NCBI RefSeq assembly: GCF_004136315.1
Contig: NZ_CP029562.1
Coordinates: 1,736,001 to 1,800,000, forward strand
DNA length: 64,000 bases
Direction of reading: 5' to 3'
Source: Mesorhizobium sp. Pch-S
GTDB lineage: Bacteria > Pseudomonadota > Alphaproteobacteria > Rhizobiales > Rhizobiaceae
The stretch's first letter is position 1; every line of letters begins with the position of its first letter. The notes under the pieces were generated by a model. The model was not told where the DNA came from, ran no database searches, and was given only the letters and a program-made list of their open reading frames with translations. A program made the position numbers and the translations under genes. Positions 1-64,000 of the stretch are shown here, piece after piece.

Positions 1-50
1 AACCGCCCGGGCACAGATGTCAGCCGAAACCGGAAAATAGGAGATCGGCC

Positions 51-508
51 ATGTCGCTGCAATCACGACATCTGTTCACGCTTTTCATCGCGCTCCATCC
101 CACGTTGGATCTCGGGCAGACGCCGGCCGGCGGCCGGCGCATCTTTCCCGTCGCGGGCGGGCATTTCCGTGGCGACCGTATTCGCGGCGAGGTGTCGCCG
201 CTGATCGGTTCCGACCTGCTGCTCGCCGCCCGGACGGCACGTTCCAGCAGGATGTCAGGCTGCTGCTGGTGGCCGATGATGGCGGCCTGGTGCTGATGAC
301 CTATCGCGGCATTCGGCATGCATCGCCAGAGGTCGACGAGCGGCTGCGCCGCAACGAAGCCGTCGATGCCAGCGAATACTACCTGCGCACCACACCCTGT
401 TTCGAAACCGCGGCACCGGCCCATCAATGGCTGAACCGGATCGTCTCGGTCGCCACGGGCGGCAGGTGCCCGGGCGGCGTCGAATATGAAGTCCATGAAA
501 TCCTGTGA
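51..508 (+). pseudogene. DUF3237 family protein, frameshifted
   Basis: Two reading frames together encode one DUF3237 (UPF0311) protein of about 152 residues. The first frame gives the family N-terminus (HLFTL, LGQTPAGGRRIFPVAGGHF, RGEV). The second, from about 230, resumes at PDGT and continues through LLLVADDGGLVLMTYRGIRH to the stop at 508. The switch lies at 225-232, within gccgcccggac, and fits loss of one base. A ribosome site (aggaga) precedes the ATG at 51. The family's molecular role is not established. Either the gene is inactive or the assembly has an indel here; the protein is otherwise intact on both sides, which favours a recent event or a sequencing error. Confidence 0.8.
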
Positions 509-560
509 TGCGTCCCGGCTCACCCGAAAACCCGTTGTCCCGATACATGTGGACGGCTCG

Positions 561-821
561 ATGAGAACGAGGCGACGATACCTGCAGCGGGTCCTGGACT
601 GGTGCCATCGACACCGAGCAAGACAGCGCAGCCGCCTGGAGCTACTCGCTGACAGGGACCTGCAGGATCTCGGCTTCCGGCGCGACGACTTCGACGGCCA
701 GGCATATCCACTGCCGGCTGAAACTCGCGCTATTTTGCCTGCAGCTGCGCGTCATAGGCACTGTCCAGACGGTCCATCATGCTCTGCAGCGCCTTGTCGA
801 CGTCGACTGCCGTCGGCCTGA
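561..821 (+). CDS. DUF1127 domain small protein
   Basis: The ATG at 561 gives MRTRRRYLQRVLDWCHRHR, then a basic segment and RLELLADRDLQDLGFRRDDF, the usual DUF1127 pattern in which the conserved end reads L-x-D-x-x-L-x-D-[IL]-G. Such arginine-rich proteins of alphaproteobacteria act in RNA turnover and in phosphate or carbon adaptation where studied. Family members normally stop soon after this motif. Here the frame runs on about 35 residues with unusual composition, antisense to the next gene. A one-base shift would end it near 722 (gccggctga), so the true C-terminus is uncertain and a frameshift is possible. Confidence 0.55.
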   Translation: MRTRRRYLQRVLDWCHRHRARQRSRLELLADRDLQDLGFRRDDFDGQAYPLPAETRAILPAAARHRHCPDGPSCSAAPCRRRLPSA

Positions 822-948
822 TCTGCAGCTGCAGGGCGGCGCGGCGCAACAGGATGGCAATGTCATGCGGAGACAGCGCGGCGAGATTGTCCGCCGCCCG
901 CACGAGTTCCTCGATCAACCACTCGTCGCTGCCCGATGGTACGCCCAT
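730..948 (-). CDS. small hypothetical protein (72 aa)
   Basis: This 72-residue ORF has an ATG start and an acidic, helical sequence without membrane segments: EWLIEELVRAADNLAALSP near the N-terminus, then a helix-rich tail. It is leucine and alanine rich with regular spacing, which looks like a real helical bundle and not an antisense shadow. I do not recognise the family. Its 3' end overlaps the doubtful C-terminal extension of the convergent DUF1127 gene, so one of the two ends is probably wrong. No functional claim is made. Confidence 0.5.
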   Translation of the reverse strand: MGVPSGSDEWLIEELVRAADNLAALSPHDIAILLRRAALQLQIRPTAVDVDKALQSMMDRLDSAYDAQLQAK

Positions 949-1044
949 GCTTCCCCGCGGAGCGCTGCCTGACCGTTCCCGTATAACACAATCGGGCAGA
1001 CGAAGAAATCGCCGGGCTTGTCGGCGCGGATTGCGCGCCCGAAG

Positions 1045-1443
1045 CTATCTCGGCTGCAGGTGACTTGCCAGCTCGGCCCGGAGTGCATCCAGGCTCCAGC
1101 GCCCGGCACCGGCGGTGACGAGATACATGCAGACGACGCTCGCCAGCAGGAAGCCGGTCGCCTCCGTCGTCGGCCAATAGAAACCAGACTGATACCAGTA
1201 GGGAAACATGACGAGGAAATTGACCGAGAGGACGAATGCGGCGACGCGCGTGAACAGGCCGACGAGGATCAGCGCGCCGGCGAATATCTGCACCCAGCGC
1301 GAAGCCCAATAGATCAGGAATGCCGGATGGTCCGTAGCGACGGGCGGATGCACGAGCGTGGGGATGCTGCAGTACAGATAGGTCAGACCGCAAACGATCC
1401 GCATGAGACCCAGCATGTGCTGGGAATACTTTTCCGGCTTCAT
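1045..1443 (-). CDS. DoxX family membrane protein
   Basis: The 132-residue protein has four hydrophobic segments: about residues 10-28 (LMRIVCGLTYLYCS), 50-68 (IFAGALILVGLFTRVAAF), 70-85 and 95-112. It matches the DoxX/DoxD-like layout, including the early R-[IL]-x-x-G-L-x-[FY] helix and the G-A-L-I-L-x-G-L-F-T-R motif of helix two. DoxX-type proteins sit in the inner membrane and are linked to redox or thiol stress in some bacteria; the substrate here is unknown. The start is an ATG facing the AT-rich spacer 1444-1640, which probably holds its promoter. Confidence 0.85.
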   Translation of the reverse strand: MKPEKYSQHMLGLMRIVCGLTYLYCSIPTLVHPPVATDHPAFLIYWASRWVQIFAGALILVGLFTRVAAFVLSVNFLVMFPYWYQSGFYWPTTEATGFLLASVVCMYLVTAGAGRWSLDALRAELASHLQPR

Positions 1444-1796
1444 GACACGCGCCCCAATCGTGTCTCATCTATTGCAGAACCGACGACGATGTAAATCGAC
1501 AAAAATCGCCGACAAATCGATCAAGAAAATCCAAAATACGAAATAAATTTCAATATTTGTCAACCCGTTTTCATATTACAAAACGCATACAGCATCCGTG
1601 AATTTATATGGATGTATACTAGTATGCATGACGACAACCATCGTTGTTCATTCCGGCGCCGGCGCGCCGATGGAGCCACCAGACATCGCCTGATCGTGCC
1701 CTCGTCACGCTCCCCGCGGTCCGTCAAAATACGTCATCTGCCGTATTTGTGAAACCGCATCGGACTGCTACCTCCGGGAGCAAAACGAGCAGCACC
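1444..1796. other. AT-rich intergenic region
   Basis: Bases 1490-1630 are markedly AT-rich compared with the GC-rich surroundings and include the 10-bp palindrome ATACTAGTAT at about 1616-1625. This is the likely promoter region for DoxX (minus strand) and possibly for the plus-strand ORF downstream. A short frame from ATG 1628 stops at about 1693 and is not called. Confidence 0.4.
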
Positions 1797-2135
1797 ATGG
1801 CCCCCTCCGAACCAAGTCGCGACCAGGTCACATGCGAGCAGCATGAGCTCGCCGACCTCAGACACGTGCAGTCGTTCCGCTCGGGGCAGCCGGTGCCCGA
1901 ATGGCTGCTGTTCCTCGAACCGCAAAGCCGGCAGGCAAACCGCGGCACGTTCTGCTTTGCCGCCGACGCCGACCTCTACGAGAAGCGGGGCAGATACTGG
2001 CTGCTGCCCACCAATCCGCTGACGATGGAGTTCATGTTCGCGATGATCGGAACGCAGGATTGCACGCTCATCGCCGGAAGCCAGCAGATGTCATGGCCGG
2101 CACAGATCATGACGGCACGTTCGGCCGTGACGTGA
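1797..2135 (+). CDS. hypothetical protein
   Basis: The frame is open from 1644 (TTG), but the part that looks protein-like begins at ATG 1797. It gives 112 residues including SGQPVPEWLLFLEPQ, FCFAADADLYEKRGRYW and a hydrophobic stretch near TMEFMFAMIG. No family is recognised and the ribosome site is poor (GGGAG lies about 17 bases upstream). It lies alone between the DoxX promoter region and a convergent secreted-protein gene. It may be a real orphan gene or the end of a decayed one. Confidence 0.35.
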   Translation: MAPSEPSRDQVTCEQHELADLRHVQSFRSGQPVPEWLLFLEPQSRQANRGTFCFAADADLYEKRGRYWLLPTNPLTMEFMFAMIGTQDCTLIAGSQQMSWPAQIMTARSAVT

Positions 2136-2210
2136 GAATGCTCGCGGTGGTGATCGGCCGCCTGCCGACCAACGTCCTGCCGGAATCAGCTGGCCTTCGC
2201 GCCTGTTGCG

Positions 2211-2675
2211 TCAGTTCACCCGGTCGGGGCACAGCGCCTTGAACTGCCCGAGTGCAACGTCGTAACCGGACGCGCTGGAACCGTCCAACGGCTCCTTCCC
2301 GTCGGCCTCGACCAGCAGGAATTCTGTCGCGGTTCCGGCCGCGTCATAGTCCGGGTTCCTGCCCTTGAACCGGTAGTCCTGTCCATAGAAGGTCTTGAAC
2401 GCGCCGGTTTCGCAATTGGCGGTGATTTCCGGCTGCAGTTCGGTCTTCATGGTGTCGGACACGCATTTGCGCGTGACCTTCTGCACATATTCGCGGCAGT
2501 AGGCGATGGCGTTGGCCTTGGTGAGTTTGGCGGCGATCCTGGCGTCGACAGAGTCGATGTTCGACTTGTCGGTTATCGTCACTTCCTCGCCGGCGCGTGA
2601 GCCGTAGAAAATCGTTTCGGCCTGGGCGACGGCGCTCATGGCAAGCAGCAGCCCGATCGTGGTAACTATGCGCAT
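2211..2675 (-). CDS. secreted/periplasmic hypothetical protein
   Basis: The ATG at 2675 gives a clear signal peptide (MRIVTTIGLLLAMSAVAQA, cleavage after AQA) and a mature protein of about 135 residues. The mature part has four cysteines (YCREY, RKCVSD, NCETG, LCPD) that could form two disulfides in the periplasm. The open frame extends 11 codons upstream, but those residues do not look like a signal peptide and a ribosome site (aaggaacg) precedes 2675. The family is not recognised; similar small secreted proteins are common in Rhizobiales. It appears monocistronic. Confidence 0.75.
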   Translation of the reverse strand: MRIVTTIGLLLAMSAVAQAETIFYGSRAGEEVTITDKSNIDSVDARIAAKLTKANAIAYCREYVQKVTRKCVSDTMKTELQPEITANCETGAFKTFYGQDYRFKGRNPDYDAAGTATEFLLVEADGKEPLDGSSASGYDVALGQFKALCPDRVN

Positions 2676-2928
2676 CTTCGTTCCTTTCCAGCCGGGCTCT
2701 GATAACACGCCACGGCTCCCCTTCGCCTCCCATTGCTGCAGATGTTGCGGCGCCCTTCCCCAGCATGCGCGACCTGCCGGAATTCGTGTTCGCCCCAGCT
2801 TGGGCTTTTTTGCGGCACCTTGCCCGGCATTGCGCCGTGGACCAAACGATTGGTGCCTTGCCCTGCCATCCGCACAAGGATCGGATGGCCGATCGACAAG
2901 CCGGAGGCGACAGGGCTCCTGGCGGCAC

Positions 2929-3261
2929 TCAGGGGAAGATCAGATAGGTCTTGCGAACCGTCTCGATGATGTTCCATTCGCCTTCCGTGTTGGCGGCGAA
3001 ATAGATCGCGTCGCCGGCACGGAACGGGATCGGTTCGCCGCCATCCGGGGTGAAGCTGCCCTGGCCCGAGATGAAATAGCTGTATTCTGCCTGCGGCACC
3101 TGACGACGGAAGCGGCCCGGCGTGCATTCCCAGAAACCGGTGGAGCCGACCGGGATCTCCTGATCGGCCGCGGTCCTGAAAAGAGCTGCCGGCTCGCTCG
3201 TCGGCCTGCTGACCGCCACCGGCGCACCGAACGCGTCGGCACGGATCAGGGTTGGGGACAC
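2929..3261 (-). CDS. cupin domain protein (EutQ/DUF861-like)
   Basis: The 110-residue single-domain cupin contains the double-stranded beta-helix pattern: TGFWECTPGRFRR, then AEYSYFISGQGSFTPDGGEP and FRAGDAIYFAANTEGEWNI. This layout matches the DUF861 cupin_3 group (EutQ-like; often next to amino-acid or polyamine catabolism genes). The start is a GTG at 3261 preceded by a good ribosome site (ggagaa, 7 bases away). Metal ligands typical of dioxygenase cupins are not obvious, so a binding or isomerase role is as likely as catalysis. The substrate is unknown. Confidence 0.8.
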   Translation of the reverse strand: MSPTLIRADAFGAPVAVSRPTSEPAALFRTAADQEIPVGSTGFWECTPGRFRRQVPQAEYSYFISGQGSFTPDGGEPIPFRAGDAIYFAANTEGEWNIIETVRKTYLIFP

Positions 3262-3290
3262 GATAGGGTTCTCCTGTTTTTGGAAGACGA

Positions 3291-3431
3291 TCAGACAAGC
3301 CGATAGAACTTGTAAGAGTAATAGGAGATCACCAGCGCAATGGCGATCATACGCAAGCCGTTTCGTCTGTTAATCCACTCTCCGAAGAACGTGCCTAGGA
3401 AATCCAGCAGAATGCCGATGAGGTCGACCAT
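3291..3431 (-). CDS. small membrane protein (46 aa)
   Basis: Reading the minus strand from ATG 3431 to the stop at 3291 gives 46 residues beginning MVDLIGILLDFLGTFFGEW. After a basic patch (NRRNG) comes a second hydrophobic helix, MIAIALVISYYSYKFYRLV. Two short hydrophobic helices separated by a basic loop are typical of small inner-membrane proteins. An in-frame GTG at 3452 would add seven residues. It lies 30 bases upstream of the cupin gene on the same strand and could share its transcript. No homologous family is known to me. Confidence 0.55.
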   Translation of the reverse strand: MVDLIGILLDFLGTFFGEWINRRNGLRMIAIALVISYYSYKFYRLV

Positions 3432-3526
3432 CGAATGGATCTGGGCACTCACGCGCGGATTTCCAATAGCCCGTATCCGTTGAAATTGCGCGGCGCCCGT
3501 TTCTGGCAGTCTTCGACCGATCCGAA

Positions 3527-3733
3527 ATGACGACCACGTATCGCATGAAGCGCCACAAGAACAGCGTCAGCCACATGCTGCGCCTTCGGCAGGAAGGTCA
3601 GCGCACGATCTGTCTGAGCCTGGGTGACGGCGATACCGACCAACAATTTGCGCAGATCTTTCCGCAAGCCATGAAAGACTATGCCGACGAGCTGACACGC
3701 GAAGGCCGCAACGTGAGGTTTGACATTCCATAG
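3527..3733 (+). CDS. small hypothetical protein (68 aa)
   Basis: ATG 3527 opens a 68-residue frame with a basic N-terminus (TTYRMKRHKNSVSHMLR) and an acidic helical end (FAQIFPQAMKDYADELTRE). The composition is plausible for a real protein, but the ribosome site is weak and no family is recognised. It ends 11 bases before the convergent AraC gene's stop. It is reported at low confidence as the only reasonable coding candidate in this spacer. Confidence 0.35.
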   Translation: MTTTYRMKRHKNSVSHMLRLRQEGQRTICLSLGDGDTDQQFAQIFPQAMKDYADELTREGRNVRFDIP

Positions 3734-3744
3734 CGCATCGCCAA

Positions 3745-4734
3745 TCAGGCCGGACCTTCCTGCCTGACGCGCTCGGGCGTCGTACCGGTCCAGCTCCTGA
3801 AGGCGCGGTAGAAGGAGTTCGGCTCGTCGAAGCCGAGCAGGAAGGCGATCTCGGCGGCCGGGAGCGTGGTCTTTTCGAGATAGTGGCGTGCCAGCGCCTC
3901 GCGCGTTTCGTTGAGGATCTGCTGGTAGCTGGTGCCTTCCGCCTCGACCCGACGCTGCAACGTACGCTTGCTCATGGCAAGCTTGCGGCCGATCGCCTCC
4001 ATCGAGACGAGACCACTGGGCAGCCCTTCGAGCAGGGCGGAGCGAACACGCCTGGTCGTCGTCACCGGCATGTCGAGATCGGACAGGCGCCGGCGCAGCT
4101 CCGGCTCGAAAGCCGCCCACAATTGTTCGTTCGAGGTGAGGAAGGGTCGCCTCGCATCCGCCGTCGCAAAGGTCACGGCATGGCCGGCGCCGCATTTCAT
4201 GCCGACCCCTAGGAACGCTTCATAGGGTGCGAGCGGTGACGGCAGCACGGTGGTCGAAACATCGAGTGGCCGGATTGTTTCGCGTGTGCCCATGCGCACC
4301 AATGCCACACAGAACAGCAGCTCCATCACCACCAGCGAGACCGGTGGTGTCAGCGGCGCGTCGAGCCAGGTGAATTCCATGGTGGTGACGTCACCCTTTT
4401 CGAGGACATCGAGCCGGATCGGCGCGACGAGCGCCTTGTATCTGGCGATGCGCTGCGCGGCCACGATGAGGTTCGGGCTGCACAGCGCGGCAAACAGAGG
4501 CGGCGAGAAGGACTCCGCCCGGACCACCTCGCAGAAGCGGATGGGCAGGAGTGCATCCTGCATCTCATCCTCGATGCCGTGCCAGAGGCGGTAATAGTCC
4601 TGCGAAGACAGGCGTACCGACGGCTGCCGCATGAGATCGTCCGCCAGCCCGGCGCGGCGCAGCACATTGGCCGGCACCACGCCGAGATCGCGCAGCAGCG
4701 ACTGCGATGTGGTGTTGAGGGCGTAGCTGTGCAT
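3745..4734 (-). CDS. AraC family transcriptional regulator (OruR/ArgR-like)
   Basis: The 329-residue protein has an N-terminal ligand-sensing domain of the Arabinose_bd (PF12625) type, residues about 20-210, and a C-terminal AraC double helix-turn-helix, residues about 230-325. The DNA-binding part shows the first HTH around SMEAIGRKLAMSKRTLQRR and the second around AAEIAFLLGFDEPNSFYRAF, ending TGTTPERVRQ as expected. It lies directly upstream of the short-chain dehydrogenase at 4771-5598 on the same strand with a 36-base gap in the order SDR then regulator, so it may control that gene and be co-transcribed with it. The effector is unknown. Confidence 0.9.
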   Translation of the reverse strand: MHSYALNTTSQSLLRDLGVVPANVLRRAGLADDLMRQPSVRLSSQDYYRLWHGIEDEMQDALLPIRFCEVVRAESFSPPLFAALCSPNLIVAAQRIARYKALVAPIRLDVLEKGDVTTMEFTWLDAPLTPPVSLVVMELLFCVALVRMGTRETIRPLDVSTTVLPSPLAPYEAFLGVGMKCGAGHAVTFATADARRPFLTSNEQLWAAFEPELRRRLSDLDMPVTTTRRVRSALLEGLPSGLVSMEAIGRKLAMSKRTLQRRVEAEGTSYQQILNETREALARHYLEKTTLPAAEIAFLLGFDEPNSFYRAFRSWTGTTPERVRQEGPA

Positions 4735-4770
4735 GGCAGCGTTAGACCACCAAGGCGCGCCGCGTGTCCA

Positions 4771-5598
4771 TCACTTCGCGCCTTCGATGCTGAAGCGGGC
4801 CTTCATGCCGGAGAAGAATGCCGCATCGCTGCTGGCACGGCGCTCCGCCAGAAGGGCCACCGCATCCGCGCCGGCTTCCCAGCGCAGCTGACCGGTCTTG
4901 TCGGCCGTCGCGGCGTAGACGACCTCGGCGATGCGCTCGGGCGACGAGCCCTGCGCCATCATCGGGCCGAGCACCTCGATGGCCTTCTGCACCAGTGGCT
5001 GGTATTCGACGAGCCCGGGATCGTTGCTGACGTCGAGCGAGCGGCCGCCGAAATCGGTGTCGATGCCGCCCGGCTGCACGATCTTCACCTCGATGCCGAG
5101 CGGCGCGAGTTCGTATTGCAGTGCCTCGGACAGGCCTTCCACGGCGAATTTGGTGCCGTGGTAGAGGCTGTTGAGCGGGAAGGTGATGCGGCCACCGATC
5201 GACGACACGTTGACGATGGTGCCGCCGCGGTTGGTGCGGAAATGCGGCAGCAGCGCCTTGGTGGTCGCGATCAGGCCAAGCACGTTGACATCGAACTGGC
5301 GCGCGATCTTTTCCTGCGACGTCGCCTCAAGCGGGCCATAGGTGCCGTAGCCGGCATTGTTGATCAGCGCATCGATGCGGCCGAAGCGATCGAGGCCGGC
5401 ATCCACCGCGGCATGGATGGAGGCGTTGTCCTGAACATCGAGGCGGGTGACCAGCGTGTTGTCGAGCCGGTCGAGTTCGTTCTCATGCTCGGGCCGGCGC
5501 ATCGTCGCGACGACGTTCCAGCCCCGTGCCTGGAACAGCCTGGCCGTGGCACGGCCAAGCCCGCTCGATGTGCCGGTGATGAAGACGGTGTTTGACAT
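4771..5598 (-). CDS. short-chain dehydrogenase/reductase (classical SDR)
   Basis: The 275-residue classical SDR has the cofactor motif TGTSSGLG at residues 8-15, the NNAG motif (LINNAGYG) and the catalytic pair YHGTK with the upstream serine in NVSSIGG. MRR after the second beta strand suggests NADP preference. The longer C-terminal half (ELAPLGIEVKIVQPGGIDTDF) places it with oxidoreductases acting on hydrophobic alcohols or ketones; the substrate cannot be told. ATG start at 5598. The AraC gene follows closely on the same strand. Confidence 0.9.
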   Translation of the reverse strand: MSNTVFITGTSSGLGRATARLFQARGWNVVATMRRPEHENELDRLDNTLVTRLDVQDNASIHAAVDAGLDRFGRIDALINNAGYGTYGPLEATSQEKIARQFDVNVLGLIATTKALLPHFRTNRGGTIVNVSSIGGRITFPLNSLYHGTKFAVEGLSEALQYELAPLGIEVKIVQPGGIDTDFGGRSLDVSNDPGLVEYQPLVQKAIEVLGPMMAQGSSPERIAEVVYAATADKTGQLRWEAGADAVALLAERRASSDAAFFSGMKARFSIEGAK

Positions 5599-5717
5599 GT
5601 CATGCTCCTGTTGATGCGGAGCAAGTTATGGAGGAGCAGCGCTTCATACACTGGCGAACGACGCCAATCCGCAATCCGATCGCGCCAAAATGCGGCGCAC
5701 GGAACGCACCGTCCGCT

Positions 5718-5930
5718 CTAGTCTTTCGCCCGATAGGCCTCAGGCACGACAAAGACCTCGTCGGCGCGACCGTAGCCGCCGTCCGGCACTTCCTCGATCA
5801 GCACCATCGTGTGCGGGCGCGCGGCCTCGCTGAAATAGTCGACGAACAAGGCGGTGACGCGGTGGACGATCTCCTGCTTCTGGGCTTTCGACAGGGCGGC
5901 TTGCGGCACCTTGATGTTGGCGAAGGGCAT
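5718..5930 (-). CDS. 4-oxalocrotonate tautomerase family protein
   Basis: The 70-residue protein starts Met-Pro, so removal of Met exposes the catalytic Pro1 of the tautomerase superfamily. The beta-alpha-beta fold is visible (FANIKVP, then helix ALSKAQKQEIVHRVTALFVDYF, then MVLIEEVPDGGYGRADE). Members are small hexamers acting on 2-hydroxydienoates or related keto acids. It lies 31 bases downstream of the SDR at 5961-6695 on the same strand and is probably co-transcribed with it, perhaps as a small detoxification operon. Confidence 0.88.
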   Translation of the reverse strand: MPFANIKVPQAALSKAQKQEIVHRVTALFVDYFSEAARPHTMVLIEEVPDGGYGRADEVFVVPEAYRAKD

Positions 5931-5960
5931 ATCGGTTTCTCCAGCTTTGAGTGAAGCGGC

Positions 5961-6695
5961 TCAGATGACGCCGCCATTGGCGCGGATGACCTGGCCGTTG
6001 ACCCAGCCGCCTTCGGGCGAGGCCAGGAAGGCGACGACGCCGGCGATATCCTCAGGTTGGCCCAGCCGCTTTAGCGGGTTCATGGCTTTGATGGCGCGAA
6101 CCTGCTCGTCGCTCTTGCCCTCGAGGAAAAACCGCGTCTCGACCGGACCGGGCGCAACCGCATTGACGGTGATGCCGCGGGGCCCGAGCTCTTTGGCGAG
6201 AATGTGGGTCATGGCCTCGACCGCCGCCTTGGTGGCGGCATAGACGCCGTAGCCCGGCTGGTAGAGGCCGACGACGCTGGACGAAAAGGAGATGATGCGG
6301 CCGCCATCGCGCAGCCGTCGCGCCGCTTCGCGCATGCCGCGGAAGACGCCACCGAGATTGAGCGCGACCTGGCGGTCGAAATCAGCATCCGCGACGTCGG
6401 CGAGCGCACCGAGTTTCATGGTGCCGGCATTGTTGACGAGAACGTCGACGCCACCGAATGCCTGTTCGGCAGTATCGAACAGCGTCGCAGCGCCGGACGT
6501 TTCGCCGATATCGGCCTGGACGGCGACGGCATGGCCGCCTTGCGCTTCGATGGCGGCGACGACCTGTTCAGCCTCCTCGCGGCCCCGCGCATAGTTGACG
6601 ACGACGGCGAAACCATCCTGGGCGAGCCGTTGCGCCATGGCGGCGCCGATGCCTCTCGATGCGCCGGTGACGATGGCGACACGTTGTTTTTCCAT
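5961..6695 (-). CDS. SDR family oxidoreductase (glucose/3-oxoacyl reductase-like)
   Basis: The start is set at ATG 6695 (MEKQRVAIVTGASRGIG); the open frame continues 33 codons upstream but without protein-like sequence. The 244-residue protein has the Rossmann motif TGASRGIG, the NNAG motif, catalytic YAATK, and the C-terminal SPEGGWVNGQVIRANGG typical of FabG-like SDRs. The regulator at 6836 is divergent with a 140-base promoter region between, a classic LysR arrangement, so this gene (with the tautomerase) is probably its target. Confidence 0.9.
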   Translation of the reverse strand: MEKQRVAIVTGASRGIGAAMAQRLAQDGFAVVVNYARGREEAEQVVAAIEAQGGHAVAVQADIGETSGAATLFDTAEQAFGGVDVLVNNAGTMKLGALADVADADFDRQVALNLGGVFRGMREAARRLRDGGRIISFSSSVVGLYQPGYGVYAATKAAVEAMTHILAKELGPRGITVNAVAPGPVETRFFLEGKSDEQVRAIKAMNPLKRLGQPEDIAGVVAFLASPEGGWVNGQVIRANGGVI

Positions 6696-6835
6696 GATGC
6701 GATCTCCTGTGTTGTGGTCAGGAGATAGCGATCGCAACGTTCGGGATAATCGTCCTTCTCCCGCCATCACTATTCGGATATTCTGAACAATCATGGACGG
6801 CTCCCATGAGCCGCTTTGCGAGGTCTCGACGCCAG

Positions 6836-7729
6836 ATGGATCGCCTCGAGCAGATGCGCCTGTTCGTGCAGGTGGTGGAACGGCGCAGCTTCACGGCAGC
6901 GGCGGCGGATCTCGGCCTGCCGCGCTCCACCGCCACAGAGGCCCTGAAAAGCCTGGAAACCAATCTCGGCACCCGCCTGCTGGAACGGACGACGCGGCAT
7001 GTGGCACCGACACCGGACGGGGAGGATTATTACCGGCGCTGCCTGGACATCCTCGCCCGGCTCGACGAGGCCGAAAGCGACCTGCGCGGCGGCCAGCCGC
7101 GCGGGCAGCTGCGGGTGGATGCGCCCGGCCTGTTGACCCACACCTTCCTTCTGCCGCGCTTGCCGGAGTTCCTGGCGCGCTATCCGCTGATCGACCTGCA
7201 TCTGGGACAAGGCGACCGGCTGGTCGACCTGGTGCGGGAAGGCATCCATTGCGCGATCCGGGCAGGCGAGCCGGCGAGCAGCGGCATGATCCTGCGGCGG
7301 CTGGGCACGATCGAGGAGATCACCTGCGCGAGCCCGGCCTATCTGGCACAGCACGGCACGCCGCGAAGTCCGGACGACCTCGACGGGCATAGCATGGCGG
7401 GCTTCGTGTCGTCGCGCACCGGCGAGGTGATGCCGCTGGAGTTCACGGTCGAGGGCAGCGTGCGCAAGATCGTGCTGCCCAGCCGCGTGACGAGCAACAA
7501 TTCCGATACGGCGGCGGGCCTGGCGCGGCTCGGCCTCGGCCTGATCCAGGCGCCGCGCTATCGCTTCACGCAGGATCTGTCGAGCGGCGCGCTGGTCGAG
7601 GTCCTCAAGGCAACGCCGCCGCCGCCGACGCCGCTGTCGGCGCTCTACCCGCAGAACCGGCAGGTCGCGCCACGCCTGCGGGTTTTCCTGGACTGGGTAG
7701 CGGAGGTGTTCCGGCAGGCCGCGCTTTAG
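6836..7729 (+). CDS. LysR family transcriptional regulator
   Basis: ATG 6836 gives MDRLEQMRLFVQVVERRSF, the standard LysR N-terminus; ten codons upstream are also open but unlikely to be used. The winged HTH spans residues 1-60 (SFTAAAADLGLPRSTATEALKSLE), followed by a periplasmic-binding-like effector domain to residue about 290. The subgroup resembles regulators of SDR genes (PCP_red_LysR type, with TLG..EEITCASPAYL). It is divergent from the SDR at 5961-6695 and probably controls it from the shared intergenic DNA, 6696-6835. Confidence 0.92.
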   Translation: MDRLEQMRLFVQVVERRSFTAAAADLGLPRSTATEALKSLETNLGTRLLERTTRHVAPTPDGEDYYRRCLDILARLDEAESDLRGGQPRGQLRVDAPGLLTHTFLLPRLPEFLARYPLIDLHLGQGDRLVDLVREGIHCAIRAGEPASSGMILRRLGTIEEITCASPAYLAQHGTPRSPDDLDGHSMAGFVSSRTGEVMPLEFTVEGSVRKIVLPSRVTSNNSDTAAGLARLGLGLIQAPRYRFTQDLSSGALVEVLKATPPPPTPLSALYPQNRQVAPRLRVFLDWVAEVFRQAAL

Positions 7730-7794
7730 GCCGCTGAAGCGGCAAGGCGGTAATATCACCGTGGGTGGCGGGTGCTTCCCAAAGACCCTCAAGG

Positions 7795-8046
7795 TCAGCG
7801 CGGGGGCCAGGGATCATAGTTTCTTTTGTCGATCAGGTCGTAAGTGACGATGCCGCGCTGCCGGCACCATTGCGAGGCCGTGGTTTCCGCCTCGGCCGTG
7901 GCAGCTTCGGTGCGGTCCGGGTTCCGGGCAACAATCCAGCCCGAACCTTCTGTCTCCTGTCCGAGGGCGTCGAAGACAGTGACCTTGTAAAGCATCTGCT
8001 CACCGACGCGCAGGATCTCAAGTTCAAGAGACAGGGATTCGGCCAC
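7795..8046 (-). CDS. small hypothetical protein (83 aa)
   Basis: A GTG start at 8046 gives an 83-residue soluble protein with regular beta-strand spacing (SLELEILRVGEQMLYKVTVFDALGQ) and a tail holding ATASQWCRQRG-like helix and DLIDKRNYDPWPPR. The composition and codon use look genuine. I recognise the type as a conserved alphaproteobacterial small protein but cannot name a function. It lies convergent with the LysR gene and divergent from the serine hydrolase. Confidence 0.6.
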   Translation of the reverse strand: MAESLSLELEILRVGEQMLYKVTVFDALGQETEGSGWIVARNPDRTEAATAEAETTASQWCRQRGIVTYDLIDKRNYDPWPPR

Positions 8047-8195
8047 TCGTTCCCCCGAAGCTGTAACGCGATGCGCAAGAACAGATAGTTCAATTCACCA
8101 ACGTAGTCGCGAGGATTCCCGACGCGACAAGCCGCAGTTGCGCGCGGTCAAAAATTTACCGGATTGTCCAAAGCAAATCCGGTCCCGATTGGAGC

Positions 8196-9209
8196 ATGCG
8201 CATGCGACTTCCCGGCTGGATGTTCACCTTTGTCGTTGTCCTGTTCATGCACGGCGTGGCCGCTGCGGAGCCATGGCCGACGGCGGACCCGAAAGCCAGC
8301 GGCTGGTCGATGCAGGGGCTTCAGGCGGTCGAGGAGGCTTCGAAGGCGCTGAAGCCGGCGGCCTTCCTGATCGTGCGGGACGGCAAGACGGTTGCCAGCT
8401 GGGGCGATGTGAGCGCCAAGATCAACGTCGCCTCGGTGCGCAAGAGCCTGCTCAGCGCACTCTACGGCATCGCGGTTTCAGAAGGGCGCATCGACCTTAC
8501 GAAAAGCCTGGCCAGTCTCGGGATCGACGACAAGGCGCCCGGCCTGACCGACATCGAGAAGACGGCGACGGTGCGCGACCTCCTGACGGCGCGCTCGGGC
8601 ATCTACCATCCGGCGGCGCATGAAACCAAGGACATGAAACGCAAGCGGCCGGAGCGCGGCAGCCACGCGCCGGGGTCGTTCTGGTTCTACAACAACTGGG
8701 ATTTCAACGCGCTGGGCTCGATCTATCGCAAGCTGACCGGCGAGGACATCTTCCAGAGCTTCGAGACGCAGATCGCCCGGCCGATCGGCATGGAAGACTA
8801 TGTGCCCGGCGACGGTCACTATGTGACCGAGGCTTCCTCCGAACATCCGGCCTATCCGTTCAGCCTCAGTGCCCGCGATGCCGCCCGCTTCGGCCAGCTC
8901 TACCTCAATGGCGGGACATGGGCCGGCAAGCAGATCGTGCCCGCCGCCTGGGTGAAAGACTCGACGACGGCCTACTCATGGACGAAGCGCGGGCGGCAGG
9001 GCTACGGCTACATGTGGTGGGTGCTACCGGCCGAACAGTGGGGGCCGGGTGCAGCCTATGCCGCCGGCTTCGGTGGCCAGATCATCGCCTATGTGCCGGC
9101 CAGGAAACTGGTGGTGGTGCAGATGGTGGATCTGAAGCAGACGCCCAAGGGCATCAAGACCAGCGATTTCATGAAGCTGCTGAAGCAGATCGCGGACGCG
9201 GCGCCCTAG
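8196..9209 (+). CDS. serine hydrolase, beta-lactamase/class C-like
   Basis: The 337-residue exported protein has a signal peptide (residues 1-26, ending GVAAAEP). The beta-lactamase/transpeptidase fold shows the catalytic S-x-x-K (SVRK at about residue 80) and the Y-x-N motif (YNN at about 168). Members of this PF00144 group are esterases, D-aminopeptidases or carboxypeptidases more often than true beta-lactamases. It acts in the periplasm. A third KTG-like motif is replaced by GFGGQ near the C-terminus, as is usual in the esterase branch. It appears monocistronic. Confidence 0.88.
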   Translation: MRMRLPGWMFTFVVVLFMHGVAAAEPWPTADPKASGWSMQGLQAVEEASKALKPAAFLIVRDGKTVASWGDVSAKINVASVRKSLLSALYGIAVSEGRIDLTKSLASLGIDDKAPGLTDIEKTATVRDLLTARSGIYHPAAHETKDMKRKRPERGSHAPGSFWFYNNWDFNALGSIYRKLTGEDIFQSFETQIARPIGMEDYVPGDGHYVTEASSEHPAYPFSLSARDAARFGQLYLNGGTWAGKQIVPAAWVKDSTTAYSWTKRGRQGYGYMWWVLPAEQWGPGAAYAAGFGGQIIAYVPARKLVVVQMVDLKQTPKGIKTSDFMKLLKQIADAAP

Positions 9210-9265
9210 GCGGACAAACCCGTCGCATCTCTATGCGGCGGCCCGCCACCCCTCGACTGTCCACG

Positions 9266-9320
9266 CTGCCCCTCACCCGCCTGCCGGCACCCTCTCCCCG
9301 TGAACGGGGAGAGGAAGGCT
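9266..9320. repeat. RIME-like palindromic intergenic repeat (partial copy)
   Basis: The spacer carries gcccctcacccgcctgccgg followed by the short hairpin ctctccccgtgaacggggag. The same units recur in the two arms of the element at 30188-30357. This is the pattern of rhizobial intergenic mosaic elements; only one arm is present here. Confidence 0.6.
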
Positions 9321-9340
9321 CCCATCGACGATCCCGCGCG

Positions 9341-9703
9341 TCACAGACTCCTGCCGTCATAGGCTTCCTGGGCCAGCTCGATCTCGTGCAGGTGGCCAAT
9401 CGCCCAGTCGAAGGCAGCGCCGAGCGGGACCTGCAGCGTGCGGCCGAGATCGGTGATCGAATATTCGACCGACACCGGCGAGGTCGGGAACACCCTGCGC
9501 GCGATCAACCCGTTGCGTTCCAGGCGCCGCAATGCCTGCGTCAGCGCCTTGTGGGTGATGCCTTCCAGCCTGCGCCTGAACTCGTTGAAGCGGGTCGGCT
9601 TTTCGATCAGCACGGTGAGGATCATCACCGACCATTTGTTGGCGACCTGATCGAAAAAGGAGCGCGCCGCGCAGTCGGCAAAAAACACCGGATCAACCGC
9701 CAT
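9341..9703 (-). CDS. HxlR family transcriptional regulator
   Basis: The 120-residue protein is a single winged HTH of the HxlR/DUF24 type: KWSVMILTVLIEKPTRFNEFRRRLEGITHKALTQALRRLERNGL followed by a wing (SVEYSITDLGR). A lone cysteine lies near the N-terminus (FADCAA), the position used for redox sensing in several members (YodB, HypR, QorR). It is divergent from the alpha/beta hydrolase at 9828, with a palindromic operator between them, so it probably represses that gene and itself. Confidence 0.92.
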   Translation of the reverse strand: MAVDPVFFADCAARSFFDQVANKWSVMILTVLIEKPTRFNEFRRRLEGITHKALTQALRRLERNGLIARRVFPTSPVSVEYSITDLGRTLQVPLGAAFDWAIGHLHEIELAQEAYDGRSL

Positions 9704-9748
9704 GGCGATAGCCTCCCGTATATCTACGCACCAGAAAGTGCATTCTTG

Positions 9749-9777
9749 ATCCTAGATATACGTTGGATATCTAGGAT
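9749..9777. promoter_or_regulatory. probable HxlR operator (11-bp inverted repeat)
   Basis: The sequence holds two perfect 11-bp arms, ATCCTAGATAT at 9749-9759 and ATATCTAGGAT at 9767-9777, separated by 7 bases. It lies midway between the divergent HxlR (start 9703) and hydrolase (start 9828) genes. A related half-site (tatatctacg) lies at 9717-9727 beside the HxlR start. Binding by HxlR is inferred. Confidence 0.75.
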
Positions 9778-9827
9778 GCAACTTGCGGCGCGACCTTGCG
9801 GGCGCAAGCCTTGCAAAGAGGATTTCC

Positions 9828-10709
9828 ATGAACCAGTTCGATCTCTCGCGGCGCGGCCTGCTGAAACTCGCAGGTGCCGCCGCCGTCGTGGCCGCGGCCC
9901 CTGCCTCTGCCCGGGCCACCGGCGCTGCCGCGACGGCGAAGCTTTTCTACACCGAGGCCGGCAAAGGCCGGAACCTGATGCTGCTGCATGGCTGGACCTG
10001 CGATTCCCACGACTGGAGCTTCCAGCTGCCGGTGCTCGAAAGCCGCTACCGCGTCGTCGCCCCCGACCTGCGCGGGCATGGCCGCTCCGAAGTGATGCCG
10101 CAGGGCGCCTATACGCCCGACGACTACGCCAGCGACATCGAGGCACTGATCTCGACCCGCTATCCCGGCCAGACATTCATCGTCGCCGGGCACTCGATGG
10201 GCGGCCAGATCGCCGCCCGCCTGGCCGCGAAAAGGCCCGACCTGGTCAGCGCCGTCATCTCCGTCGACGGGGCACTGGGTTTTGACGGCGACGCGGCGAA
10301 GCTGTTCGACAAAGCCACGGAGACGCTGAGAACAACAGCAGATCCGGCCGCCACGGCGTCCGCACTGTTCAGGCTGGCCTATGATGCCACGACCGATCCG
10401 GCCCTGAAACGCTGGCATGCACGGCGCGCGCAGGGCACGCCGGCCCATGTCGTGCGCGAATCCTGGGCGCCACTGTTTACCGACGCCGGCCAGGTGGGCA
10501 CCAGGGAGCCAAGCGCAGACTTCTGCAAGAGGCTGACCGTGCCTGTCTACCACCTGTGCCTCGATCCCGCGCAGGCCAAACGCATGCGGCCATGGTTCGG
10601 CAACGCCAAATCGAAAGTGGACGTATGGGCGAATGCCGGACACTGGATCATGCAGGACCGCAGGGATGACGTGAACGCCGCGCTGACCAGCTGGATCGAT
10701 GCACTGTAA
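9828..10709 (+). CDS. alpha/beta hydrolase, Tat-exported
   Basis: ATG 9828 gives a Tat-type signal (SRRGLLKLAGAAAVVAAAP, cleavage near SARA) and then an alpha/beta hydrolase domain. The oxyanion region reads LLHGWTCDSHDW, the nucleophile elbow is GHSMGG (Ser at about residue 123), and the catalytic His is in NAGHWIMQD near the C-terminus. It resembles haloperoxidase/esterase-type hydrolases such as AHL lactonase-like enzymes; the substrate is unknown. It is divergent from HxlR, which probably controls it. The longer frame from 9783 lacks a suitable start. Confidence 0.9.
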   Translation: MNQFDLSRRGLLKLAGAAAVVAAAPASARATGAAATAKLFYTEAGKGRNLMLLHGWTCDSHDWSFQLPVLESRYRVVAPDLRGHGRSEVMPQGAYTPDDYASDIEALISTRYPGQTFIVAGHSMGGQIAARLAAKRPDLVSAVISVDGALGFDGDAAKLFDKATETLRTTADPAATASALFRLAYDATTDPALKRWHARRAQGTPAHVVRESWAPLFTDAGQVGTREPSADFCKRLTVPVYHLCLDPAQAKRMRPWFGNAKSKVDVWANAGHWIMQDRRDDVNAALTSWIDAL

Positions 10710-10805
10710 CGGCATGGGGCGAGCTTCCATCGAAATCGCGGCAACGGGCGAACCGGTTGCCGAAAAGGCTTCCGGCAGTTTTTGTCAGGTTTCCGCGATT
10801 TCGGG

Positions 10806-10831
10806 TGATCCGGCGGCGCGCTCCCGACGTA
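10806..10831 (+). promoter_or_regulatory. ECF11 (RpoE) promoter for DUF2147-photolyase
   Basis: TGATCC at 10806-10811 and CGTA at 10828-10831 are spaced exactly 16 bases. This is the same arrangement as at 12674, 16621 and (minus strand) 16547. It lies 39 bases before the DUF2147 start. Recognition by the RpoE encoded at 15888-16439 is inferred from the shared motif and known ECF11 promoters. Confidence 0.8.
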
Positions 10832-10869
10832 CCCCCTTTGCTTTGCGAGAACCGGGGCTTGCGAGGGGG

Positions 10870-11244
10870 ATGGACATGCGCGCACTTGTCGTATCGACCT
10901 TGGCGTTGGCCATGGCTTGCGGAACGGCCACGGCCGACGGGATCGAGGGCAAATGGAAGCGAGGCGACGGCAACGCGCTGGTGCGCATAGCACCCTGCGG
11001 CGACAAAGTCTGTGCCACCAATCTGTGGATCGGCGACACCAGCAAGGGCGAGGCAGCCGGCGACCGGCTGGTGATGTCGCTGACGCCGGACGCGGCAGGC
11101 AGCTTCTCGGGCACGGCCTACGATGCCAAACGCAAGCTGAACTATTCGATCGTGCTGACGCCGCGAAAGGGTGGCCTGATCACCCGCGGCTGTTTCGTCG
11201 GCAAACTGATCTGCAAGGACGTGTCATGGACCGCGGCCAGATGA
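10870..11244 (+). CDS. DUF2147 secreted protein
   Basis: The start at ATG 10870 (or 10876) gives a signal peptide (MRALVVSTLALAMACGTATA) and a mature domain of the DUF2147 type: IEGKWKRGDGNALVRIAPCGDKVCA at the N-terminus and GCFVGKLICKDVSW near the end. The family is periplasmic and of unknown function, related to lipocalin-like small barrels. Four cysteines could form disulfides. The photolyase starts five bases after its stop, and an ECF11 promoter lies just upstream, so the two probably form an RpoE-controlled operon. Confidence 0.88.
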   Translation: MDMRALVVSTLALAMACGTATADGIEGKWKRGDGNALVRIAPCGDKVCATNLWIGDTSKGEAAGDRLVMSLTPDAAGSFSGTAYDAKRKLNYSIVLTPRKGGLITRGCFVGKLICKDVSWTAAR

Positions 11245-11248
11245 CCTC

Positions 11249-12676
11249 ATGACCGGCAGTCCCATCATCGTGCTATTCCGCAACGACCTGCGGATTTCGG
11301 ACAACAAGGCGCTTGCCGCCGCCGCTGACACCGGCAGGCCGGTCATCCCGCTGTTCATCCTCGACGAAACGGGTGCGGATGCAAGGCCGGCGGGCGGCGC
11401 CAGCCGCTGGTGGCTGCATCACTCGCTGGCCGCGCTCGGCAAGGCGATCGAGACGCTCGGCAACCGGCTGCTGCTGCGGGCCGGCGCAACCGACAGCATC
11501 GTGGCGGACACCATCAAGGCGAGCGGCGCCGACACGATTTTCTGGAACCGCCGCTATCATCCGGCCGGAATGGCAGTCGACGCGGCGCTGAAGAGCCGCC
11601 TGCGCACCGACGCCCTGCAGGCGGAGAGCTTCGACGGTTTCCTGCTGCATGAACCGTCGCGCGTGGCCACGCAATCGGGCGATTTCTACAAGGTGTTCAC
11701 GCCCTTCCACAAAAGGCTGCTGGCGGACGGCGAGCCGCGCGACCCGGTCGACGCGCCGAAGCATCTCGCCCGTTGCGGCACGACGCTGGCCTCCGAACCG
11801 CTCGACGCGCTCGGACTGCTGCCGACGCCGGACTGGGCTGGCGGGCTGGCCGAGCGCTGGCAGCCCGGCGAGGACGGCGCGCTGCAGCGGCTGGAGACGT
11901 TCCTGGACGAACGCCTGGCCAGCTACGCAGAAGGGCGCGACAGGCCAGCCGAAGACGCCACCTCCGGCCTGTCGCCGCATCTCGCGCATGGCGAGATCAC
12001 ACCGTTCCGGATCATGGCCGCGTTGCGGCGCAGACGGGGTCGCGGCGCCGAGAGCTTCGCCAGGGAACTGGCCTGGCGCGAATTCTGCTACCACCTGCTC
12101 TTTCATCGCCAGGCATTGCACCGCGAGAACTTCCGTCCGGAATTCGACGCCTTCACATGGCGCAGCACACCGGCGGCGCTGCAGGCCTGGCAGCGCGGAC
12201 GGACCGGCTATCCGATCGTCGACGCCGGCATGCGCGAGCTGTGGCAGACCGGCTATATGCACAATCGCGTGCGCATGATCGCCGCCTCCTTCCTGATCAA
12301 GGACCTGCTGATCGACTGGCGCGACGGCGAGGCATGGTTCTGGGACACGCTGGTCGATGCCGATGCCGCCAACAACCCCGCCAGCTGGCAATGGGTGGCC
12401 GGGTCGGGCGCCGATGCCGCGCCCTATTTCCGCATCTTCAACCCCGTGCTGCAGGGCGAGAAATTCGACCCGCAGGGCGACTATGTGCGGCGCTGGGTGC
12501 CGGAACTGGTAAAACTGCCCGACCGCTTCGTCCACCGTCCCTGGGAGGCGCCGGCATCGGTGCTGCGCGACAGCGGCGTCGATCTCGGCGAGGATTATGC
12601 GCACCCGATCGTCGACCACGCGCAGGCAAGGGAGCGGGCGATGGCGGCCTATCGGGCGACGCGCGGCGATGACTGA
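11249..12676 (+). CDS. phrB: deoxyribodipyrimidine photolyase (CPD photolyase)
   Basis: The 475-residue flavoprotein repairs UV-induced cyclobutane pyrimidine dimers using blue light. The N-terminal antenna domain (residues 1-130) begins IIVLFRNDLRISDNKAL. The C-terminal FAD-binding domain contains FARELAWREFCYHLLFH, the motif GYPIVDAGMRELWQTGYMHNRVRM, and DADAANNPASWQWVAGSG, all class I photolyase signatures. A light-dependent DNA-repair enzyme under an ECF11 promoter is known from the Rhodobacter sphaeroides RpoE regulon. Its stop codon overlaps the next ECF11 promoter. Confidence 0.97.
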   Translation: MTGSPIIVLFRNDLRISDNKALAAAADTGRPVIPLFILDETGADARPAGGASRWWLHHSLAALGKAIETLGNRLLLRAGATDSIVADTIKASGADTIFWNRRYHPAGMAVDAALKSRLRTDALQAESFDGFLLHEPSRVATQSGDFYKVFTPFHKRLLADGEPRDPVDAPKHLARCGTTLASEPLDALGLLPTPDWAGGLAERWQPGEDGALQRLETFLDERLASYAEGRDRPAEDATSGLSPHLAHGEITPFRIMAALRRRRGRGAESFARELAWREFCYHLLFHRQALHRENFRPEFDAFTWRSTPAALQAWQRGRTGYPIVDAGMRELWQTGYMHNRVRMIAASFLIKDLLIDWRDGEAWFWDTLVDADAANNPASWQWVAGSGADAAPYFRIFNPVLQGEKFDPQGDYVRRWVPELVKLPDRFVHRPWEAPASVLRDSGVDLGEDYAHPIVDHAQARERAMAAYRATRGDD

Positions 12677-12699
12677 TCCAATCGCGCGGCCGGCGCGTA
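12674..12699 (+). promoter_or_regulatory. ECF11 (RpoE) promoter for DUF2177
   Basis: TGATCC at 12674-12679 and CGTA at 12696-12699 have a 16-base spacer. The -35 overlaps the TGA stop of the photolyase gene. It would give DUF2177 its own RpoE-dependent transcript. Confidence 0.78.
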
Positions 12700-12778
12700 T
12701 CTTCTGCACATGCGCCGATGTGCACCGAGGCAACGCCACAGCCGTCGGAAAATGCGCCAGCCACCGGGAGACGACGCC

Positions 12779-13180
12779 GTGACCTACATCGTTGCCTACA
12801 TCGCCTCGCTGATCGTGTTCGGCGCACTCGACGCCATCTGGCTGACCACCATGACCAGCCGGATCTACCGGCCGGTGCTGGGCGATATCCTGCTGAGCGA
12901 CTTGCGGATCGCGCCGGCCCTCGCCTTCTACCTGCTCTATCCCGTCGGCCTCGTCGTCTTCGCCGCCATGCCGGCGCTGCGCTCAGGATCGGCTGGAACC
13001 GCGCTTGCCCATGGCGCGCTGTTCGGCCTGATCGCCTACGCCACCTACGACCTCACCAACTATGCGACGCTGCGCAGCTGGACGTTGCAGATCACGCTGA
13101 TCGACCTCGCCTATGGAACGGCCGTCGCGGGCCTGACCGCGCTGGCCGCCTACCAGGCGGCACGCTGGGTTGCGGGGTGA
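12779..13180 (+). CDS. DUF2177 family membrane protein
   Basis: A GTG start at 12779, preceded by gggag, gives VTYIVAYIASLIVFGALDAIW, the typical DUF2177 beginning; an upstream in-frame ATG at 12752 is less likely. The 133-residue protein has four transmembrane helices, with the conserved ATYDLTNYATLRSW in the third loop and helix. The family is of unknown function but recurs next to photolyase and cyclopropane-synthase genes in RpoE-ChrR regulons. It has its own ECF11 promoter at 12674. Confidence 0.9.
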   Translation: MTYIVAYIASLIVFGALDAIWLTTMTSRIYRPVLGDILLSDLRIAPALAFYLLYPVGLVVFAAMPALRSGSAGTALAHGALFGLIAYATYDLTNYATLRSWTLQITLIDLAYGTAVAGLTALAAYQAARWVAG

Positions 13181-13186
13181 GGCTGT

Positions 13187-14218
13187 TCAACCGCGCGTCG
13201 GCGCCAGCCGGTAATGGCTGACACCCCAGGCCGTGCCGTCGGCATGGCCGAACAGGCCTGAGGTGGCGAGGAAGAACAGCCGCCAGCGACGATGCCAGAG
13301 GGCGGCTTCCCTGCCGTAGACCTCGCGCAGGATCGCGTCGATCTCGCCAGAGCGGGCATCGAAATTGGCGAGCCAGGCATCGGCCGTGTGGCGATAGTGC
13401 TCGCCGCTCCAGCGCCATTCCTGCTCCACGGTGAAGCTCTCGGGAAAAGCGCGCATCAGGCCATGGCTCGGCATGAGGCCGCCGGTGAAGAAGTACCTGG
13501 CGATCCAGTCGGCAGGGTTGTCGCTGTCGAAGCGATAGGGTGCAACCGCATGGCTGAAGACATGAACGAAGGCGCGCCCGTCCGGCACAAGCCAGCCCTT
13601 CATCCGCGCCAGCAGCAGCCGCCAGTTCGCCATATGCTCGAACATCTCGACCGAGACGATACGGTCGAACCTGCCGACAGTGGCAAAATCGTTCATGTCG
13701 GCGGTGACGACCGTCAGGTTGCCCAGGCCGCGCCTGGCAGCCTCGGCCTCGATGAAGGCGCGCTGCGAATGCGAATTGGACACGGAGGTGATGCGGGCAT
13801 TCCTGAAGCGCTCGGCCATCCACAGCGACAGCGAACCCCAGCCGCAGCCGAGCTCGAGGATCGCCTGCCCGTCGCCAAGGCCGGCATGTTCGGCCGTGCG
13901 TCTCAGCGCCATTTCCTCGGCTTCGGCGAGCGTGGTTTCGGAAGAGGCAAACAGGCAGCACGAATATTTGCGGCGCGGCCCGAGGACCAGGCCGAAGAAG
14001 CGCTCGGGGAGCTCGTAGTGCTGCGCATTCGCATCGGCAGTGTGGATGGCGACGGGGTAGGCCGACATAGCATCGGCGAACTCGCGCTCGATGCCCTCCG
14101 CCGAGAGGCCGAGGCGACGGTCGGTGCGGGCGACCAGCAGGCCGATGGCGCTCCTCAGCACGGGATCCGGCCATGGAAACGCTTCGCCCAGTTGCACGGT
14201 GCGGTCGATCAGTCCCAT
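13187..14218 (-). CDS. cyclopropane-fatty-acyl-phospholipid synthase family methyltransferase
   Basis: ATG 14218 gives a 343-residue SAM-dependent methyltransferase of the CFA synthase/Mycolic_acid_cyclase family. The SAM site reads ILELGCGWGSLSLWMAE (about residues 118-134), followed by SNSHSQRAFIEAEA and MFEHMANW, family landmarks. It probably methylates unsaturated acyl chains in the inner membrane, giving cyclopropane or furan-type fatty acids. The R. sphaeroides RpoE-regulated CfaA is a precedent. The start overlaps the end of the DUF1295 gene by 10 bases, so the two are translationally coupled. Confidence 0.93.
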   Translation of the reverse strand: MGLIDRTVQLGEAFPWPDPVLRSAIGLLVARTDRRLGLSAEGIEREFADAMSAYPVAIHTADANAQHYELPERFFGLVLGPRRKYSCCLFASSETTLAEAEEMALRRTAEHAGLGDGQAILELGCGWGSLSLWMAERFRNARITSVSNSHSQRAFIEAEAARRGLGNLTVVTADMNDFATVGRFDRIVSVEMFEHMANWRLLLARMKGWLVPDGRAFVHVFSHAVAPYRFDSDNPADWIARYFFTGGLMPSHGLMRAFPESFTVEQEWRWSGEHYRHTADAWLANFDARSGEIDAILREVYGREAALWHRRWRLFFLATSGLFGHADGTAWGVSHYRLAPTRG

Positions 14219-15072
14219 GAAGTCACCCGTGTTTTCACGCCCGGAGGCAAGGGGAAGAAGGTGCTGATGCGCCGCTGATAGGCACGATAGGCGTCGCCGC
14301 GCGTGGCCAGCATGTGTTCTTCCAGCGGCGGCACGCCGGACACATAGGCGAGCAGCCAGTACATGCAGAGGGGAGCGGCGAGTGCCGCCCAACCCGATTG
14401 CCATGCCCCGATGGCCAGCAGCGGATAGGCAAGCCAGCCGAGCCATTCGAAGAAATAGTTGGGATGGCGCGACCAGCGCCACAGACCAACCTCGCAAACC
14501 TTCCTGTTGTGACTGTCTGGCCTGTTGTGACTGTCTGGGCCGCGATTGGCCGGATCGGCGGCGAAGCGGCGCAGTTGCGCGTCGGCCGTCGCCTCGCCGA
14601 CGATCGCGATCGCCATGATCACGACCGCGAGCCAGTCCTGGAGGCGCAGCGTGGGCTCCGGATTGGCGGCGGCCAGCACCATGGCGAGGCCGAGCGGGAT
14701 GCTGACCAGGGCCTGCTTCTGCAGCAGCAGGAACATCTGCTGCGGCGCATCCGCGCCCCAGCCCTCCAGCAGCCTGGCATAGCGCGGATCATCGGTGATG
14801 CCGCGCGTTCGCCGGGCGATGTGCAGGCCGAGCCGCAGCGCCCACAGGCAGGCGAACGCCGCGACCATGAAGCGGCGTGATGCCAGTGCGCCCGAACCGG
14901 TGGGTGGCAGGATGGCGCCGGCCAGCCCGACGAAGCCGACGCTGAAGGTCCACACCGTATCGACCCAGCCGGAATTCCTCGTCCGGCGCCACGCCAGCCA
15001 GGCCAGCGTCATGCTGGCGGCCAGCGCCAGTGCGACGATGATGAGTGTGGTCAGGAACATCGCGACGGTCAT
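14209..15072 (-). CDS. DUF1295 membrane protein (steroid 5-alpha-reductase-like)
   Basis: The start is ATG 15072 (a GTG at 15078 adds two residues). The protein has about seven transmembrane helices and the DUF1295/ICMT-like C-terminal motif GLWRWSRHPNYFFEWLGW, which binds an NADPH or SAM-type cofactor in related enzymes. It is co-transcribed with the CFA-type methyltransferase and probably works on the same lipid. A tandem 18-bp duplication (14503-14538) inserts a second copy of a PDSHNR hexapeptide just before the conserved KVCEVGLW motif, which is unusual and could affect activity. Confidence 0.9.
   Translation of the reverse strand: MTVAMFLTTLIIVALALAASMTLAWLAWRRTRNSGWVDTVWTFSVGFVGLAGAILPPTGSGALASRRFMVAAFACLWALRLGLHIARRTRGITDDPRYARLLEGWGADAPQQMFLLLQKQALVSIPLGLAMVLAAANPEPTLRLQDWLAVVIMAIAIVGEATADAQLRRFAADPANRGPDSHNRPDSHNRKVCEVGLWRWSRHPNYFFEWLGWLAYPLLAIGAWQSGWAALAAPLCMYWLLAYVSGVPPLEEHMLATRGDAYRAYQRRISTFFPLPPGVKTRVTSWD
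14503..14538. repeat. 18-bp tandem duplication inside DUF1295 gene
   Basis: CCTGTTGTGACTGTCTGG occurs twice in direct tandem, at 14503-14520 and 14521-14538, with no mismatch. Being a multiple of three it keeps the frame and doubles six residues (PDSHNR). Confidence 0.95.
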
Positions 15073-15149
15073 CGGCACGGCGCTCCGGAATGGGCCGGTG
15101 TGCAGGCGGGGGCTGCCGGCGTCTCAAACGTCTCGCCAGGGTTCTGCGG

Positions 15150-15206
15150 CGTTCCGGAATGGATCCCCGACACTCTTCGCTTCGCTACGAGGTCGAGGAT
15201 GACGGG
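15150..15206. repeat. dispersed repeat, GGATCCCCGACACTC type (copy 1)
   Basis: The core cgttccggaatggatccccg acactcttcg...ggtcgaggatgacgg recurs at 30461, 32149, 32341 (inverted) and 41649 with small differences. It lies between chrR and the DUF1295 gene, inside the presumed rpoE operon. Confidence 0.85.
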
Positions 15207-15267
15207 AATGAGGGCGCGCCGGCTCATCTTCGACGATTTCGATCCATCGCCCGCCATATCACCTCCC

Positions 15268-15891
15268 TCACAGCCGGATCAGCGGCTGCAGCAGGCGGCC
15301 GAGGCGGCTCTGCAGGCGGATGTTGCCCTGCAGGGCGACGATGCAGATGCAGGGCTCGCCTTCGCAGACGGTGGGCTTGTGCTCCATCGTCTCGTCGGCC
15401 TCGTCGAAGTCACCGGGTCCATAGCGGCCGAAGGCATGTTCGAAGGCGCCTTCCAGCACGCAGGTCCATTCGTAGCCGGCGTGCTTGTGATGCGGCAGCC
15501 TGGTACCGGGCGCGGCCTTCAGCATGAAGACCTTGATGCCGTCGACCTCTGGAACGGACACCGAGCGCTGGCGAACGCCCGGCCCGACCCAGCGCCAGGG
15601 ACCCAGTTCATAGTCGTCGAGCGGGTCGGCCTGCGCGGTGTCGGCCGGCAGGATGCGTTCGTTCTCGATGAGGCGCAGCGCAACCTCCAGCGCATCGGCC
15701 TTCATCGCCACCGCCGGGGCCTGTTCCAGCAAGGCACCGCCAATGGCCTCGAAGCGCGCCACCTCTTCGCGGCAGGCCGGGCAGCGGGCAAGATGCATGG
15801 AGACGATCAGCGCGCGTGCCTGGTCGAGCGTACCGGCTGCATACAGGGCGAGCGTCTCTTCGCTCGGGTGATGGGTGATGTGGTCGTTCAT
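15268..15891 (-). CDS. chrR: anti-sigma factor ChrR, zinc/cupin type
   Basis: The 207-residue protein has an N-terminal zinc-binding anti-sigma domain (residues 1-85, with ETLALYAAGTLDQARALIVSMHLARCPAC carrying the H-x3-C-x2-C ligands) and a C-terminal cupin (residues 95-200, HHKHAGYEWTCVLEGAFEHAFGRYGPGD). In R. sphaeroides, ChrR binds RpoE through the first domain and the cupin is needed for release on singlet oxygen. The ATG overlaps the rpoE stop by four bases (ATGA), showing translational coupling. Confidence 0.95.
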   Translation of the reverse strand: MNDHITHHPSEETLALYAAGTLDQARALIVSMHLARCPACREEVARFEAIGGALLEQAPAVAMKADALEVALRLIENERILPADTAQADPLDDYELGPWRWVGPGVRQRSVSVPEVDGIKVFMLKAAPGTRLPHHKHAGYEWTCVLEGAFEHAFGRYGPGDFDEADETMEHKPTVCEGEPCICIVALQGNIRLQSRLGRLLQPLIRL

Positions 15892-16439
15892 TGCAGTTCA
15901 CCAAGCCGGTCGCGCAGGCGCTGCAGGGCAAGCCTGATGCGCGACTTCACTGTGCCAAGCGGAATGCCGAGCAGTTCCGCGATCTCGGAATGCGCGAGCC
16001 CGTCGAAGAACGACAGCCGGATGACCCGGATCTGTTCTTCCGGCAGCGTCGCCATAGTCGAGCGGACAAGACCTTCACGCTCGGCGATCAGCAGATGCTG
16101 CTCGGGCTCATTCAGGTCTTCCTCGTCCGGCTCGTCCTGTTCCTCCAGCCAGACGGCGGCGCGACCCTCGCGCCGGATGATGTCGACGCTGACATTGCGG
16201 GCAATGGCATAGACCCAGGCCGATGCACTGGCGCGGGCGGGATCGAACTGACCCGCCTTGCGCCACAGCCTGAGCAGCGTTTCCTGGGCAAGATCTTCCG
16301 CCCGATCCGCGCTCGCGCCCCGGCGCATCATCATCGCCTTCACGCGCGGGGCGTAAAATTCGAACATCGCCGCGAAGGCCGCCCGGTCCTGGGTTGCCGC
16401 GATGCGCGTGATCAGCCGGGCTGGATCGAATTCCACCAT
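15888..16439 (-). CDS. rpoE: ECF sigma factor RpoE (ECF11 type)
   Basis: ATG 16439 gives MVEFDPARLITRIAATQDRAAF and a 183-residue group 4 sigma factor; 13 further upstream codons are open but have no good start. Sigma-2 is at residues 20-90 (YAPRVKAMMMRRGASADRAEDLAQETLLRLWR) and sigma-4 at 120-180 (LPEEQIRVIRLSFFDGLAHSEIAELLGIPLGTVKSRIRLALQRL). With ChrR downstream it forms the singlet-oxygen/photo-oxidative stress switch. A TGATCC-N16-CGTA promoter on the minus strand 80 bases upstream indicates autoregulation. Confidence 0.95.
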   Translation of the reverse strand: MVEFDPARLITRIAATQDRAAFAAMFEFYAPRVKAMMMRRGASADRAEDLAQETLLRLWRKAGQFDPARASASAWVYAIARNVSVDIIRREGRAAVWLEEQDEPDEEDLNEPEQHLLIAEREGLVRSTMATLPEEQIRVIRLSFFDGLAHSEIAELLGIPLGTVKSRIRLALQRLRDRLGELQ

Positions 16440-16521
16440 CACATCGCAGTATAGGTCCAAGCGTGCTGCGGCTGGCAAGAGATCACCACAAAGCTGCTTC
16501 CTGTCGACTTTCCAACCGGAT

Positions 16522-16547
16522 TACGCACGGCCGTGCGATTTGGATCA
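16522..16547 (-). promoter_or_regulatory. ECF11 (RpoE) promoter for rpoE-chrR
   Basis: On the minus strand TGATCC (16547-16542) and CGTA (16525-16522) are 16 bases apart. The spacer and -10 contain the perfect 14-bp palindrome CGCACGGCCGTGCG (16524-16537). It lies about 80 bases upstream of the rpoE start and would make the operon autoregulated. Confidence 0.82.
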
Positions 16548-16578
16548 CCCAAGCGCTTCCGCAAAAACAAAGAATTGG

Positions 16579-16613
16579 AGCGTTTCCGCGTTTCCGCGAA
16601 AAACGGAAACGCT
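16579..16613. repeat. hairpin between divergent RpoE promoters
   Basis: AGCGTTTCCG (16579-16588) and CGGAAACGCT (16604-16613) form a perfect 10-bp inverted repeat with a 15-base loop. I remember similar cgtttccg hairpins as common in rhizobial spacers. Its position between the two promoters could make it regulatory or simply a repeat. Confidence 0.6.
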
Positions 16614-16620
16614 GCAGCCG

Positions 16621-16646
16621 TGATCCGAATGCGCCCGCGACACGTA
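16621..16646 (+). promoter_or_regulatory. ECF11 (RpoE) promoter for amine oxidase-DUF1365
   Basis: TGATCC at 16621-16626 and CGTA at 16643-16646 have a 16-base spacer. The downstream gene starts at 16695. This promoter is divergent from the rpoE promoter with about 73 bases between their -35 boxes. Confidence 0.82.
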
Positions 16647-16694
16647 TCTAGTTGCGACGGTCGCATCCTCGGCCGCCGCAGGCAGGGGTGGAGC

Positions 16695-18041
16695 ATGCAG
16701 CAGGCAAGAAAACGCATCGCCGTGATCGGCGCGGGCATCTCCGGCCTTTCGGCGGCCTGGCTGCTGGGGCAAGAGCACGAGGTCGTGCTCTATGAACGTG
16801 AGAAGCGGCTCGGCGGCCATTCCAACACGGTGATGGTGGAAGGCGCGCCGGAGGCGGTGCCGGTCGATACCGGCTTCATCGTCTACAATGAAACGACCTA
16901 TCCCAACCTGACGGCACTGTTTTCGCATCTCGGTGTGGCGACCAAGGCCTCTGACATGTCGTTTGCGGTGTCGCGCGACGCCGGCCGGCTGGAATATTCC
17001 GGCACTGGCCTCGGCGGCCTGTTCGCGCAGAAGCGCAATGTCGCCAACCCGCGCTTCTGGTCGATGCTGCGCGACCTGGTGCGCTTCTACCGCTCGGCCG
17101 CCGCCGATCTCGCCGACCTGCCGGCCTCGCACACGCTGGGCGACTATCTGCAGCGCGGCGGCTATGGCGCGGCGTTCCGCGACGACCACCTGCTGCCGAT
17201 GGCAGGTGCGATCTGGTCGGCACCCTGCTCGGCCATCCTCGGCTATCCGGCCTGCGCCTTCATCTGCTTCTTCCACAATCACGGCCTGCTGATGCTGAAC
17301 GGGCGGCCGCAATGGCGCACGGTGGACGGCGGCAGCATCGCCTATGTGCGCAAGCTGGCGGATGCGTTCAGCGGCAGCATCCGGCTGGGCGCCGACATTG
17401 CCGCGATCACCCGGCACGGCGACCATGTCACCATCGCCGAGCGACACGGCCACAGCGAGCGCTTCGACGCGGTGCTGATCGCCACCCATGCCGATCAGGC
17501 GCTCGCGCTGCTGGCCGACCCTTCGCCGGAAGAACGCGCCCTGCTTGGCGCCTTCCGCTACAGCCGCAACGAGGCGGTGCTGCACACCGACACCAGCGCC
17601 ATGCCGCGCCGGCGCGCGGTGTGGTCGAGCTGGAACCATGTCGACGGCAGTGCCGGCGACGATGCCGCCAGCGTGACCTACTGGATGAACCGATTGCAGG
17701 GTTTCGAGACAGCACAACCAGTGCTGGTGACGCTGAACCCACGCCAGCCGCTGGACGAGGCGAGGGTGTTGCGCCGCGAGACCTATCATCACCCGGTGTT
17801 CGACCGCGCCGCGATCGAGGCGCAGAAGCGGCTGTGGACGTTGCAGGGTCAGCGCGGAACCTGGTTCTGCGGCGCGCATTTCGGCTCCGGCTTCCACGAG
17901 GACGGGCTGCAGTCGGGCCTGGCCGCCGCCGAGGCACTGGGCGGGGTGGCGCGGCCCTGGAGCGTGGCAGGACAATCGTCCCGCATCACGCTACCGGACA
18001 ACTGGCCGGCGATGCAGCAACCACGGGAGATCGCGGCGTGA
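16695..18041 (+). CDS. FAD-dependent amine oxidase-like flavoprotein
   Basis: ATG 16695 gives MQQARKRIAVIGAGISGLSAAW with the dinucleotide-binding GxGxxG at residues 11-16, followed by ERLGG-type FAD contacts (EREKRLGGHSNTV). The 448-residue protein belongs to the NAD(P)-binding Rossmann/amine oxidase family with conserved DTGFIVYNETTYPN and the C-terminal GAHFGSGFHEDGLQSG. It regularly accompanies DUF1365 and CFA synthase genes in RpoE-ChrR regulons, which points to modification of membrane acyl chains. The next gene starts on its stop codon (GTGA). Confidence 0.92.
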   Translation: MQQARKRIAVIGAGISGLSAAWLLGQEHEVVLYEREKRLGGHSNTVMVEGAPEAVPVDTGFIVYNETTYPNLTALFSHLGVATKASDMSFAVSRDAGRLEYSGTGLGGLFAQKRNVANPRFWSMLRDLVRFYRSAAADLADLPASHTLGDYLQRGGYGAAFRDDHLLPMAGAIWSAPCSAILGYPACAFICFFHNHGLLMLNGRPQWRTVDGGSIAYVRKLADAFSGSIRLGADIAAITRHGDHVTIAERHGHSERFDAVLIATHADQALALLADPSPEERALLGAFRYSRNEAVLHTDTSAMPRRRAVWSSWNHVDGSAGDDAASVTYWMNRLQGFETAQPVLVTLNPRQPLDEARVLRRETYHHPVFDRAAIEAQKRLWTLQGQRGTWFCGAHFGSGFHEDGLQSGLAAAEALGGVARPWSVAGQSSRITLPDNWPAMQQPREIAA

Positions 18042-18808
18042 GCGGATCGCGGCTCTATTTCGGCACCGTGTCGCACCGCCGGCTGCGGCCGCGCCCGCAC
18101 ACGCTGCAATACCGGCTGTTCTGGATGCTGCTCGACCTCGACGAACTGGCCAGCCTGGCGGCGCGCAGCGCACTGTTCTCGCATAACCGCCGCAACCTGC
18201 TGAGCTTCCACGACAGCGACCATGGCGACGGCTCGGGCGCGCCGCTGCGCCCGCAGGTGGAGCGTATCCTCGCCGACCACCGCATCGCCTTCGACGGCGG
18301 CGCCATCCGCCTGTTCTGCATGCCGCGCGTGCTCGGCTACGGCTTCAACCCGATCAGCGTCTATTTCTGCCATCACCGGGACGGCGATCTCGCGGCGATC
18401 GTCTACGAGGTGCACAACACCTTCGGCGAGCGGCACAGCTATGTGTTCGACGCGCAGGACGGCAAGCAGCCCGGCGCGCATGGCTGCGACAAGCGCTTCC
18501 ATGTCTCGCCATTCATGGACATGGGCATGCACTATGAATTCCGAACCCTTCTGCCGGCTGAGCGTTTCGCGCTGGCCATCCGCGGCGCCGACCAGGACGG
18601 CACGCTGATCCACGCTTCGCTGGCCGGCACCGCCGCGCCGTTCGACAGCGCCGGCCTGATGCGCGGGCTGCTGCTTTATCCGCTGCTGACGCTCAAGGTG
18701 ATGGCGGCGATCCATTGGCACGCGCTGCGCCTGTGGCTGAAAGGCATCCGCATCCGCCACAAGCCGGAGCCGCCGCAGGAGCCGACGACGCCGGTGCAGG
18801 CGTCATGA
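18038..18808 (+). CDS. DUF1365 family protein
   Basis: A GTG start overlapping the previous stop by four bases gives a 256-residue DUF1365 protein: SRLYFGTVSHRRLRP at the N-terminus, FCMPRVLGYGFNPISVYFC in the centre and KRFHVSPFMDMGMHYEF further on. A hydrophobic helix near residues 205-230 (GLLLYPLLTLKVMAAIHW) suggests membrane association. Its function is not established, but it is co-inherited with the flavoprotein and CFA-type methyltransferase, and is thought to help build modified fatty acids. It is part of the RpoE-driven operon from 16621. Confidence 0.92.
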   Translation: MSGSRLYFGTVSHRRLRPRPHTLQYRLFWMLLDLDELASLAARSALFSHNRRNLLSFHDSDHGDGSGAPLRPQVERILADHRIAFDGGAIRLFCMPRVLGYGFNPISVYFCHHRDGDLAAIVYEVHNTFGERHSYVFDAQDGKQPGAHGCDKRFHVSPFMDMGMHYEFRTLLPAERFALAIRGADQDGTLIHASLAGTAAPFDSAGLMRGLLLYPLLTLKVMAAIHWHALRLWLKGIRIRHKPEPPQEPTTPVQAS

Positions 18809-19028
18809 GGGTCGACGCCATTTGCGTTTTGATCCGAACCGGGACTTGCCTCGCACAGGACAGGCGGGCGCGTTCGCCGCGATCCGGTGACAGGCTCGTC
18901 GTGAACCGACTTCACTCTCGGCTGACGGGCAGCAGCGCCTAGAGGTGAAGTCATATCCCATCCAGCCAGGCGATCCACGCGCCCAGATGACACGCAGACA
19001 GGCGAGGCCCTCGACGACCCGATGAGGC

Positions 19029-20729
19029 TCAGGCGAACATTTCGCGCCGGCGAGACTGATAGGACCCCGGCTGGAAGTGCTTGCCGACCCAGGAATCGTC
19101 TGTGCTGAGGAAGCGGTTGCTGTCGACGGCCGCCGCCGTGTTGCGGTTCGCCGCGCCACGATAGAGGAAGTGGCGGTAGAGCCGGTCGAATTCGGTCAGG
19201 TAGATGTCCGCGACGCGGCTGTCGCCGCGAACGAGCAGCATGTTCTCGTCATTGCTGGACAGCGACGGCGCCGAGAAATTGGCCGAGCCCGCAAACACCA
19301 GCGGGTCATCGCCGAGCGGATCGATAAGGATGAATTTCTGGTGCACGTAAAAGATGTTGCCGCGCGCCCTGTAGTGTTTCTCGACCAGCCAGTTTTCCAG
19401 ATCCAGCGCGTTCTTGTCAGTGCGTTTCTTGCGGCCGAGCAGCGAGCCGATGGCAAACCAGATGTTGGGATCGACCGCGCGAAAACCGGGCACGACATTG
19501 TCTTCGTCTTTTTCCATCAGCACGAAACGCAGCTGATCCTGCGGCAGCAGCAGCTGTTCGTGCATGGTGTTGGTTGCCGGGTTCATGCCGAAGGCGGCCG
19601 TGAAGAACCATGGCTTTTTGCGCTCGACCGCGCGCTGGCCATACCATTTCAGCATTTTGGCGCCGACACGCGGGCTGAAGATGACGGTGGTGCCGAGCGG
19701 CAGGCTGGCGCCCGGGTTCGGCGAATGTTCGCTGGTCCATGCCTTGAAGTCGTCCGGCACAGGGTCCGTCGACAGCATCTCCCAATAGGCGAGGAAGCTG
19801 GCAGCGACAGTCTTGTCGCGCACCAGATGCCCGGTGTTGGCCTGGCCGATGAAGCCCGATTGCGAAAAATTGGTCGAACCGGTCCAGACCGATATTGCCT
19901 CGTCGTCACGGACCTTCACAATGAACTTGTTATGCGGGATGGAGGCGCGCTTCGTGCGCTCGATGAGTGTGCCCGGCATGAAATCGGCCCATGGCTCGGC
20001 AAGCGCTTCCTTGTTGGATGCCGTTGCCTCGGTGTCGACGACCACGCCTTTCTTTTTCATCGTGCCGGCTTCGTAGACGATCTTGACATCGACCCCGCGC
20101 TTCTGTGCCCCGCGCAGGAGCTCGATCACCGGCCTGTAGTGGAATTCGTAGGCGCCGACGCGCAGCAGATCGCCGGGCCGGGCGTCGTCGACAAAACGCC
20201 GCAAGGCTTCAAAAAGGCCGCGCGACAGCCAGGCGGTCTGCGGATGATCCGGATTGTCCGGCTCCGGCGGACGCAGCGTGGTGCCGAACCTGTTCATATA
20301 GGCCTGCGAGGCGATGGCGCCGCGATTGAAGTAGACGGCGTGATCGCCATCGTCCTCCTCTTCGGTTCGCACCTGCAGCTCGAGCGGATCGCCGAGCTTG
20401 CGGCCCGCGAAGGGCCCGTACATTGGATAGATCGTATAGGTGTAGCGCCGGCCCTCGTCGGCGATGTAGTCGCCCCAGAGGAAGCTCTGCATGGGGTGCA
20501 GATTGGTCGGGTAGACCTCTCCCTTCCTGGGGTCTGGTTCAACCGCTTCGAACACCTTCGAAGCCTTGAGCCAGATGCCGTCACCCGGCACGCCCGCCTC
20601 CGCCCGGTGAATGGCGAAGCCGAGCAGGTCCTTCCTGGCGGCGGGAGTGGCATCGAAACCGAACATCACGACATCGGTGCCAGCGATCACATGCACCGAA
20701 ATGCCATTGCGGTTTGCCCTAGCACGCAT
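19029..20729 (-). CDS. phospholipase D-like domain protein
   Basis: The 566-residue protein (from ATG 20729; a GTG at 20753 adds eight residues) has two PLD half-domains. The first motif is HNKFIVKV, followed by GSTNFSQSGF; the second is HQKFILID, followed by GSANFSAPS. The second matches H-x-K-x4-D fully, whereas in the first the aspartate position is valine. No signal peptide is seen. It could be a phosphodiesterase or nuclease of the PLD superfamily. It stands alone, facing the PRC-barrel gene's 3' side. Confidence 0.85.
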   Translation of the reverse strand: MRARANRNGISVHVIAGTDVVMFGFDATPAARKDLLGFAIHRAEAGVPGDGIWLKASKVFEAVEPDPRKGEVYPTNLHPMQSFLWGDYIADEGRRYTYTIYPMYGPFAGRKLGDPLELQVRTEEEDDGDHAVYFNRGAIASQAYMNRFGTTLRPPEPDNPDHPQTAWLSRGLFEALRRFVDDARPGDLLRVGAYEFHYRPVIELLRGAQKRGVDVKIVYEAGTMKKKGVVVDTEATASNKEALAEPWADFMPGTLIERTKRASIPHNKFIVKVRDDEAISVWTGSTNFSQSGFIGQANTGHLVRDKTVAASFLAYWEMLSTDPVPDDFKAWTSEHSPNPGASLPLGTTVIFSPRVGAKMLKWYGQRAVERKKPWFFTAAFGMNPATNTMHEQLLLPQDQLRFVLMEKDEDNVVPGFRAVDPNIWFAIGSLLGRKKRTDKNALDLENWLVEKHYRARGNIFYVHQKFILIDPLGDDPLVFAGSANFSAPSLSSNDENMLLVRGDSRVADIYLTEFDRLYRHFLYRGAANRNTAAAVDSNRFLSTDDSWVGKHFQPGSYQSRRREMFA

Positions 20730-20962
20730 CGCATCGTTCCCCCGACGTTGCACACGCTCTATTTCCTATATTGATACAACCACTTTATGACGCAAGTGAT
20801 TCCGCATCTATTCTGCCAGATTGTCTTTCGGCAGAAGCTTAAGCGGCGGCATCATGCAGCAATACGGGACGAAGGTGAGCTCAGGGCTGCTTTAGACGCC
20901 GCCGGCCAAATTCTTCCGACGTGCAGGGTAGCAACCGCCCCCGCAAGGGACGGCTTTCGTGG

Positions 20963-21289
20963 TCAGGATGCCGGCCAGGGCGTGCCGCCATCCGGCTCGT
21001 GGTGTTCGGGCATCTGCTTCAGCTGGTCTTCGGTGAACGCGGTGACGGCATGAACCTCGCCGTCTTCGTCGCGCATCAGATCGAGCTGGCTGGCCCGCAG
21101 CGCCACCGGCTTGGTGCCGATGCCGAGGAAGCCGCCGACATCGACGATGACCTCGCTTTCGCGACCGGCGCCATGGACATGGGAGATGGCGCCGAGATTG
21201 GCATCGTCCAGGCCGTAGACCGTGACGCCGGCCAGGGTGGCGGAGTTGATTTCAGCCGCGGTGAGACGGACATGATTGGTGTGGTCCAT
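20963..21289 (-). CDS. PRC-barrel domain protein
   Basis: ATG 21289, preceded by an aaaggagac ribosome site, gives 108 residues with a PRC-barrel beta fold: GVTVYGLDDANLGAISHVHG, SEVIVDVGGFLGIGTKPVAL. The C-terminal tail (TEDQLKQMPEHHEPDG) is typical of rhizobial PRC-barrel proteins, which are often stress-induced. The upstream frame to 21382 is open but not protein-like. The function is unknown. Confidence 0.88.
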   Translation of the reverse strand: MDHTNHVRLTAAEINSATLAGVTVYGLDDANLGAISHVHGAGRESEVIVDVGGFLGIGTKPVALRASQLDLMRDEDGEVHAVTAFTEDQLKQMPEHHEPDGGTPWPAS

Positions 21290-21406
21290 GGTTGTCTCCT
21301 TTCGGACGTTGTCCTTTTCAGGTTCAGACAACCCCAACCGTTGGACCGATCGTGTGTTCCGAAAATCTGCCGGTCGCGACAACGCAAACGAATTGCCAGC
21401 TGCCTC

Positions 21407-24400
21407 TCAGAATTTTGCGCCGGCGTTGATCATGAAGCCATGGCTGGCGTTGCTGCGGTTGCCGAACAGCCCGCGATATTCCAGGCGCAGCGACAGGTCC
21501 TGCATGGTCTGGATGTCCAGGCCAAGTCCGAGCTGGAAACGATCCCTCGCCGTTCCATCGGCGGAAGCCGTGAAACCCGGGCCCGCGAAGATATCGGCAT
21601 AATTCAAGGTGACCGAGCTGCGAGATTCGAAATCGTGCTGGTATTCGAGCCGCAGCTTCGGGGTGATGGAGCCGAAGCCGACCGGGTATTTGTAGTCCAG
21701 CGTGACACCGATGTTGCCGGTCTTGCTGCTGATGTCCTGTTCGCCATAGCGTAGCGCGTAGAGCGCATCGCCGGCTTCCGTGTAGCCGCCGAGCGTCGCC
21801 TTCGCCACATCCAGCCTTCCGTAAGGCGTGATGCGCCACTGATCGAACTGGAGCCTGGCGCCCGCCGAGACCGAGGCCAGCCACTGTCCGCCGTTACGGC
21901 TGCCGGTGACGAAATTTCCGTTCTGCGTCACGTAGCGCAGCGAATCGAAGTTCAGCCACTGGTAACCGGCCAGACCGTCGATGAAGAACACGTCACCCGG
22001 GTGATAGCTGGCGTAGACGATGGACGTGTAGCTCTCGCCCTTGCTGCGGCTGCCTTTGTCGCCGATGTCGGTGTCGTCACGGCCGTAACCGACCCCCATG
22101 CCGAGCGTGAGGTCGTGGTTCAGGCGATAGTCGATACCGGTGCTGAGGCCGGTGGTGGTGAATTCATAGCCGGCATCGCCTTCGCGCTTTCCGACGGTGA
22201 TGGACCCTCCCGTCCAGAGGGTGAAGCGTGTGCGGCGACCACTGCTCGGTGCGGCTTCGCCGAACGCGCTCTTGAACGGAGCGTTCAGATCGGGTTTGGC
22301 CTGCAGGGCACAATCGGGCTGCATCGGCCGGCAGACGGTGTCGTAGCCCAGCATGATGCCCTGGACGAAGCCGAGCCCTTCTTCGAGCGGTCGCGTGGTG
22401 TCATCGTCATGCAGGCTGTCGAGACGCTGCTGGAAATTGCCGACCTGCGATGCCGCGAAGCGCTGCGTCGCCTGGGCCTGTGCCGCCAGCACGCCGGTGA
22501 CTTCTGGATCGGTGGTGGGATCGACCCTCGGCTGCACCGCGATCGTGACGGTTGCCGGCGCCGAGGTCGCGAAGTCGTTGGTCAGCGTGTAGGTGACGGC
22601 CACGGAGCCGCTGAAGCGCGCGTCGGGGGTGAAGGAGAGATCGAGGCCGTTCAGCGCGGCCGTGCCGGAATTCTCCGGCATCACCGCTATCAGGGTGGCC
22701 GCCTTGAATGGTCCGCCGGCCGCCATCCTGGCGAGATTGATCATCACGGGCTCGCCGGCGACCGCAGCGGCATTTTGCGGCGCCGGGATCGGCAACGGAT
22801 CGACGGTCACCGTCACCGTTGCCGGCACCGATGCGCCGCCCGGCCCATTCGCCACATAGTCGAACGTGTCGGTGCCGGAAAAAGTGGCGGCCGGCGTGTA
22901 GGTGATCACAAAGCCGGAAATGCTTGTCGTGCCGTTTGCCGGAGCACGCGATACGGCAATGGAGGTGATGGACCCTGCGTCGTTCTTCGTGACATCTATG
23001 TCCACCGGCTTGCCACCCATCGTCTGGGCGGTATCGGCAGATGCGGTCGGCACACCATCGGCGATCACCAGGGAATAATTCACCGTCCTGGTGCCGGGTG
23101 TCCCCGTGGTGCTGTCGATGGCCGTCACCGCGAAATTGAAGGTGCCTGCCTTGTCCGGCGTGCCGCTGAGCACACCGGTGGCGCTGTCGAGCCCGACGCC
23201 TCCCGGCAGGCTGCCCGAGACCTGGTAGGTGTAAGGCGCGACGCCACCGCTCGCGACGACGGTCGCGCTGTAGGGTATCCCCTGCATACCGCCCGGCAGG
23301 CTGGCCGGGGTGACGGTCACTGCGGGTGCGGCGATGACCAGCGTGTAGCCCTGCGTGGCCTTTGCCGGCGTCCCGCCGGTGCTGTCGGTGACCTCGACCG
23401 AAATCGCGAACGACCCCGCCTGCGTCGGCGTGCCGCGCAGCTCGCCGGTGCCAGGGTCGAAGCCGATGCCCGAGGGCAGGCTTCCCGACAGGGCATAGCG
23501 GTAAGGGGCGATGCCGCCGGTGGCCGAAACGACCTGGCTGTAGGCAGCTCCCGAAGTGCCCTGCGGCAGGCTTGCCGGGGCAAGGCCCAGCATCGGAACG
23601 CGAACGGTCAGGACATAGCCGGCGCTGACCGATTGCCCGTGCGCATCGGTAGCCAGCACGTTCAGCGGGAACGAACCCGCCTCGATCGGCGTGCCGGAGA
23701 TCGTTCCGTCGACGAAAGTGAGCCCATCGGGAAGCCGGCCCGACTGCAGGACATAAGCATAGGGTGCGACGCCACCCCTGGCGGACAGGGCAGCCGAATA
23801 GTTCGTGCCGGCCGTCGCGTCCGCCAGAGCGGCCGGGGTGAAACCGAGGTTCGGTGCGGCAACCGTCAACGAATAGCTGTTGGAGACCCTGAACGGTGCG
23901 CCGCTGCCGGTCGTACCATCGGTCGCCGTTATGCTGATGGGGTAGGTTCCGGGCTGCGTCGGCGTGCCGCTCAGCGTATCACCGGAGAAGGCCATCCCGG
24001 CAGGCAATGTTCCGCTCACCGCGTAGCTGAAGCTGCCGGAGCCGCCGGATGCGGTGAAGGCCTGCGAAAAGGTCTCGCCATAGCGCAGCGCGATGCCGCC
24101 GCCGGCCGGCGACAGTGCCAGCGTCGGCGCAGCCACCTGGAGGGTGGCATTGCCGCTGACCGGAAAGGGCCCGGTGCCGGTGCTGGCATCGGTCGCCGAC
24201 ACGGCGAGCTGGAAGCTGCCGACTTCGGTCGGTGTCCCCGAAATGGTGACGCTGCTCGCGCCGGTACCACTGACGGCGAGACCCGCCGGAAGCCCGGTTA
24301 CCGCGATCTGGGTGTAGGGGGCCGCACCGCCCGTGAAGGTGAAGGTCTGCGCGAAAGGCCTGCCGGCCTGCGCCGACAATGAACCGGTGGGCGCGACGAC

Positions 24401-26545
24401 CAGCGTCGGCGGGGTGACGGTGATGCTGACCGTTGCCGGCGCCGATGGCCCGGCCTCGTTGCTGGCCGTGTAGGTGAAGGAATCGGGGCCTGCATAGCCC
24501 GCAGCCGGCTGATAGGTGACCGACGTGCCTGACGGAAGCGCCACCCCGTGCGCGGCAGGCGACGCAATGGCGACGGATGTCGCGGCGCCGCCGCCGATGC
24601 TGAGCGTGATCGTGTTGGCGCCGCTGCCGTAAGCGACCGTGGCGGAGGCCGGGTTGGCGACGGGCGGGATGTCGGTGATGGTCAACCGGTAGCTGCGAGT
24701 ACCGATATAGGGACCAGTGCCGCTGCTGCTGTCCCGTGCCGTGACCGTGAAATCATAAATACCGGGCGTTGTGGTCGTTCCCGAAATCTGTCCGCCACTG
24801 CCGAGCGCCATGCCGGATGGCAGGGCGCCACCGGTGACGGCGTAGGTATAGGGCGCGGTGCCGCCGCTGGCCGGAGTGATCATGGCGGAATAGGCGGTGC
24901 CGACGACGCCGTTGGCCAGCGTCGTCGCCGGCAGGACGATCGTGGCCGGATCGACGGCGAGCGTATAGACACGGGCGCCGGTCTGGTTGTTGGCGTCGCC
25001 AGCCGTGACGGTGAAGCCGAAGGATCCGCCGGCGGTCGGTGTTCCGCTGATCGTCCCGCTCTGTTCGTCCAGCTGCAGCCCCGCCGGCAGGGCCCCGCCG
25101 GTGCGTGTGAAACGGTAGGGTGCGATGGCGCCGGAGGCCGACAGCGCCTGCGTGTAGGGAAGGCCGACTGTTGCGGCAGGCAGTGTCGGCGGCGCCACCA
25201 CGATGGCTGGCGGCGTCACCACGAGCGTCATTGCCTGGGTCGATACAATCGCATTGGCATCGGTGGCGCGGACGACGAAATTGAAGGTGCCGCTCTGCGT
25301 CGGCGTGCCGGAGATCTGTCCGTTCGAAATCGACATGCCGGTGGGCAGCGCACCGCTGTGCAAGGCGAAGGCATAGGGCTCGGCGCCGCCGATCGCGGAA
25401 AGCGCCTGCGCGTAGCCGGTGTTGTAGGCGGCGTTGGGCAAGGTGGCCGGGCTGACCGAGATGACGACGAAATCGACCGAATTGGTGGTGCTGGTCGATG
25501 CAAGGTTGGTGAGGCCCGAAGCGCTGGCCACGCCTTCGGGAATTGTCGCGATGACCGTGCCGCTCCGCGTCATGCCGCTGACGGCGATGGTGTAGGTGGT
25601 GCCGGAACCGGTGACGGTGGCGGTGGTGGCGCCGGCGGTTCCGGCAAGCTGGACGCCGGTTCGGGCGAACCCTGTCACCGCCCGCTCGAAGACGGCCGTG
25701 AAGCTGACCGGTGAGGTGCCGGTGGGGCTGACCTGGCCGGCGGCATTGTTGACCGTGACGTTGGGCCGTGTGTTGACGATCTGGTTGGAGCCCGTCGCCG
25801 TGCTCCTGTCGCAGGCGGCGTTGCCCAGGAACTCGGCGGTGACCGCGTGGTTGCCGACAGGCAGCGTCGCGGTCGAGAAATCGGCATAGGAGTCGCCGAC
25901 GCGATTGGGCCGGGTATAGTTCAGCCCGACGGTCGTCGACTGCGGACCGACAGTGATCTTGACGGAGCCACTGGGCGCCTGGCCCGCATCGCAGCCCAGC
26001 GACGACACCCTGGCACGGATCAGCACCGTCTCGCCAGGCAAGGCAGGGTTTGGCGATGAAGAAACGGTGGTGGAGGTACCGCCGCCGCCCTGCTTCGTCG
26101 CGGTGGCGTAATTGGTGGTGAAGTCGAAATTGCCGCCGGTGCGGGTTCCAGTGAAGCGGATGTTGTCGCCGAACTGGCCGGTGGTGTTGTCCGTGGCAGT
26201 GGTCACATAACTGCCCCTGCAGTTGAATGGAATGACGAAGCCACTGGGCGGAATGGCGTCGCAGGTGATCGGCACGCCCTTGATGTTGGAGCTGGTGGCG
26301 TTGATCGATCGTATGTTGACGGAGCCTGGGGTGATCCTGATCGAATAGGTCATGGTGACGCCAGCGCTGGTGTAGGTAGCCGGCGAAATGGTGAGGGTGG
26401 CTGATTGCGAGAAGGCGGCCGGCGACGAAGCCAGCAGGCAGAAAAGCGCGATGCAGACCGCAAGGCCCGTGCGCAAGGCAAGGCACAGCCGTGCCGCACG
26501 CTGGCCGCACGCGGCAACGTCATCCAGAACAAACACTTGAACCAC
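21407..26545 (-). CDS. autotransporter adhesin with Ig-like repeats
   Basis: The 1,712-residue outer-membrane protein has a long signal region (GLAVCIALFCLLASSPAAFS) and a passenger with eight He_PIG-type putative Ig repeats of roughly 85-95 residues. Each repeat reads near L-P-x-G-x-x-x-Y-S-x-x-x-x-A-x-G-G-x-x-P-Y, then S-G-T-P-T. Cadherin-like modules with PATVTVTV separate some repeats. The last 285 residues form an autotransporter beta-barrel ending in Phe (MINAGAKF). It probably mediates adhesion or aggregation. The start is a GTG; the 300-base region upstream is shared with a divergent AraC regulator. Confidence 0.92.
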   Translation of the reverse strand: MVQVFVLDDVAACGQRAARLCLALRTGLAVCIALFCLLASSPAAFSQSATLTISPATYTSAGVTMTYSIRITPGSVNIRSINATSSNIKGVPITCDAIPPSGFVIPFNCRGSYVTTATDNTTGQFGDNIRFTGTRTGGNFDFTTNYATATKQGGGGTSTTVSSSPNPALPGETVLIRARVSSLGCDAGQAPSGSVKITVGPQSTTVGLNYTRPNRVGDSYADFSTATLPVGNHAVTAEFLGNAACDRSTATGSNQIVNTRPNVTVNNAAGQVSPTGTSPVSFTAVFERAVTGFARTGVQLAGTAGATTATVTGSGTTYTIAVSGMTRSGTVIATIPEGVASASGLTNLASTSTTNSVDFVVISVSPATLPNAAYNTGYAQALSAIGGAEPYAFALHSGALPTGMSISNGQISGTPTQSGTFNFVVRATDANAIVSTQAMTLVVTPPAIVVAPPTLPAATVGLPYTQALSASGAIAPYRFTRTGGALPAGLQLDEQSGTISGTPTAGGSFGFTVTAGDANNQTGARVYTLAVDPATIVLPATTLANGVVGTAYSAMITPASGGTAPYTYAVTGGALPSGMALGSGGQISGTTTTPGIYDFTVTARDSSSGTGPYIGTRSYRLTITDIPPVANPASATVAYGSGANTITLSIGGGAATSVAIASPAAHGVALPSGTSVTYQPAAGYAGPDSFTYTASNEAGPSAPATVSITVTPPTLVVAPTGSLSAQAGRPFAQTFTFTGGAAPYTQIAVTGLPAGLAVSGTGASSVTISGTPTEVGSFQLAVSATDASTGTGPFPVSGNATLQVAAPTLALSPAGGGIALRYGETFSQAFTASGGSGSFSYAVSGTLPAGMAFSGDTLSGTPTQPGTYPISITATDGTTGSGAPFRVSNSYSLTVAAPNLGFTPAALADATAGTNYSAALSARGGVAPYAYVLQSGRLPDGLTFVDGTISGTPIEAGSFPLNVLATDAHGQSVSAGYVLTVRVPMLGLAPASLPQGTSGAAYSQVVSATGGIAPYRYALSGSLPSGIGFDPGTGELRGTPTQAGSFAISVEVTDSTGGTPAKATQGYTLVIAAPAVTVTPASLPGGMQGIPYSATVVASGGVAPYTYQVSGSLPGGVGLDSATGVLSGTPDKAGTFNFAVTAIDSTTGTPGTRTVNYSLVIADGVPTASADTAQTMGGKPVDIDVTKNDAGSITSIAVSRAPANGTTSISGFVITYTPAATFSGTDTFDYVANGPGGASVPATVTVTVDPLPIPAPQNAAAVAGEPVMINLARMAAGGPFKAATLIAVMPENSGTAALNGLDLSFTPDARFSGSVAVTYTLTNDFATSAPATVTIAVQPRVDPTTDPEVTGVLAAQAQATQRFAASQVGNFQQRLDSLHDDDTTRPLEEGLGFVQGIMLGYDTVCRPMQPDCALQAKPDLNAPFKSAFGEAAPSSGRRTRFTLWTGGSITVGKREGDAGYEFTTTGLSTGIDYRLNHDLTLGMGVGYGRDDTDIGDKGSRSKGESYTSIVYASYHPGDVFFIDGLAGYQWLNFDSLRYVTQNGNFVTGSRNGGQWLASVSAGARLQFDQWRITPYGRLDVAKATLGGYTEAGDALYALRYGEQDISSKTGNIGVTLDYKYPVGFGSITPKLRLEYQHDFESRSSVTLNYADIFAGPGFTASADGTARDRFQLGLGLDIQTMQDLSLRLEYRGLFGNRSNASHGFMINAGAKF

Positions 26546-26842
26546 CCCAGCACTCGCCGCGATCGCGGCCGGATCCCCATCCGATGGCCGCTTGAAACAC
26601 GAGTCCTGCGGGGAGTCAGCACGCCAATGGGCCGGCTGCCTGAAAAGACGCTGCTTTGAGACGCTGGATCAATTGTTTCGCAAAATATCGAACATCCCGG
26701 CGACGCAATTTTCCGGAACGGGGAAGTAACGAGATGCGTTGAGCCAGGATTGCCTGCCCGAAAGGGCACCGCCGTTTCGAAAGAGATTTCGCCGCCTGGC
26801 CTGGTGGCTTATAGGCATGAATGGGGGAAGCTTTAGCCACGC

Positions 26843-27853
26843 ATGACCATACCAAGACTTTATTATGTGACGGCCGGGCTGGACCCGGAGACGGCGTTTG
26901 CGACCTGGAGCGCGGTGCTGGCGCCGCTGTTCGAGCCGCGGCCATGGGCGCGAAGCAAAAGCCTGCCGACCGGATCGGCCAATGGCGTGATCCTGGGCGA
27001 CATGGTCATCGCCAAGGTGGCGTTCGAGCCGCAGGCCTTCCTGCGCGACGCCGAGCGCATCGCCGTCACGCCCGGCCACATCCTGCTGCATCTCTATATG
27101 AGCGGCGGTTTCACCGGCATGATCTCAGGCGAGCAGACCTCGATCGGCCCCGGGAAAGTGGCGGTGATCGACCTTGCCCACGAGGTGCGAACCCGGGCCT
27201 TCGCTTCCAACACGCTGTCGCTCGTCGTTCCGCGCACCATGCTGCCCGATATGGGCACGCTGAAACCACGGCTCGACGCTGCCCGCAATGACCTGCTTGC
27301 CGCGCACATCCGCTCGCTGCAGGAACGCAGCCTGCAGATCGCCGAGGACGAGGTCGAGGCCACCGTTGCCGAGACGGCGGATTTCCTGAAGCGGCTGTTC
27401 ACGCAATCGGAATTCCCGGAAGGGACCGCGCGCAATGCCGATGACGACCTCTTGTCGCTGGCGCAATCGATCATCCGCGACAATCTTGGCACCGGCAAGC
27501 TGTCTCCGGATTTCCTGGCCGACAGGCTCGGCATTTCGCGCGCCTCGCTCTACAGGGTGTTTGCCCCGCATGGCGGCATCATGCGCTATGTCCAGGAGCG
27601 CCGGCTGATTGCCGTGCGGGCGGCGTTGAGCGATCCGCTCGAAACCCGCAGGCTGACGCGCATCGCAGCCGATCTCGGCTTCAACAGCGAAGCACATTTC
27701 AGCCGCGCCTTCCGCCAGCGTTTCGGCGTCACCGCCAGCAACTATCGCAGGACGCAACTCGAGGCTTCCCTGCACACGCAGCTGACCAGCCCGGAAGTCG
27801 TCAACCAATGGTGGGTGGATGTCGCCAGCCGGGCACGGTCGGCAGCGGCGTAG
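26843..27853 (+). CDS. AraC family transcriptional regulator
   Basis: The 336-residue protein has an N-terminal AraC_binding_2/cupin-like domain (residues 20-190) and a C-terminal HTH_18 (residues 215-320): LSPDFLADRLGISRASLYRVF and TRIAADLGFNSEAHFSRAFRQRFG. It is divergent from the giant autotransporter gene across 26546-26842 and may regulate it. ATG 26843 is preceded only by a weak ribosome site. Confidence 0.92.
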   Translation: MTIPRLYYVTAGLDPETAFATWSAVLAPLFEPRPWARSKSLPTGSANGVILGDMVIAKVAFEPQAFLRDAERIAVTPGHILLHLYMSGGFTGMISGEQTSIGPGKVAVIDLAHEVRTRAFASNTLSLVVPRTMLPDMGTLKPRLDAARNDLLAAHIRSLQERSLQIAEDEVEATVAETADFLKRLFTQSEFPEGTARNADDDLLSLAQSIIRDNLGTGKLSPDFLADRLGISRASLYRVFAPHGGIMRYVQERRLIAVRAALSDPLETRRLTRIAADLGFNSEAHFSRAFRQRFGVTASNYRRTQLEASLHTQLTSPEVVNQWWVDVASRARSAAA

Positions 27854-27901
27854 CGACCGCGCCGACGAAGCGCGGCGGGGCTGCTGAAATGGCGGAGCGG
27901 C

Positions 27902-28132
27902 TCAGGCCCTCGCCCTGACCGCCCGCCACAGACCAAACAGGAAGAGCGCGCCGCCGAGGACGAAGGTGGGCACGAAAAGCTGTAGCGCCTCCCAGTCATG
28001 CCATTTCAGCGAGAAGCCGGTGCATCCGGTCGGGCTCATGCCGCAGGCGAAAGCGTTGAGTAGATACCAGCCGGCGAAGGTTGCGCCGAAAATGACCGCG
28101 CCGACGATCATGAAGATGATTGCGGATTTCAT
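27902..28132 (-). CDS. small two-helix membrane protein (76 aa)
   Basis: ATG 28132 gives MKSAIIFMIVGAVIFGATFAG, a transmembrane helix, then a loop with two cysteines (FACGMSPTGCTGF) and a second helix (LFVPTFVLGGALFLFGLW). The upstream frame to 28171 is proline-rich and unlikely to be translated. It is a plausible inner-membrane protein of unknown role, convergent with the AraC gene. Confidence 0.65.
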   Translation of the reverse strand: MKSAIIFMIVGAVIFGATFAGWYLLNAFACGMSPTGCTGFSLKWHDWEALQLFVPTFVLGGALFLFGLWRAVRARA

Positions 28133-28283
28133 GCCCGGTGATAGCGGCGGGTGGGGTGTTGGGCAATGCAAAGACTTTTATGAGAGTGCCGCCTCTAGGG
28201 TGCGCTCACAAAAGCCCAATTTCAATCGAGATGCAAAACTCCAGCCCGGGTATTGTCGTCGCCCTGGAAGTCAAAACCCAATT

Positions 28284-28991
28284 CTATCTTGCAGGAATCC
28301 AATACTGCTGAAACTCTTCGATACCCCTTGTGATATCTGGGAAAGGTAACAATGAGGTACCAGCTTCAACGGTCGTCGTTATGCGAGTTGTCGTTATGCA
28401 ATTGCTTTGACGCACAGGGACAAGACCCTGTCCAAGGTTTGGATTCGGCACCGACTTGAGTGTTTTAACACTCCCATATCCAATGACCCGTTCTAAATTC
28501 TTTCGAACAAACGGATGCCCGTTGGCAATCCAACTCTGCATTCGCTGGCGCGATGGTTCAACAAGATTACGTGGGAAGCAAACCGTTTCCATCTGGATTT
28601 GAACCGGCGCTGGCTTTGGCAAAGAATCGCAAAGCGAGTATATTAGAGCAATAGCGGTAAATATAAATGAAAATATAACCCGCCGTTCACGCTTGTCTGC
28701 TTTTATCCCTGCCTTATATAGAAAATTTTCTATACTATTTTTAGCAATTTCCGGCTTTACGGCACTATATACAGCACAGAATGCCGTGAAAATTGCTAAA
28801 CAACCAATGATAACACCTCCAAAACTATGAAATTGCACATGGACACCGCCAGTAACGGTAACTGAAGCAGCAATTGCTGACCAATTCCCTGTGTCCAGTC
28901 CCGTATTTTTTCTCACGTCAAACTTCGGATCGGGCCAATCAAGCATGGTCCACCCCCATTCAGTATATTGGAAGTATTTCATAGTTAACAT
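28284..28991 (-). CDS. orphan membrane protein, AT-rich gene
   Basis: The likely start is ATG 28991, 28982 or 28946 (MLTMKYF, MKYFQY, MLDWPDP). Two membrane segments are visible (GGVIIGCLAIFTAFCAVYSAV and VIFSFIFTAIALIYSLCDSL), followed by a soluble C-terminal part of about 100 residues. The gene is visibly lower in GC than everything around it and uses different codons, which suggests horizontal transfer. The open frame extends to 29300, but that part is antisense to the nucleoside hydrolase. The family is not recognised. Confidence 0.6.
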   Translation of the reverse strand: MLTMKYFQYTEWGWTMLDWPDPKFDVRKNTGLDTGNWSAIAASVTVTGGVHVQFHSFGGVIIGCLAIFTAFCAVYSAVKPEIAKNSIENFLYKAGIKADKRERRVIFSFIFTAIALIYSLCDSLPKPAPVQIQMETVCFPRNLVEPSRQRMQSWIANGHPFVRKNLERVIGYGSVKTLKSVPNPNLGQGLVPVRQSNCITTTRITTTVEAGTSLLPFPDITRGIEEFQQYWIPAR

Positions 28992-29142
28992 GATTTGTCG
29001 ACATGAAACATTGCGTGATGCTGCCGATTCCGCGCAACTCGCGATGAGTGCTCGTTGATTTGCCGAGGATGGGTTGCCCGTCGAACCTTGACGGCGCCGG
29101 CGCTGTGGTCTCCTCTCGTGGCAACTCACAGCGAGGTGCCCG

Positions 29143-30117
29143 ATGGAAAAGATCATCCTGGACTGCGACCCCGGGCACGACGACGCCATCGCCATCCTGC
29201 TGGCGGCTGGTAATCCCAACATCGACCTGCTCGGCATCACCACCGTTTCCGGCAACCACAATGTCGAGAACACCACGCGCAACGCGCTGTCGGTGTGCAC
29301 CGCCTACGGCATCGAGGTGCCGGTGGCGAAGGGATCGCCGGGGCCGATGCTGAGCGAGCAGGTGCTGGCCATCGAGATCCATGGCGAGACCGGACTGGAC
29401 GGGCCGGTGCTGCCGCCGGCCTCGTTCGAACTCGACAGGCGCCATGGCGTGGATTTCATCATCGACACGGTGATGGCGCATGAGCCGAAGACGGTGACGC
29501 TGGTGCCGGTCGGCCCCTACACCAATATCGGGCTCGCCGCGCGCAAGGAGCCACGCATCATCGAGCGGGTGAAGCGGGTGGTCGCGATGGGCGGCAGCTA
29601 CACACGCGGCAACATCACGCCGGCGGCCGAGTTCAACATCTATGGCGACCCGGAGGCCGCCGACGTGGTGTTCCGCGCCGACTGGGACGTGACCATGGTG
29701 GGGCTGGACCTGACCCACCAGGCGCTGGCGACGCCGGACCTGCAGGACAGGGTGCGCGCCGTCGGCGGGCCGATCAGCCAGTTCATCCTCGACATCTGGG
29801 AGTTCATCGCGACGACGCATGGCGGCCTGCTGCAGATCGACTATCCCGCCGTGCACGACGCCTGCTGCGTGGCGGCGCTGATCGACCCGAGCGTCTTCAC
29901 CACCGAAAAGGCCGACATCCGCGTGGAGATCGCCGGGCGCTGGAGCAAGGGCATGACGGTGTGCAATTTCGAGAAGATGGGCGGCATGCGCCATTTCGGC
30001 GGCACCGCCAGCGAGCAGATGAACTTCCGCCACAGCGTGGCGATGAAACTCGACCACGCCAAATTCTGCGACCTGATTGTTGATGCACTGGAGCGGCTGA
30101 CGGCAAGGAAGGGGTGA
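29143..30117 (+). CDS. nucleoside hydrolase (IunH/RihA family)
   Basis: The 324-residue enzyme hydrolyses the N-glycosidic bond of nucleosides to base and ribose. The Ca-binding signature DCDPGHDDA is at residues 7-15. The family landmarks VPVGPYTNIGLAARKEP, MGGSYTRGNITPAAEFNIYGDPEAA and the catalytic-His region YPAVHDACC follow. It is cytosolic and probably serves purine or pyrimidine salvage. ATG 29143 follows a gaggtg ribosome site. No transporter genes are linked here. Confidence 0.95.
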   Translation: MEKIILDCDPGHDDAIAILLAAGNPNIDLLGITTVSGNHNVENTTRNALSVCTAYGIEVPVAKGSPGPMLSEQVLAIEIHGETGLDGPVLPPASFELDRRHGVDFIIDTVMAHEPKTVTLVPVGPYTNIGLAARKEPRIIERVKRVVAMGGSYTRGNITPAAEFNIYGDPEAADVVFRADWDVTMVGLDLTHQALATPDLQDRVRAVGGPISQFILDIWEFIATTHGGLLQIDYPAVHDACCVAALIDPSVFTTEKADIRVEIAGRWSKGMTVCNFEKMGGMRHFGGTASEQMNFRHSVAMKLDHAKFCDLIVDALERLTARKG

Positions 30118-30187
30118 GCGGGACTGGGGCGGTTGGGAGCTTGAGGCTCGATTGACAGAGCGCCTGCACGTCAAGCGCTGGCGCCGC

Positions 30188-30357
30188 CCCTCATCGCCCT
30201 GCCGGGCACGTCTCCCCGTATAGTGACGGGGAGAAGCAGCCAGCCGCAACCGTGGCGTCCAATCTGCAACCTCGCGCCGGCGATTGGCGAAAACGTCGGC
30301 GCCAGCGTCCCTTGCCCCGTTTACGGGGAGAGGATGCCGGCAGGCAGGTGAGGGGCG
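30188..30357. repeat. RIME-like mosaic element with inverted arms
   Basis: The left arm (cccctcatcgccctgccggg followed by the hairpin tccccgt..acgggga) and right arm (ccccgtttacggggag, then atgccggcaggcaggtgagg) are imperfect inverted copies about 45-50 bases long, enclosing about 70 bases. This is the layout of rhizobial intergenic mosaic elements. One arm recurs alone at 9266-9320. Confidence 0.7.
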
Positions 30358-30460
30358 GAGCTGACGGTGGATCGAGAAATAGCGTCACCGGTCCGGAATA
30401 GAACCGGTTTCGGCTGAGCGGGCAGGATCGACGGCTGGTCTGGACCGCTGTGTCTTCGTC

Positions 30461-30527
30461 ACCGGTCCGGCATGGATCCCCGACACTCTTCGCTCCCTGC
30501 GGTCGCTACGAGGCCGAGGATGACGGA
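30461..30527. repeat. dispersed repeat, GGATCCCCGACACTC type (copy 2)
   Basis: This copy reads ccggtccggcatggatcccc gacactcttcgctccctgcgg then gaggccgaggatgacgg, about 65 bases. It differs from the copy at 15150 by a few bases and an inserted tccctgcgg-like segment. It is intergenic. Confidence 0.85.
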
Positions 30528-30585
30528 ACTCACTAACCGCCGCGAAACCGAAGCGCGACAGTTCGCCGTGAACCAGCGAACCGCT

Positions 30586-31023
30586 CTATTTGAGCTCCTG
30601 CGCCAGACCGATCAGCAGGCCTTCCGGCCCGCGGATGTAGCAGAGACGGTAGACGTCCTGATAGTCGACGACCTCGCCTTCGAGCTCAGCGCCATGCTTG
30701 CGCAGCCGTTGCAGCGTGTCGTCGATGTCGTCGACGGCGAACATGGCGCGCAGATAGCCGAGCGCATTGACCGGGGCGGTGCGGTGATCGGCGATAACGG
30801 CCGGCCGGATGAAGCGGGAGAGCTCGAGCCGGTTGTGGCCATCCGGCGTGCGCATCATGGCGATCTCGACATGCTGGTCGCCCAGCCCGGTGACACGCCC
30901 GGCCCATTCGCCCTCGATCGTGGCCTGGCCTTCGAGTTCGAGGCCGAGTTCGCGAAAGAAGTCGACTACCTTGGCAAGGTCCTCGACGACGATGCCGATA
31001 TTGTCCATCCGCTTGAGCGCCAT
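30586..31023 (-). CDS. VOC family (glyoxalase-like) protein
   Basis: ATG 31023, with a strong aaggaga site, gives a 145-residue vicinal-oxygen-chelate protein with two beta-alpha-beta-beta-beta modules: MDNIGIVVEDLAKVVDFFRELGLELEG and MFAVDDIDDTLQRLRKHGAELEGEVVDY. The possible metal ligands include the final glutamate region (GPEGLLIGLAQEL). The reaction is unknown; homologues include glyoxalase, dioxygenase and bleomycin-resistance proteins. It appears to be monocistronic. Confidence 0.88.
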   Translation of the reverse strand: MALKRMDNIGIVVEDLAKVVDFFRELGLELEGQATIEGEWAGRVTGLGDQHVEIAMMRTPDGHNRLELSRFIRPAVIADHRTAPVNALGYLRAMFAVDDIDDTLQRLRKHGAELEGEVVDYQDVYRLCYIRGPEGLLIGLAQELK

Positions 31024-31040
31024 GTGTCTCTCCTTGTTTG

Positions 31041-31218
31041 GAGCATGATTTCCAAAACCGGTTCCCACTTTTTGGGATCATGCTGTGGCCAGTTCCTTGT
31101 TGGAGAATGATCTTTTCCAAAAACCGGTTCCCACTTTTTGGGATCAAGCTGTGGCCAGTTCCTTGTTGGAGCATGATCTTCTCCAAAAAACCGGTTCCCA
31201 CTTTTGGGATCATGCTCC
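31041..31218. repeat. three tandem copies of a palindromic rhizobial repeat
   Basis: Units start at 31041, 31103 and 31169. Each reads gagcatgat..tccaaaa accggttcccactttttggg atcatgctc, so the ends (gagcatgat/atcatgctc) are inverted repeats. The units are joined by gtggccagttccttgttg linkers. Period lengths are 62 and 66 bases. The unit is a dispersed repeat of rhizobial spacers as I recall; tandem triplication is the odd part. Confidence 0.9.
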
Positions 31219-31303
31219 GGGTGGTAAAATCCGTCTGCCGATGGTCAAGGGCGCCACCGCCGTTCCGCCGTCACGAAATGCACCGGTGCGCCGCGAAGGC
31301 CGC

Positions 31304-31960
31304 TCAATCCGGCAGCATGTGGTCCGCGACGCTGTAGCTGTGGCTGGCCTGGTAGGCGTTGCGGCCACGGTTCATGTGGGTGAGGTTGAAATTGCGGATG
31401 GCGCGCAAAGCGCGGGGATTGGCAATGAACTGGCGGATCGAGGCCGCTCCGCGCAGCTTGACGATGAACATGTCGGGGCCGCTTGGGAAGAACCAGCTGA
31501 GATCTTCCGGCGCCGCGACGCTCTGTTCGAGAAAGGCTTGATCCATCAGGTTTGGCGTGGCCGAGCCATCGGTGGTGAAATCCGACAGATGCAGGATGAA
31601 GCGGGCACGAACACCCTCGCCATCGGCATAGAGGGTGAACAGCTCCATCCAGCTGGCATTGACGCGCACGAGCGGCTTGTCCGAGGTCGACGGCAGGCAG
31701 GACACCGACCAGTAGAAACGCTCGGTCTGGCGCGGGATCGGAATGCAGGCAGGACCGTAAAGCCTGAGCAGGTCGAGCACTTCCCTTCCCTGCGGGCGAC
31801 GCAACAGCTTCTCGAAACGGGCGGCGTATTTGAAGCGATGTTCGAGGGATTCGGTGCGCTCGATGCTGTCGGGCAGGTCGGATTTGCCGTCGAGCCACTC
31901 CTGCTGGTGGTCAAGAGAGAGGAACTGGCGGAGGCCGGTCGGGCTGGAGCTCTTGGCCAT
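31304..31960 (-). CDS. hypothetical protein (218 aa)
   Basis: ATG 31960 gives a 218-residue soluble protein. It starts with a helical, charged part (residues 1-70, QFLSLDHQQEWLDGK) and continues with a beta-rich core (RFYWSVSCLPSTSDKPLVRVN, WMELFTLYADGEGVRARFILHLSDF) and a C-terminal segment holding FMIVKLRG-like strands. Codon use and length look genuine. I do not recognise the family and no neighbour suggests a role. Confidence 0.7.
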   Translation of the reverse strand: MAKSSSPTGLRQFLSLDHQQEWLDGKSDLPDSIERTESLEHRFKYAARFEKLLRRPQGREVLDLLRLYGPACIPIPRQTERFYWSVSCLPSTSDKPLVRVNASWMELFTLYADGEGVRARFILHLSDFTTDGSATPNLMDQAFLEQSVAAPEDLSWFFPSGPDMFIVKLRGAASIRQFIANPRALRAIRNFNLTHMNRGRNAYQASHSYSVADHMLPD

Positions 31961-32148
31961 TCAGGCATCCTGTGCGTGTGCGGCGTGCAGTCTAGAGCAA
32001 TCGCATGGACTGCCGACACCCCCGTTTGTCAGGAGGCTTTCGGGCATCGACCGTTCGGTTGCTGCGAGGTCGAGTAAGAGGAACCGGCGTCGGCTCGCCT
32101 CCGCGAAGCCGCAAGGATCGCTGGTCTGGACCGCCGTTCCTTCGTCCT

Positions 32149-32213
32149 CGTTCCGGCATGGATCCCCGACACTCTGCACTCCCTTCGGTCGCTCCGAGGT
32201 CGAGGATGACGGT
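32149..32213. repeat. dispersed repeat, GGATCCCCGACACTC type (copy 3)
   Basis: This copy reads cgttccggcatggatccccg acactctgcactcccttcgg then gctccgaggtcgaggatgac, and is inverted relative to the copy at 32341-32403. Confidence 0.88.
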
Positions 32214-32340
32214 GGTGGGGAGCGCTCCGGCCAGTCTCCGGCGCCACCGCGATCCTTGCCGGCGCTCCTGGTTGGCGTTCATTCCCGGTGAGATCGATCG
32301 TGACGCCGGCATACGCGATTTGCGCGCGACAGAGAAACCT

Positions 32341-32403
32341 CGTCATCCTCGACCTCGGAGGGAGCGAAGCGACCGCAGAGTGTCGGGGATCCATGCCGGA
32401 ACG
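32341..32403. repeat. dispersed repeat, GGATCCCCGACACTC type (copy 4, inverted)
   Basis: On the minus strand the copy reads cgttccggcatggatccccg and ends in gaggtcgaggatgacg. It is the partner of copy 3 in inverted orientation. Confidence 0.88.
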
Positions 32404-32501
32404 CTGGGAGCAAACCCGGCCGCTTCGAGTGGCGGATGCGGGCCGGCGCCGTAGAAAGCAGAAACGCTCCCGCGCCAACCGGTGGACTGGCGGCGCGGGA
32501 G

Positions 32502-34183
32502 CTAGACGGCTATGGCTTGGGCAGGATCGACGGCTGCATCGTTCCTGGCGCCCGGCGCTGTCTGGGTCCGGTTGCGGCCGGCGAGTTTGGCGCTGTAGAG
32601 CAGCCTGTCGGCCTGCTCGTAGAGCGCCGCGAACGCGGTATCGAACGGCGCATCCGCCATGCCCATGGAGGCGGTAACGGGCCGGCCAAGACCCGGGACG
32701 GCGCTGGCGACGATGGCTGGGATCGCCTGACGCCGACGCTCGGCCTGGACGTGGGCATCGTCTCCGCGCGCGAGCAGCACGAATTCCTCGCCGCCGAGGC
32801 GGAACGCAAGAACCTGCGGGTCCGCCTGAAGTGCCTTGGCCACGGCTTTCAGAACGGCGTCGCCGACCACGTGGCCGTGAGCGTCGTTGATGGCCTTGAA
32901 GTGGTCGAGGTCGAGCACGGCGAGCGTGCGGTAGCCTTCGGCGCGAAACGTCTCGTAATTCTGCTCGAGCACCCGCCGGTTCAGCATCCCGTCAGCGTGT
33001 CGCGCTGGGACAGCCGCTCGAGCATGTCGGCTTCGAAGCGCGCGTGGTCTCGCTGGCGCTTGATCGACATGAAGCGGTCTGCCACGCCAAGCGTGGTGAA
33101 CAGGACTTCGCAGACGCAACCGATATAGAACAACGGCATGGCATCATTGGTCTGCAGCGCGGGAACCAGGCCCGTGGCCAGGCGCACCAGACCGACCAGA
33201 ACCATGGGCGTGTAGCCGACGGCCTGGAACTTGGCGGCCCGGCTGCCGCGGCGCAGTGCGTCGACAAGCGCCAGGATGAAAATGACGATCACCGGGGCGA
33301 ACGCCGCCGTATACAGCATCGACTGAACCGGGCGCCCGACGAAGGGAAATGCCGCGTGAGAGGTGCTGAGAAACATCGCCCAAACGGCGCAATAGACCAG
33401 CGCCTGGCGCAGGCGCGGATGCATGCGGTCGGGTTCGACGAAGCTGTAGGTGAACATCGCGCCGGAAGCGACGGTGAGGCCGAAGATCACCGTCGTCATC
33501 CAGCTCAGGGTCATTGCCGGCGGATCAAAGAGAACGACCGCGAGCCCCGAAGACACCACGATGGTCAGCAGCAGGGAGATGGTGAGCATGGAATGCCAGA
33601 GCACGAACGGCTCGCGCAGGATCCGGTAGAAGGCCGCATTGAAGATGAGCGGCATGGACAGCATTCCGGCAAGCACCGCAAGGAGAAGCAGGTCCGGGCC
33701 CAGGGCGACATCCGATGGTGAGAGATAGGCCTTTTCCAGCGTCATCTGGTGGCTGGGCAGATCGAACGCGACGATGACCTGCGCCGTGTCGCGGGTCACG
33801 GCCGGCAGCGGGACCTTGAAGTAGCCGCCGCGCAGAGCGCTGCGCAGTTCATTCGCCGGCAGGGAGGCCTGGCGCATCGCGCCGTCCCGGTCGATCGCCA
33901 GCAAGTGCACGGCCACAAGCGCGCTGCGCCTTGAAAAGAGATATTGCGGAAGGGCATCGCCGATATCAAAACGCAGCAGCGCCCGCTCGCCTTTGAGCGA
34001 ATAGCTGCGATCTCCGCAGGTCCAGCGCGCGGGCGAGCGGACAATGGTGGGCAGGTCGTCCGACAGGCTGCTCGACGCCCAGCAGGAGCTTCGGATGTCC
34101 GTGGCAGCGCCGGCGGGTGCGGCGTATGCAAGCAGCACCACCAGTGTCGTCAGAAGCGCTTTGCGAAGGTCATTCCAGAACAT
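32502..34183 (-). pseudogene. diguanylate cyclase with 7TM sensor, frameshifted in GGDEF
   Basis: The N-terminal frame (34183 to 32981) encodes a signal peptide, a periplasmic region of about 130 residues, seven transmembrane helices and the start of a GGDEF domain, ending LSQRDTLTGC. The second frame resumes at MLNRRVLEQNYETFRAEGY and continues through LDLDHFKAINDAHGHVVGDAVL and the active-site GGEEF to 32502. Loss of one base near 32988, where DTLTGxLNRR should be uninterrupted, explains the break. The intact protein would synthesise cyclic di-GMP in response to an extracytoplasmic signal. Both halves look otherwise undamaged, so recent inactivation or an assembly indel are both possible. 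Confidence 0.85.
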
Positions 34184-34555
34184 GGATGGACGTTACACGG
34201 CCAATGTTGAGATGCGGTTACTGATCCGCTGGGATGTACTCGTGATCTTAGCATCGGCCCATGAAACGGCCGAAATGGGGCCGGCAACCGACAATCTGCT
34301 CTTGGTCAACGTTTGGAGAAAGCTGCCATTCGCGGGTCAGAATCAAAAGTTCTCTACCGCTCCCATTTCTGCAAAGCAAAGGTGACATTCGAACATCCTA
34401 AAGCGATCACCGGATCAGACGCACCGCCGAGCGCGCCACGGAAGAACAGCCTGATGTCCGAATCTTAGAGGACCGTAATACTTTACATCCGGAAGGCCCC
34501 GGATCACCCTGACTGCAATGACGGATTCGTCACCCCTTTACTGCACGGAAGTTCG
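34184..34555. other. intergenic region before the putative defence gene
   Basis: This 372-base spacer is lower in GC than the host genes and marks the start of the foreign-looking segment. I see no coding frame, tRNA or strong terminator. It probably contains the promoter of the 34556 gene. Confidence 0.4.
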
Positions 34556-37500
34556 ATGTCGGCATCGGCGTACAATCAGGTTCACATTCCACGACCAAAA
34601 CTGTGGCAGGACTTCGAAAAGGGATCCGCACTGCTGTGGCGCAGGATATTGGGCGATCCATCGATCCATCGTTTCGGCAAGAACGGCCAAGCCCAGCATG
34701 GGATGGACATGTACGGATACCGGGATGGCGAGACCGCCAAGATCGTGGGCGTGCAATGCAAGTGCAAAGGGCAGGGCGAGAAGGCCAGCGAGAAGGAGCT
34801 TCGGAGCGATTTCGAAAAAGCGCTCAAGTATGAGCCGAGGCTCACCGAATACTTCTTCACCACGACGGCCGACGACGACGCACCACTTTCTACCCTCGCT
34901 GCCAAGCTAACCGAGGAGCAGCGCGTATTGGGTCGCACCATAGTCGTGCGCGCTTGGGGATGGGATACTCTCGAGGATCAGATATCGGCCCATCCCGACG
35001 TCGCTTTGATGTTCGACCCGAACCATAGTCCGACTGCGGAGCTCCAGTCCCAGCGCCATGAGGAGATAGTCGGCCTTCACAGCAACACGCTGGTCGAGAT
35101 CCGAGCAGTGCAGGCCCTGCTACTGGAGCGGGCGACTGTTGATGGATCTTCTGACGATCCGATAGAAGCGGCGCTCGATGCCGAGATCGATCGGTACAGG
35201 GACCGCGCCAACAAAGGAAAACCGCAGTCTTCACTGGAGCTTTTGAACGACCTGCTGAAGACCCTGACCGAAAAGAATTCGGGACGCATTTGGTTCAGGG
35301 TGAAGGCAAACATCGCCCACTGTCATCTCCAGTTGGGTGACCAGGCTACCGCGGCTGACATGCTGGATGAGGCAGTGGCCCATGCACCAGAGGATCCAAA
35401 GGCGGCTGCCAACGCCATATTGGCGATGATGCTGCGGGGCGATCACCAGAAGGCGTTCCAGGAAGGCCTAGCCGAACTGACCAAGTCTCCCAACAACGAC
35501 GTTCTTGCCGGATACGTCGTTCAAGCGGGCGGCTATGCCGGTGTTGCCGACGCGATCGACAGAATACCAGAGGCGGTTAGAGCTTCCGAAGCAGTCAGGA
35601 AGTATCACCTTCTGAATATGCGAAATGCCGGAGATTCGTCGTGGATCGATCTGGCTCGACGCGGACGGGAGGGCAACGCCGAAGACGAATTCTACAAACG
35701 CCATGCCGCTGAAGCCGTCATCACCGAAATTGTCGATGGCGACCATCGTACGAGTTGGAAGCTGACTGTGGAGGCCAGGAACCGTCTGCGCCAAGCTGGA
35801 AAAGACCTGGTCGATCTTTGGAATCTGGCGAAGCAGGAGGAGGCTCCGGACCGACCTGACCATCTCGCGCTTTGCATCAACGGCGCCTTGGCTCTTCTTG
35901 CGGTAGGCGACGGTGACGCTGCGAAGGAGCTAATCCTCGAGGGTTTAGCCGTTTCGGGCGGCAAGGACCCAGACATTCAGGTTCGCGTGGCTGCGTTTGC
36001 CATGGAACTGGGCGACGAAGCGCTGGCAAGAGAGGCTTTTCCCAAACTTGCCGACAACGGCCCTGCGCTACTGATGCGTGCACAGATCGCTGCACGGCTC
36101 GGCGACTGGGATTATCTGATGAGCCTAGATGGAACCGAGGCTCTCGAGACGATCCCAGAGACCGAACGCGAGTTGGTCAAGGCATTGGCGTCGAGTGCCA
36201 GCATAAAAACGAACGCGCTGGACGATCCGGCCGGTGCGTCGTCTGATCTGAACGACATGATCGTGCTTTACAAGAACAACGGTCGTGCATCGGTGCTTTT
36301 GGCGCAACTGGCGGATGAGCTGTGTCTGCCGGAAGAATCCTCTCGTGCCTATAGCAATGCTCTAGCCTCGATCTCCAACAACTCGCACATCGCCAGCCGC
36401 GCGATGGTGGCCGGTTATGCAACCCGTCTCCACGATCATGCGGAGGTGATCAGATTGATGGACGGCTACGTCGATGACAGCGTCGACTCGAAAGACCTGT
36501 TCGATCTGGCCAGTGCCTTCGCATACGAGTTCCCTCCAAGAGCGCGGGCGGTCGAATTCTTCGCGAACCTTGACGATTCGATCAGGAACTTGCGCCAATA
36601 CGTGATGCTAGAAGGCATCCTGCACTACCACAGGGGCGAGCTGAATCTGGCCGCGGACCGTTTCTTAAAGTCACGGGATCTTTCGCCCGATCTAATCACG
36701 CCTATTCTAATGCAAGCCCAGACGCTGCTCCGGTTGAGACGGAAGTCGGAACTTACGGCATTGGTCGCCGATCTGGATTTATCGTTGATGCACGGCAATC
36801 CTCGGGAGAGGATGGATTTCGCACACCTACTCGTCGCTGGCGGGCGCGCCGAGGACGGTCTTGACCTGGGTTACGCCGTTCTGGACGCAAATCCGAATGA
36901 TCCGAAGGTCGCGCTCAAATGGATCGGCTTAGCCCTGGGCCAGTTAAAGCGAATTCACGAACTGAGCGATGCCGCCATCGGCGTAGGAATGTGGACTAGC
37001 TTGGAGTCCGACGATGGCCAGATCAACACGTTCTTGGTGGTAGATGGACCCGGCGAACCCTCGGAGAAGAAGTTCGGCAAAGGGCACGTTGTGGCCGAGG
37101 CAGCCGTCGGGCACCGCGTGGGTGATTCATTCGACGTCGAGGACCGATTGGGGCGGACCGTTCGCTGGACGGTGCAGCAGGTTCGACACAAATATTCTCA
37201 TGCTTACGCCGAACTGACCGAGAACTTCAATATCCGGTTCCCTGATGAGGACGGCTTTTATGTCATCCGCACTGTCGGCGATGACATCGGCCCGTTCCTC
37301 GATGTGATGAGACGGCAGGGCGAGCAACGGGAGAGGATTCACGAACTCTATACCAATGGACCTTTGCCCATATCGGTGCTGACTGAATTCTCCGGAGGAG
37401 GCAGCGCGCTTCGCTTTGCGGATTCACTCAGGATGGAAGGGATCGGTATCGAGGCCTGCGAGGGCACTCTGCCCGAGCGAAATTGGGCGACGCAAACGGC

Positions 37501-38527
37501 CAAAGCCCATTTTGGCAAGGGTGTAGTCCTCGACACGCTGACTTATTGGGCTGTCGTGGGGATAAACGGTTTGGAGATTTTGAAGGACCTGTACGGCAGG
37601 ATTCTCCTTGCTAGATCGACCGCAGACGAGATCGGCCAGTTGCATGCAGACGAGGATCTGGTTTCCGAAACCGAACATTCCGGCAGTGCCTACTTCCACA
37701 AGGGCCAGTTCCATTTCGACGAGTTCACGCCCGAGCGTGCCAAACAGCTTGCCGACGCCATCGCGATGCGCGAGGACGCTATGCAGGCTGATTGCAACGT
37801 CGTACCTGTTCACGCTCCAAATGACATCGACCCGAGGTTGCTCGAGACCGCTTGCCGCGGCGCGCTTGATCCAATTTTCGTGGCTCGCGAACATGGCATG
37901 CTGCTCGTCACTGACGACAAGCGATATCGTAACTGGGCCGGTAGCCTAAAGGTACGAGCAGTATGGCTCCAGGCGATTTTCCTCGCGGCCAGGGAGAGTG
38001 GACGCCTGGATGACAAGGTGTATGCCCGGTTGGTTGGCCAACTGGCACTGCTGCGGCACACCTCTATCACCTGCAGCACTGGCGACATCGTTGAGATCGT
38101 AGCCCAAGCCACCCCGGAGACGAAGTATACTATCGACGCCATCGCCGAAGCGATAGGAGTCGAGAAGGCTGACATTCTCTCCCACTACAAGGTGACGACC
38201 GAAGCGGTCATACGGCTTTTGCAGACCGGGCCGACACCCAATGCAGAATATGCCATCGGGCTGCTGATGCGAAATCTTCTCCGGTACAGGACCAGCGACC
38301 GGCGCCAAATCCTTACGGGATTGAAGAGGACGCTTTCCGATCAGCCTGGAGGAAGGGCTTTGTTTGACCGTTGGAGTAAAGGCGGTTCGACGGACGATGG
38401 TCTCAAGGTAGACGGACCGCGCGCGGCGCATGTTTGGAAACCTGATCCCCGTACCCTATCGAAGCGAAACGCGGCAGTTAAGGCGCGAGCCAAGAAAGCC
38501 CACCGACGTGCTTTCGGGAAGCGTTGA
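34556..38527 (+). CDS. nuclease-TPR-GreAB-C-PIN protein, candidate defence effector
   Basis: The 1,323-residue protein appears to have four parts. Residues about 10-150 form a restriction-endonuclease-like domain: GxD at Asp51 (GMDMYGY) and Q67-x-K69 in IVGVQCKCKG, a Q-type PD-(D/E)XK centre. Residues about 220-820 are helical, with many TPR-like A/L pairs. About 820-900 is a GreAB-C-like beta domain (GKGHVVAEAAVGHRVGDSF). About 985-1180 is PIN-like, with acidic residues Asp993 (VVLDTLTYW), Glu1025 and Asp1120-Asp1121 (LLVTDD). From memory, Pfam names a PIN-TPR-GreABC family tied to biological conflict systems. ATG 34556. Its lower GC suggests transfer. I infer RNA or DNA cleavage upon infection. 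Confidence 0.75.
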   Translation: MSASAYNQVHIPRPKLWQDFEKGSALLWRRILGDPSIHRFGKNGQAQHGMDMYGYRDGETAKIVGVQCKCKGQGEKASEKELRSDFEKALKYEPRLTEYFFTTTADDDAPLSTLAAKLTEEQRVLGRTIVVRAWGWDTLEDQISAHPDVALMFDPNHSPTAELQSQRHEEIVGLHSNTLVEIRAVQALLLERATVDGSSDDPIEAALDAEIDRYRDRANKGKPQSSLELLNDLLKTLTEKNSGRIWFRVKANIAHCHLQLGDQATAADMLDEAVAHAPEDPKAAANAILAMMLRGDHQKAFQEGLAELTKSPNNDVLAGYVVQAGGYAGVADAIDRIPEAVRASEAVRKYHLLNMRNAGDSSWIDLARRGREGNAEDEFYKRHAAEAVITEIVDGDHRTSWKLTVEARNRLRQAGKDLVDLWNLAKQEEAPDRPDHLALCINGALALLAVGDGDAAKELILEGLAVSGGKDPDIQVRVAAFAMELGDEALAREAFPKLADNGPALLMRAQIAARLGDWDYLMSLDGTEALETIPETERELVKALASSASIKTNALDDPAGASSDLNDMIVLYKNNGRASVLLAQLADELCLPEESSRAYSNALASISNNSHIASRAMVAGYATRLHDHAEVIRLMDGYVDDSVDSKDLFDLASAFAYEFPPRARAVEFFANLDDSIRNLRQYVMLEGILHYHRGELNLAADRFLKSRDLSPDLITPILMQAQTLLRLRRKSELTALVADLDLSLMHGNPRERMDFAHLLVAGGRAEDGLDLGYAVLDANPNDPKVALKWIGLALGQLKRIHELSDAAIGVGMWTSLESDDGQINTFLVVDGPGEPSEKKFGKGHVVAEAAVGHRVGDSFDVEDRLGRTVRWTVQQVRHKYSHAYAELTENFNIRFPDEDGFYVIRTVGDDIGPFLDVMRRQGEQRERIHELYTNGPLPISVLTEFSGGGSALRFADSLRMEGIGIEACEGTLPERNWATQTAKAHFGKGVVLDTLTYWAVVGINGLEILKDLYGRILLARSTADEIGQLHADEDLVSETEHSGSAYFHKGQFHFDEFTPERAKQLADAIAMREDAMQADCNVVPVHAPNDIDPRLLETACRGALDPIFVAREHGMLLVTDDKRYRNWAGSLKVRAVWLQAIFLAARESGRLDDKVYARLVGQLALLRHTSITCSTGDIVEIVAQATPETKYTIDAIAEAIGVEKADILSHYKVTTEAVIRLLQTGPTPNAEYAIGLLMRNLLRYRTSDRRQILTGLKRTLSDQPGGRALFDRWSKGGSTDDGLKVDGPRAAHVWKPDPRTLSKRNAAVKARAKKAHRRAFGKR

Positions 38528-38918
38528 TCGTCGACGGACGTAGGGTTGGTCGTTGGCAATTGGCTGTCGGTGTGCTGACGTCCCCCTTTTTCCTCGCCTT
38601 TTCAAGGGCCTTCTCGATGAGCTTGTCGGAAATGGTGGAAGGTCTCGATCGGACTGGACCGACCTCTTTCAGGATGATGAAAAGGATATTTGAACGGCCG
38701 ACATGACGGCACAAAGTTGCCGTTCATTGCCATAGGTAAAACATCCTCACGGCCAGCGCTAAGACACCAATAGCATTATCCTGTTAACGCAGGCCGTCTC
38801 ACCTCTAGGCCAACCCAACCGGCCGCGCTACTTTCTCTGCGAATGATTTGGTGATTTGCTCGTCATGAGCGGGGCCTCAGCGCCACCTGCCGGAGCAATG
38901 TCGGTTTTCACCGCCGAC
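38528..38918. other. intergenic region between defence and metallopeptidase genes
   Basis: This 391-base spacer shows only short frames on both strands (for example one containing DKLIEKALEKARKKG on the minus strand, 38478-38714), none convincing. No integrase or tRNA sequence is recognised. Confidence 0.4.
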
Positions 38919-39665
38919 CTAGGCAACACTTGTGTCTTGCCGCGGGAGAGCCTCCGACTTTCGAGATTCGTCCCTACATATTTCGCTGATCCACTTGGCA
39001 ACACTGACTTCATTTTGGCTGAGGGCATGCCAATGTTTGAGATGCTTATGAATTGACAAGCCGACAGGTACGGTCGCAACGAGATTGTTATCGCGGATGA
39101 TCGTATCAGGCTTCGTCCTATCGAAAATGTATCGAGCGATCTTCATAGCCTTGGGTGTCAGTGTTTTGGATGCTGTTAGCTCTGGAAGCGCAGCTTGAAA
39201 CCACTCCTCATCGACGACCGCATCGCGGTGTTCTTCATTTAACGCATTAAAGTAACTGACTGCTCCCGATTGGACAGCACTAGGCTCCCTAGCCATCGCA
39301 TCTAGCGCTATCAAGGAATAGCACTCGCACAGCATTTCCTCGACCCAGTGATTTCCGTCAATTCGGGGATGTCGAAGGTCCGCTCGAGCTGCGAGATGAC
39401 CAAACTCGTGCGAAAGCTGATAGGCGAACTGCCAAGGCCTATTCTCACCAGCTGTTAGAATAATCAGTTCGTTTGAGGTGTCTGCGGCATACATCGGTGT
39501 CTCACGAGTGGTTGTCCGTTTTATCGTTATTGTTTTCGACTTTGTGTCGGGAAAACCATGCACACCGAAGAGAGTAGTGGCCGTTGAGGCCAACACGGCA
39601 TCTAATTCTGCGCGCTCATAGTCATGAACGCCAACAATCTCAAAACGCGAGAGATCAAGGCTCAC
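38919..39665 (-). CDS. zincin metallopeptidase (ImmA/IrrE-like)
   Basis: A GTG at 39665 with an aagga site nine bases upstream gives 248 residues; a TTG at 39698 would add eleven. The HExxH zinc motif is visible as SHEFGHLAA at about residue 85, with a downstream glutamate cluster (WVEEMLCECYSLIALDAMA) that could supply the third ligand. The layout resembles ImmA/IrrE-type peptidases that cleave repressors in mobile elements, but the N-terminal part (RFEIVGVHDYERAELDAVL) is unlike the usual form. It lies between the defence gene and the phage cassette, convergent with the first. It could belong to either. Confidence 0.65.
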   Translation of the reverse strand: MSLDLSRFEIVGVHDYERAELDAVLASTATTLFGVHGFPDTKSKTITIKRTTTRETPMYAADTSNELIILTAGENRPWQFAYQLSHEFGHLAARADLRHPRIDGNHWVEEMLCECYSLIALDAMAREPSAVQSGAVSYFNALNEEHRDAVVDEEWFQAALPELTASKTLTPKAMKIARYIFDRTKPDTIIRDNNLVATVPVGLSIHKHLKHWHALSQNEVSVAKWISEICRDESRKSEALPRQDTSVA

Positions 39666-39723
39666 AGCCGCTATTCCTTGAATATGAGCAAAAACCAAAC
39701 TGACGGCTGGAGTGCGTTAGACT

Positions 39724-40182
39724 GTGACTGTTGGCAGGACTTTCGAACATACGCAAGAGTTGATGGACCTTATCTGCGAACGCCTCGCGGGAGGAGAAAG
39801 CCTGCGCTCAATCTGCCGTGACGAGGACATGCCTAGCAGAGCAAAGGTGTTCCGCTGGTTATTGGCGGATACGGAGTTCGCCACCCGCTATGCCCATGCC
39901 CGCGACGCCCAGGCGGATGCGCTGGTGGACGAGATGCTCGACATCGCCGATGACAGTTCCAACGACTGGATGGAGCAGCGTGGCCGCGATGGCGAAGTGA
40001 CCGGCTGGAAGGAGAATGGCGAGTCGCTGAAGCGCTCGGCGCTGCGGCTGAGCACGCGGCAATGGATCGCCGAGAAGCTGAAGCCGAAGAAATACGGCAA
40101 CAAGGTCGCGCTCACCGATGCCGATGGCGGGCCGCTGACCGTGAATGTGATCCAGCGTGCCGCGCATCGACCTGCCGAGTGA
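39724..40182 (+). CDS. terminase small subunit
   Basis: A GTG start at 39724 gives a 152-residue DNA-recognition protein. Its N-terminal HTH (ELMDLICERLAGGESLRSICRDEDMPSRAKVFRWL) is followed by a helical oligomerisation part (ALVDEMLDIADDSSNDW and SLKRSALRLSTRQWIAEKL) ending in a KPKKYGNKV basic patch. This is the Terminase_5-like small subunit used by many podoviruses, which selects pac/cos DNA for the large subunit. It overlaps the large-subunit gene by 26 bases. Confidence 0.9.
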   Translation: MTVGRTFEHTQELMDLICERLAGGESLRSICRDEDMPSRAKVFRWLLADTEFATRYAHARDAQADALVDEMLDIADDSSNDWMEQRGRDGEVTGWKENGESLKRSALRLSTRQWIAEKLKPKKYGNKVALTDADGGPLTVNVIQRAAHRPAE

Positions 40183-41572
40183 CTGGGCGCCGCGCGCCTA
40201 TCAGGAACCGGCCTGGCAATCCTGGCTCAACGGCTGCAACCGGCAACTGCTGGTGTGGCACCGCCGCGCCGGCAAGGACGACATCAACCTGCGCATGCAT
40301 TCCGTCGGCTGCTTCAACCGCGTCGGCACCTACTGGCACATGCTGCCGGAATATTCGCAGGCGCGCAAAGCGATCTGGGACGCCGTCAACCCCAACACCG
40401 GCAAGCGGCGCATCGACGAGGCCTTCCCGAAAGCGCTGCGCGAGAATACGCGCGAGAGCGACATGTTCATCCGCTTCAAGAACGGGTCGACATGGCAGGT
40501 TGTCGGCTCCGACAATTTCAACGCGCTGATCGGCACGCCGCCGGTCGGCCTCACCGCTTCGGAATGGGCGCTGGCCAACCCGATGGCCTGGGCCTATCTG
40601 GCGCCGATCCTCGCCGAAAACGGCGGCTGGGCCTCATTCATCTCGACGCCGCGCGGCAACAACCATCTGAAGGCGATGCTGGACCGCTTCCGCAACGACG
40701 CGGCCTGGTTCACGCAGGTGCTGACGGCGCGTGACACCGGCGCGATCTCGGATGCGGCGATCGAGGCGCAGCGGGCAGAATATGAGGCGCTGTTCGGCAA
40801 GACCGTCGCCGACCTGCTGGTGGAGCAGGAGTTCTACTGCTCGTTCGCCGGTGCCACGGTGGGCGCCTATTGGGGTGCGGAGCTGGCGACGGCGGACGTG
40901 CAGGGGCGCATCGGCGTGGTGCCTGTCGACTGGAGCCAGCCGGTGCACACGGCCTGGGATCTCGGCAAGGCGGCGAACAACCCGATCTGGTGTTTCCAGG
41001 TGATCGACGGGCGGCCGCACATCGTTGATTTCTACCGGCCGGAAACGGATGACCTGGAAGACTGGTGCCTCTGGCTGGACGCACGCGGCTATCACGGCAA
41101 CGACTATGTGCCGCATGACGCGGTGGTGAAGAACTGGGGCGACAGGCGCACCCGCGTCGAGACGCTGAAAAGCCATGGCCGCAAACCGAAGATCGTGACG
41201 ATGGCCAGCGTCGCCGACGGCATCAATGCCGGGCGCGAGACGATCAAACTGGCCGAGTTCCATCTCGGCCCCGACGAACGCGGCGAGCGCATGCAGCACG
41301 GCCTCGACGGGCTGAAGATGTACCGCCGCACATGGGACGATGAACGCAAGAGCTTCGTCGAGACCCCGGTGAAGGACTGGGCCGAACATATCGGATCGAG
41401 CTTCCGCTATCTCGGCCTCGCCTGGCGCGACGTCGCGCCGGCTTATGTGCCGAAGCGGCAGGTGGAAGGCCCGACCTACCAGGTGACCGCAACCGGCGTG
41501 GTGCGCGCCGACATCGGCGTGAAAGCCGCGGTCGAGGCGATGGTGCGGCGCAAGAAGAGGATGGATGGGTGA
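40157..41572 (+). CDS. terminase large subunit
   Basis: The 471-residue packaging motor starts at GTG 40157. The N-terminal ATPase has the Walker A-like HRRAGKDD at residues 35-42 and a Walker B-type segment near GLTASEWAL (about 135). The C-terminal nuclease domain begins near VPVDWSQPVHTAWDLGKA, with an acidic residue in the AWDLG motif, and carries ADGINAGRETIKL further on. It uses ATP to translocate DNA into the procapsid and cuts it at the end. The length is normal for the family. Portal follows after a repeat-filled gap of 405 bases, unusual for a phage packaging operon. Confidence 0.93.
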   Translation: MPRIDLPSDWAPRAYQEPAWQSWLNGCNRQLLVWHRRAGKDDINLRMHSVGCFNRVGTYWHMLPEYSQARKAIWDAVNPNTGKRRIDEAFPKALRENTRESDMFIRFKNGSTWQVVGSDNFNALIGTPPVGLTASEWALANPMAWAYLAPILAENGGWASFISTPRGNNHLKAMLDRFRNDAAWFTQVLTARDTGAISDAAIEAQRAEYEALFGKTVADLLVEQEFYCSFAGATVGAYWGAELATADVQGRIGVVPVDWSQPVHTAWDLGKAANNPIWCFQVIDGRPHIVDFYRPETDDLEDWCLWLDARGYHGNDYVPHDAVVKNWGDRRTRVETLKSHGRKPKIVTMASVADGINAGRETIKLAEFHLGPDERGERMQHGLDGLKMYRRTWDDERKSFVETPVKDWAEHIGSSFRYLGLAWRDVAPAYVPKRQVEGPTYQVTATGVVRADIGVKAAVEAMVRRKKRMDG

Positions 41573-41648
41573 TGCGGGGTTTTGTGGCTTCAATCTTCAC
41601 GCATGGGTTCATGGACGCTCGAAGTTTGGACCGCCGGGCATTTGTCAG

Positions 41649-41711
41649 CGTTCCGGAATGGATCCCCGACACTCTTCGGTCGCTTCGCTCCCTCCCGAGG
41701 TCGAGGATGAC
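41649..41711. repeat. dispersed repeat, GGATCCCCGACACTC type (copy 5, inside prophage)
   Basis: The copy reads cgttccggaatggatccccg acactcttcggtcgcttcgc then tcccgaggtcgaggatgac. The same family occurs in host spacers at 15150, 30461, 32149 and 32341, so this copy entered the prophage after integration. Confidence 0.88.
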
Positions 41712-41769
41712 GAGGGTGCTATGCGGTGCGCCAACTGTAAACGCTGGCTCCGGTTTCAGCGCTTGCGCC

Positions 41770-41932
41770 GTGCCCCCTCTCCGTCGCCGCTTCGCGGCGC
41801 CACCTCTCCCCCACTTCATGGGGGCGAGGAACCCAAGCTCGAGGAGCGCCGACGCCGCAACCGCGGTTCCTCGCCCCTGCCAAAGGCGGGGGAGAGGTGG
41901 CACGCCCGCAGGTCGTGACGGAGAGGGGGCTT
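41770..41932. repeat. long inverted-repeat mosaic element inside prophage
   Basis: The left arm (gccccctctccgtcgccgc, then cacctctcccccacttcatg, gggcgaggaacc) and right arm (ggttcctcgcccctgccaaa, ggcgggggagaggtggcacg, then gacggagagggggc) are inverted partners over about 65 bases each. It is a RIME-like palindrome sharing the ccccctctccg/cggagaggggg terminal motif with the hairpin at 47489-47542. Confidence 0.85.
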
Positions 41933-41977
41933 CACGCGCGCTGACCTTAGCGACCGCCCCCGCAGGAGCGTTCTGAC

Positions 41978-44233
41978 ATGACCAGGAAGACCGATGCCGG
42001 CAAGGGTGCGGCGCTGCGCGACACGGGCCGCACATGGCTGGAGCGCATCAAGGCGGCCGAGGCCGACGAGAAGCGCTTTCTCGACGATGCGGCGGTGGCG
42101 ACCGCCGTCTATCGCGGCAAGGGCGCGCCGAAGACCGACGGCTCTTCGGATACGGCGCCGTTCGATTTCAACATTCTCTTTTCCAATGTGGAAACGATCG
42201 TGCCGGCGGTGATCAACTCGGCGCCGGCGCCGGATATCCGTCGCCGCTTCGGCGCCGACGACCCGGCGGCGCGCGATTTCGCGCAGCTGCTGGAACGGGC
42301 GATCTCGGTGCAGATCGACGACAGCCGGCTGCAGAGCGAGCTGGAAGCGATGGCGCAGGACGGCTTCCTGGCCGGACGCGGCATCGTGCGGCTGCGCTTC
42401 ATGAGCGATTTCGTCGGCGGCGAGGTCACGGATGGCGAACTGAAGGAAATTGCCGAAGAAGATGCGGCTGGCGAGCAAGGCGCTGATGGCGACGGCGCAT
42501 ATGATGCCGGGAAGAGCGACGGTATCGGACATGCCAGCCGTGCCCAAGCCGCCCATGCTGGTACCGGCAACCCTGCAGGTGGCAACGGCACCGACAATGG
42601 TGTCGACGGCGGTATCGACAACGCCGCCGCTGGCGGCGCCCACAATGACGCTGGCAACGGTGTGACTGAGAACGCCGGCGTCGGCGAAACGGCCAATGAG
42701 CGCATCGTGTTCGAGGCGGTGAGCTGGCGCGACTATCGCCACGGCAAGGCCAAGCGCTGGGACCAGCGGCCGTGGGAAGCGTTCCGGCATTCGATCGCCT
42801 CAGACGACTATGACCGGTTCGTCGACGGCGCGCTGGTGGCGCTACAGGCCGATGACAGCGGCGAGAAAGACGACAGCGACCACGAGGTCTGGGAGGTGTG
42901 GGACCGCAAGTCGCGCACGGTGCTGTTCATCGGCGCCGGCGACGGCAAGGTGCTGAAACAGGTCGCCGATCCGCTGGGCTGGTCGGGCTTCTTCCCGACG
43001 GCGACGCCGGTGCAGCCGATCGAGGTCAACGGCAATCTGGAGCCGGTCAATCCGTTTTCGATCTATCGCCGGCTGGCCGACGAGCTCGACACCACCACCA
43101 AGCGCATCCGCATCATCACCCGACAGCTGAAGGTGAAGGGCTGGTATGGGGTGAGCGCGACCGACGTGCAGGCGGTGCTGGAGGCCGACGACAACGAGTT
43201 CGTGCCGATCGCCGACGCGGAGGTGTGGGCCAAGAATGGCGGGCTGCAGAGCGCTGTGCTGTTCTGGCCGGTGGAGCGGCTGATCGTGGTGCTGTCGCAG
43301 CTCTACGGACTGCGCGACCAGACCAAGCAGGCGATCTACGAGATCACCGGCATTTCCGATATCGTGCGCGGCGCTTCCAACGCCGCCGAGACCTATGGCG
43401 CGCAGCAGATCAAGAGCCAGTGGGGCTCGCTGCGCATCCACAAGATGCAGCGCATGATCGAGCGCGCCTCGCGCGACCTGTTCGTGATGATGGCGGAGGT
43501 GATCCCGGCGAAGTTCTCGCCGCAGACGCTGCAGAAAATGACCGACGTGCAGCTTTTGCCGAGCGCACAGGACCTGACGCCGGCGGCACCGAAGCCGCTG
43601 CCGCAGGGGTTGCCGCCGGAGGCGATGGCGCAGGCGCAGCAGGCGGCGGCGCAGGAGGCGAGCCAGGCCGAGGCGGCGCGGCAGAAGAAGCTGCAACATC
43701 TGACCGCGCTCAATGGGCTGATGCATGAGCGGGTCACCGCCGGCTACCGCATCGACGTCGAGACCGACAGCACGGTGCGCGCCGACGTCACCCGCAAGAA
43801 GCAGGAAGCGACCGAGTTCATGTCCGCCTCCAGCGCGTTCTTCGCCTCGGTCGGCCCGCTGGTGCAGCAGGGCGTGATGCCGGCCAATGCGGCGATCACC
43901 ATCTACGGATCGTTCGCGCGGCTGTTCAACCTCGGCAAGGCGATCGAGGACGTGCTCGACGACCTGATCACCAAGGTGCAGCAGGGCGGCGGCGTGCCGC
44001 CGCAGCAGGACGGCCAGGCCGATGCCGCGGCTGCGGTCGAGAAACGCCGGCAGGAGGCGGCGCAGCTCGACCAGCAGATCAAGCTGCAGAACGCCGAAGT
44101 GGAACGGCAGATCAAGCGCGAGAACGCCTCGCTGGATTTGCAGATCAAGAATGCCGAGCTGCAGATCAAGACCAGCCAGCTCAGCGCGGTGCAGCGGCAA
44201 TTGCAGCTGCAGCAGCTTGGCTTGGCCGGATAA
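41978..44233 (+). CDS. portal protein (P22-type)
   Basis: The 751-residue portal forms the dodecameric DNA gate of the capsid. The N-terminus (RIKAAEADEKRFLDDAAVA) and core (NILFSNVETIVPAVINSAP, RLADELDTTTKRIRIITRQL, ITGISDIVRGASNAAETYGAQQIKSQWGSL) match the P22-like portal family. The C-terminal 150 residues form a long helical, glutamine-rich barrel region (QIKLQNAEVERQIKRENASL). Residues about 160-238 are a low-complexity Gly/Ala/Asn/Asp stretch that interrupts the conserved domain. Good ATG start; the spacer of repeats lies upstream. Confidence 0.92.
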   Translation: MTRKTDAGKGAALRDTGRTWLERIKAAEADEKRFLDDAAVATAVYRGKGAPKTDGSSDTAPFDFNILFSNVETIVPAVINSAPAPDIRRRFGADDPAARDFAQLLERAISVQIDDSRLQSELEAMAQDGFLAGRGIVRLRFMSDFVGGEVTDGELKEIAEEDAAGEQGADGDGAYDAGKSDGIGHASRAQAAHAGTGNPAGGNGTDNGVDGGIDNAAAGGAHNDAGNGVTENAGVGETANERIVFEAVSWRDYRHGKAKRWDQRPWEAFRHSIASDDYDRFVDGALVALQADDSGEKDDSDHEVWEVWDRKSRTVLFIGAGDGKVLKQVADPLGWSGFFPTATPVQPIEVNGNLEPVNPFSIYRRLADELDTTTKRIRIITRQLKVKGWYGVSATDVQAVLEADDNEFVPIADAEVWAKNGGLQSAVLFWPVERLIVVLSQLYGLRDQTKQAIYEITGISDIVRGASNAAETYGAQQIKSQWGSLRIHKMQRMIERASRDLFVMMAEVIPAKFSPQTLQKMTDVQLLPSAQDLTPAAPKPLPQGLPPEAMAQAQQAAAQEASQAEAARQKKLQHLTALNGLMHERVTAGYRIDVETDSTVRADVTRKKQEATEFMSASSAFFASVGPLVQQGVMPANAAITIYGSFARLFNLGKAIEDVLDDLITKVQQGGGVPPQQDGQADAAAAVEKRRQEAAQLDQQIKLQNAEVERQIKRENASLDLQIKNAELQIKTSQLSAVQRQLQLQQLGLAG

Positions 44234-44248
44234 CCAGGAGACACAGCC

Positions 44249-44551
44249 ATGCAACGCTTTTTCCACACGCTGCCCTCCGGGGTGCGTGAAGCCGCCGACG
44301 CGACCGTGGATCTCGCCTCGGCGCCAGCCTCGTCGCTCAAGGTGGTGACGCCGCATGCCAGCAACACCCTGCCGGACGGCGTGTGCCGGGCGCTGTGGGT
44401 GGGGACCGCCGGCGACGTGGCGGTGATTGCCGAAGACGACACTGTCGCCATCACCCTCACCGCCGTGCCGGCCGGCAGCGTGTTGCCGGTGCGAGCGAAG
44501 GCGGTGCGGGCGGCGGGAACGACGGCAGGCAACATCGTGGCGCTCTACTGA
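44249..44551 (+). CDS. small phage structural protein (spike-base/decoration-like)
   Basis: The 100-residue protein is beta-rich, with ITLTAVPAGSVLPVRAKAVRAAGTTAGNIVALY at its C-terminus. This resembles spike-base and capsid-decoration proteins of alphaproteobacterial phages and gene-transfer agents, in which V-G-T-A-G-D-V and P-V-R-A are conserved. It probably forms part of the head. The start codon follows an aggagac site. Its stop overlaps the next start (TGATG). Confidence 0.7.
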   Translation: MQRFFHTLPSGVREAADATVDLASAPASSLKVVTPHASNTLPDGVCRALWVGTAGDVAVIAEDDTVAITLTAVPAGSVLPVRAKAVRAAGTTAGNIVALY

Positions 44552-44838
44552 TGCGCCGCTACGTCTTTCGCGACGGCCATTTCCGCGACCCGAAGACCGG
44601 CACGCCGATGACACTTCCGGCCGGACCGCTGGCCAGACCCGGCATCACCAGGCCGATGCCGGAATATGCCAGCCCGATCGACGGCCGCGTGATCAGCACC
44701 CGCCATGAGCGCCGCGAGGACATGAAACGCAACAACTGCGTGGAAGCCGGCGACATGCCGTCGCCGACCGGCGGCAAGATCAGGAACAAGGCCTTCGCCG
44801 CCAAGCGGGGCCTGACAGTCAGCGAGGACTACCGATGA
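44551..44838 (+). CDS. small phage protein (95 aa)
   Basis: ATG 44551 gives a 95-residue basic protein: RRYVFRDGHFRDPKTGTPM, then YASPIDGRVISTRHERREDM and EDYR at the end. The motif of a repeated aromatic-basic N-terminus followed by SPIDGRVISTR is common in genes between portal and scaffold in podoviruses of Rhizobiales. The function is unknown. The stop overlaps the next gene's start by four bases. Confidence 0.7.
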   Translation: MRRYVFRDGHFRDPKTGTPMTLPAGPLARPGITRPMPEYASPIDGRVISTRHERREDMKRNNCVEAGDMPSPTGGKIRNKAFAAKRGLTVSEDYR

Positions 44839-45869
44839 CCATCGAGAGTGGCGAAGCCATGATCCCGGATGCCGCTGTCGCGAACGGCGCCGATACCGCC
44901 AGCGACGATGCCGCGCTCGGCGCGGTGTGGGACCAGATCGAGAGCGACAGGCAGGACGACGCGGACGGTGGCCTGGCCGACCGTCCCGACGATTCACCCA
45001 AGAATTCCCCACTGGAAGGTGAGGGAACGGGAGGGGCACGCACGAAGGCCGAGGTGTCCTCGCCCCTCGCCGGCGCCGTGCCCCTCCCGGCCAACTGGCG
45101 CGGCATGGAAGGCGAGTGGGGCAAGATCCCGGCCGAGGTTCAGGCGAGGATCGCCCAGCGCGACGCCGAGTTGCACACGCGCATGTCGGAACAGGGCCGG
45201 CAGATCGGCGCGTTCCGTCCCTACAACGAGATCTTCGAACGCAATGCCGACCTTCTGGCCGGGCGGACCATGCCCGACGGCTCGGCGCCGTCGATGGCCG
45301 AGGCGGTCGACTTCCTGTTCAGCGCCCAGCGCCGGCTCGACGAGAACCCCATCGCCAGCCTGATCGACATTGCCGACCGCTACGGCGTGCGCCAGCACCT
45401 GGCCGCCGCGCTGAGCGGCCAGATCGACATCCCTGCCGACCCGCAGCCGCCCGCGATGACGCCGGCGGACATTGCCTGGGTGATCCGGGAAATCCAGCAG
45501 GAAGACGCCATGGCGCGATCCGCCAACGAGGAAGTGAGCCGCCTGGCCAAGGACAAGCCGCTCTATTCCGAGCTCGCCGAAGACGACATGGTGCATGCGA
45601 TCCACAAGGCACGTGCCAGGCTTGGCGACACCGCTTCCCACGAAGCCGTGTTCGACCTTGCCTATGACATGGCCGTGAATGCCGACCCAGACCTGAGGGT
45701 CAAGGCAGCCGCCGCCCGCAAGGCCGCCGCTGCCGATCCGAGGAGAATGGCCGACGCACGCCGCGCCGCCTCCGTCAACGTGACCTCGACCTCCACCGGC
45801 CAGTCACGGCAGTTCAGTGAAGACGAACTGCTCGGCCAGGCCTATGACGAAGCTCAGAACTCAAGGTGA
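44835..45869 (+). CDS. scaffold-like protein
   Basis: The 344-residue acidic protein precedes the coat gene, the usual scaffold position. It has an acidic N-terminus (residues 1-50), a helical centre (AEVQARIAQRDAELHTRMSE, VDFLFSAQRRLDENP) and a helix- and Ala-rich C-terminus that scaffold proteins use to bind coat. Residues about 55-85 are encoded across a 13-bp inverted repeat (45028-45040 and 45077-45089), which looks like an inserted palindromic element. Length and composition fit the family; no enzymatic motif is seen. Confidence 0.75.
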   Translation: MTIESGEAMIPDAAVANGADTASDDAALGAVWDQIESDRQDDADGGLADRPDDSPKNSPLEGEGTGGARTKAEVSSPLAGAVPLPANWRGMEGEWGKIPAEVQARIAQRDAELHTRMSEQGRQIGAFRPYNEIFERNADLLAGRTMPDGSAPSMAEAVDFLFSAQRRLDENPIASLIDIADRYGVRQHLAAALSGQIDIPADPQPPAMTPADIAWVIREIQQEDAMARSANEEVSRLAKDKPLYSELAEDDMVHAIHKARARLGDTASHEAVFDLAYDMAVNADPDLRVKAAAARKAAAADPRRMADARRAASVNVTSTSTGQSRQFSEDELLGQAYDEAQNSR

Positions 45870-45874
45870 TCAAG

Positions 45875-46840
45875 ATGGCAGGACCATCCACTGTGTTCAC
45901 GCAGATGGTTTCGACCACGCTGCGTAACGCCGCGACGGAAGTCGCTGATAATGTGAGCAAGAACAATGCCTTGCTCGCCCGCCTCAAGAAGAAGGGCAAT
46001 ATCCGCAATCTCGATGGCGGCACCGAAATCCAGGTTCCGCTCGAGTATGGCGAAAACGGCACCTACCAGCGCTATGGCGGATACGAGACGTTGAACACCA
46101 ACGCCTCGGACGTGGTGACGTCGGCGAAATACGACTGGGCGCAGATCGCGCTGCATGTCGTGTCGAGCGGACGCGAGCTGCGCCAGAATTCCGGCAAGTC
46201 GGCGATGATCAACCTGGTGAAGACCAAGAAGAAGAACGCGCTGCACACCGCGGCGAACAACTTCTCGATCGACCTCTATTCGGACGGCTCGCTGCCGAAC
46301 CAGATCGCCGGTCTCGCCAACATCATCCAGTCGAACGGCCAGGGCACGGTCGGCGGCATCGACAGTTCGCTGTGGCCGTTCTGGCGCAACAAGTTCCGCG
46401 AGATCCCCGGCACGGACGCCTACACCAAGGACACGATCCTGGGTGAAATGAACCGGCTGTGGATGGCGCTGACGCGCGGCACCGACACGCCGGACCTGAT
46501 CACGTTCAGCCACGACCTGTTCTCTGTCTACGAAGCTTCGCAGCAGCAGTTCCAGCGCTACCAGGATGCCGACCTCGCCCAGACCGGCTTCCTGTCCTAC
46601 AAGTACAAGACCGCCGACGTGATCTTCGACGACAACACCAACTTCGCCACCAATGCGGAGCGGGCCAACTTCCTCAACACCGACTACCTCTACATCTTCC
46701 AGCACAAGGAAGCGCAGTGGTCGCAGGACGAGGAGAAGAAACCGGTCAACCAGGACGCCGTGGTCATCCCCTATTACTGGATGGGCAACGTCGCCTGCTC
46801 GAACCGTTCGCTGCAGGGCCTCCTGCTCGATGTAAGTTAG
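45875..46840 (+). CDS. major capsid protein
   Basis: ATG 45875 follows an aaggtg site and gives a 321-residue coat protein; a GTG at 45866 would add three residues. The sequence carries DGGTEIQVPLEYGENGTYQRY, SAKYDWAQIALHVVSSGRELR and a C-terminal YLYIFQHKEAQWSQ block, a pattern recurring in podoviral coat proteins of the HK97 fold. It would build the icosahedral head with the decoration protein downstream. Its position after the scaffold gene supports the call. Confidence 0.9.
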   Translation: MAGPSTVFTQMVSTTLRNAATEVADNVSKNNALLARLKKKGNIRNLDGGTEIQVPLEYGENGTYQRYGGYETLNTNASDVVTSAKYDWAQIALHVVSSGRELRQNSGKSAMINLVKTKKKNALHTAANNFSIDLYSDGSLPNQIAGLANIIQSNGQGTVGGIDSSLWPFWRNKFREIPGTDAYTKDTILGEMNRLWMALTRGTDTPDLITFSHDLFSVYEASQQQFQRYQDADLAQTGFLSYKYKTADVIFDDNTNFATNAERANFLNTDYLYIFQHKEAQWSQDEEKKPVNQDAVVIPYYWMGNVACSNRSLQGLLLDVS

Positions 46841-46916
46841 TTCCCTCAAACGCCGGCGCGGCCCATCCGGGCCGCTTGGCTTACGCGCCAACGGGCGCGG
46901 CGCGCGGTCGCGCGCT

Positions 46917-47007
46917 CCAACGGTCGAATGACCGTTGGAGCCCTCAATCGCCGGGCGCTGCGCCCACAGTCAATTGGCGCGCACTCCGACGGTCGGATGA
47001 CCGTTGG
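46917..47007. repeat. two related hairpins downstream of the coat gene
   Basis: CCAACGGTC (46917-46925), GAAT and GACCGTTGG (46930-46938) form a perfect 9-bp hairpin. CCGACGGTC (46986-46994), GGAT and GACCGTTGG (46999-47007) form a near-copy with one mismatch. Neither is followed by a T run, so they may be processing or attenuation sites or repeats, not classical terminators. Confidence 0.75.
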
Positions 47008-47035
47008 CACAGCAACATCAAACAAGGAGAACGAG

Positions 47036-47305
47036 ATGGTTTATTCCGTTACCCCGATCGTCGGCCTGCGTCTCGGCGAGGTGATCAAGGCCGGCGAGGA
47101 TGCCGCGGCACTGGGCACCGTCGTGACCGGCAATGACGGCCATGACTATATCCTGGCGCTGGCGACGGGCGCGATCGCCAACGCGGCGACCGTGACCCTG
47201 ACCGAACCGGCAATGACCGTTGCCACCGGCGCCGGCGCCTGGACCAACACCAATGCACCGCTCGTCGCGAGCGACCGTGCCTGGTTCAAAAAGACCGCGA
47301 TCTAG
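47036..47305 (+). CDS. small capsid-decoration-like protein (89 aa)
   Basis: ATG 47036 with a strong aaggaga site encodes 89 residues with beta character (VTPIVGLRLGEVIKAGEDAAAL, ATVTLTEPAMTVATG) ending WFKKTAI. It sits just after the coat gene, the place of head-decoration or cement proteins. It resembles small phage proteins of this type but has no identified motif. It is flanked by related palindromic sequence on both sides (46885-47007 and 47366-47405). Confidence 0.7.
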   Translation: MVYSVTPIVGLRLGEVIKAGEDAAALGTVVTGNDGHDYILALATGAIANAATVTLTEPAMTVATGAGAWTNTNAPLVASDRAWFKKTAI

Positions 47306-47613
47306 GGGGAGAGGTCTTTCGTCCTCACGCTGTCGCCGCTTCGCGGCTCGCTCCGGACGGGGCGCGCCAAAAGGCGCGGCGCACGGTCGTGCACGCGGTC
47401 TCTGACCGTATGCTAGTCGCCGCTTCACGGCTTGTTCTGCCCCTGCCGACCCATCGCCCCCAGGCTGGGCACGGCATCGGGCACGAAGGCCCCCTCTCCG
47501 TCGCGTCCTGCGCCGGCGGCGAAGCCGAAACGGAGAGGGGGCAAGCGTCCCACAGAAACGAGGCGGACCGTTCAGGCCCGCCTCCCCTTCGCTCACCTTC
47601 CAAGGAGGCCATC
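47306..47613. repeat. repeat-rich spacer downstream of the decoration gene
   Basis: The spacer contains GCCCCCTCTCCG (47489-47500) and its inverted partner CGGAGAGGGGGC (47531-47542), and a ggcgcggcgcacggtcgtgc segment near 47375 related to one upstream of the small gene at 46890. No gene is seen in this 308-base stretch. Confidence 0.7.
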
Positions 47614-48393
47614 ATGGCTGAGAACGACAAGCCGGTCATTCGACTGATCGGTTTCAGGACCACCTATGAAAAGCTGCCGGTGCGCAGCACCGATCCGCTC
47701 GGGGACAAGGCCGATGCGCACGGCTTCCTGCTGAACGCGGCCGGCAAGCGCCTGATCGAGCCGCAAGAGGTCGACTGGGCGATCTATGCGCCCGGCCACA
47801 GCCCGCTCGGCACGCATACGGTGGAGCGCGTCAAGCACCTCATTCCCGATCCCGACCGCCACGGCGACGACCTCGACGGCACCAAGCTCGCCTTCATGAC
47901 CGCGCGCTGGGAGAAGATCCGGCCGGCCTACGAAGCCTGGAAGGCCGGCAAGGAGATACCAACTTCGGGCACGCCGCTGACGGCCTGGCCGGCGCTCAAC
48001 GAAGAGCAGGTCAGGATCTTCCGCCAGGTCGGCATCCAGTCGGTCGAGGAGATCCGCGATCTGGCCGAAACGCAGATCGGGCGCGTGCCGCTGCCCGGCA
48101 TGCGCGACCTGATCAAGCAGGCCGCCGTGTTCCTGGGCAATCTCGACAGCTCGGCGGTTGCCGAGCGCGAAGCCAAGAAGGACGAAGAGATCAGCGACCT
48201 GAAGGAGCGCCTGGTGGAACTGGAAAAGCTGCTCGACAGCCGTGCCCGGCCGGCAGCACCCACCGCCAGTGCCGAGGCGCCGGCGAGCGAGGAGCTGGCC
48301 AGCCTGCGCGCCGAACTCGACGCCAGGGGCATCGACTATGACCGACGCTGGGCGGCACCGAAGCTGCGCGCCGCTCTCGCCGAGGCTGCCTGA
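47614..48393 (+). CDS. phage hypothetical protein with C-terminal HeH/LEM-like motif
   Basis: ATG 47614, with a caaggagg site, gives 259 residues. The N-terminal half (residues 1-130) is beta-rich and unassigned. Residues 190-230 form a coiled coil (AKKDEEISDLKERLVELEKLL), and the last 35 residues (LRAELDARGIDYDRRWAAPKLRAALAEA) match the HeH helix-extended-helix motif found at the ends of many phage head proteins. It probably belongs to the head or neck. The next gene follows after three bases. Confidence 0.75.
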   Translation: MAENDKPVIRLIGFRTTYEKLPVRSTDPLGDKADAHGFLLNAAGKRLIEPQEVDWAIYAPGHSPLGTHTVERVKHLIPDPDRHGDDLDGTKLAFMTARWEKIRPAYEAWKAGKEIPTSGTPLTAWPALNEEQVRIFRQVGIQSVEEIRDLAETQIGRVPLPGMRDLIKQAAVFLGNLDSSAVAEREAKKDEEISDLKERLVELEKLLDSRARPAAPTASAEAPASEELASLRAELDARGIDYDRRWAAPKLRAALAEAA

Positions 48394-48395
48394 CC

Positions 48396-49106
48396 ATGGC
48401 GATCGGCGACGTACTCAAGGACGTCTGCGTGGCGGTGGGCGAGGCTATTCCGCCCGCCTTCTTCTCCACGGCGGCAGGCACCTCCAGGACGTGGCAGCAG
48501 CTGCAGCTGCTGGCCAACGAGGGTGCCCGCATGATCGCGGGCGGCTTCGACTGGCAGGTGCTGCGCAAGGTCGCCGAGATCTCCGGCACCGGCACGGCCG
48601 AAGGCTTCGATTTGCCGGCAAACTTCTCGCGCATGCTGAAGAAGGCAAGCCTGTGGTCGTCACGCTATCGCTGGGACATGACCCATATCGTCGACAGCGA
48701 CGACTGGCTGTCGTTCGAGTTCACGACGATCGCGCCTCTGTTCGGCGCATGGACCATGCATGGCGGGCAGATGCACATCCAGCCGGTGATGGCGGTGGGC
48801 GAAAAAGCCAAGTTCTTCTACATCTCGAAACAGATCGTGCGGGCGAGCGACGGCACGCCGAAAACCGCCTTCACGGCGGACGAGGATACGTTCCTGCTCG
48901 ATGAGCGCCTGCTGCGCCTGGCGATCATCGCGCTGTGGAAGCAGCTGCAGGCGCAGGACTTCGCGGCGGAACTTTCCGACTACGAGATCGCCTTCGACCA
49001 GGCGAGCGACAGCGACGGCGGTTCAAAACCGGTGCTGTCGGGCAACCTGCCGACCAGCCGCAACGGCCGCATCACATGGCCGGGCACGGTGACGGGACAG
49101 GGCTGA
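48396..49106 (+). CDS. head-tail adaptor (P22 gp4-like position)
   Basis: The 236-residue protein occurs where podoviruses encode the first head-completion protein. Its sequence begins with a helical adaptor (VLKDVCVAVGEAIPPAFFST), has a WQQLQLLANEGARMIAGGFDWQVL segment and ends with a helical tail (LRLAIIALWKQLQAQDFAAEL) like known gp4/gp6-type proteins. It would dock under the portal. ATG with an adequate ribosome site; the propeller hub gene follows. Confidence 0.78.
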   Translation: MAIGDVLKDVCVAVGEAIPPAFFSTAAGTSRTWQQLQLLANEGARMIAGGFDWQVLRKVAEISGTGTAEGFDLPANFSRMLKKASLWSSRYRWDMTHIVDSDDWLSFEFTTIAPLFGAWTMHGGQMHIQPVMAVGEKAKFFYISKQIVRASDGTPKTAFTADEDTFLLDERLLRLAIIALWKQLQAQDFAAELSDYEIAFDQASDSDGGSKPVLSGNLPTSRNGRITWPGTVTGQG

Positions 49107-49117
49107 AGGGCAGACCG

Positions 49118-50728
49118 ATGAAAAGCGCCACACTTGCACGGCTGGCACAGCCGGCCCGCACCCGCCGCGCGCAGATGACCACCCTGCCCGCGCCGATGGC
49201 CGGCTGGTTCACCGCCGGCAACCTCGCCTCGATGCCGCAAGGCACTGCGATGCGGCTCGAGAACTGGCGCCCGACCAACACCGGCATCGTGCAGCGCGGC
49301 GGCAGCAAGACGCGCGCCACCATCTCGGACGGGACCAAGCCGGTCGAAAGCTTCATCTCCTACAACGCCACGCAGAAGAAGCTGTTTGCGGCAACACGCA
49401 CGGACATCTTCGACGTGACGACGGTGGCCAATCCGAACGTGCCGCCACCGCCGGCGGTGTCGGGGCAGACCAGCGGCTACTATTCCTTCGTCAACTTCAC
49501 CACCTCGGGCGATGAATACCTGACGGCGGTGAACGGTACCGATGCGCTGCTGCTCTATCACCCGAGCAGCGGCTGGAAGAAGATCACCGACACGTCGAGC
49601 CCGGCCATCACCGGCGGTTCGACGGCGACGCTGTCCTTCGTGTGGGTGTACCGCAACCGGCAGTTCTTCATCGAGGGCGGCGGGCTGAGGGCACGCTACC
49701 TGCCGGTCGCCAGCATCGCCGGCGCGCTCGGCACCATCGACCTGAACGGCGTGTTCCAGCGCGGTGGCTCGCTGATGTTCGGCGCATCGTGGTCTGTCGA
49801 TGCCGGCGACGGCCTCGACGACAAATGCGTCTTCGTCACCAATCAGGGCGAGATCGCCGTCTACCAGGGTGGCGATCCGGCGACGGCGACGGGTTTCGTG
49901 CTGGTCGGGCGATACGACCTGGCCCGGCCGCTCGGACCGCGCGCCACCATGCGCGTGGGCGGCGACCTGCTGATCGCAACCGAGATGGGCCTGCTGCCGC
50001 TGTCCCAGGCGATCACCAAGGACATTTCCGTGCTCGACCAGTCCTCTGTGAGCCGGGCGATCTCGCCGGACTGGCGCAGGGAGGCCAAGGCAAGGCGGTC
50101 GCTGCCATGGGAAATCGTCAAATGGCCGGAACGCGCCTATGCGCTCGTTAGCCTGCCCGTCACCAATGGCAGCCAGCAGGGGCTGTGTTATGTGCTGAAT
50201 ACGGAAACCGGTGCCTGGTGTACTTTCACCGGCTGGGACGCGCGCTGCCTGGTCTTCCACAATGGCGAAGTGGTGTTCGGCACGAACAAGGGCAAGGTCA
50301 AGGACACCGAGGTCACCGGAACCGACGACGGCGTGCCGATCTACTACACCTGCGTCGCCAATCCCGATCATCTCGAGACATCGGGCGTGCTGAAGACGAT
50401 CCTGCAGGCACGGGCGACGCTGAAGCGGGCAACGCCGAACGAAATCCAGCTTTCCGGCTCGACCGACTACCGCGTCAAGCTGCCGGCGCCGCCCAACCCG
50501 GCCCCGGACGTTCCGCCTGTCGGCATCTGGGGATCCGGCCGCTGGGACCAGGCACTGTGGGATGCGACAATGGCGAGTGCCTTTCCCGACATCGTCAAGA
50601 CCAGCATCGGCATGACAGGTTATGTCTTCCAGTGGCAGTTGCAGGTGACCGGCGCGCAATCCTCGGCGCCGATGGTCGAACTGGTCAGCGTAGACGTGTC
50701 GTTCGAGACCGGCGGGCCGGCGCTCTAG
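49118..50728 (+). CDS. tail hub beta-propeller protein (P22 gp10-like)
   Basis: ATG 49118 gives a 536-residue protein with repeated propeller-like blades (ATQKKLFAATRTDIFDVTTV, YYSFVNFTTSGDEYLTAVNGTDALLLYHP, TGAWCTFTGWDARCLVFHNGEVVFGTNKGK). Such packed-hub proteins close the head-tail channel in P22-type and related podoviruses. The C-terminal part (PVGIWGSGRWDQALWDATM) is also family-like. It lies between the gp4-like adaptor and a GNAT-like gene, matching the usual order. Confidence 0.85.
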   Translation: MKSATLARLAQPARTRRAQMTTLPAPMAGWFTAGNLASMPQGTAMRLENWRPTNTGIVQRGGSKTRATISDGTKPVESFISYNATQKKLFAATRTDIFDVTTVANPNVPPPPAVSGQTSGYYSFVNFTTSGDEYLTAVNGTDALLLYHPSSGWKKITDTSSPAITGGSTATLSFVWVYRNRQFFIEGGGLRARYLPVASIAGALGTIDLNGVFQRGGSLMFGASWSVDAGDGLDDKCVFVTNQGEIAVYQGGDPATATGFVLVGRYDLARPLGPRATMRVGGDLLIATEMGLLPLSQAITKDISVLDQSSVSRAISPDWRREAKARRSLPWEIVKWPERAYALVSLPVTNGSQQGLCYVLNTETGAWCTFTGWDARCLVFHNGEVVFGTNKGKVKDTEVTGTDDGVPIYYTCVANPDHLETSGVLKTILQARATLKRATPNEIQLSGSTDYRVKLPAPPNPAPDVPPVGIWGSGRWDQALWDATMASAFPDIVKTSIGMTGYVFQWQLQVTGAQSSAPMVELVSVDVSFETGGPAL

Positions 50729-50740
50729 GGCGACAAACCG

Positions 50741-51202
50741 ATGCTAGCCTTCTGGGGCCATGACGAGGCGGTGGCGATGTGGGTCGCCCACCACATACCG
50801 GGCTGCGAGCGCGGCTTCGAAAAATGTCGGGCGATGGGCGTGCTCGACGGCGAAAAACTCGTCGCCGGCGTGGTCTATCACAACTGGGAACCGGAACACG
50901 GCGTCATCGAGATCTCCGGCGCAGCCAGCACGCCACGCTGGCTGACAAGGCCGGTGCTCTGGCAGATGTTCGCCTACCCGTTTCTCGGCATCGGCTGCCA
51001 GATGCTGGTGATGCGCGTTTCCGAGCGCAACGAGCAATGGAACGGGCGCGGGCTGCCCCGCCTGCTGAAAGCCTACGGTTTCGACAAACACACCATTCCC
51101 CGCCTCTACGGCCGGCACGAGGGCGGACACGTCTTCTCGCTGACCGACGATGCCTGGCGGGCCAACGGATTTCACAGGAAGGAGCTTGCTGCCAATGGGT
51201 AA
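50741..51202 (+). CDS. GNAT-like phage protein
   Basis: The 153-residue protein has the GNAT-like layout of a small acyltransferase (VAGVVYHNWEPEHGVIEISGA, LVMRVSERNEQWNGRGLPRLLKAYGF). Podoviruses of Alphaproteobacteria commonly encode such a protein in this position among the head and tail genes. Whether it acetylates something or serves a structural role is unknown. The next gene overlaps its end by eight bases. Confidence 0.8.
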   Translation: MLAFWGHDEAVAMWVAHHIPGCERGFEKCRAMGVLDGEKLVAGVVYHNWEPEHGVIEISGAASTPRWLTRPVLWQMFAYPFLGIGCQMLVMRVSERNEQWNGRGLPRLLKAYGFDKHTIPRLYGRHEGGHVFSLTDDAWRANGFHRKELAANG

Positions 51203-52574
51203 GCCGAAAGCACCGACGCCACCCGATCCGAAAGAAACGGCGGCAGCGCAGACCGGCACCAATGTGTCGACGTCGATCGCCAATGCAGCGCTGGGCAACG
51301 TCAACCAGGTCACGCCCTATGGCAACCTGACCTACAACCAGTCGGGCACGCACAAGTTCACCGATCCGACCACGGGCAAGAGCTGGGACGTTCCCACCTA
51401 TACGGCAACGCAGACGCTGAGCCCCTCGCAGCAGGCGATCTTCGATCAGTCGCAGCAGGCGCAGGCCAATCTGGCCAAGATCGGCAACCAGCAGTCGGCC
51501 GCGATGGCCGACTATCTCAGCAAGCCGATGGACTATGGCACGTTGCCGGCCGGCGGCGATGCCTCCAAGATCGGCGCGCCACAATACCAGCAGTTCCAGT
51601 CTGGACCGCAGTTGAACACGCAGATCGCCGATGCCGGCCAGATCACCAAGGACTACGGGCCGAAGGACGGCTATGCCAGCAATACACAGGAGGTGCGGGA
51701 CGCGATGTTCTCGCGTCTCAATCCGGAGCTCGATCGGCAGCGCGCCTCGCTCGAGACCTCGCTGGCCAACCAGGGCATCCGCATCGGCTCGACCGCCTAT
51801 GACACGGCGATGAACCAGTTCAACCAGGGTGTGAACGACCAGCGCACATCGGTGCTTTTGGCATCGGGCCAGGAGCAGAGCCGGCTTGCCAATCTCGATG
51901 CGCAGCGCGCCGGTTTCCAGAACGCGGCGCAGCAGCAGCAGTTCATGCAGAACAGTGCGCAGGGCGAGTTCGGCAACACGGCACGCCAGCAGATGTTCCA
52001 GAACCAGAACGCCGTGACCGGGCAGAACAACACGCTGCAGGACCAGCGCATGAACGCCCAGCTCGCCCAGTTCAACGCCGCCAACCAGCAGCGGCAGGCC
52101 GCGCTGCAGGAAGCCTATGCGCGGCGCAACCAGCCGATCAACGAAATCACCTCGCTGCTCTCCGGCGCGCAGGTACAGAACCCGAATTTCGTCAACGCCA
52201 ACATGCCGAACATCCCGACCACCGACTATGCCGGCCTGGTCAACCAGAACTACAACCAGAAGCTCGGCATCTACAACCAACAGGTGGCGGCGCAGAACAG
52301 CCTTTTCGGCGGCCTCCTGGGTCTCGGTGCCTCGGCGATCATGAAATCCGACCGCAGGGCCAAGAAGGACATCAGGAAGCGCGGCCGCATCGACGGCACC
52401 AACATCTACGAGTTCCGCTACCGCGGCGAGGACGGCGATGCGCCCAAGCATGTCGGCGTGATGGCGCAGGAGGTGGAGAAGACGCGGCCCGACGCGGTGA
52501 TCGAGGTCGGCGGCGTCAAGCATGTCGACTACGCCAGGGCGCTTCCCGGCCTGTTCGGACTGGGGCAGGCATAA
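51195..52574 (+). CDS. phage protein with C-terminal Peptidase_S74 chaperone domain
   Basis: ATG 51195 gives a 459-residue protein. Residues 1-380 are rich in Gln/Asn and helical (LSPSQQAIFDQSQQAQANL, DQRMNAQLAQFNAANQQRQ), resembling internal ejection proteins. The C-terminal part (KSDRRAKKDIRKRGRIDGTN, FRYRGEDGDAPKHVGVMAQEVE) is a Peptidase_S74 intramolecular chaperone, more usual at the end of tailspikes. Such domains trimerise and self-cleave. Their presence on a Q-rich internal protein is uncommon. It overlaps the start of the next gene (TAATG). Confidence 0.85.
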   Translation: MGKPKAPTPPDPKETAAAQTGTNVSTSIANAALGNVNQVTPYGNLTYNQSGTHKFTDPTTGKSWDVPTYTATQTLSPSQQAIFDQSQQAQANLAKIGNQQSAAMADYLSKPMDYGTLPAGGDASKIGAPQYQQFQSGPQLNTQIADAGQITKDYGPKDGYASNTQEVRDAMFSRLNPELDRQRASLETSLANQGIRIGSTAYDTAMNQFNQGVNDQRTSVLLASGQEQSRLANLDAQRAGFQNAAQQQQFMQNSAQGEFGNTARQQMFQNQNAVTGQNNTLQDQRMNAQLAQFNAANQQRQAALQEAYARRNQPINEITSLLSGAQVQNPNFVNANMPNIPTTDYAGLVNQNYNQKLGIYNQQVAAQNSLFGGLLGLGASAIMKSDRRAKKDIRKRGRIDGTNIYEFRYRGEDGDAPKHVGVMAQEVEKTRPDAVIEVGGVKHVDYARALPGLFGLGQA

Positions 52575-52822
52575 TGGAGAGCTTCATCTTCGACGGCAAC
52601 AAGCCACGCCGGCCGATGACGCCTGAGGAGCAGAGCCAGGCGCAGACGGCGCTGGCCACCAACATGCCGACCGACATCGGCAGCGGCCTCTCGGCGATCG
52701 GCCAGGCGCTGATCTATCGCCAGAACAAGGACGGCAGCTTCCCGCCGGCACCGGGCGCCAGCCCGCTGTCGGGGCTTTTCGGCCTCGGCTTGAACCGCAG
52801 CGAAAGGATACCCCTCCGATGA
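52574..52822 (+). CDS. small phage protein sharing N-terminal module with next gene
   Basis: The 82-residue protein reads ESFIFDGNKPRRPMTPEEQS, then PTDIGSGLSAIGQALIYRQN. The last segment matches PTDLGSGLNAIGRALLYRAM in the next protein at an equivalent position. It has no catalytic domain. It probably duplicates the virion-packaging module of its neighbour. Start and stop overlap neighbours by one and four bases. Confidence 0.7.
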   Translation: MESFIFDGNKPRRPMTPEEQSQAQTALATNMPTDIGSGLSAIGQALIYRQNKDGSFPPAPGASPLSGLFGLGLNRSERIPLR

Positions 52823-53895
52823 CCCTTTCCTTCATCTTTGGCAAAGGCCAGCAATACGAAACGCCGGAAGAGCTGGCGAGAGCGCGGGCCTCGGCCGATG
52901 GCCTGCTGGCCGACCAGCCGACACCGACCGACCTCGGCTCCGGCTTGAATGCCATCGGCCGGGCACTGCTCTATCGCGCGATGGTGGGCGACATCCAGGC
53001 CAGCGAAAGGGCCGGACGCGACAGTGCCGCGGCCGCGTTCAACCCGATTGCCGGCGCGATGAGCGGTCCCGGCGCGTTCCCGCCGCCTCCGGGCGGTTCC
53101 AGGATTGCCTACGCCCTGGCTGGGAAACCGACACCCAAGCCCGGCAATCCGAACCTGCCGAGCCGCTTCGACTTCGCGCGAGCCGACACAGGAGGACCTG
53201 CCGGCAACGCTGGCGGGCCGCCCGATGTGCCGACGATGGAAAGCTACATCCGCCAGTCGGCCGCGCGGCGCGGTATCGATCCCGGTGTCGCCGTGCGCGT
53301 GGCGCGCTCGGAAGGCCTTCAGCGCGGAACCTGGCAATCGAATGTCATCAGGAAGGGCATCCGCGAACCAAGCTACGGGCCGTTCCAGCTTCTCGTCGGT
53401 GGCGAGGGCACAGGCTTCCCCGAAGGCGTCGGCAATCGCTTCACCGATGCCACCGGCCTCGATCCGGCCGACCCGGCCAACTGGCGACAGGGCATCGATT
53501 TCGCTCTCGATACAGCCGGAAAGCAGGGTTGGGGACAATGGTACGGCTCCAAGGCGGCGGGCATCAGTCCGCTCCAGGGAATCGGAACTGCCGGGCCGGC
53601 CGCTTCTGCCTCACGGGCGCCGACGTCGATGCAAGGTCTTCCCATCGAAGCACAAGCAGCGTCCCGAGCCGCTCCGGCGCCCGCAAACGGCATGCCGACG
53701 CAGCCTGCGCAGGGCGGTCAGTTCGATCTGTCACGGCTACCGGCCGCTGCTGGAGGCACCGCAGATACGTTCGACGCGTCGAAAGGCCCGACACTGCCGA
53801 TGCTCTTCAATGCGCTGCAGAACCCCTGGCTGAATGAAACGCAACGCGGGTTGGTCAAGCGCGAGATCGAGCGCGTCACCAAACCACACCCGTAG
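52819..53895 (+). CDS. virion transglycosylase/lysozyme-like protein
   Basis: The 358-residue protein has the shared module (residues 10-60), a Pro/Gly linker, and from about 135 a lysozyme-fold domain: MESYIRQSAARRGIDPGVAVRVARSEGL, where the glutamate of RSEGL fits the catalytic position of soluble lytic transglycosylases, then GPFQLLVGGEGTGFPEG. The C-terminus is helical. It probably enters the periplasm during DNA ejection to open peptidoglycan locally. It is the third gene of the internal-protein cluster. Confidence 0.8.
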   Translation: MTLSFIFGKGQQYETPEELARARASADGLLADQPTPTDLGSGLNAIGRALLYRAMVGDIQASERAGRDSAAAAFNPIAGAMSGPGAFPPPPGGSRIAYALAGKPTPKPGNPNLPSRFDFARADTGGPAGNAGGPPDVPTMESYIRQSAARRGIDPGVAVRVARSEGLQRGTWQSNVIRKGIREPSYGPFQLLVGGEGTGFPEGVGNRFTDATGLDPADPANWRQGIDFALDTAGKQGWGQWYGSKAAGISPLQGIGTAGPAASASRAPTSMQGLPIEAQAASRAAPAPANGMPTQPAQGGQFDLSRLPAAAGGTADTFDASKGPTLPMLFNALQNPWLNETQRGLVKREIERVTKPHP

Positions 53896-54005
53896 GCCAT
53901 GCCGCATCATACACGGGCGCGTCCTGTCCGATGCGCGGAGGCATCCCGAAGCCCACCCAAAACCGATCCTGGAAATGAACAACGCAGACCTGGAGGCACT
54001 TGCAC

Positions 54006-54815
54006 ATGGTAACCGCTGACGAAGCCCGTCGTGAACTGGCACGCCGAGAACTGGAAAGCAGACGCACGCAACAGTCTGCGCCGGGCGATGACTATGACAA
54101 CAGCTGGTTCGCCCAGATCGCCTCCGGTGCCAATGAGGGGGTGGCCAGGACATTGGGGGCACCAGTAGACCTGACCAACAACTATATCGTCGGCCCGGCG
54201 ATGCACGGCATCAATGCTATCGCTGGAACGAATTTCCAACCTTCACAGGAACCCCTGGGCGGCAGTGCCGGCCTGCTGCGCAGCCTGCAGGAGATCGGAT
54301 CGATCAAACCGCCCACCGATGACCCCGACAAGCAGCTTGGTCGACGGCTGTCCGAAGAAGCCACCAGCGCCCTTCTTACCAACATGGGCGGCATCGCTAA
54401 GGCTGAAGCGCCAATCCGCGAGACCTTGAAAGCCCTCTACAGCGGGCTCGGAAGTGGTGCCGGCGCCGCCTTTGCGAACTATATTGCGCCCGACAACGCC
54501 TACGCCGAACTTCTCGGCAAACTCGTTGGAGGACGGGTCGGAAATATCCCGTTCGAAATGGGTGGCCGTGCATCGAGGCCGGTCTACGAAGCCGTTCCTG
54601 ACCTCGAGAGGCGGCAGGCATTGCTGGAGGCGATGTATGAAAAAGCCGGCGATTTCGCATCCCTGTCCGCCCCGGCCGCAGTCGACTATGTCAGCCGGGC
54701 GATCAAAAGCCCCCCTGTGAAGCAGGTCCCCCTGGCAAAAGCACCCGCCACGAGGAACCGCATGAATCGCATCTGGGAGGCGCTGACTGCGGGTCAGGCG
54801 GCTATCGCCGATTGA
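54006..54815 (+). CDS. phage internal/ejection-like protein
   Basis: ATG 54006, with a ggagg site, gives 269 residues of mostly helical sequence (SGANEGVARTLGAPVDLTNNYI, LSEEATSALLTNMGGIAKAEAP) with Ala- and Gly-rich hydrophobic stretches that could insert in a membrane (GLGSGAGAAFANYIAP). Such proteins line the DNA-ejection channel in short-tailed phages. No motif identifies it further. Downstream lies the metallopeptidase-domain protein after a 218-base spacer. Confidence 0.65.
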   Translation: MVTADEARRELARRELESRRTQQSAPGDDYDNSWFAQIASGANEGVARTLGAPVDLTNNYIVGPAMHGINAIAGTNFQPSQEPLGGSAGLLRSLQEIGSIKPPTDDPDKQLGRRLSEEATSALLTNMGGIAKAEAPIRETLKALYSGLGSGAGAAFANYIAPDNAYAELLGKLVGGRVGNIPFEMGGRASRPVYEAVPDLERRQALLEAMYEKAGDFASLSAPAAVDYVSRAIKSPPVKQVPLAKAPATRNRMNRIWEALTAGQAAIAD

Positions 54816-55033
54816 CCGGCTGCCGTGGTTCCGAGAGCCATTGCGGCGACGTCCGATCTTTCGCTCCCTCAACGGTCTCCAAGGTCCCGTTGTTTACCCT
54901 GGCTGAGGGCATGCGACGGCAGCGATCCCACCTCATCTCCGATCGCCGATGCGATCGGGCCGCACATTTCAGTTGACGACAAGCGGCGACAGATCGCCAA
55001 CGCGACTGCACGCAACCGCCGAAAGGATATGAC

Positions 55034-56485
55034 GTGACGAACGAGTTGCGCGCCTACAATCCCACCTGGCGAGACCGGGTTGCTGCTGTCTTGATCGGCG
55101 AAGGGAAACCAAGCCGCTACCACCGCAACGTCGTTTCCGGCCTGGTCGGTTCGGCGGGCATCGGCAGCACCGGCTTTTCCCTCTCCGATCCTACGCCCGC
55201 TGGCGCCGTGTTCTCCGCAGACGAGATGGTCCGGAATGCCCGAGACGGCAATTATGGCCAGGCGGCGTTGAACGCGGTGGGGGCATTGCCGGGCAGCGTG
55301 CTGCCAGCGGCGCTGAAGCTTGCGGCAAAGGGCAAACCCGCGCAACGGTTTGCCACGAAACTCTCGGGTTACTCTGACAATATTCCTAAGATCTCACCGC
55401 AAGCCTTCGACGCGGACCCGTCCATTACCAGAATTCCCGATGGAACCGGCAACTACGGCCAGGCTGCGCAGGCGTTCGCGGCAAAAACCGAGCCATCGCA
55501 GCGATTTGCCGCGAAACTCTCGGACTATCATGATAATATTCCTGAAATACCACAACGCGCCTTCGAGGCCGACTACCCCAGAGGGGCAGTTGCCGATGAC
55601 ATGGGAAAACTCCGCTATGACATCGAGGGAAGAACGCTTATCGCACCACAAATCGCCGGCCGCCGAATGGCGGGAGGAGGTGAAGAGGCGCTCGAAATTG
55701 AGGGAATCCGATCCATTGGAGAGACAATTACGGGAAGAAGCATTGAGGATCTTCCAGAACGCTATCGAAGGCAAGGATGGCTGGGCGCTACTGGTCAACA
55801 AGGGCAGAAACCGGTCCAGATCTACCTGAATCCAGATCTGACACATCGGCAGTATATGGAGGCACTGCCTCATGAAGTTGGCCATGCCATAGACCTTGCA
55901 GCAGGTCGCATCCCGATCGACGGATTGCTGGATGAATTGCAGCCTAACTATTCACGTCTTTACGGTCAGAAGACCGTCGGTGCGTTGATAACGCCTGAAA
56001 GCATCGGTTATCCTCCGGAAGAGGCGTCTCTTGAATATATGGCGGAAGCGCTTCGCGCATACCAGCTCGACCCCAACTATGCCAAATCACTGATGCCGCG
56101 AACGGCGGCGCGCATCCGCGAATATGTGAATTCACATCCCGAACTCAGCAAAATCATCCAGTTCAACAGCATGGCTGCCGCGAGTATCGGCGGCGGATCG
56201 TTGCTGGCCTCGGAAACGGCAGAAGCACGCGAGCCAGGTCTTTTCGCCCGTACCGGCGCTAGCGGCATTCCTGACACGGCGCACGGTATTGCCTTCAAAG
56301 ACGTCGGCAAGATCCTTGAAGCCTTGAAGGGCCGGGATAGCGCTGACGGGCCGGCACGGATTGCAGCGAGCAGTCGAAACGGCGTGGCCCTGGACGTGCC
56401 GCTGGCCGGTGGCCTCGACATGGCAACGTTGAAGATCGGTCCTGTCGCCAGGGCGCTGCTTCTGTCTTCAGCCGAACGGCACTGA
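55034..56485 (+). CDS. virion protein with zincin metallopeptidase domain
   Basis: The GTG start at 55034 gives 483 residues. Residues about 72-128 and 139-181 are an internal duplication (KPAQRFATKLSGYSDNIPKI and EPSQRFAAKLSDYHDNIPEI, each followed by F-D/E-A-D). Around residue 280 lies the zinc motif PHEVGHAIDLAAG (His280, Glu281, His284), with Glu334 or Glu338 in LEYMAEALRAYQLDPNY as the third ligand, a layout known from toxin-type zincins. The C-terminus is helical. It is adjacent to the ejection proteins and probably injected with the DNA. Few structural phage proteins carry such a domain. Confidence 0.78.
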   Translation: MTNELRAYNPTWRDRVAAVLIGEGKPSRYHRNVVSGLVGSAGIGSTGFSLSDPTPAGAVFSADEMVRNARDGNYGQAALNAVGALPGSVLPAALKLAAKGKPAQRFATKLSGYSDNIPKISPQAFDADPSITRIPDGTGNYGQAAQAFAAKTEPSQRFAAKLSDYHDNIPEIPQRAFEADYPRGAVADDMGKLRYDIEGRTLIAPQIAGRRMAGGGEEALEIEGIRSIGETITGRSIEDLPERYRRQGWLGATGQQGQKPVQIYLNPDLTHRQYMEALPHEVGHAIDLAAGRIPIDGLLDELQPNYSRLYGQKTVGALITPESIGYPPEEASLEYMAEALRAYQLDPNYAKSLMPRTAARIREYVNSHPELSKIIQFNSMAAASIGGGSLLASETAEAREPGLFARTGASGIPDTAHGIAFKDVGKILEALKGRDSADGPARIAASSRNGVALDVPLAGGLDMATLKIGPVARALLLSSAERH

Positions 56486-56643
56486 ACGATACATCCTGGG
56501 CGTGTTATCGGCAGAAGAGTTGCTGTCGTCGCCGCCACCCAATGGGGGCTATCCGTCTGACGGAAACCTTGTATCACCGCGGCAACCTCTGGATTTCAGA
56601 GGGCCGTCTCCCTTCTTCACCGAAACTGCACAGGAGATCGTCC

Positions 56644-58236
56644 ATGCCTCGCGTGAACGGCGTCTATCAGCTTTTGCCCGGCGTCTACGGTGTTCCGAAC
56701 GAGCCGATCGCATCCGCCCCCTACAACAGCCAGCTGGATGACCTAGCGAAAGACGCCAACGATCCGCGTCCCGTCACGGCCGGCGGGACAGGCGCCCAAA
56801 CGCCTGGAGACGCACTGACCAATTTCGGCTTCTCGGCCTTCGTGAAGTCATTGCTCGGCAAGGCCAGCGATGTTTTGTTCCGTACGGCCATCGGCGCGGA
56901 CGACGCAACAAACCTGACCAAGGGTACCTTGCCGGCCGGACGGATCTCGGATGCCAGTCACGGCCAGCTTTCCGGCGGCAACCTTCATGCCGCCGCGACC
57001 GGCAGCACCCACGGCTTCATGTCTCCCGCCGACAAGACCAAGCTCGATGGCCTCATCGAGAAGAACCTGACCGGCTGGGTTTCGGGCCGTGACTTTACGA
57101 ACGGCACCCTGATCACGACCAGCATCCCGGCGGCGGCCTCAGACGGCGAAGCATTCCTGATCGAGATTGTCGGCAATTCCTACGGCTCATCCGTCCCGTT
57201 CGACATCAAGGTCCAAGGCTACCTCTACGGCAACGCCATCATCAACCATGGCGCACTGTCTACCGGCAAAAAGCCGACCGAAATCTGGCTGTTCAACGCC
57301 GGTGGCTTCCTGTGCTGCTGGCTACCCTACATGGAATACTGGCAGGGCTTTACGGTATTCGCCAGCATTGTCGGCTACAGCGCAACGGATCGCCCCGCCA
57401 GGAACGTTGTTACAGCCATCACCAACAGCGCAAAACCCGCAGGCCGCACCAAGGAGGTTTCTGTCCCGATCACGCAAGCGGCGCTGAGCAGCGGGGCCGC
57501 CTTTACCGGACCGATCGACATCCTCGTGCCTTCTGGAAAGGCACTGCAGGCCATGACCAATGGCGCGGATTACGCTCTCTTCGGACGCTCGCTGAATTCG
57601 GGATATGGCGGGGTGCTGGGATACAATTACAACGCGACCAAATACGGCATTCTCGGCTATGCCAGCGACTATTCGTTTTACGGGAGCGGCGTTATTTACA
57701 ACGCTGGTGAAATCCGGTCCTCGACCAATATCGTTTCCGATGGTTATCTGTGGGCAAAGAACGGTCAGGTCTACGGCTCGGCCTCCAGTCTTGTCCTGGG
57801 CACCAATGGCTCGGGTGGCTATGTCTACCTGAGACCAAACGGCGTCGGTAGCAGCAGTGGCGAATTCCTTGTGACGCCTGGCGGCAGCGTTCAAGCTGTC
57901 GGCCATGTCTATTCCGGTAGCGGAGCTGCCTTTCTGCACACCGCGGGCGATGTCTACGGCCCCACTTGGGGCGGGTATCTGTCTACCTATTTGGGCAATT
58001 ACTACGCTCAAATTTCCAAGACATCGAACCGTGATGAAACGGTCTTTCCCGTTGGTCATTGGCTCATTGTGCGCGACGCAGCAACATCCCGGAACCAAGG
58101 GCTTACTCCATATTTAGGTTCGAGTGGCATCGACTACAGAACAGGTGGCAGCTATCCACTATCTGGTTCTTGGTATGCGCGAGGTCATTTTAGCTCTGGT
58201 AGCGACAACATGACCTTAGCTCAGAGGGTAGCATGA
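56644..58236 (+). CDS. tail fibre protein
   Basis: ATG 56644 gives 530 residues. The N-terminus (PRVNGVYQLLPGVYGVPNEPI then ASAPYNSQLDDLAKDANDPR and GGTGAQTP) is the virion-anchor of podovirus fibres. The middle is beta-helical, with GSTHGFMSPADKTKLDGL as a repeat of tail-fibre shaft. The Gly/Ser/Tyr-rich C-terminus ends GSWYARGHFSSGSDNMTLAQRVA, a receptor-binding tip. It determines host range. Its stop overlaps the next gene's start by four bases. Confidence 0.88.
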   Translation: MPRVNGVYQLLPGVYGVPNEPIASAPYNSQLDDLAKDANDPRPVTAGGTGAQTPGDALTNFGFSAFVKSLLGKASDVLFRTAIGADDATNLTKGTLPAGRISDASHGQLSGGNLHAAATGSTHGFMSPADKTKLDGLIEKNLTGWVSGRDFTNGTLITTSIPAAASDGEAFLIEIVGNSYGSSVPFDIKVQGYLYGNAIINHGALSTGKKPTEIWLFNAGGFLCCWLPYMEYWQGFTVFASIVGYSATDRPARNVVTAITNSAKPAGRTKEVSVPITQAALSSGAAFTGPIDILVPSGKALQAMTNGADYALFGRSLNSGYGGVLGYNYNATKYGILGYASDYSFYGSGVIYNAGEIRSSTNIVSDGYLWAKNGQVYGSASSLVLGTNGSGGYVYLRPNGVGSSSGEFLVTPGGSVQAVGHVYSGSGAAFLHTAGDVYGPTWGGYLSTYLGNYYAQISKTSNRDETVFPVGHWLIVRDAATSRNQGLTPYLGSSGIDYRTGGSYPLSGSWYARGHFSSGSDNMTLAQRVA

Positions 58237-58763
58237 TGACTGAGATCAACGAAAATCAGACCGCCACTCCTCCGACGGATACGAAAGCAGCGTTGCACAA
58301 AATATTTTCCGTGACTCGTGCACAACAAGACAATTTCTTCAAAGTAAAATGCGAAATCACCGATACATTCGGAGTTCGATACGTTACCGATTACGTCTCC
58401 GCTCCCGGGGATACTTTCGGCCTAGCGCCGATAGTTCGAGCCGGTATTTTCCGATGGATTGCTGATGGGAATGCGATTTCTCTATATCTCCCTCCTACGG
58501 ATGAAGAACGACGCGTCGCAATGCCGTCACTCACCCCCCGCCAGCTCCGACTTGGTCTGGTAAACAGCGGATTCTCGATAGCGTCTGTTCAGTCAGTCAT
58601 CGACGCCATAGGCGACGCGACTACGCGAGAGAAAGCACAGATTGAGTGGGAGTTTGCCAGTTCCTATGCACGCATACATCCGCTCATAACGCAGATCACG
58701 GCTGCCCTTGCAATCAACGACGACGAGGTCGATACGATGTGGGCAGCCGCCGAATTTCTTTGA
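58233..58763 (+). CDS. small tail-fibre-associated protein
   Basis: The 176-residue protein follows the fibre gene with a four-base overlap, as fibre chaperones or adapters do. Its C-terminal half (LTPRQLRLGLVNSGFSIASVQ, EWEFASSYARIHPLITQITA) recurs in many alphaproteobacterial phage genomes. The N-terminal part (FSVTRAQQDNFFKVKCEITDTFG) is beta-rich and variable. It may assist fibre assembly. No catalytic motif is seen. Confidence 0.72.
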   Translation: MMTEINENQTATPPTDTKAALHKIFSVTRAQQDNFFKVKCEITDTFGVRYVTDYVSAPGDTFGLAPIVRAGIFRWIADGNAISLYLPPTDEERRVAMPSLTPRQLRLGLVNSGFSIASVQSVIDAIGDATTREKAQIEWEFASSYARIHPLITQITAALAINDDEVDTMWAAAEFL

Positions 58764-58843
58764 TACCGCATGCGACTTGAGTTGCCGTTGTAAAGCTGAG
58801 AGAACGGCAGCACAGTCCAACATCAAAACGGTGAGCAACCCCT

Positions 58844-59890
58844 TTGGCAAAGGCGTGCTATTTTTTCGCTGCAGACGCGACGTACTTTCCCCACGCCGTG
58901 ATCGCAGCGCGGCGAGTAATGAACCTTTCCGCCTCTTTGCCTGGCTTAATCTTGACTACAAAGATACCCCAGCATGAAATTGAACTGGCCCATCAATTTC
59001 TTGGAAAGGCCGTGCAAATTGTTGACGTGTCTGCCTACGCCGAAGGCTTAAACGTCAATACGTTCCGCCTTGGCATAGCAACCTATCTTCGCCTGTTCGC
59101 AGACATGCTGCCGGAAATGCAGACGTTTAATCGCGCGATCTATCTCGACTGCGACGTGATCGTGAACGTCGATTTAGCCGCGCTGGCTGTAACGGAAATG
59201 ATCGCGCCACTTGTGGCTGCACACGACGATCAGCGGTATTTTGACGATGAGTTTCGTAAACGCTTGTCGATGCCAGCAGGCGCTCCTTATTTCAATGCAG
59301 GCGTCATGCTTCTGGACCTCGATACAATCCGGCGCGACCGGCTCTTCGAGAAGACACGTATATTTGCCGAAGAGCAGCGAGACATTTGCAAGCAGCACGA
59401 TCAAGACGCGCTCAACATCGTGTTTATGAACCAGTGGCAGACACTTCACCCAAAGTGGAACGCCATGACCAACTTCAGCGGTCACATTAAATATGCAGAC
59501 GCCTACATCCGACATTTCAGTTGGGGCAAACCATGGTGGAAGCGTCCGCTCGGAGTAGAGCAGCAAGCTATGAACGAATATTACGAGCTGACAAAGGATA
59601 CGCCTTGGGCGTCGATGTATCAGGGCAAATCGGATCACTTGGGATTCTTCGTCAAGCGGCTTGGTCGGAGTTTCGATCCGCTACTCGGCCTCTTCGGCGA
59701 CAAACGCGCCAAGCTACGAACGCCTTATAACGCATTTAATGCACAACAGACTCAAATAGCTGACGCAAACTCGCTGCTACTAGCTCGTTGGTTCCCCGAG
59801 GGGTCATGGAAATCCGATCCGCGGCAGTTGGAATTTGACCCGGCTACCGATCCAGCTTCAACATCCAAACTGGACGACGCAGTTCGTTAG
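58844..59890 (+). CDS. glycosyltransferase family 8 (GT8), prophage cargo
   Basis: The frame starts at TTG 58844, the first start after an in-frame stop, and gives MAKACYFFAADATYFPHAV with no better start. Residues 1-260 form a GT8 domain with the metal-binding DCD at 102-104 (YLDCDVIVNVD), NAGVMLLDLDTIRRDR and a final KPWWKRPL motif. It transfers a sugar from a nucleotide-sugar to an acceptor, probably a surface glycan such as O-antigen, and could change phage receptors. GC and codon use are lower than in the morphogenesis genes, consistent with an acquired moron gene. Confidence 0.88.
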   Translation: MAKACYFFAADATYFPHAVIAARRVMNLSASLPGLILTTKIPQHEIELAHQFLGKAVQIVDVSAYAEGLNVNTFRLGIATYLRLFADMLPEMQTFNRAIYLDCDVIVNVDLAALAVTEMIAPLVAAHDDQRYFDDEFRKRLSMPAGAPYFNAGVMLLDLDTIRRDRLFEKTRIFAEEQRDICKQHDQDALNIVFMNQWQTLHPKWNAMTNFSGHIKYADAYIRHFSWGKPWWKRPLGVEQQAMNEYYELTKDTPWASMYQGKSDHLGFFVKRLGRSFDPLLGLFGDKRAKLRTPYNAFNAQQTQIADANSLLLARWFPEGSWKSDPRQLEFDPATDPASTSKLDDAVR

Positions 59891-59948
59891 TCTCTGACCC
59901 GTACAGCAATCCTCACGGTTGTGCGCAGCCCCTTTCTAGCGCGCAAAT

Positions 59949-60221
59949 ATGATGGCCACTTCTTACTTTCCCAGCATCGTTACATTTTACCAAACTGCAC
60001 AGTCGGTAAACCTGATCGCATCTGGGATTGCCATTAGATCGCGTGTGCTCGGGATTTTCGGCACCTGCCACACGCAAGGGACGCCGCCTGCGGTCGAAAC
60101 AGACCATGAGACGCCGCAACCGGCTGAGGCGTTCTGCATCGCAATGGCCCCTGTCCGGTTGCACAAACCACAGGCGCTCAGCCTACAAGCCCGCAGGGAA
60201 GCACTGGAGGTGCGTCGATGA
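59949..60221 (+). CDS. small phage hypothetical protein (90 aa)
   Basis: ATG 59949 opens a 90-residue frame starting MMATSYFPSIVTFYQTAQSV, with a second ATG at 59952. The rest is a mixture of basic and polar residues (VETDHETPQPAEAFCIAM, LQARREALEVRR). It overlaps the next gene's start by four bases, which supports it as a real gene in the operon. No family is recognised. Confidence 0.6.
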   Translation: MMATSYFPSIVTFYQTAQSVNLIASGIAIRSRVLGIFGTCHTQGTPPAVETDHETPQPAEAFCIAMAPVRLHKPQALSLQARREALEVRR

Positions 60222-61072
60222 CAATGTTCTTGGGGACTGGAATTGGCCTGACCACTTCGCGCCGAGGCAGCAGCGGCGGACCGGCGCCGACATTCACGCC
60301 TGCTGCCATGTTCGCCGCCGGCGAAACCGGCGCCTGGTATGATCCATCTGACCGGTCAACGATGTTCCAGGACACAGCCATGACCATTCCCGTCACGGCT
60401 CATAACCAGCCGGTTGGAGTGATGCGAGATAAGAGCGGTAACGGCATTCATCTGATCGCGCCGAACGATGGCGCCCGCCCCGTGTATCAGGAAACGGGCA
60501 ACCGCCAGCGCCTCGCCTTCTTTGACGAAGAAAAAATGCTGGTCAGCTCGAATACTTTCCTTACCCGAACGGAGGACGATAGCGTCTATCTGGCGGCGGC
60601 AACGGACAACACGTCCCTGAGCAAATCCTGGTGCCCGATAGCCATCGGAGACGGAGTGACCCGCGCGGGTACTGGCAATAGATTTGCCATCTCGTATTTC
60701 ACCAGTGTCGGCTCTGCCACAAACTATATCAGTGAATTAAGAGATGCCTCGAGCCTCTCCTATCGAATGAACAAGATTGCGACGGCCGACGATCAAACTC
60801 ACTATGAGGATTTTTACGTCCCGGCCGGCGCCCAGCCTTCAAGTCCCCCGGTCGCCGTGAGTTCTCAAATCGATGGACAAGCTCTGTCTCAAAGCGCCAA
60901 TGATGGCCCTGATCCCATCGTCGCATCGATGAAGGTTGGCCTGGGTACGTTCAACTTTTCGACCCCTGCGGCTAACGACATCAACTATTGGTATGGTGGC
61001 ATCGTTGTCTTGCGATCGATGACACAAAGCGACCGCGACAAACTGCGCATCTTCTTCAGCACGTCACACTGA
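60218..61072 (+). CDS. phage structural protein, lectin/jelly-roll-like
   Basis: The 284-residue protein contains GETGAWYDPSDRSTMFQDTA and the segment QPVGVMRDKSGNGIHLIAP, a recurring motif in rhizobial and other phage tail proteins with concanavalin-like folds. The rest is beta-rich (DINYWYGGIVVLRSMTQSDRD). It probably sits at the tail tip or binds a surface sugar. It overlaps the preceding gene by four bases and lies just before the lysis genes. Confidence 0.78.
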   Translation: MTMFLGTGIGLTTSRRGSSGGPAPTFTPAAMFAAGETGAWYDPSDRSTMFQDTAMTIPVTAHNQPVGVMRDKSGNGIHLIAPNDGARPVYQETGNRQRLAFFDEEKMLVSSNTFLTRTEDDSVYLAAATDNTSLSKSWCPIAIGDGVTRAGTGNRFAISYFTSVGSATNYISELRDASSLSYRMNKIATADDQTHYEDFYVPAGAQPSSPPVAVSSQIDGQALSQSANDGPDPIVASMKVGLGTFNFSTPAANDINYWYGGIVVLRSMTQSDRDKLRIFFSTSH

Positions 61073-61216
61073 AGCCTGCCCCGCAAGAGGTGACCCGCCG
61101 CCGTGGAACTGGCGGCCGACTGTTCTGGTTCGCGTAAGACGCGGCGAACCTACACTATCGTTAAGCACCGTCTCATCAGACCACCGCAAAAGCCCCCCAA
61201 ACAAGGATTTGGCCCA

Positions 61217-62089
61217 ATGGACCGATCGCGGTTTTTCGCGGCGTTGCGCTTACGCACGTCCGGCGTTTTCGGCACGTCCCTGTCTCAAAGCCAGGTGGAC
61301 GGCATGGAAGTCATTCTTGACGCAGGCCAGCGCGCCGGCCTGCCCCTAAAACACCTCGCTTATGCTTTGGCCACGGCCTATCATGAAACCGGCTGCAAGA
61401 TGCAGCCGGTCAACGAAAGCCTCTACTACACTAGCGCCGCCCGCATCCGCGAGGTCTGGCCGAAGCGGTTCACCAGTGTTGCCGCCGCCATCCCATACGT
61501 GCGCAACCCGCAGGGCCTTGCCAACCGCGTCTATGCGGATCGCATGGGCAATGGGCCGGAAGCATCGGGCGATGGCTGGCGTTATCGCGGACGCGCATTG
61601 CCCCAACTGACTGGCGAGGAAAACTATCGAAAGGCGTCCAAGCTGGTCGGCGTCGATCTGGTCCAGAATCCTGAGGCAGCGAACGATGCCGACATCTCTG
61701 CCCTTATCCTTGTCGAGGGCATGCGCGCCGGTCTGTTCACGGCCAGGAAGCTGGCCGACTTCGATGTCTCTTCTCCAACCAGCTCGACAGCCTATGACTA
61801 TGTAACCGCTCGATCCATCATCAACGATGACGTGCGGACAAATGGGCAGCTTGTCGCCGGCTATGCGAAGGCGTTCGAAATCGCGCTGCACGATGCTGTC
61901 TATGATGCCCCTGCGGCAGTCGCTGCCTCGACGGAAAGGCCGGCTGGCGAGCCTTTGCCCGATCCCGTCAATCGGCAGGCTCGGCAGCCGCCGGTCCCGC
62001 AGCCGACCACCACGGTCAAGCGTAACCGATGGAGCGCGATCGCGACCCTGCTCACCATCGCTCTTCGCAAAATCCTGAAAGGAGCCTGA
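61217..62089 (+). CDS. endolysin, glycoside hydrolase family 19-like
   Basis: ATG 61217 with an aagga site gives 290 residues. The GH19-type domain has the catalytic glutamate in LATAYHETGCKMQPVNES (Glu57), VWPKRFTSVAAAIPYV, and GDGWRYRGRALPQLTGEENYRK. The enzyme cleaves peptidoglycan at lysis. From residue about 225 is a Pro-rich linker and the C-terminus has a hydrophobic helix (WSAIATLLTIALRKIL), unusual for a soluble endolysin, which might tether it to the membrane. The open frame begins further upstream at 61103 without a ribosome site. Confidence 0.88.
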   Translation: MDRSRFFAALRLRTSGVFGTSLSQSQVDGMEVILDAGQRAGLPLKHLAYALATAYHETGCKMQPVNESLYYTSAARIREVWPKRFTSVAAAIPYVRNPQGLANRVYADRMGNGPEASGDGWRYRGRALPQLTGEENYRKASKLVGVDLVQNPEAANDADISALILVEGMRAGLFTARKLADFDVSSPTSSTAYDYVTARSIINDDVRTNGQLVAGYAKAFEIALHDAVYDAPAAVAASTERPAGEPLPDPVNRQARQPPVPQPTTTVKRNRWSAIATLLTIALRKILKGA

Positions 62090-62090
62090 C

Positions 62091-62276
62091 ATGGGCCCGT
62101 ATGTCCGTATCATCCTGCGCTACGGCGTGGGCGCCATCCTTGGCTACGAGGTCGGGGATCAGCTGTCGAACGATCCCGACGTGGTGACGGCCGCGACCGT
62201 TGCAGCAACCGCGCTTGTCGGGGTCGCAACCGAAGGTGCTTATTACCTGGCTCGCAGATTCGGCTGGGAACGCTGA
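62091..62276 (+). CDS. small membrane protein in lysis cassette (61 aa)
   Basis: The 61-residue protein has one clear membrane segment (VVTAATVAATALVGVATEGAYYL) and a weaker N-terminal helix (RIILRYGVGAILGYEVGD). It starts one base after the endolysin stop. In position and form it could be a small holin or pinholin, but a sequence match to a known holin family is lacking. Confidence 0.6.
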   Translation: MGPYVRIILRYGVGAILGYEVGDQLSNDPDVVTAATVAATALVGVATEGAYYLARRFGWER

Positions 62277-62278
62277 TC

Positions 62279-62521
62279 ATGCTGGCGCTCTTGTTCCGCT
62301 TCTGGCCCCACATCGTCGGTGCCGTCGCCGCGATCTTCGTCGGCTGGAAATTCCGGCAGTCCGGCGTCGAGGCGGAACGCGCACGACAGGCGAAAGAGAA
62401 ATTGGCGGCTGTTGAAGACCGCCTGAAGATGGACCGCGAAGCCACCGACATCGAACGGCACGTCTCCAGTCTATCCGAGGACGAGGCGCGGAAGGAGGCC
62501 ACACGATGGTCAAGGCATTGA
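62279..62521 (+). CDS. i-spanin (Rz)-like protein
   Basis: The 80-residue protein has an N-terminal transmembrane anchor (LFRFWPHIVGAVAAIFVGW) and then a long charged helix (GVEAERARQAKEKLAAVEDRLKMDREATD), the layout of inner-membrane spanins. A lipoprotein gene begins within its 3' end in another frame, the typical Rz/Rz1 nested pattern. It would link the inner and outer membranes to fuse them at lysis. Confidence 0.75.
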   Translation: MLALLFRFWPHIVGAVAAIFVGWKFRQSGVEAERARQAKEKLAAVEDRLKMDREATDIERHVSSLSEDEARKEATRWSRH

Positions 62522-62715
62522 TCCTTGCAGTTGCGCTGGCATTCACGGGTTGCGCCACAAGGCGAGACGGGCCGCTGCCTTCCGACCCCCGCTCGATCTG
62601 GTGTGAACACAATTCGCCACGCCGGGACGCCGGGGCTGAAACGCCTCGCGCCGGGCTGAACGAAATCAACAAACACAATGCCCTTGGTGAAAAATGGTGC
62701 GGGTGGAAGCCATGA
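62506..62715 (+). CDS. o-spanin (Rz1)-like lipoprotein
   Basis: The 69-residue protein starts inside the previous gene and has a lipoprotein signal (VKALILAVALAFTGC) with the lipobox Cys at 16. The mature part is short and charged (LPSDPRSIWCEHNSPRRDAG, then LNEINKHNALGEKWCGWKP). Such small outer-membrane lipoproteins partner i-spanins. It overlaps the 5' neighbour by 16 bases. Confidence 0.75.
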   Translation: MVKALILAVALAFTGCATRRDGPLPSDPRSIWCEHNSPRRDAGAETPRAGLNEINKHNALGEKWCGWKP

Positions 62716-62975
62716 CGAGACATGTGTCCATCGATCCCGACGAACTGAAGCGCATTGTCAAGGAAGCTATCCGCGAGGAGCTTTCTGCTGCCGGATTGCG
62801 TATCGACGAACCCGAACATCAATTTGAAGCACGGGAGGATTTCCGATTTCTTCGGAACTTCCGTCAAGCCCTGGCCGGCATCTCGAGCAAAGTCGGCGCA
62901 GCTGTGATCCTGTCTATCGTTTCAGGGTTGCTGTGGCTGCTGTGGAACGGTGTCCAGGCATTGCCAACGAAGTAA
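62712..62975 (+). CDS. holin-like membrane protein (87 aa), last prophage gene
   Basis: ATG 62712 gives 87 residues; an alternative ATG at 62694 adds six. The N-terminal half is charged (DPDELKRIVKEAIREELSAAGL) and the C-terminal half has a single membrane helix (AVILSIVSGLLWLLWNGVQAL). This is the layout of a family of small phage proteins located after the lysis genes, possibly regulating holin or lysis timing. It overlaps the o-spanin gene by four bases. Beyond its stop the strand and GC change to host sequence. Confidence 0.7.
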   Translation: MTRHVSIDPDELKRIVKEAIREELSAAGLRIDEPEHQFEAREDFRFLRNFRQALAGISSKVGAAVILSIVSGLLWLLWNGVQALPTK

Positions 62976-63014
62976 GGGGCCGGAACGCGCAGCCGTACGA
63001 AAGAGAAGCGGTCT

Positions 63015-64000
63015 TCAGTCGCCGAGCAATTTGTCGGGATCGAAGACAGGCCTGCCTTGCAGGACCGTGGCAACCACCTTTGCATTGCCTATCGCCTTGA
63101 CCGGAACCTTGAGGATATCGCGGTCGATTATGGCAAGGTCCGCGATCTTGCCGACCTCGATCGAGCCCGTCGTCTTGTCCTGATGCAGCAGGCGGGCCGG
63201 GTTGATGGTCATCCAGGCGATCGCGGTGGCAACGTCGGGTGCGCCGTCTTTCTGCCGGGTGACAGCGGTCTGGATCTTGACCAGAGGCGACAGCTCGTCG
63301 GCATCGAAATCGCTGCTCATCACGACATCGGCTCCCATGGCCTGCAGTGTGCCGGCGGGCATCATGGTGTCGGCCCTGTCGCCGATGAACTGGCGGATGA
63401 ACTGCACGTAGTCCGGATCGACGGAACTCGGGGCGAGCTGAAAATCGGCGACCACGCCCAACTGCTTGAAGCGAGGCAGGTCGACCTTGTCGACCAGATA
63501 GAGGTGCGTCAGACGATGCGGCCCGGGCGCTGCATCGGATTGTGCAATCGCATCGAGGGCAAGCCGCGCACCACGATCCCCCGTGACGTGATAGTGCAGT
63601 TGAAATCCCTTCTCGGACAGAACCTTTGAATAGCGGTTCAAAGTGTCGACGTCGAAATAGAGGAAGCCACGGTCGAAACCGTGATCGATGCCCGCGCCCT
63701 GCCTGTAGGGCTCCAGAACCGCGCCGGTGCGCTGCTCCAGGATGCCGTCGACATAGATCTTGACCTGGTTGAAACGCAACAGGCTGCCAGGGTCGTTCGA
63801 GAACTGCCTTGTCAGCGCCGCGACCTGCTCGTCGAAAGGCATGTCGGGATAGACGTAGAGCGCATTGGAGGCCCTGACCGTCAGCGTGTTGTTTGCCAGC
63901 GCTTTCTGCCAGACCTTGACATGCCCCTGCGGCCAGAAGCCTCCCGCATCGCTCACGGTGGTGATGCCGTTCTCGGCCATGGTCTTCAGCGTCGGCAACA
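63015..64000 (-). CDS. amidohydrolase family protein (YtcJ-like), truncated at the window edge
   Basis: The minus-strand frame is open past the right edge and 328 residues of the C-terminal part are seen. Landmarks are QLHYHVTGDRGARLALDAI (the family's HxxGD motif), VVMSSDFDADELSP and the final AWMTINPARLLHQDKTTGS followed by GKIADLAIIDRDI. YtcJ-like amidohydrolases are metal-dependent hydrolases of unclear substrate. This is the host gene next to the prophage end; the N-terminal metal ligands lie outside the window. Confidence 0.88.
   Translation of the reverse strand, partial: LPTLKTMAENGITTVSDAGGFWPQGHVKVWQKALANNTLTVRASNALYVYPDMPFDEQVAALTRQFSNDPGSLLRFNQVKIYVDGILEQRTGAVLEPYRQGAGIDHGFDRGFLYFDVDTLNRYSKVLSEKGFQLHYHVTGDRGARLALDAIAQSDAAPGPHRLTHLYLVDKVDLPRFKQLGVVADFQLAPSSVDPDYVQFIRQFIGDRADTMMPAGTLQAMGADVVMSSDFDADELSPLVKIQTAVTRQKDGAPDVATAIAWMTINPARLLHQDKTTGSIEVGKIADLAIIDRDILKVPVKAIGNAKVVATVLQGRPVFDPDKLLGD

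Follow-up and report, generated by a model that had tools for sequence, protein, structure and literature searches.

What does a single bacterial gene do when it encodes two apparent nucleases, a tetratricopeptide-repeat (TPR) scaffold and a domain resembling the C-terminal part of the transcription factors GreA and GreB? The question arises in the window, a stretch of 64,000 nucleotides from Mesorhizobium sp. Pch-S (NZ_CP029562.1, positions 1,736,001 to 1,800,000), where such a gene lies just before a prophage. We consider it somewhat probable that the gene, spread by horizontal transfer, specifies an immune protein that works on its own and belongs to the TPR-GreA/B-C-PIN system, in the form that carries a Cap4/Mrr-like PD-(D/E)XK effector.

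Domain layout and catalytic residues

The stop-free frame extends 29 codons upstream of position 34556, which would give a protein of 1,352 residues; 34556 was chosen as the start because the sequence MS[AE]SA found there is common to 10 of 22 aligned rows. The resulting layout is as follows:

34556..38527, + strand: whole gene, REase-TPR-GreAB-C-PIN, 1,323 aa
34583..35029, + strand: REase, PD-(D/E)XK domain, residues 10-158
34706-34708, 34754-34756 and 34760-34762, + strand: codons of REase residues D51, Q67 and K69
35030..35170, + strand: variable linker, residues 159-205 (mean identity to 21 relatives 0.36; dN/dS 0.48)
35171..36970, + strand: TPR-type helices, residues 206-805 (approximate limits; Pfam and profile matches)
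36971..37195, + strand: GreA/GreB C-terminal domain, residues 806-880
37196..37510, + strand: segment linking GreAB-C to PIN, largely helical in the predicted model, residues 881-985
37511..38005, + strand: PIN nuclease domain, residues 986-1150, with acids D993, D1024, D1105 and D1120/D1121
38006..38524, + strand: C-terminal helices and basic tail, residues 1151-1323 (from the model, of low confidence from about residue 1277)

This layout is consistently supported by profiles, by AlphaFold models and by the conservation of catalytic residues, and the REase-TPR-GreAB-C-PIN anatomy claimed in a first-pass annotation is thereby borne out. The REase, GreAB-C and PIN folds are all present in the models, and the catalytic residues of both nucleases are kept among homologues. 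In the Pfam scan, PF20698 matches the PIN region (E=1.5e-17, 64.6 bits against a cut-off of 27.8), TPR_14 and other TPR families match around residues 251-314 (TPR_14 with 28.9 bits against 23.5), and PF24407 gives a weak match to residues 915-944 (E 0.1). The profile search matched TPR structures over parts of residues 239-795 and GreB/GreA structures in the GreAB-C region.

The N-terminal domain combines a PD-(D/E)XK fold with the D...(D/E/Q)xK residues of such nucleases. The centre previously suggested, D51, Q67 and K69, is invariant in 22 of 22 aligned rows; in a larger alignment of 27 rows, one of which has no REase domain, the Q67 position is Q in 26 of 26, and the K69 position is K in 23 and R in 3. 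The C-terminal domain likewise has both the fold and the acidic residues of a PIN nuclease. D993 and D1121 each occur in 27 of 27 rows, and the D1120 position holds D in 13 and E in 10. These three acids had been named correctly, but the fourth had been placed at Glu1025, which is E in only 9 of 27 rows; the conserved acid is Asp1024 (D in 23, E in 2). Position 1105 is D in 23 of the 27 rows. Compared with the copy in Hoeflea (89% amino acid identity), dN/dS is 0.07 for the REase, 0.09 for GreAB-C, 0.17 for PIN and 0.26 for the TPR region; the gene is thus under purifying selection, strongest in the REase and GreAB-C domains.

Relatives and the published family

The whole-protein search scored the 7,997 candidates sharing most words and yielded 21 database proteins, all with precomputed PF20698; 18 of them covered at least 91% of the query (BLASTP), and identities ranged between 92% and 20% across the matches. 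A search with residues 800-1200, which scored 7,996 candidates chosen in the same way, did not widen the census, since only 4 of its 16 proteins (P0023-P0026) were new. Matches to PF20698 occurred, our genome included, in 6 of 199 genomes of the family sample, 14 of 398 of the phylum sample, 3 of 385 of the class sample and 10 of 146 genomes of the genus, a patchy distribution.

At E <= 0.001, 28 distinct genomes (again with our own) matched PF20698 and 23 of these had a full-length gene; the five left out were G117 (stops, no long frame), G131, G1007 and G487 (fragments) and G973 (unreadable N-terminus). Sixteen of the 23 genes scored above the Pfam cut-off and seven below it (G140, G326, G338, G378, G916, G1031 and G1052). 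The REase profile matched 17 of the 23 genes, including 15 of the 16 above the cut-off, and none of the shuffled controls; having been built from relatives of this protein, it would miss other REase families. REase, GreAB-C and PIN profiles matched together in 13 of the 23, all of them among the 16. L032, L034, L036 and L086, where the match reported for one domain was a minor stretch, were judged on whole-protein scores; L040 was grouped with L039 by eye, and the L041 protein fell below the PF20698 threshold at E 0.01. The six genes counted as non-REase begin with a DUF676 esterase, bDLD3 (two genes, one by Pfam and one by eye), PNP_UDP_1, an EAD-like domain (L033, by eye) and one unassigned domain. 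One protein counted as non-REase, a PF24407/PF20698 protein at L090:4599-9188, has an N-terminus that looks Cap4-nuclease-like by eye.

The REase fusion is therefore common, not unique. Four loci (L042, L043, L087 and L089) have the REase with no GreAB-C or PIN profile match; the REase match of L089 is weak (2.2e-5), and Pfam Mrr_cat agrees with it. Among the REase-headed proteins are double-PIN forms of about 2,050-2,130 residues with a PF24407 HTH and PF20698 (L059:7872-14126, L087:1678-7893 and L089:7543-13920; L061 and L087 are one record). They resemble the present protein in their related N-terminal REase and their PF20698 match, but are longer, carry PF24407 and, in L043, L087 and L089, give no GreAB-C profile match. 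They constitute a second core sharing the nuclease.

Effector nucleases of the Cap4/Avs4/LmuA type offer a further comparison. The present protein lacks a SAVED, STAND or SMC partner, and its nuclease is instead fused to TPR-GreAB-C-PIN. In Lamassu, an SMC-type protein, LmuB, stands beside LmuA; membership of that system, considered on account of an LmuA match, was ruled out, as the Pfam scan found no SMC among the two upstream and two downstream neighbours and the ORF at 38919-39698.

The TPR-GreA/B-C-PIN conflict system was defined in 2021 (eLife, PMC8195603), in passages that count the REase as one of 13 interchangeable N-terminal effectors and predict a standalone anti-viral protein acting on virus-hijacked RNA polymerase. 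In that scheme the PIN cleaves the transcript as it is extruded, and the N-terminal effector is an apoptotic back-up. The grouping of PIN, TPR and GreABC was thus already known, as the first-pass annotation had stated, but the novelty that it saw in the N-terminal nuclease fusion does not survive, because those passages list the REase and the census shows it to be common. In domain order (TPR before GreA/B-C, GreA/B-C before a PF20698 PIN), in its REase effector and as a standalone gene of which only 34430-38715 is shared with Hoeflea, the present sequence fits this family as a further member, of its REase-headed variant. Those passages give the REase as a class, not this sequence; what is added here are the individual catalytic residues, the cassette edges and the divergence of the Gre motif. 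TPR-GreA/B-PIN systems are also named in a passage of PMC9503650, other PIN systems are validated in PMC13092281, in a passage that does not include this protein, and the relevant passage of PMC7159879 does not describe it. Our searches of an open-access library showed no experiment on the REase-TPR-GreA/B-C-PIN architecture.

A one-gene cassette and its surroundings

Comparison by blastn of positions 34000-39800 delimits the unit of transfer. Hoeflea sp. BAL378 (L051) matches only 34430-38715, at 89.3% nucleotide identity, and a Devosia metagenome-assembled genome (L052) shares 34481-38529 at 77.6%. The edges are:

34430..34555, + strand: upstream shared stretch, left cassette edge (Hoeflea from 34430, Devosia from 34481)
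38528..38715, + strand: downstream shared stretch, right cassette edge (Hoeflea)

A one-gene cassette has moved horizontally between genera. Forty-eight plasmid records match the gene, ten of them covering at least 80% of the query. No direct repeat pair was found at the cassette ends within 32000-40200, and promoter and terminator scans gave chance-level results. Among the best 40 rows of each search, a same-genus copy of the upstream gene (L044) matched about 32556-34105 and a related prophage stretch (L083) matched mainly 40177-41443 with short phage-gene matches; neither gives a clean junction, and no empty site was found.

The gene is flanked in the window by a 7TMR-DISM gene on one side and prophage genes on the other, all of them outside the shared cassette. 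In Hoeflea, genes for RepC, a ParA-type ATPase and HipA lie nearby. The search for the fusion near defence genes, as had been advised, was partly rewarded: the Devosia copy has a candidate defence gene, a PDC-S49 KAP NTPase, on one side and a CBASS cyclase on the other, with one small ORF between on each side, and in Moraniibacteriota one copy has a Type II methyltransferase and Vsr as neighbours. This context is anecdotal, because the scan took in ten neighbours at three loci and had no control loci. The Devosia copy is itself broken into three frames in its record (L052:7965-11978), through either decay or an assembly error.

The defence role is nevertheless likely by analogy with the family and the context of a few relatives, given PF20698, the patchy presence, the one-gene cassette, the plasmid copies and the Devosia and Moraniibacteriota neighbourhoods. 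Of the two-nuclease defence effector proposed earlier, the pair of nuclease domains carried by a TPR/GreAB-C scaffold and this probable role stand; its novelty does not. A role outside defence, in stress response or RNA quality control at stalled transcription complexes and with the REase serving genome maintenance, would also suit a GreA-family domain and a PIN RNase fold, but we regard it as improbable in view of the same patchiness and plasmid copies, the single-gene transfer between genera and the exchangeable N-terminal domains. Carriage as cargo of the adjoining prophage is less probable still. A terminase small subunit gene begins 1.2 kb downstream, with genes for head, tail and lysis functions beyond it, but the stretch shared with Hoeflea stops before the prophage; a pattern-based scan found no relative among viral contigs, a phage collection gave one match of 135 residues, and L083, a same-genus relative of the prophage's second packaging gene, shows no copy of the present gene in its 19 kb among the best 40 rows. 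Cargo status was rejected on the cassette edges and the near-absence of phage relatives, and the position before a prophage, to which significance had been attached, is incidental.

Several features of the surroundings deserve mention. The prophage (39724-62089, + strand) encodes an Sf6-type small terminase, a major head protein, an amidase, virion proteins, a tail fibre and an endolysin, with no integrase among the scanned proteins. The stretch 38528-39723 has a low GC content (51.6%) and contains an ORF of 259 residues (38919-39698, - strand) with an HEFGH motif and no Pfam match above the cut-off nor any PADLOC, NCBIfam or PHROGs match, which from its motif we take, by eye, to be ImmA/IrrE-like. 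Upstream, the 7TMR-DISM ORF (32981-34183) partly coincides with a second ORF, 32502-33119, which is read in a different frame and shows a GGEEF motif by eye, as if 32502-34183 (- strand) were one diguanylate cyclase gene split between frames. An inverted repeat with 63-nt arms, 92% complementary, lies between host genes at 32149-32403, and the translation of the ORF at 30686-31213 (- strand) has, by eye, tandem-like short repeats at 31038-31213.

The GreAB-C domain and possible modes of action

In GreB, the motif D121-S122-P123 contacts the beta' rim helices of RNA polymerase. The present protein has G843-H844-V845 aligned with these residues and with N123-S124-P125 of GreA (Gre numbers counted from the alignment), so docking is the least certain part of our reading, although it stays plausible. 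The protein shares its GreAB-C domain with the secondary-channel factors GreA, GreB and Gfh1, but lacks their coiled coil with its tip acids (D41/E44 in the N-terminal coiled coil of GreA/GreB, according to a passage of PMC7527559) and has a PIN as a possible RNA-cutting part instead. The GreA/B N-terminal family was not found by Pfam at E up to 1, and TPR helices precede GreAB-C in its place. Identity as a GreA/GreB transcript-cleavage factor was ruled out on the absence of the coiled coil, and any RNA cutting would therefore come from the PIN or from the polymerase itself.

It is conceivable, though rather unlikely, that the protein acts in defence with a GreAB-C that no longer binds polymerase and has become a structural or regulatory module, both nucleases being released on sensing and leading to abortive infection. 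The replaced motif in this branch and the missing coiled coil point this way, as does a histidine at the middle position in 18 of 27 relatives (counted by eye). Against it, the domain is under the strong purifying selection noted above, ten of the 27 rows keep the proline and one (L036) the exact D-S-P. Moreover, the passage of PMC7527559, in which the globular domain of GreA confers binding, reports that S121P abolishes binding but that S124L, in the same motif, retains it.

Under the immune reading that we prefer, the TPR superhelix would hold the protein quiet and sense an infection cue, and GreAB-C may, less certainly in this branch, recruit it to polymerase that is carrying out abnormal or phage transcription. 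The PIN, whose fold and acids are present, would cleave RNA at the polymerase, and the REase would cleave DNA. Its target may be the DNA under transcription, or the cut may be the lethal back-up of the 2021 proposal. A more speculative scheme, to which we give a low probability, is transcription-coupled restriction: GreAB-C would dock on a polymerase transcribing an invader, the PIN would destroy the transcript and the REase would cut the template in cis, a role distinct from the apoptotic back-up of the 2021 proposal. If true, the invader would be recognized by being transcribed, not by sequence or modification. With an intact reading frame and pinned catalytic residues, this copy would lend itself to a first test of whether transcribing RNA polymerase can be linked to an immune protein. 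Four further loci of the same genome (L045-L048) match GreA_GreB (PF01272) above the cut-off.
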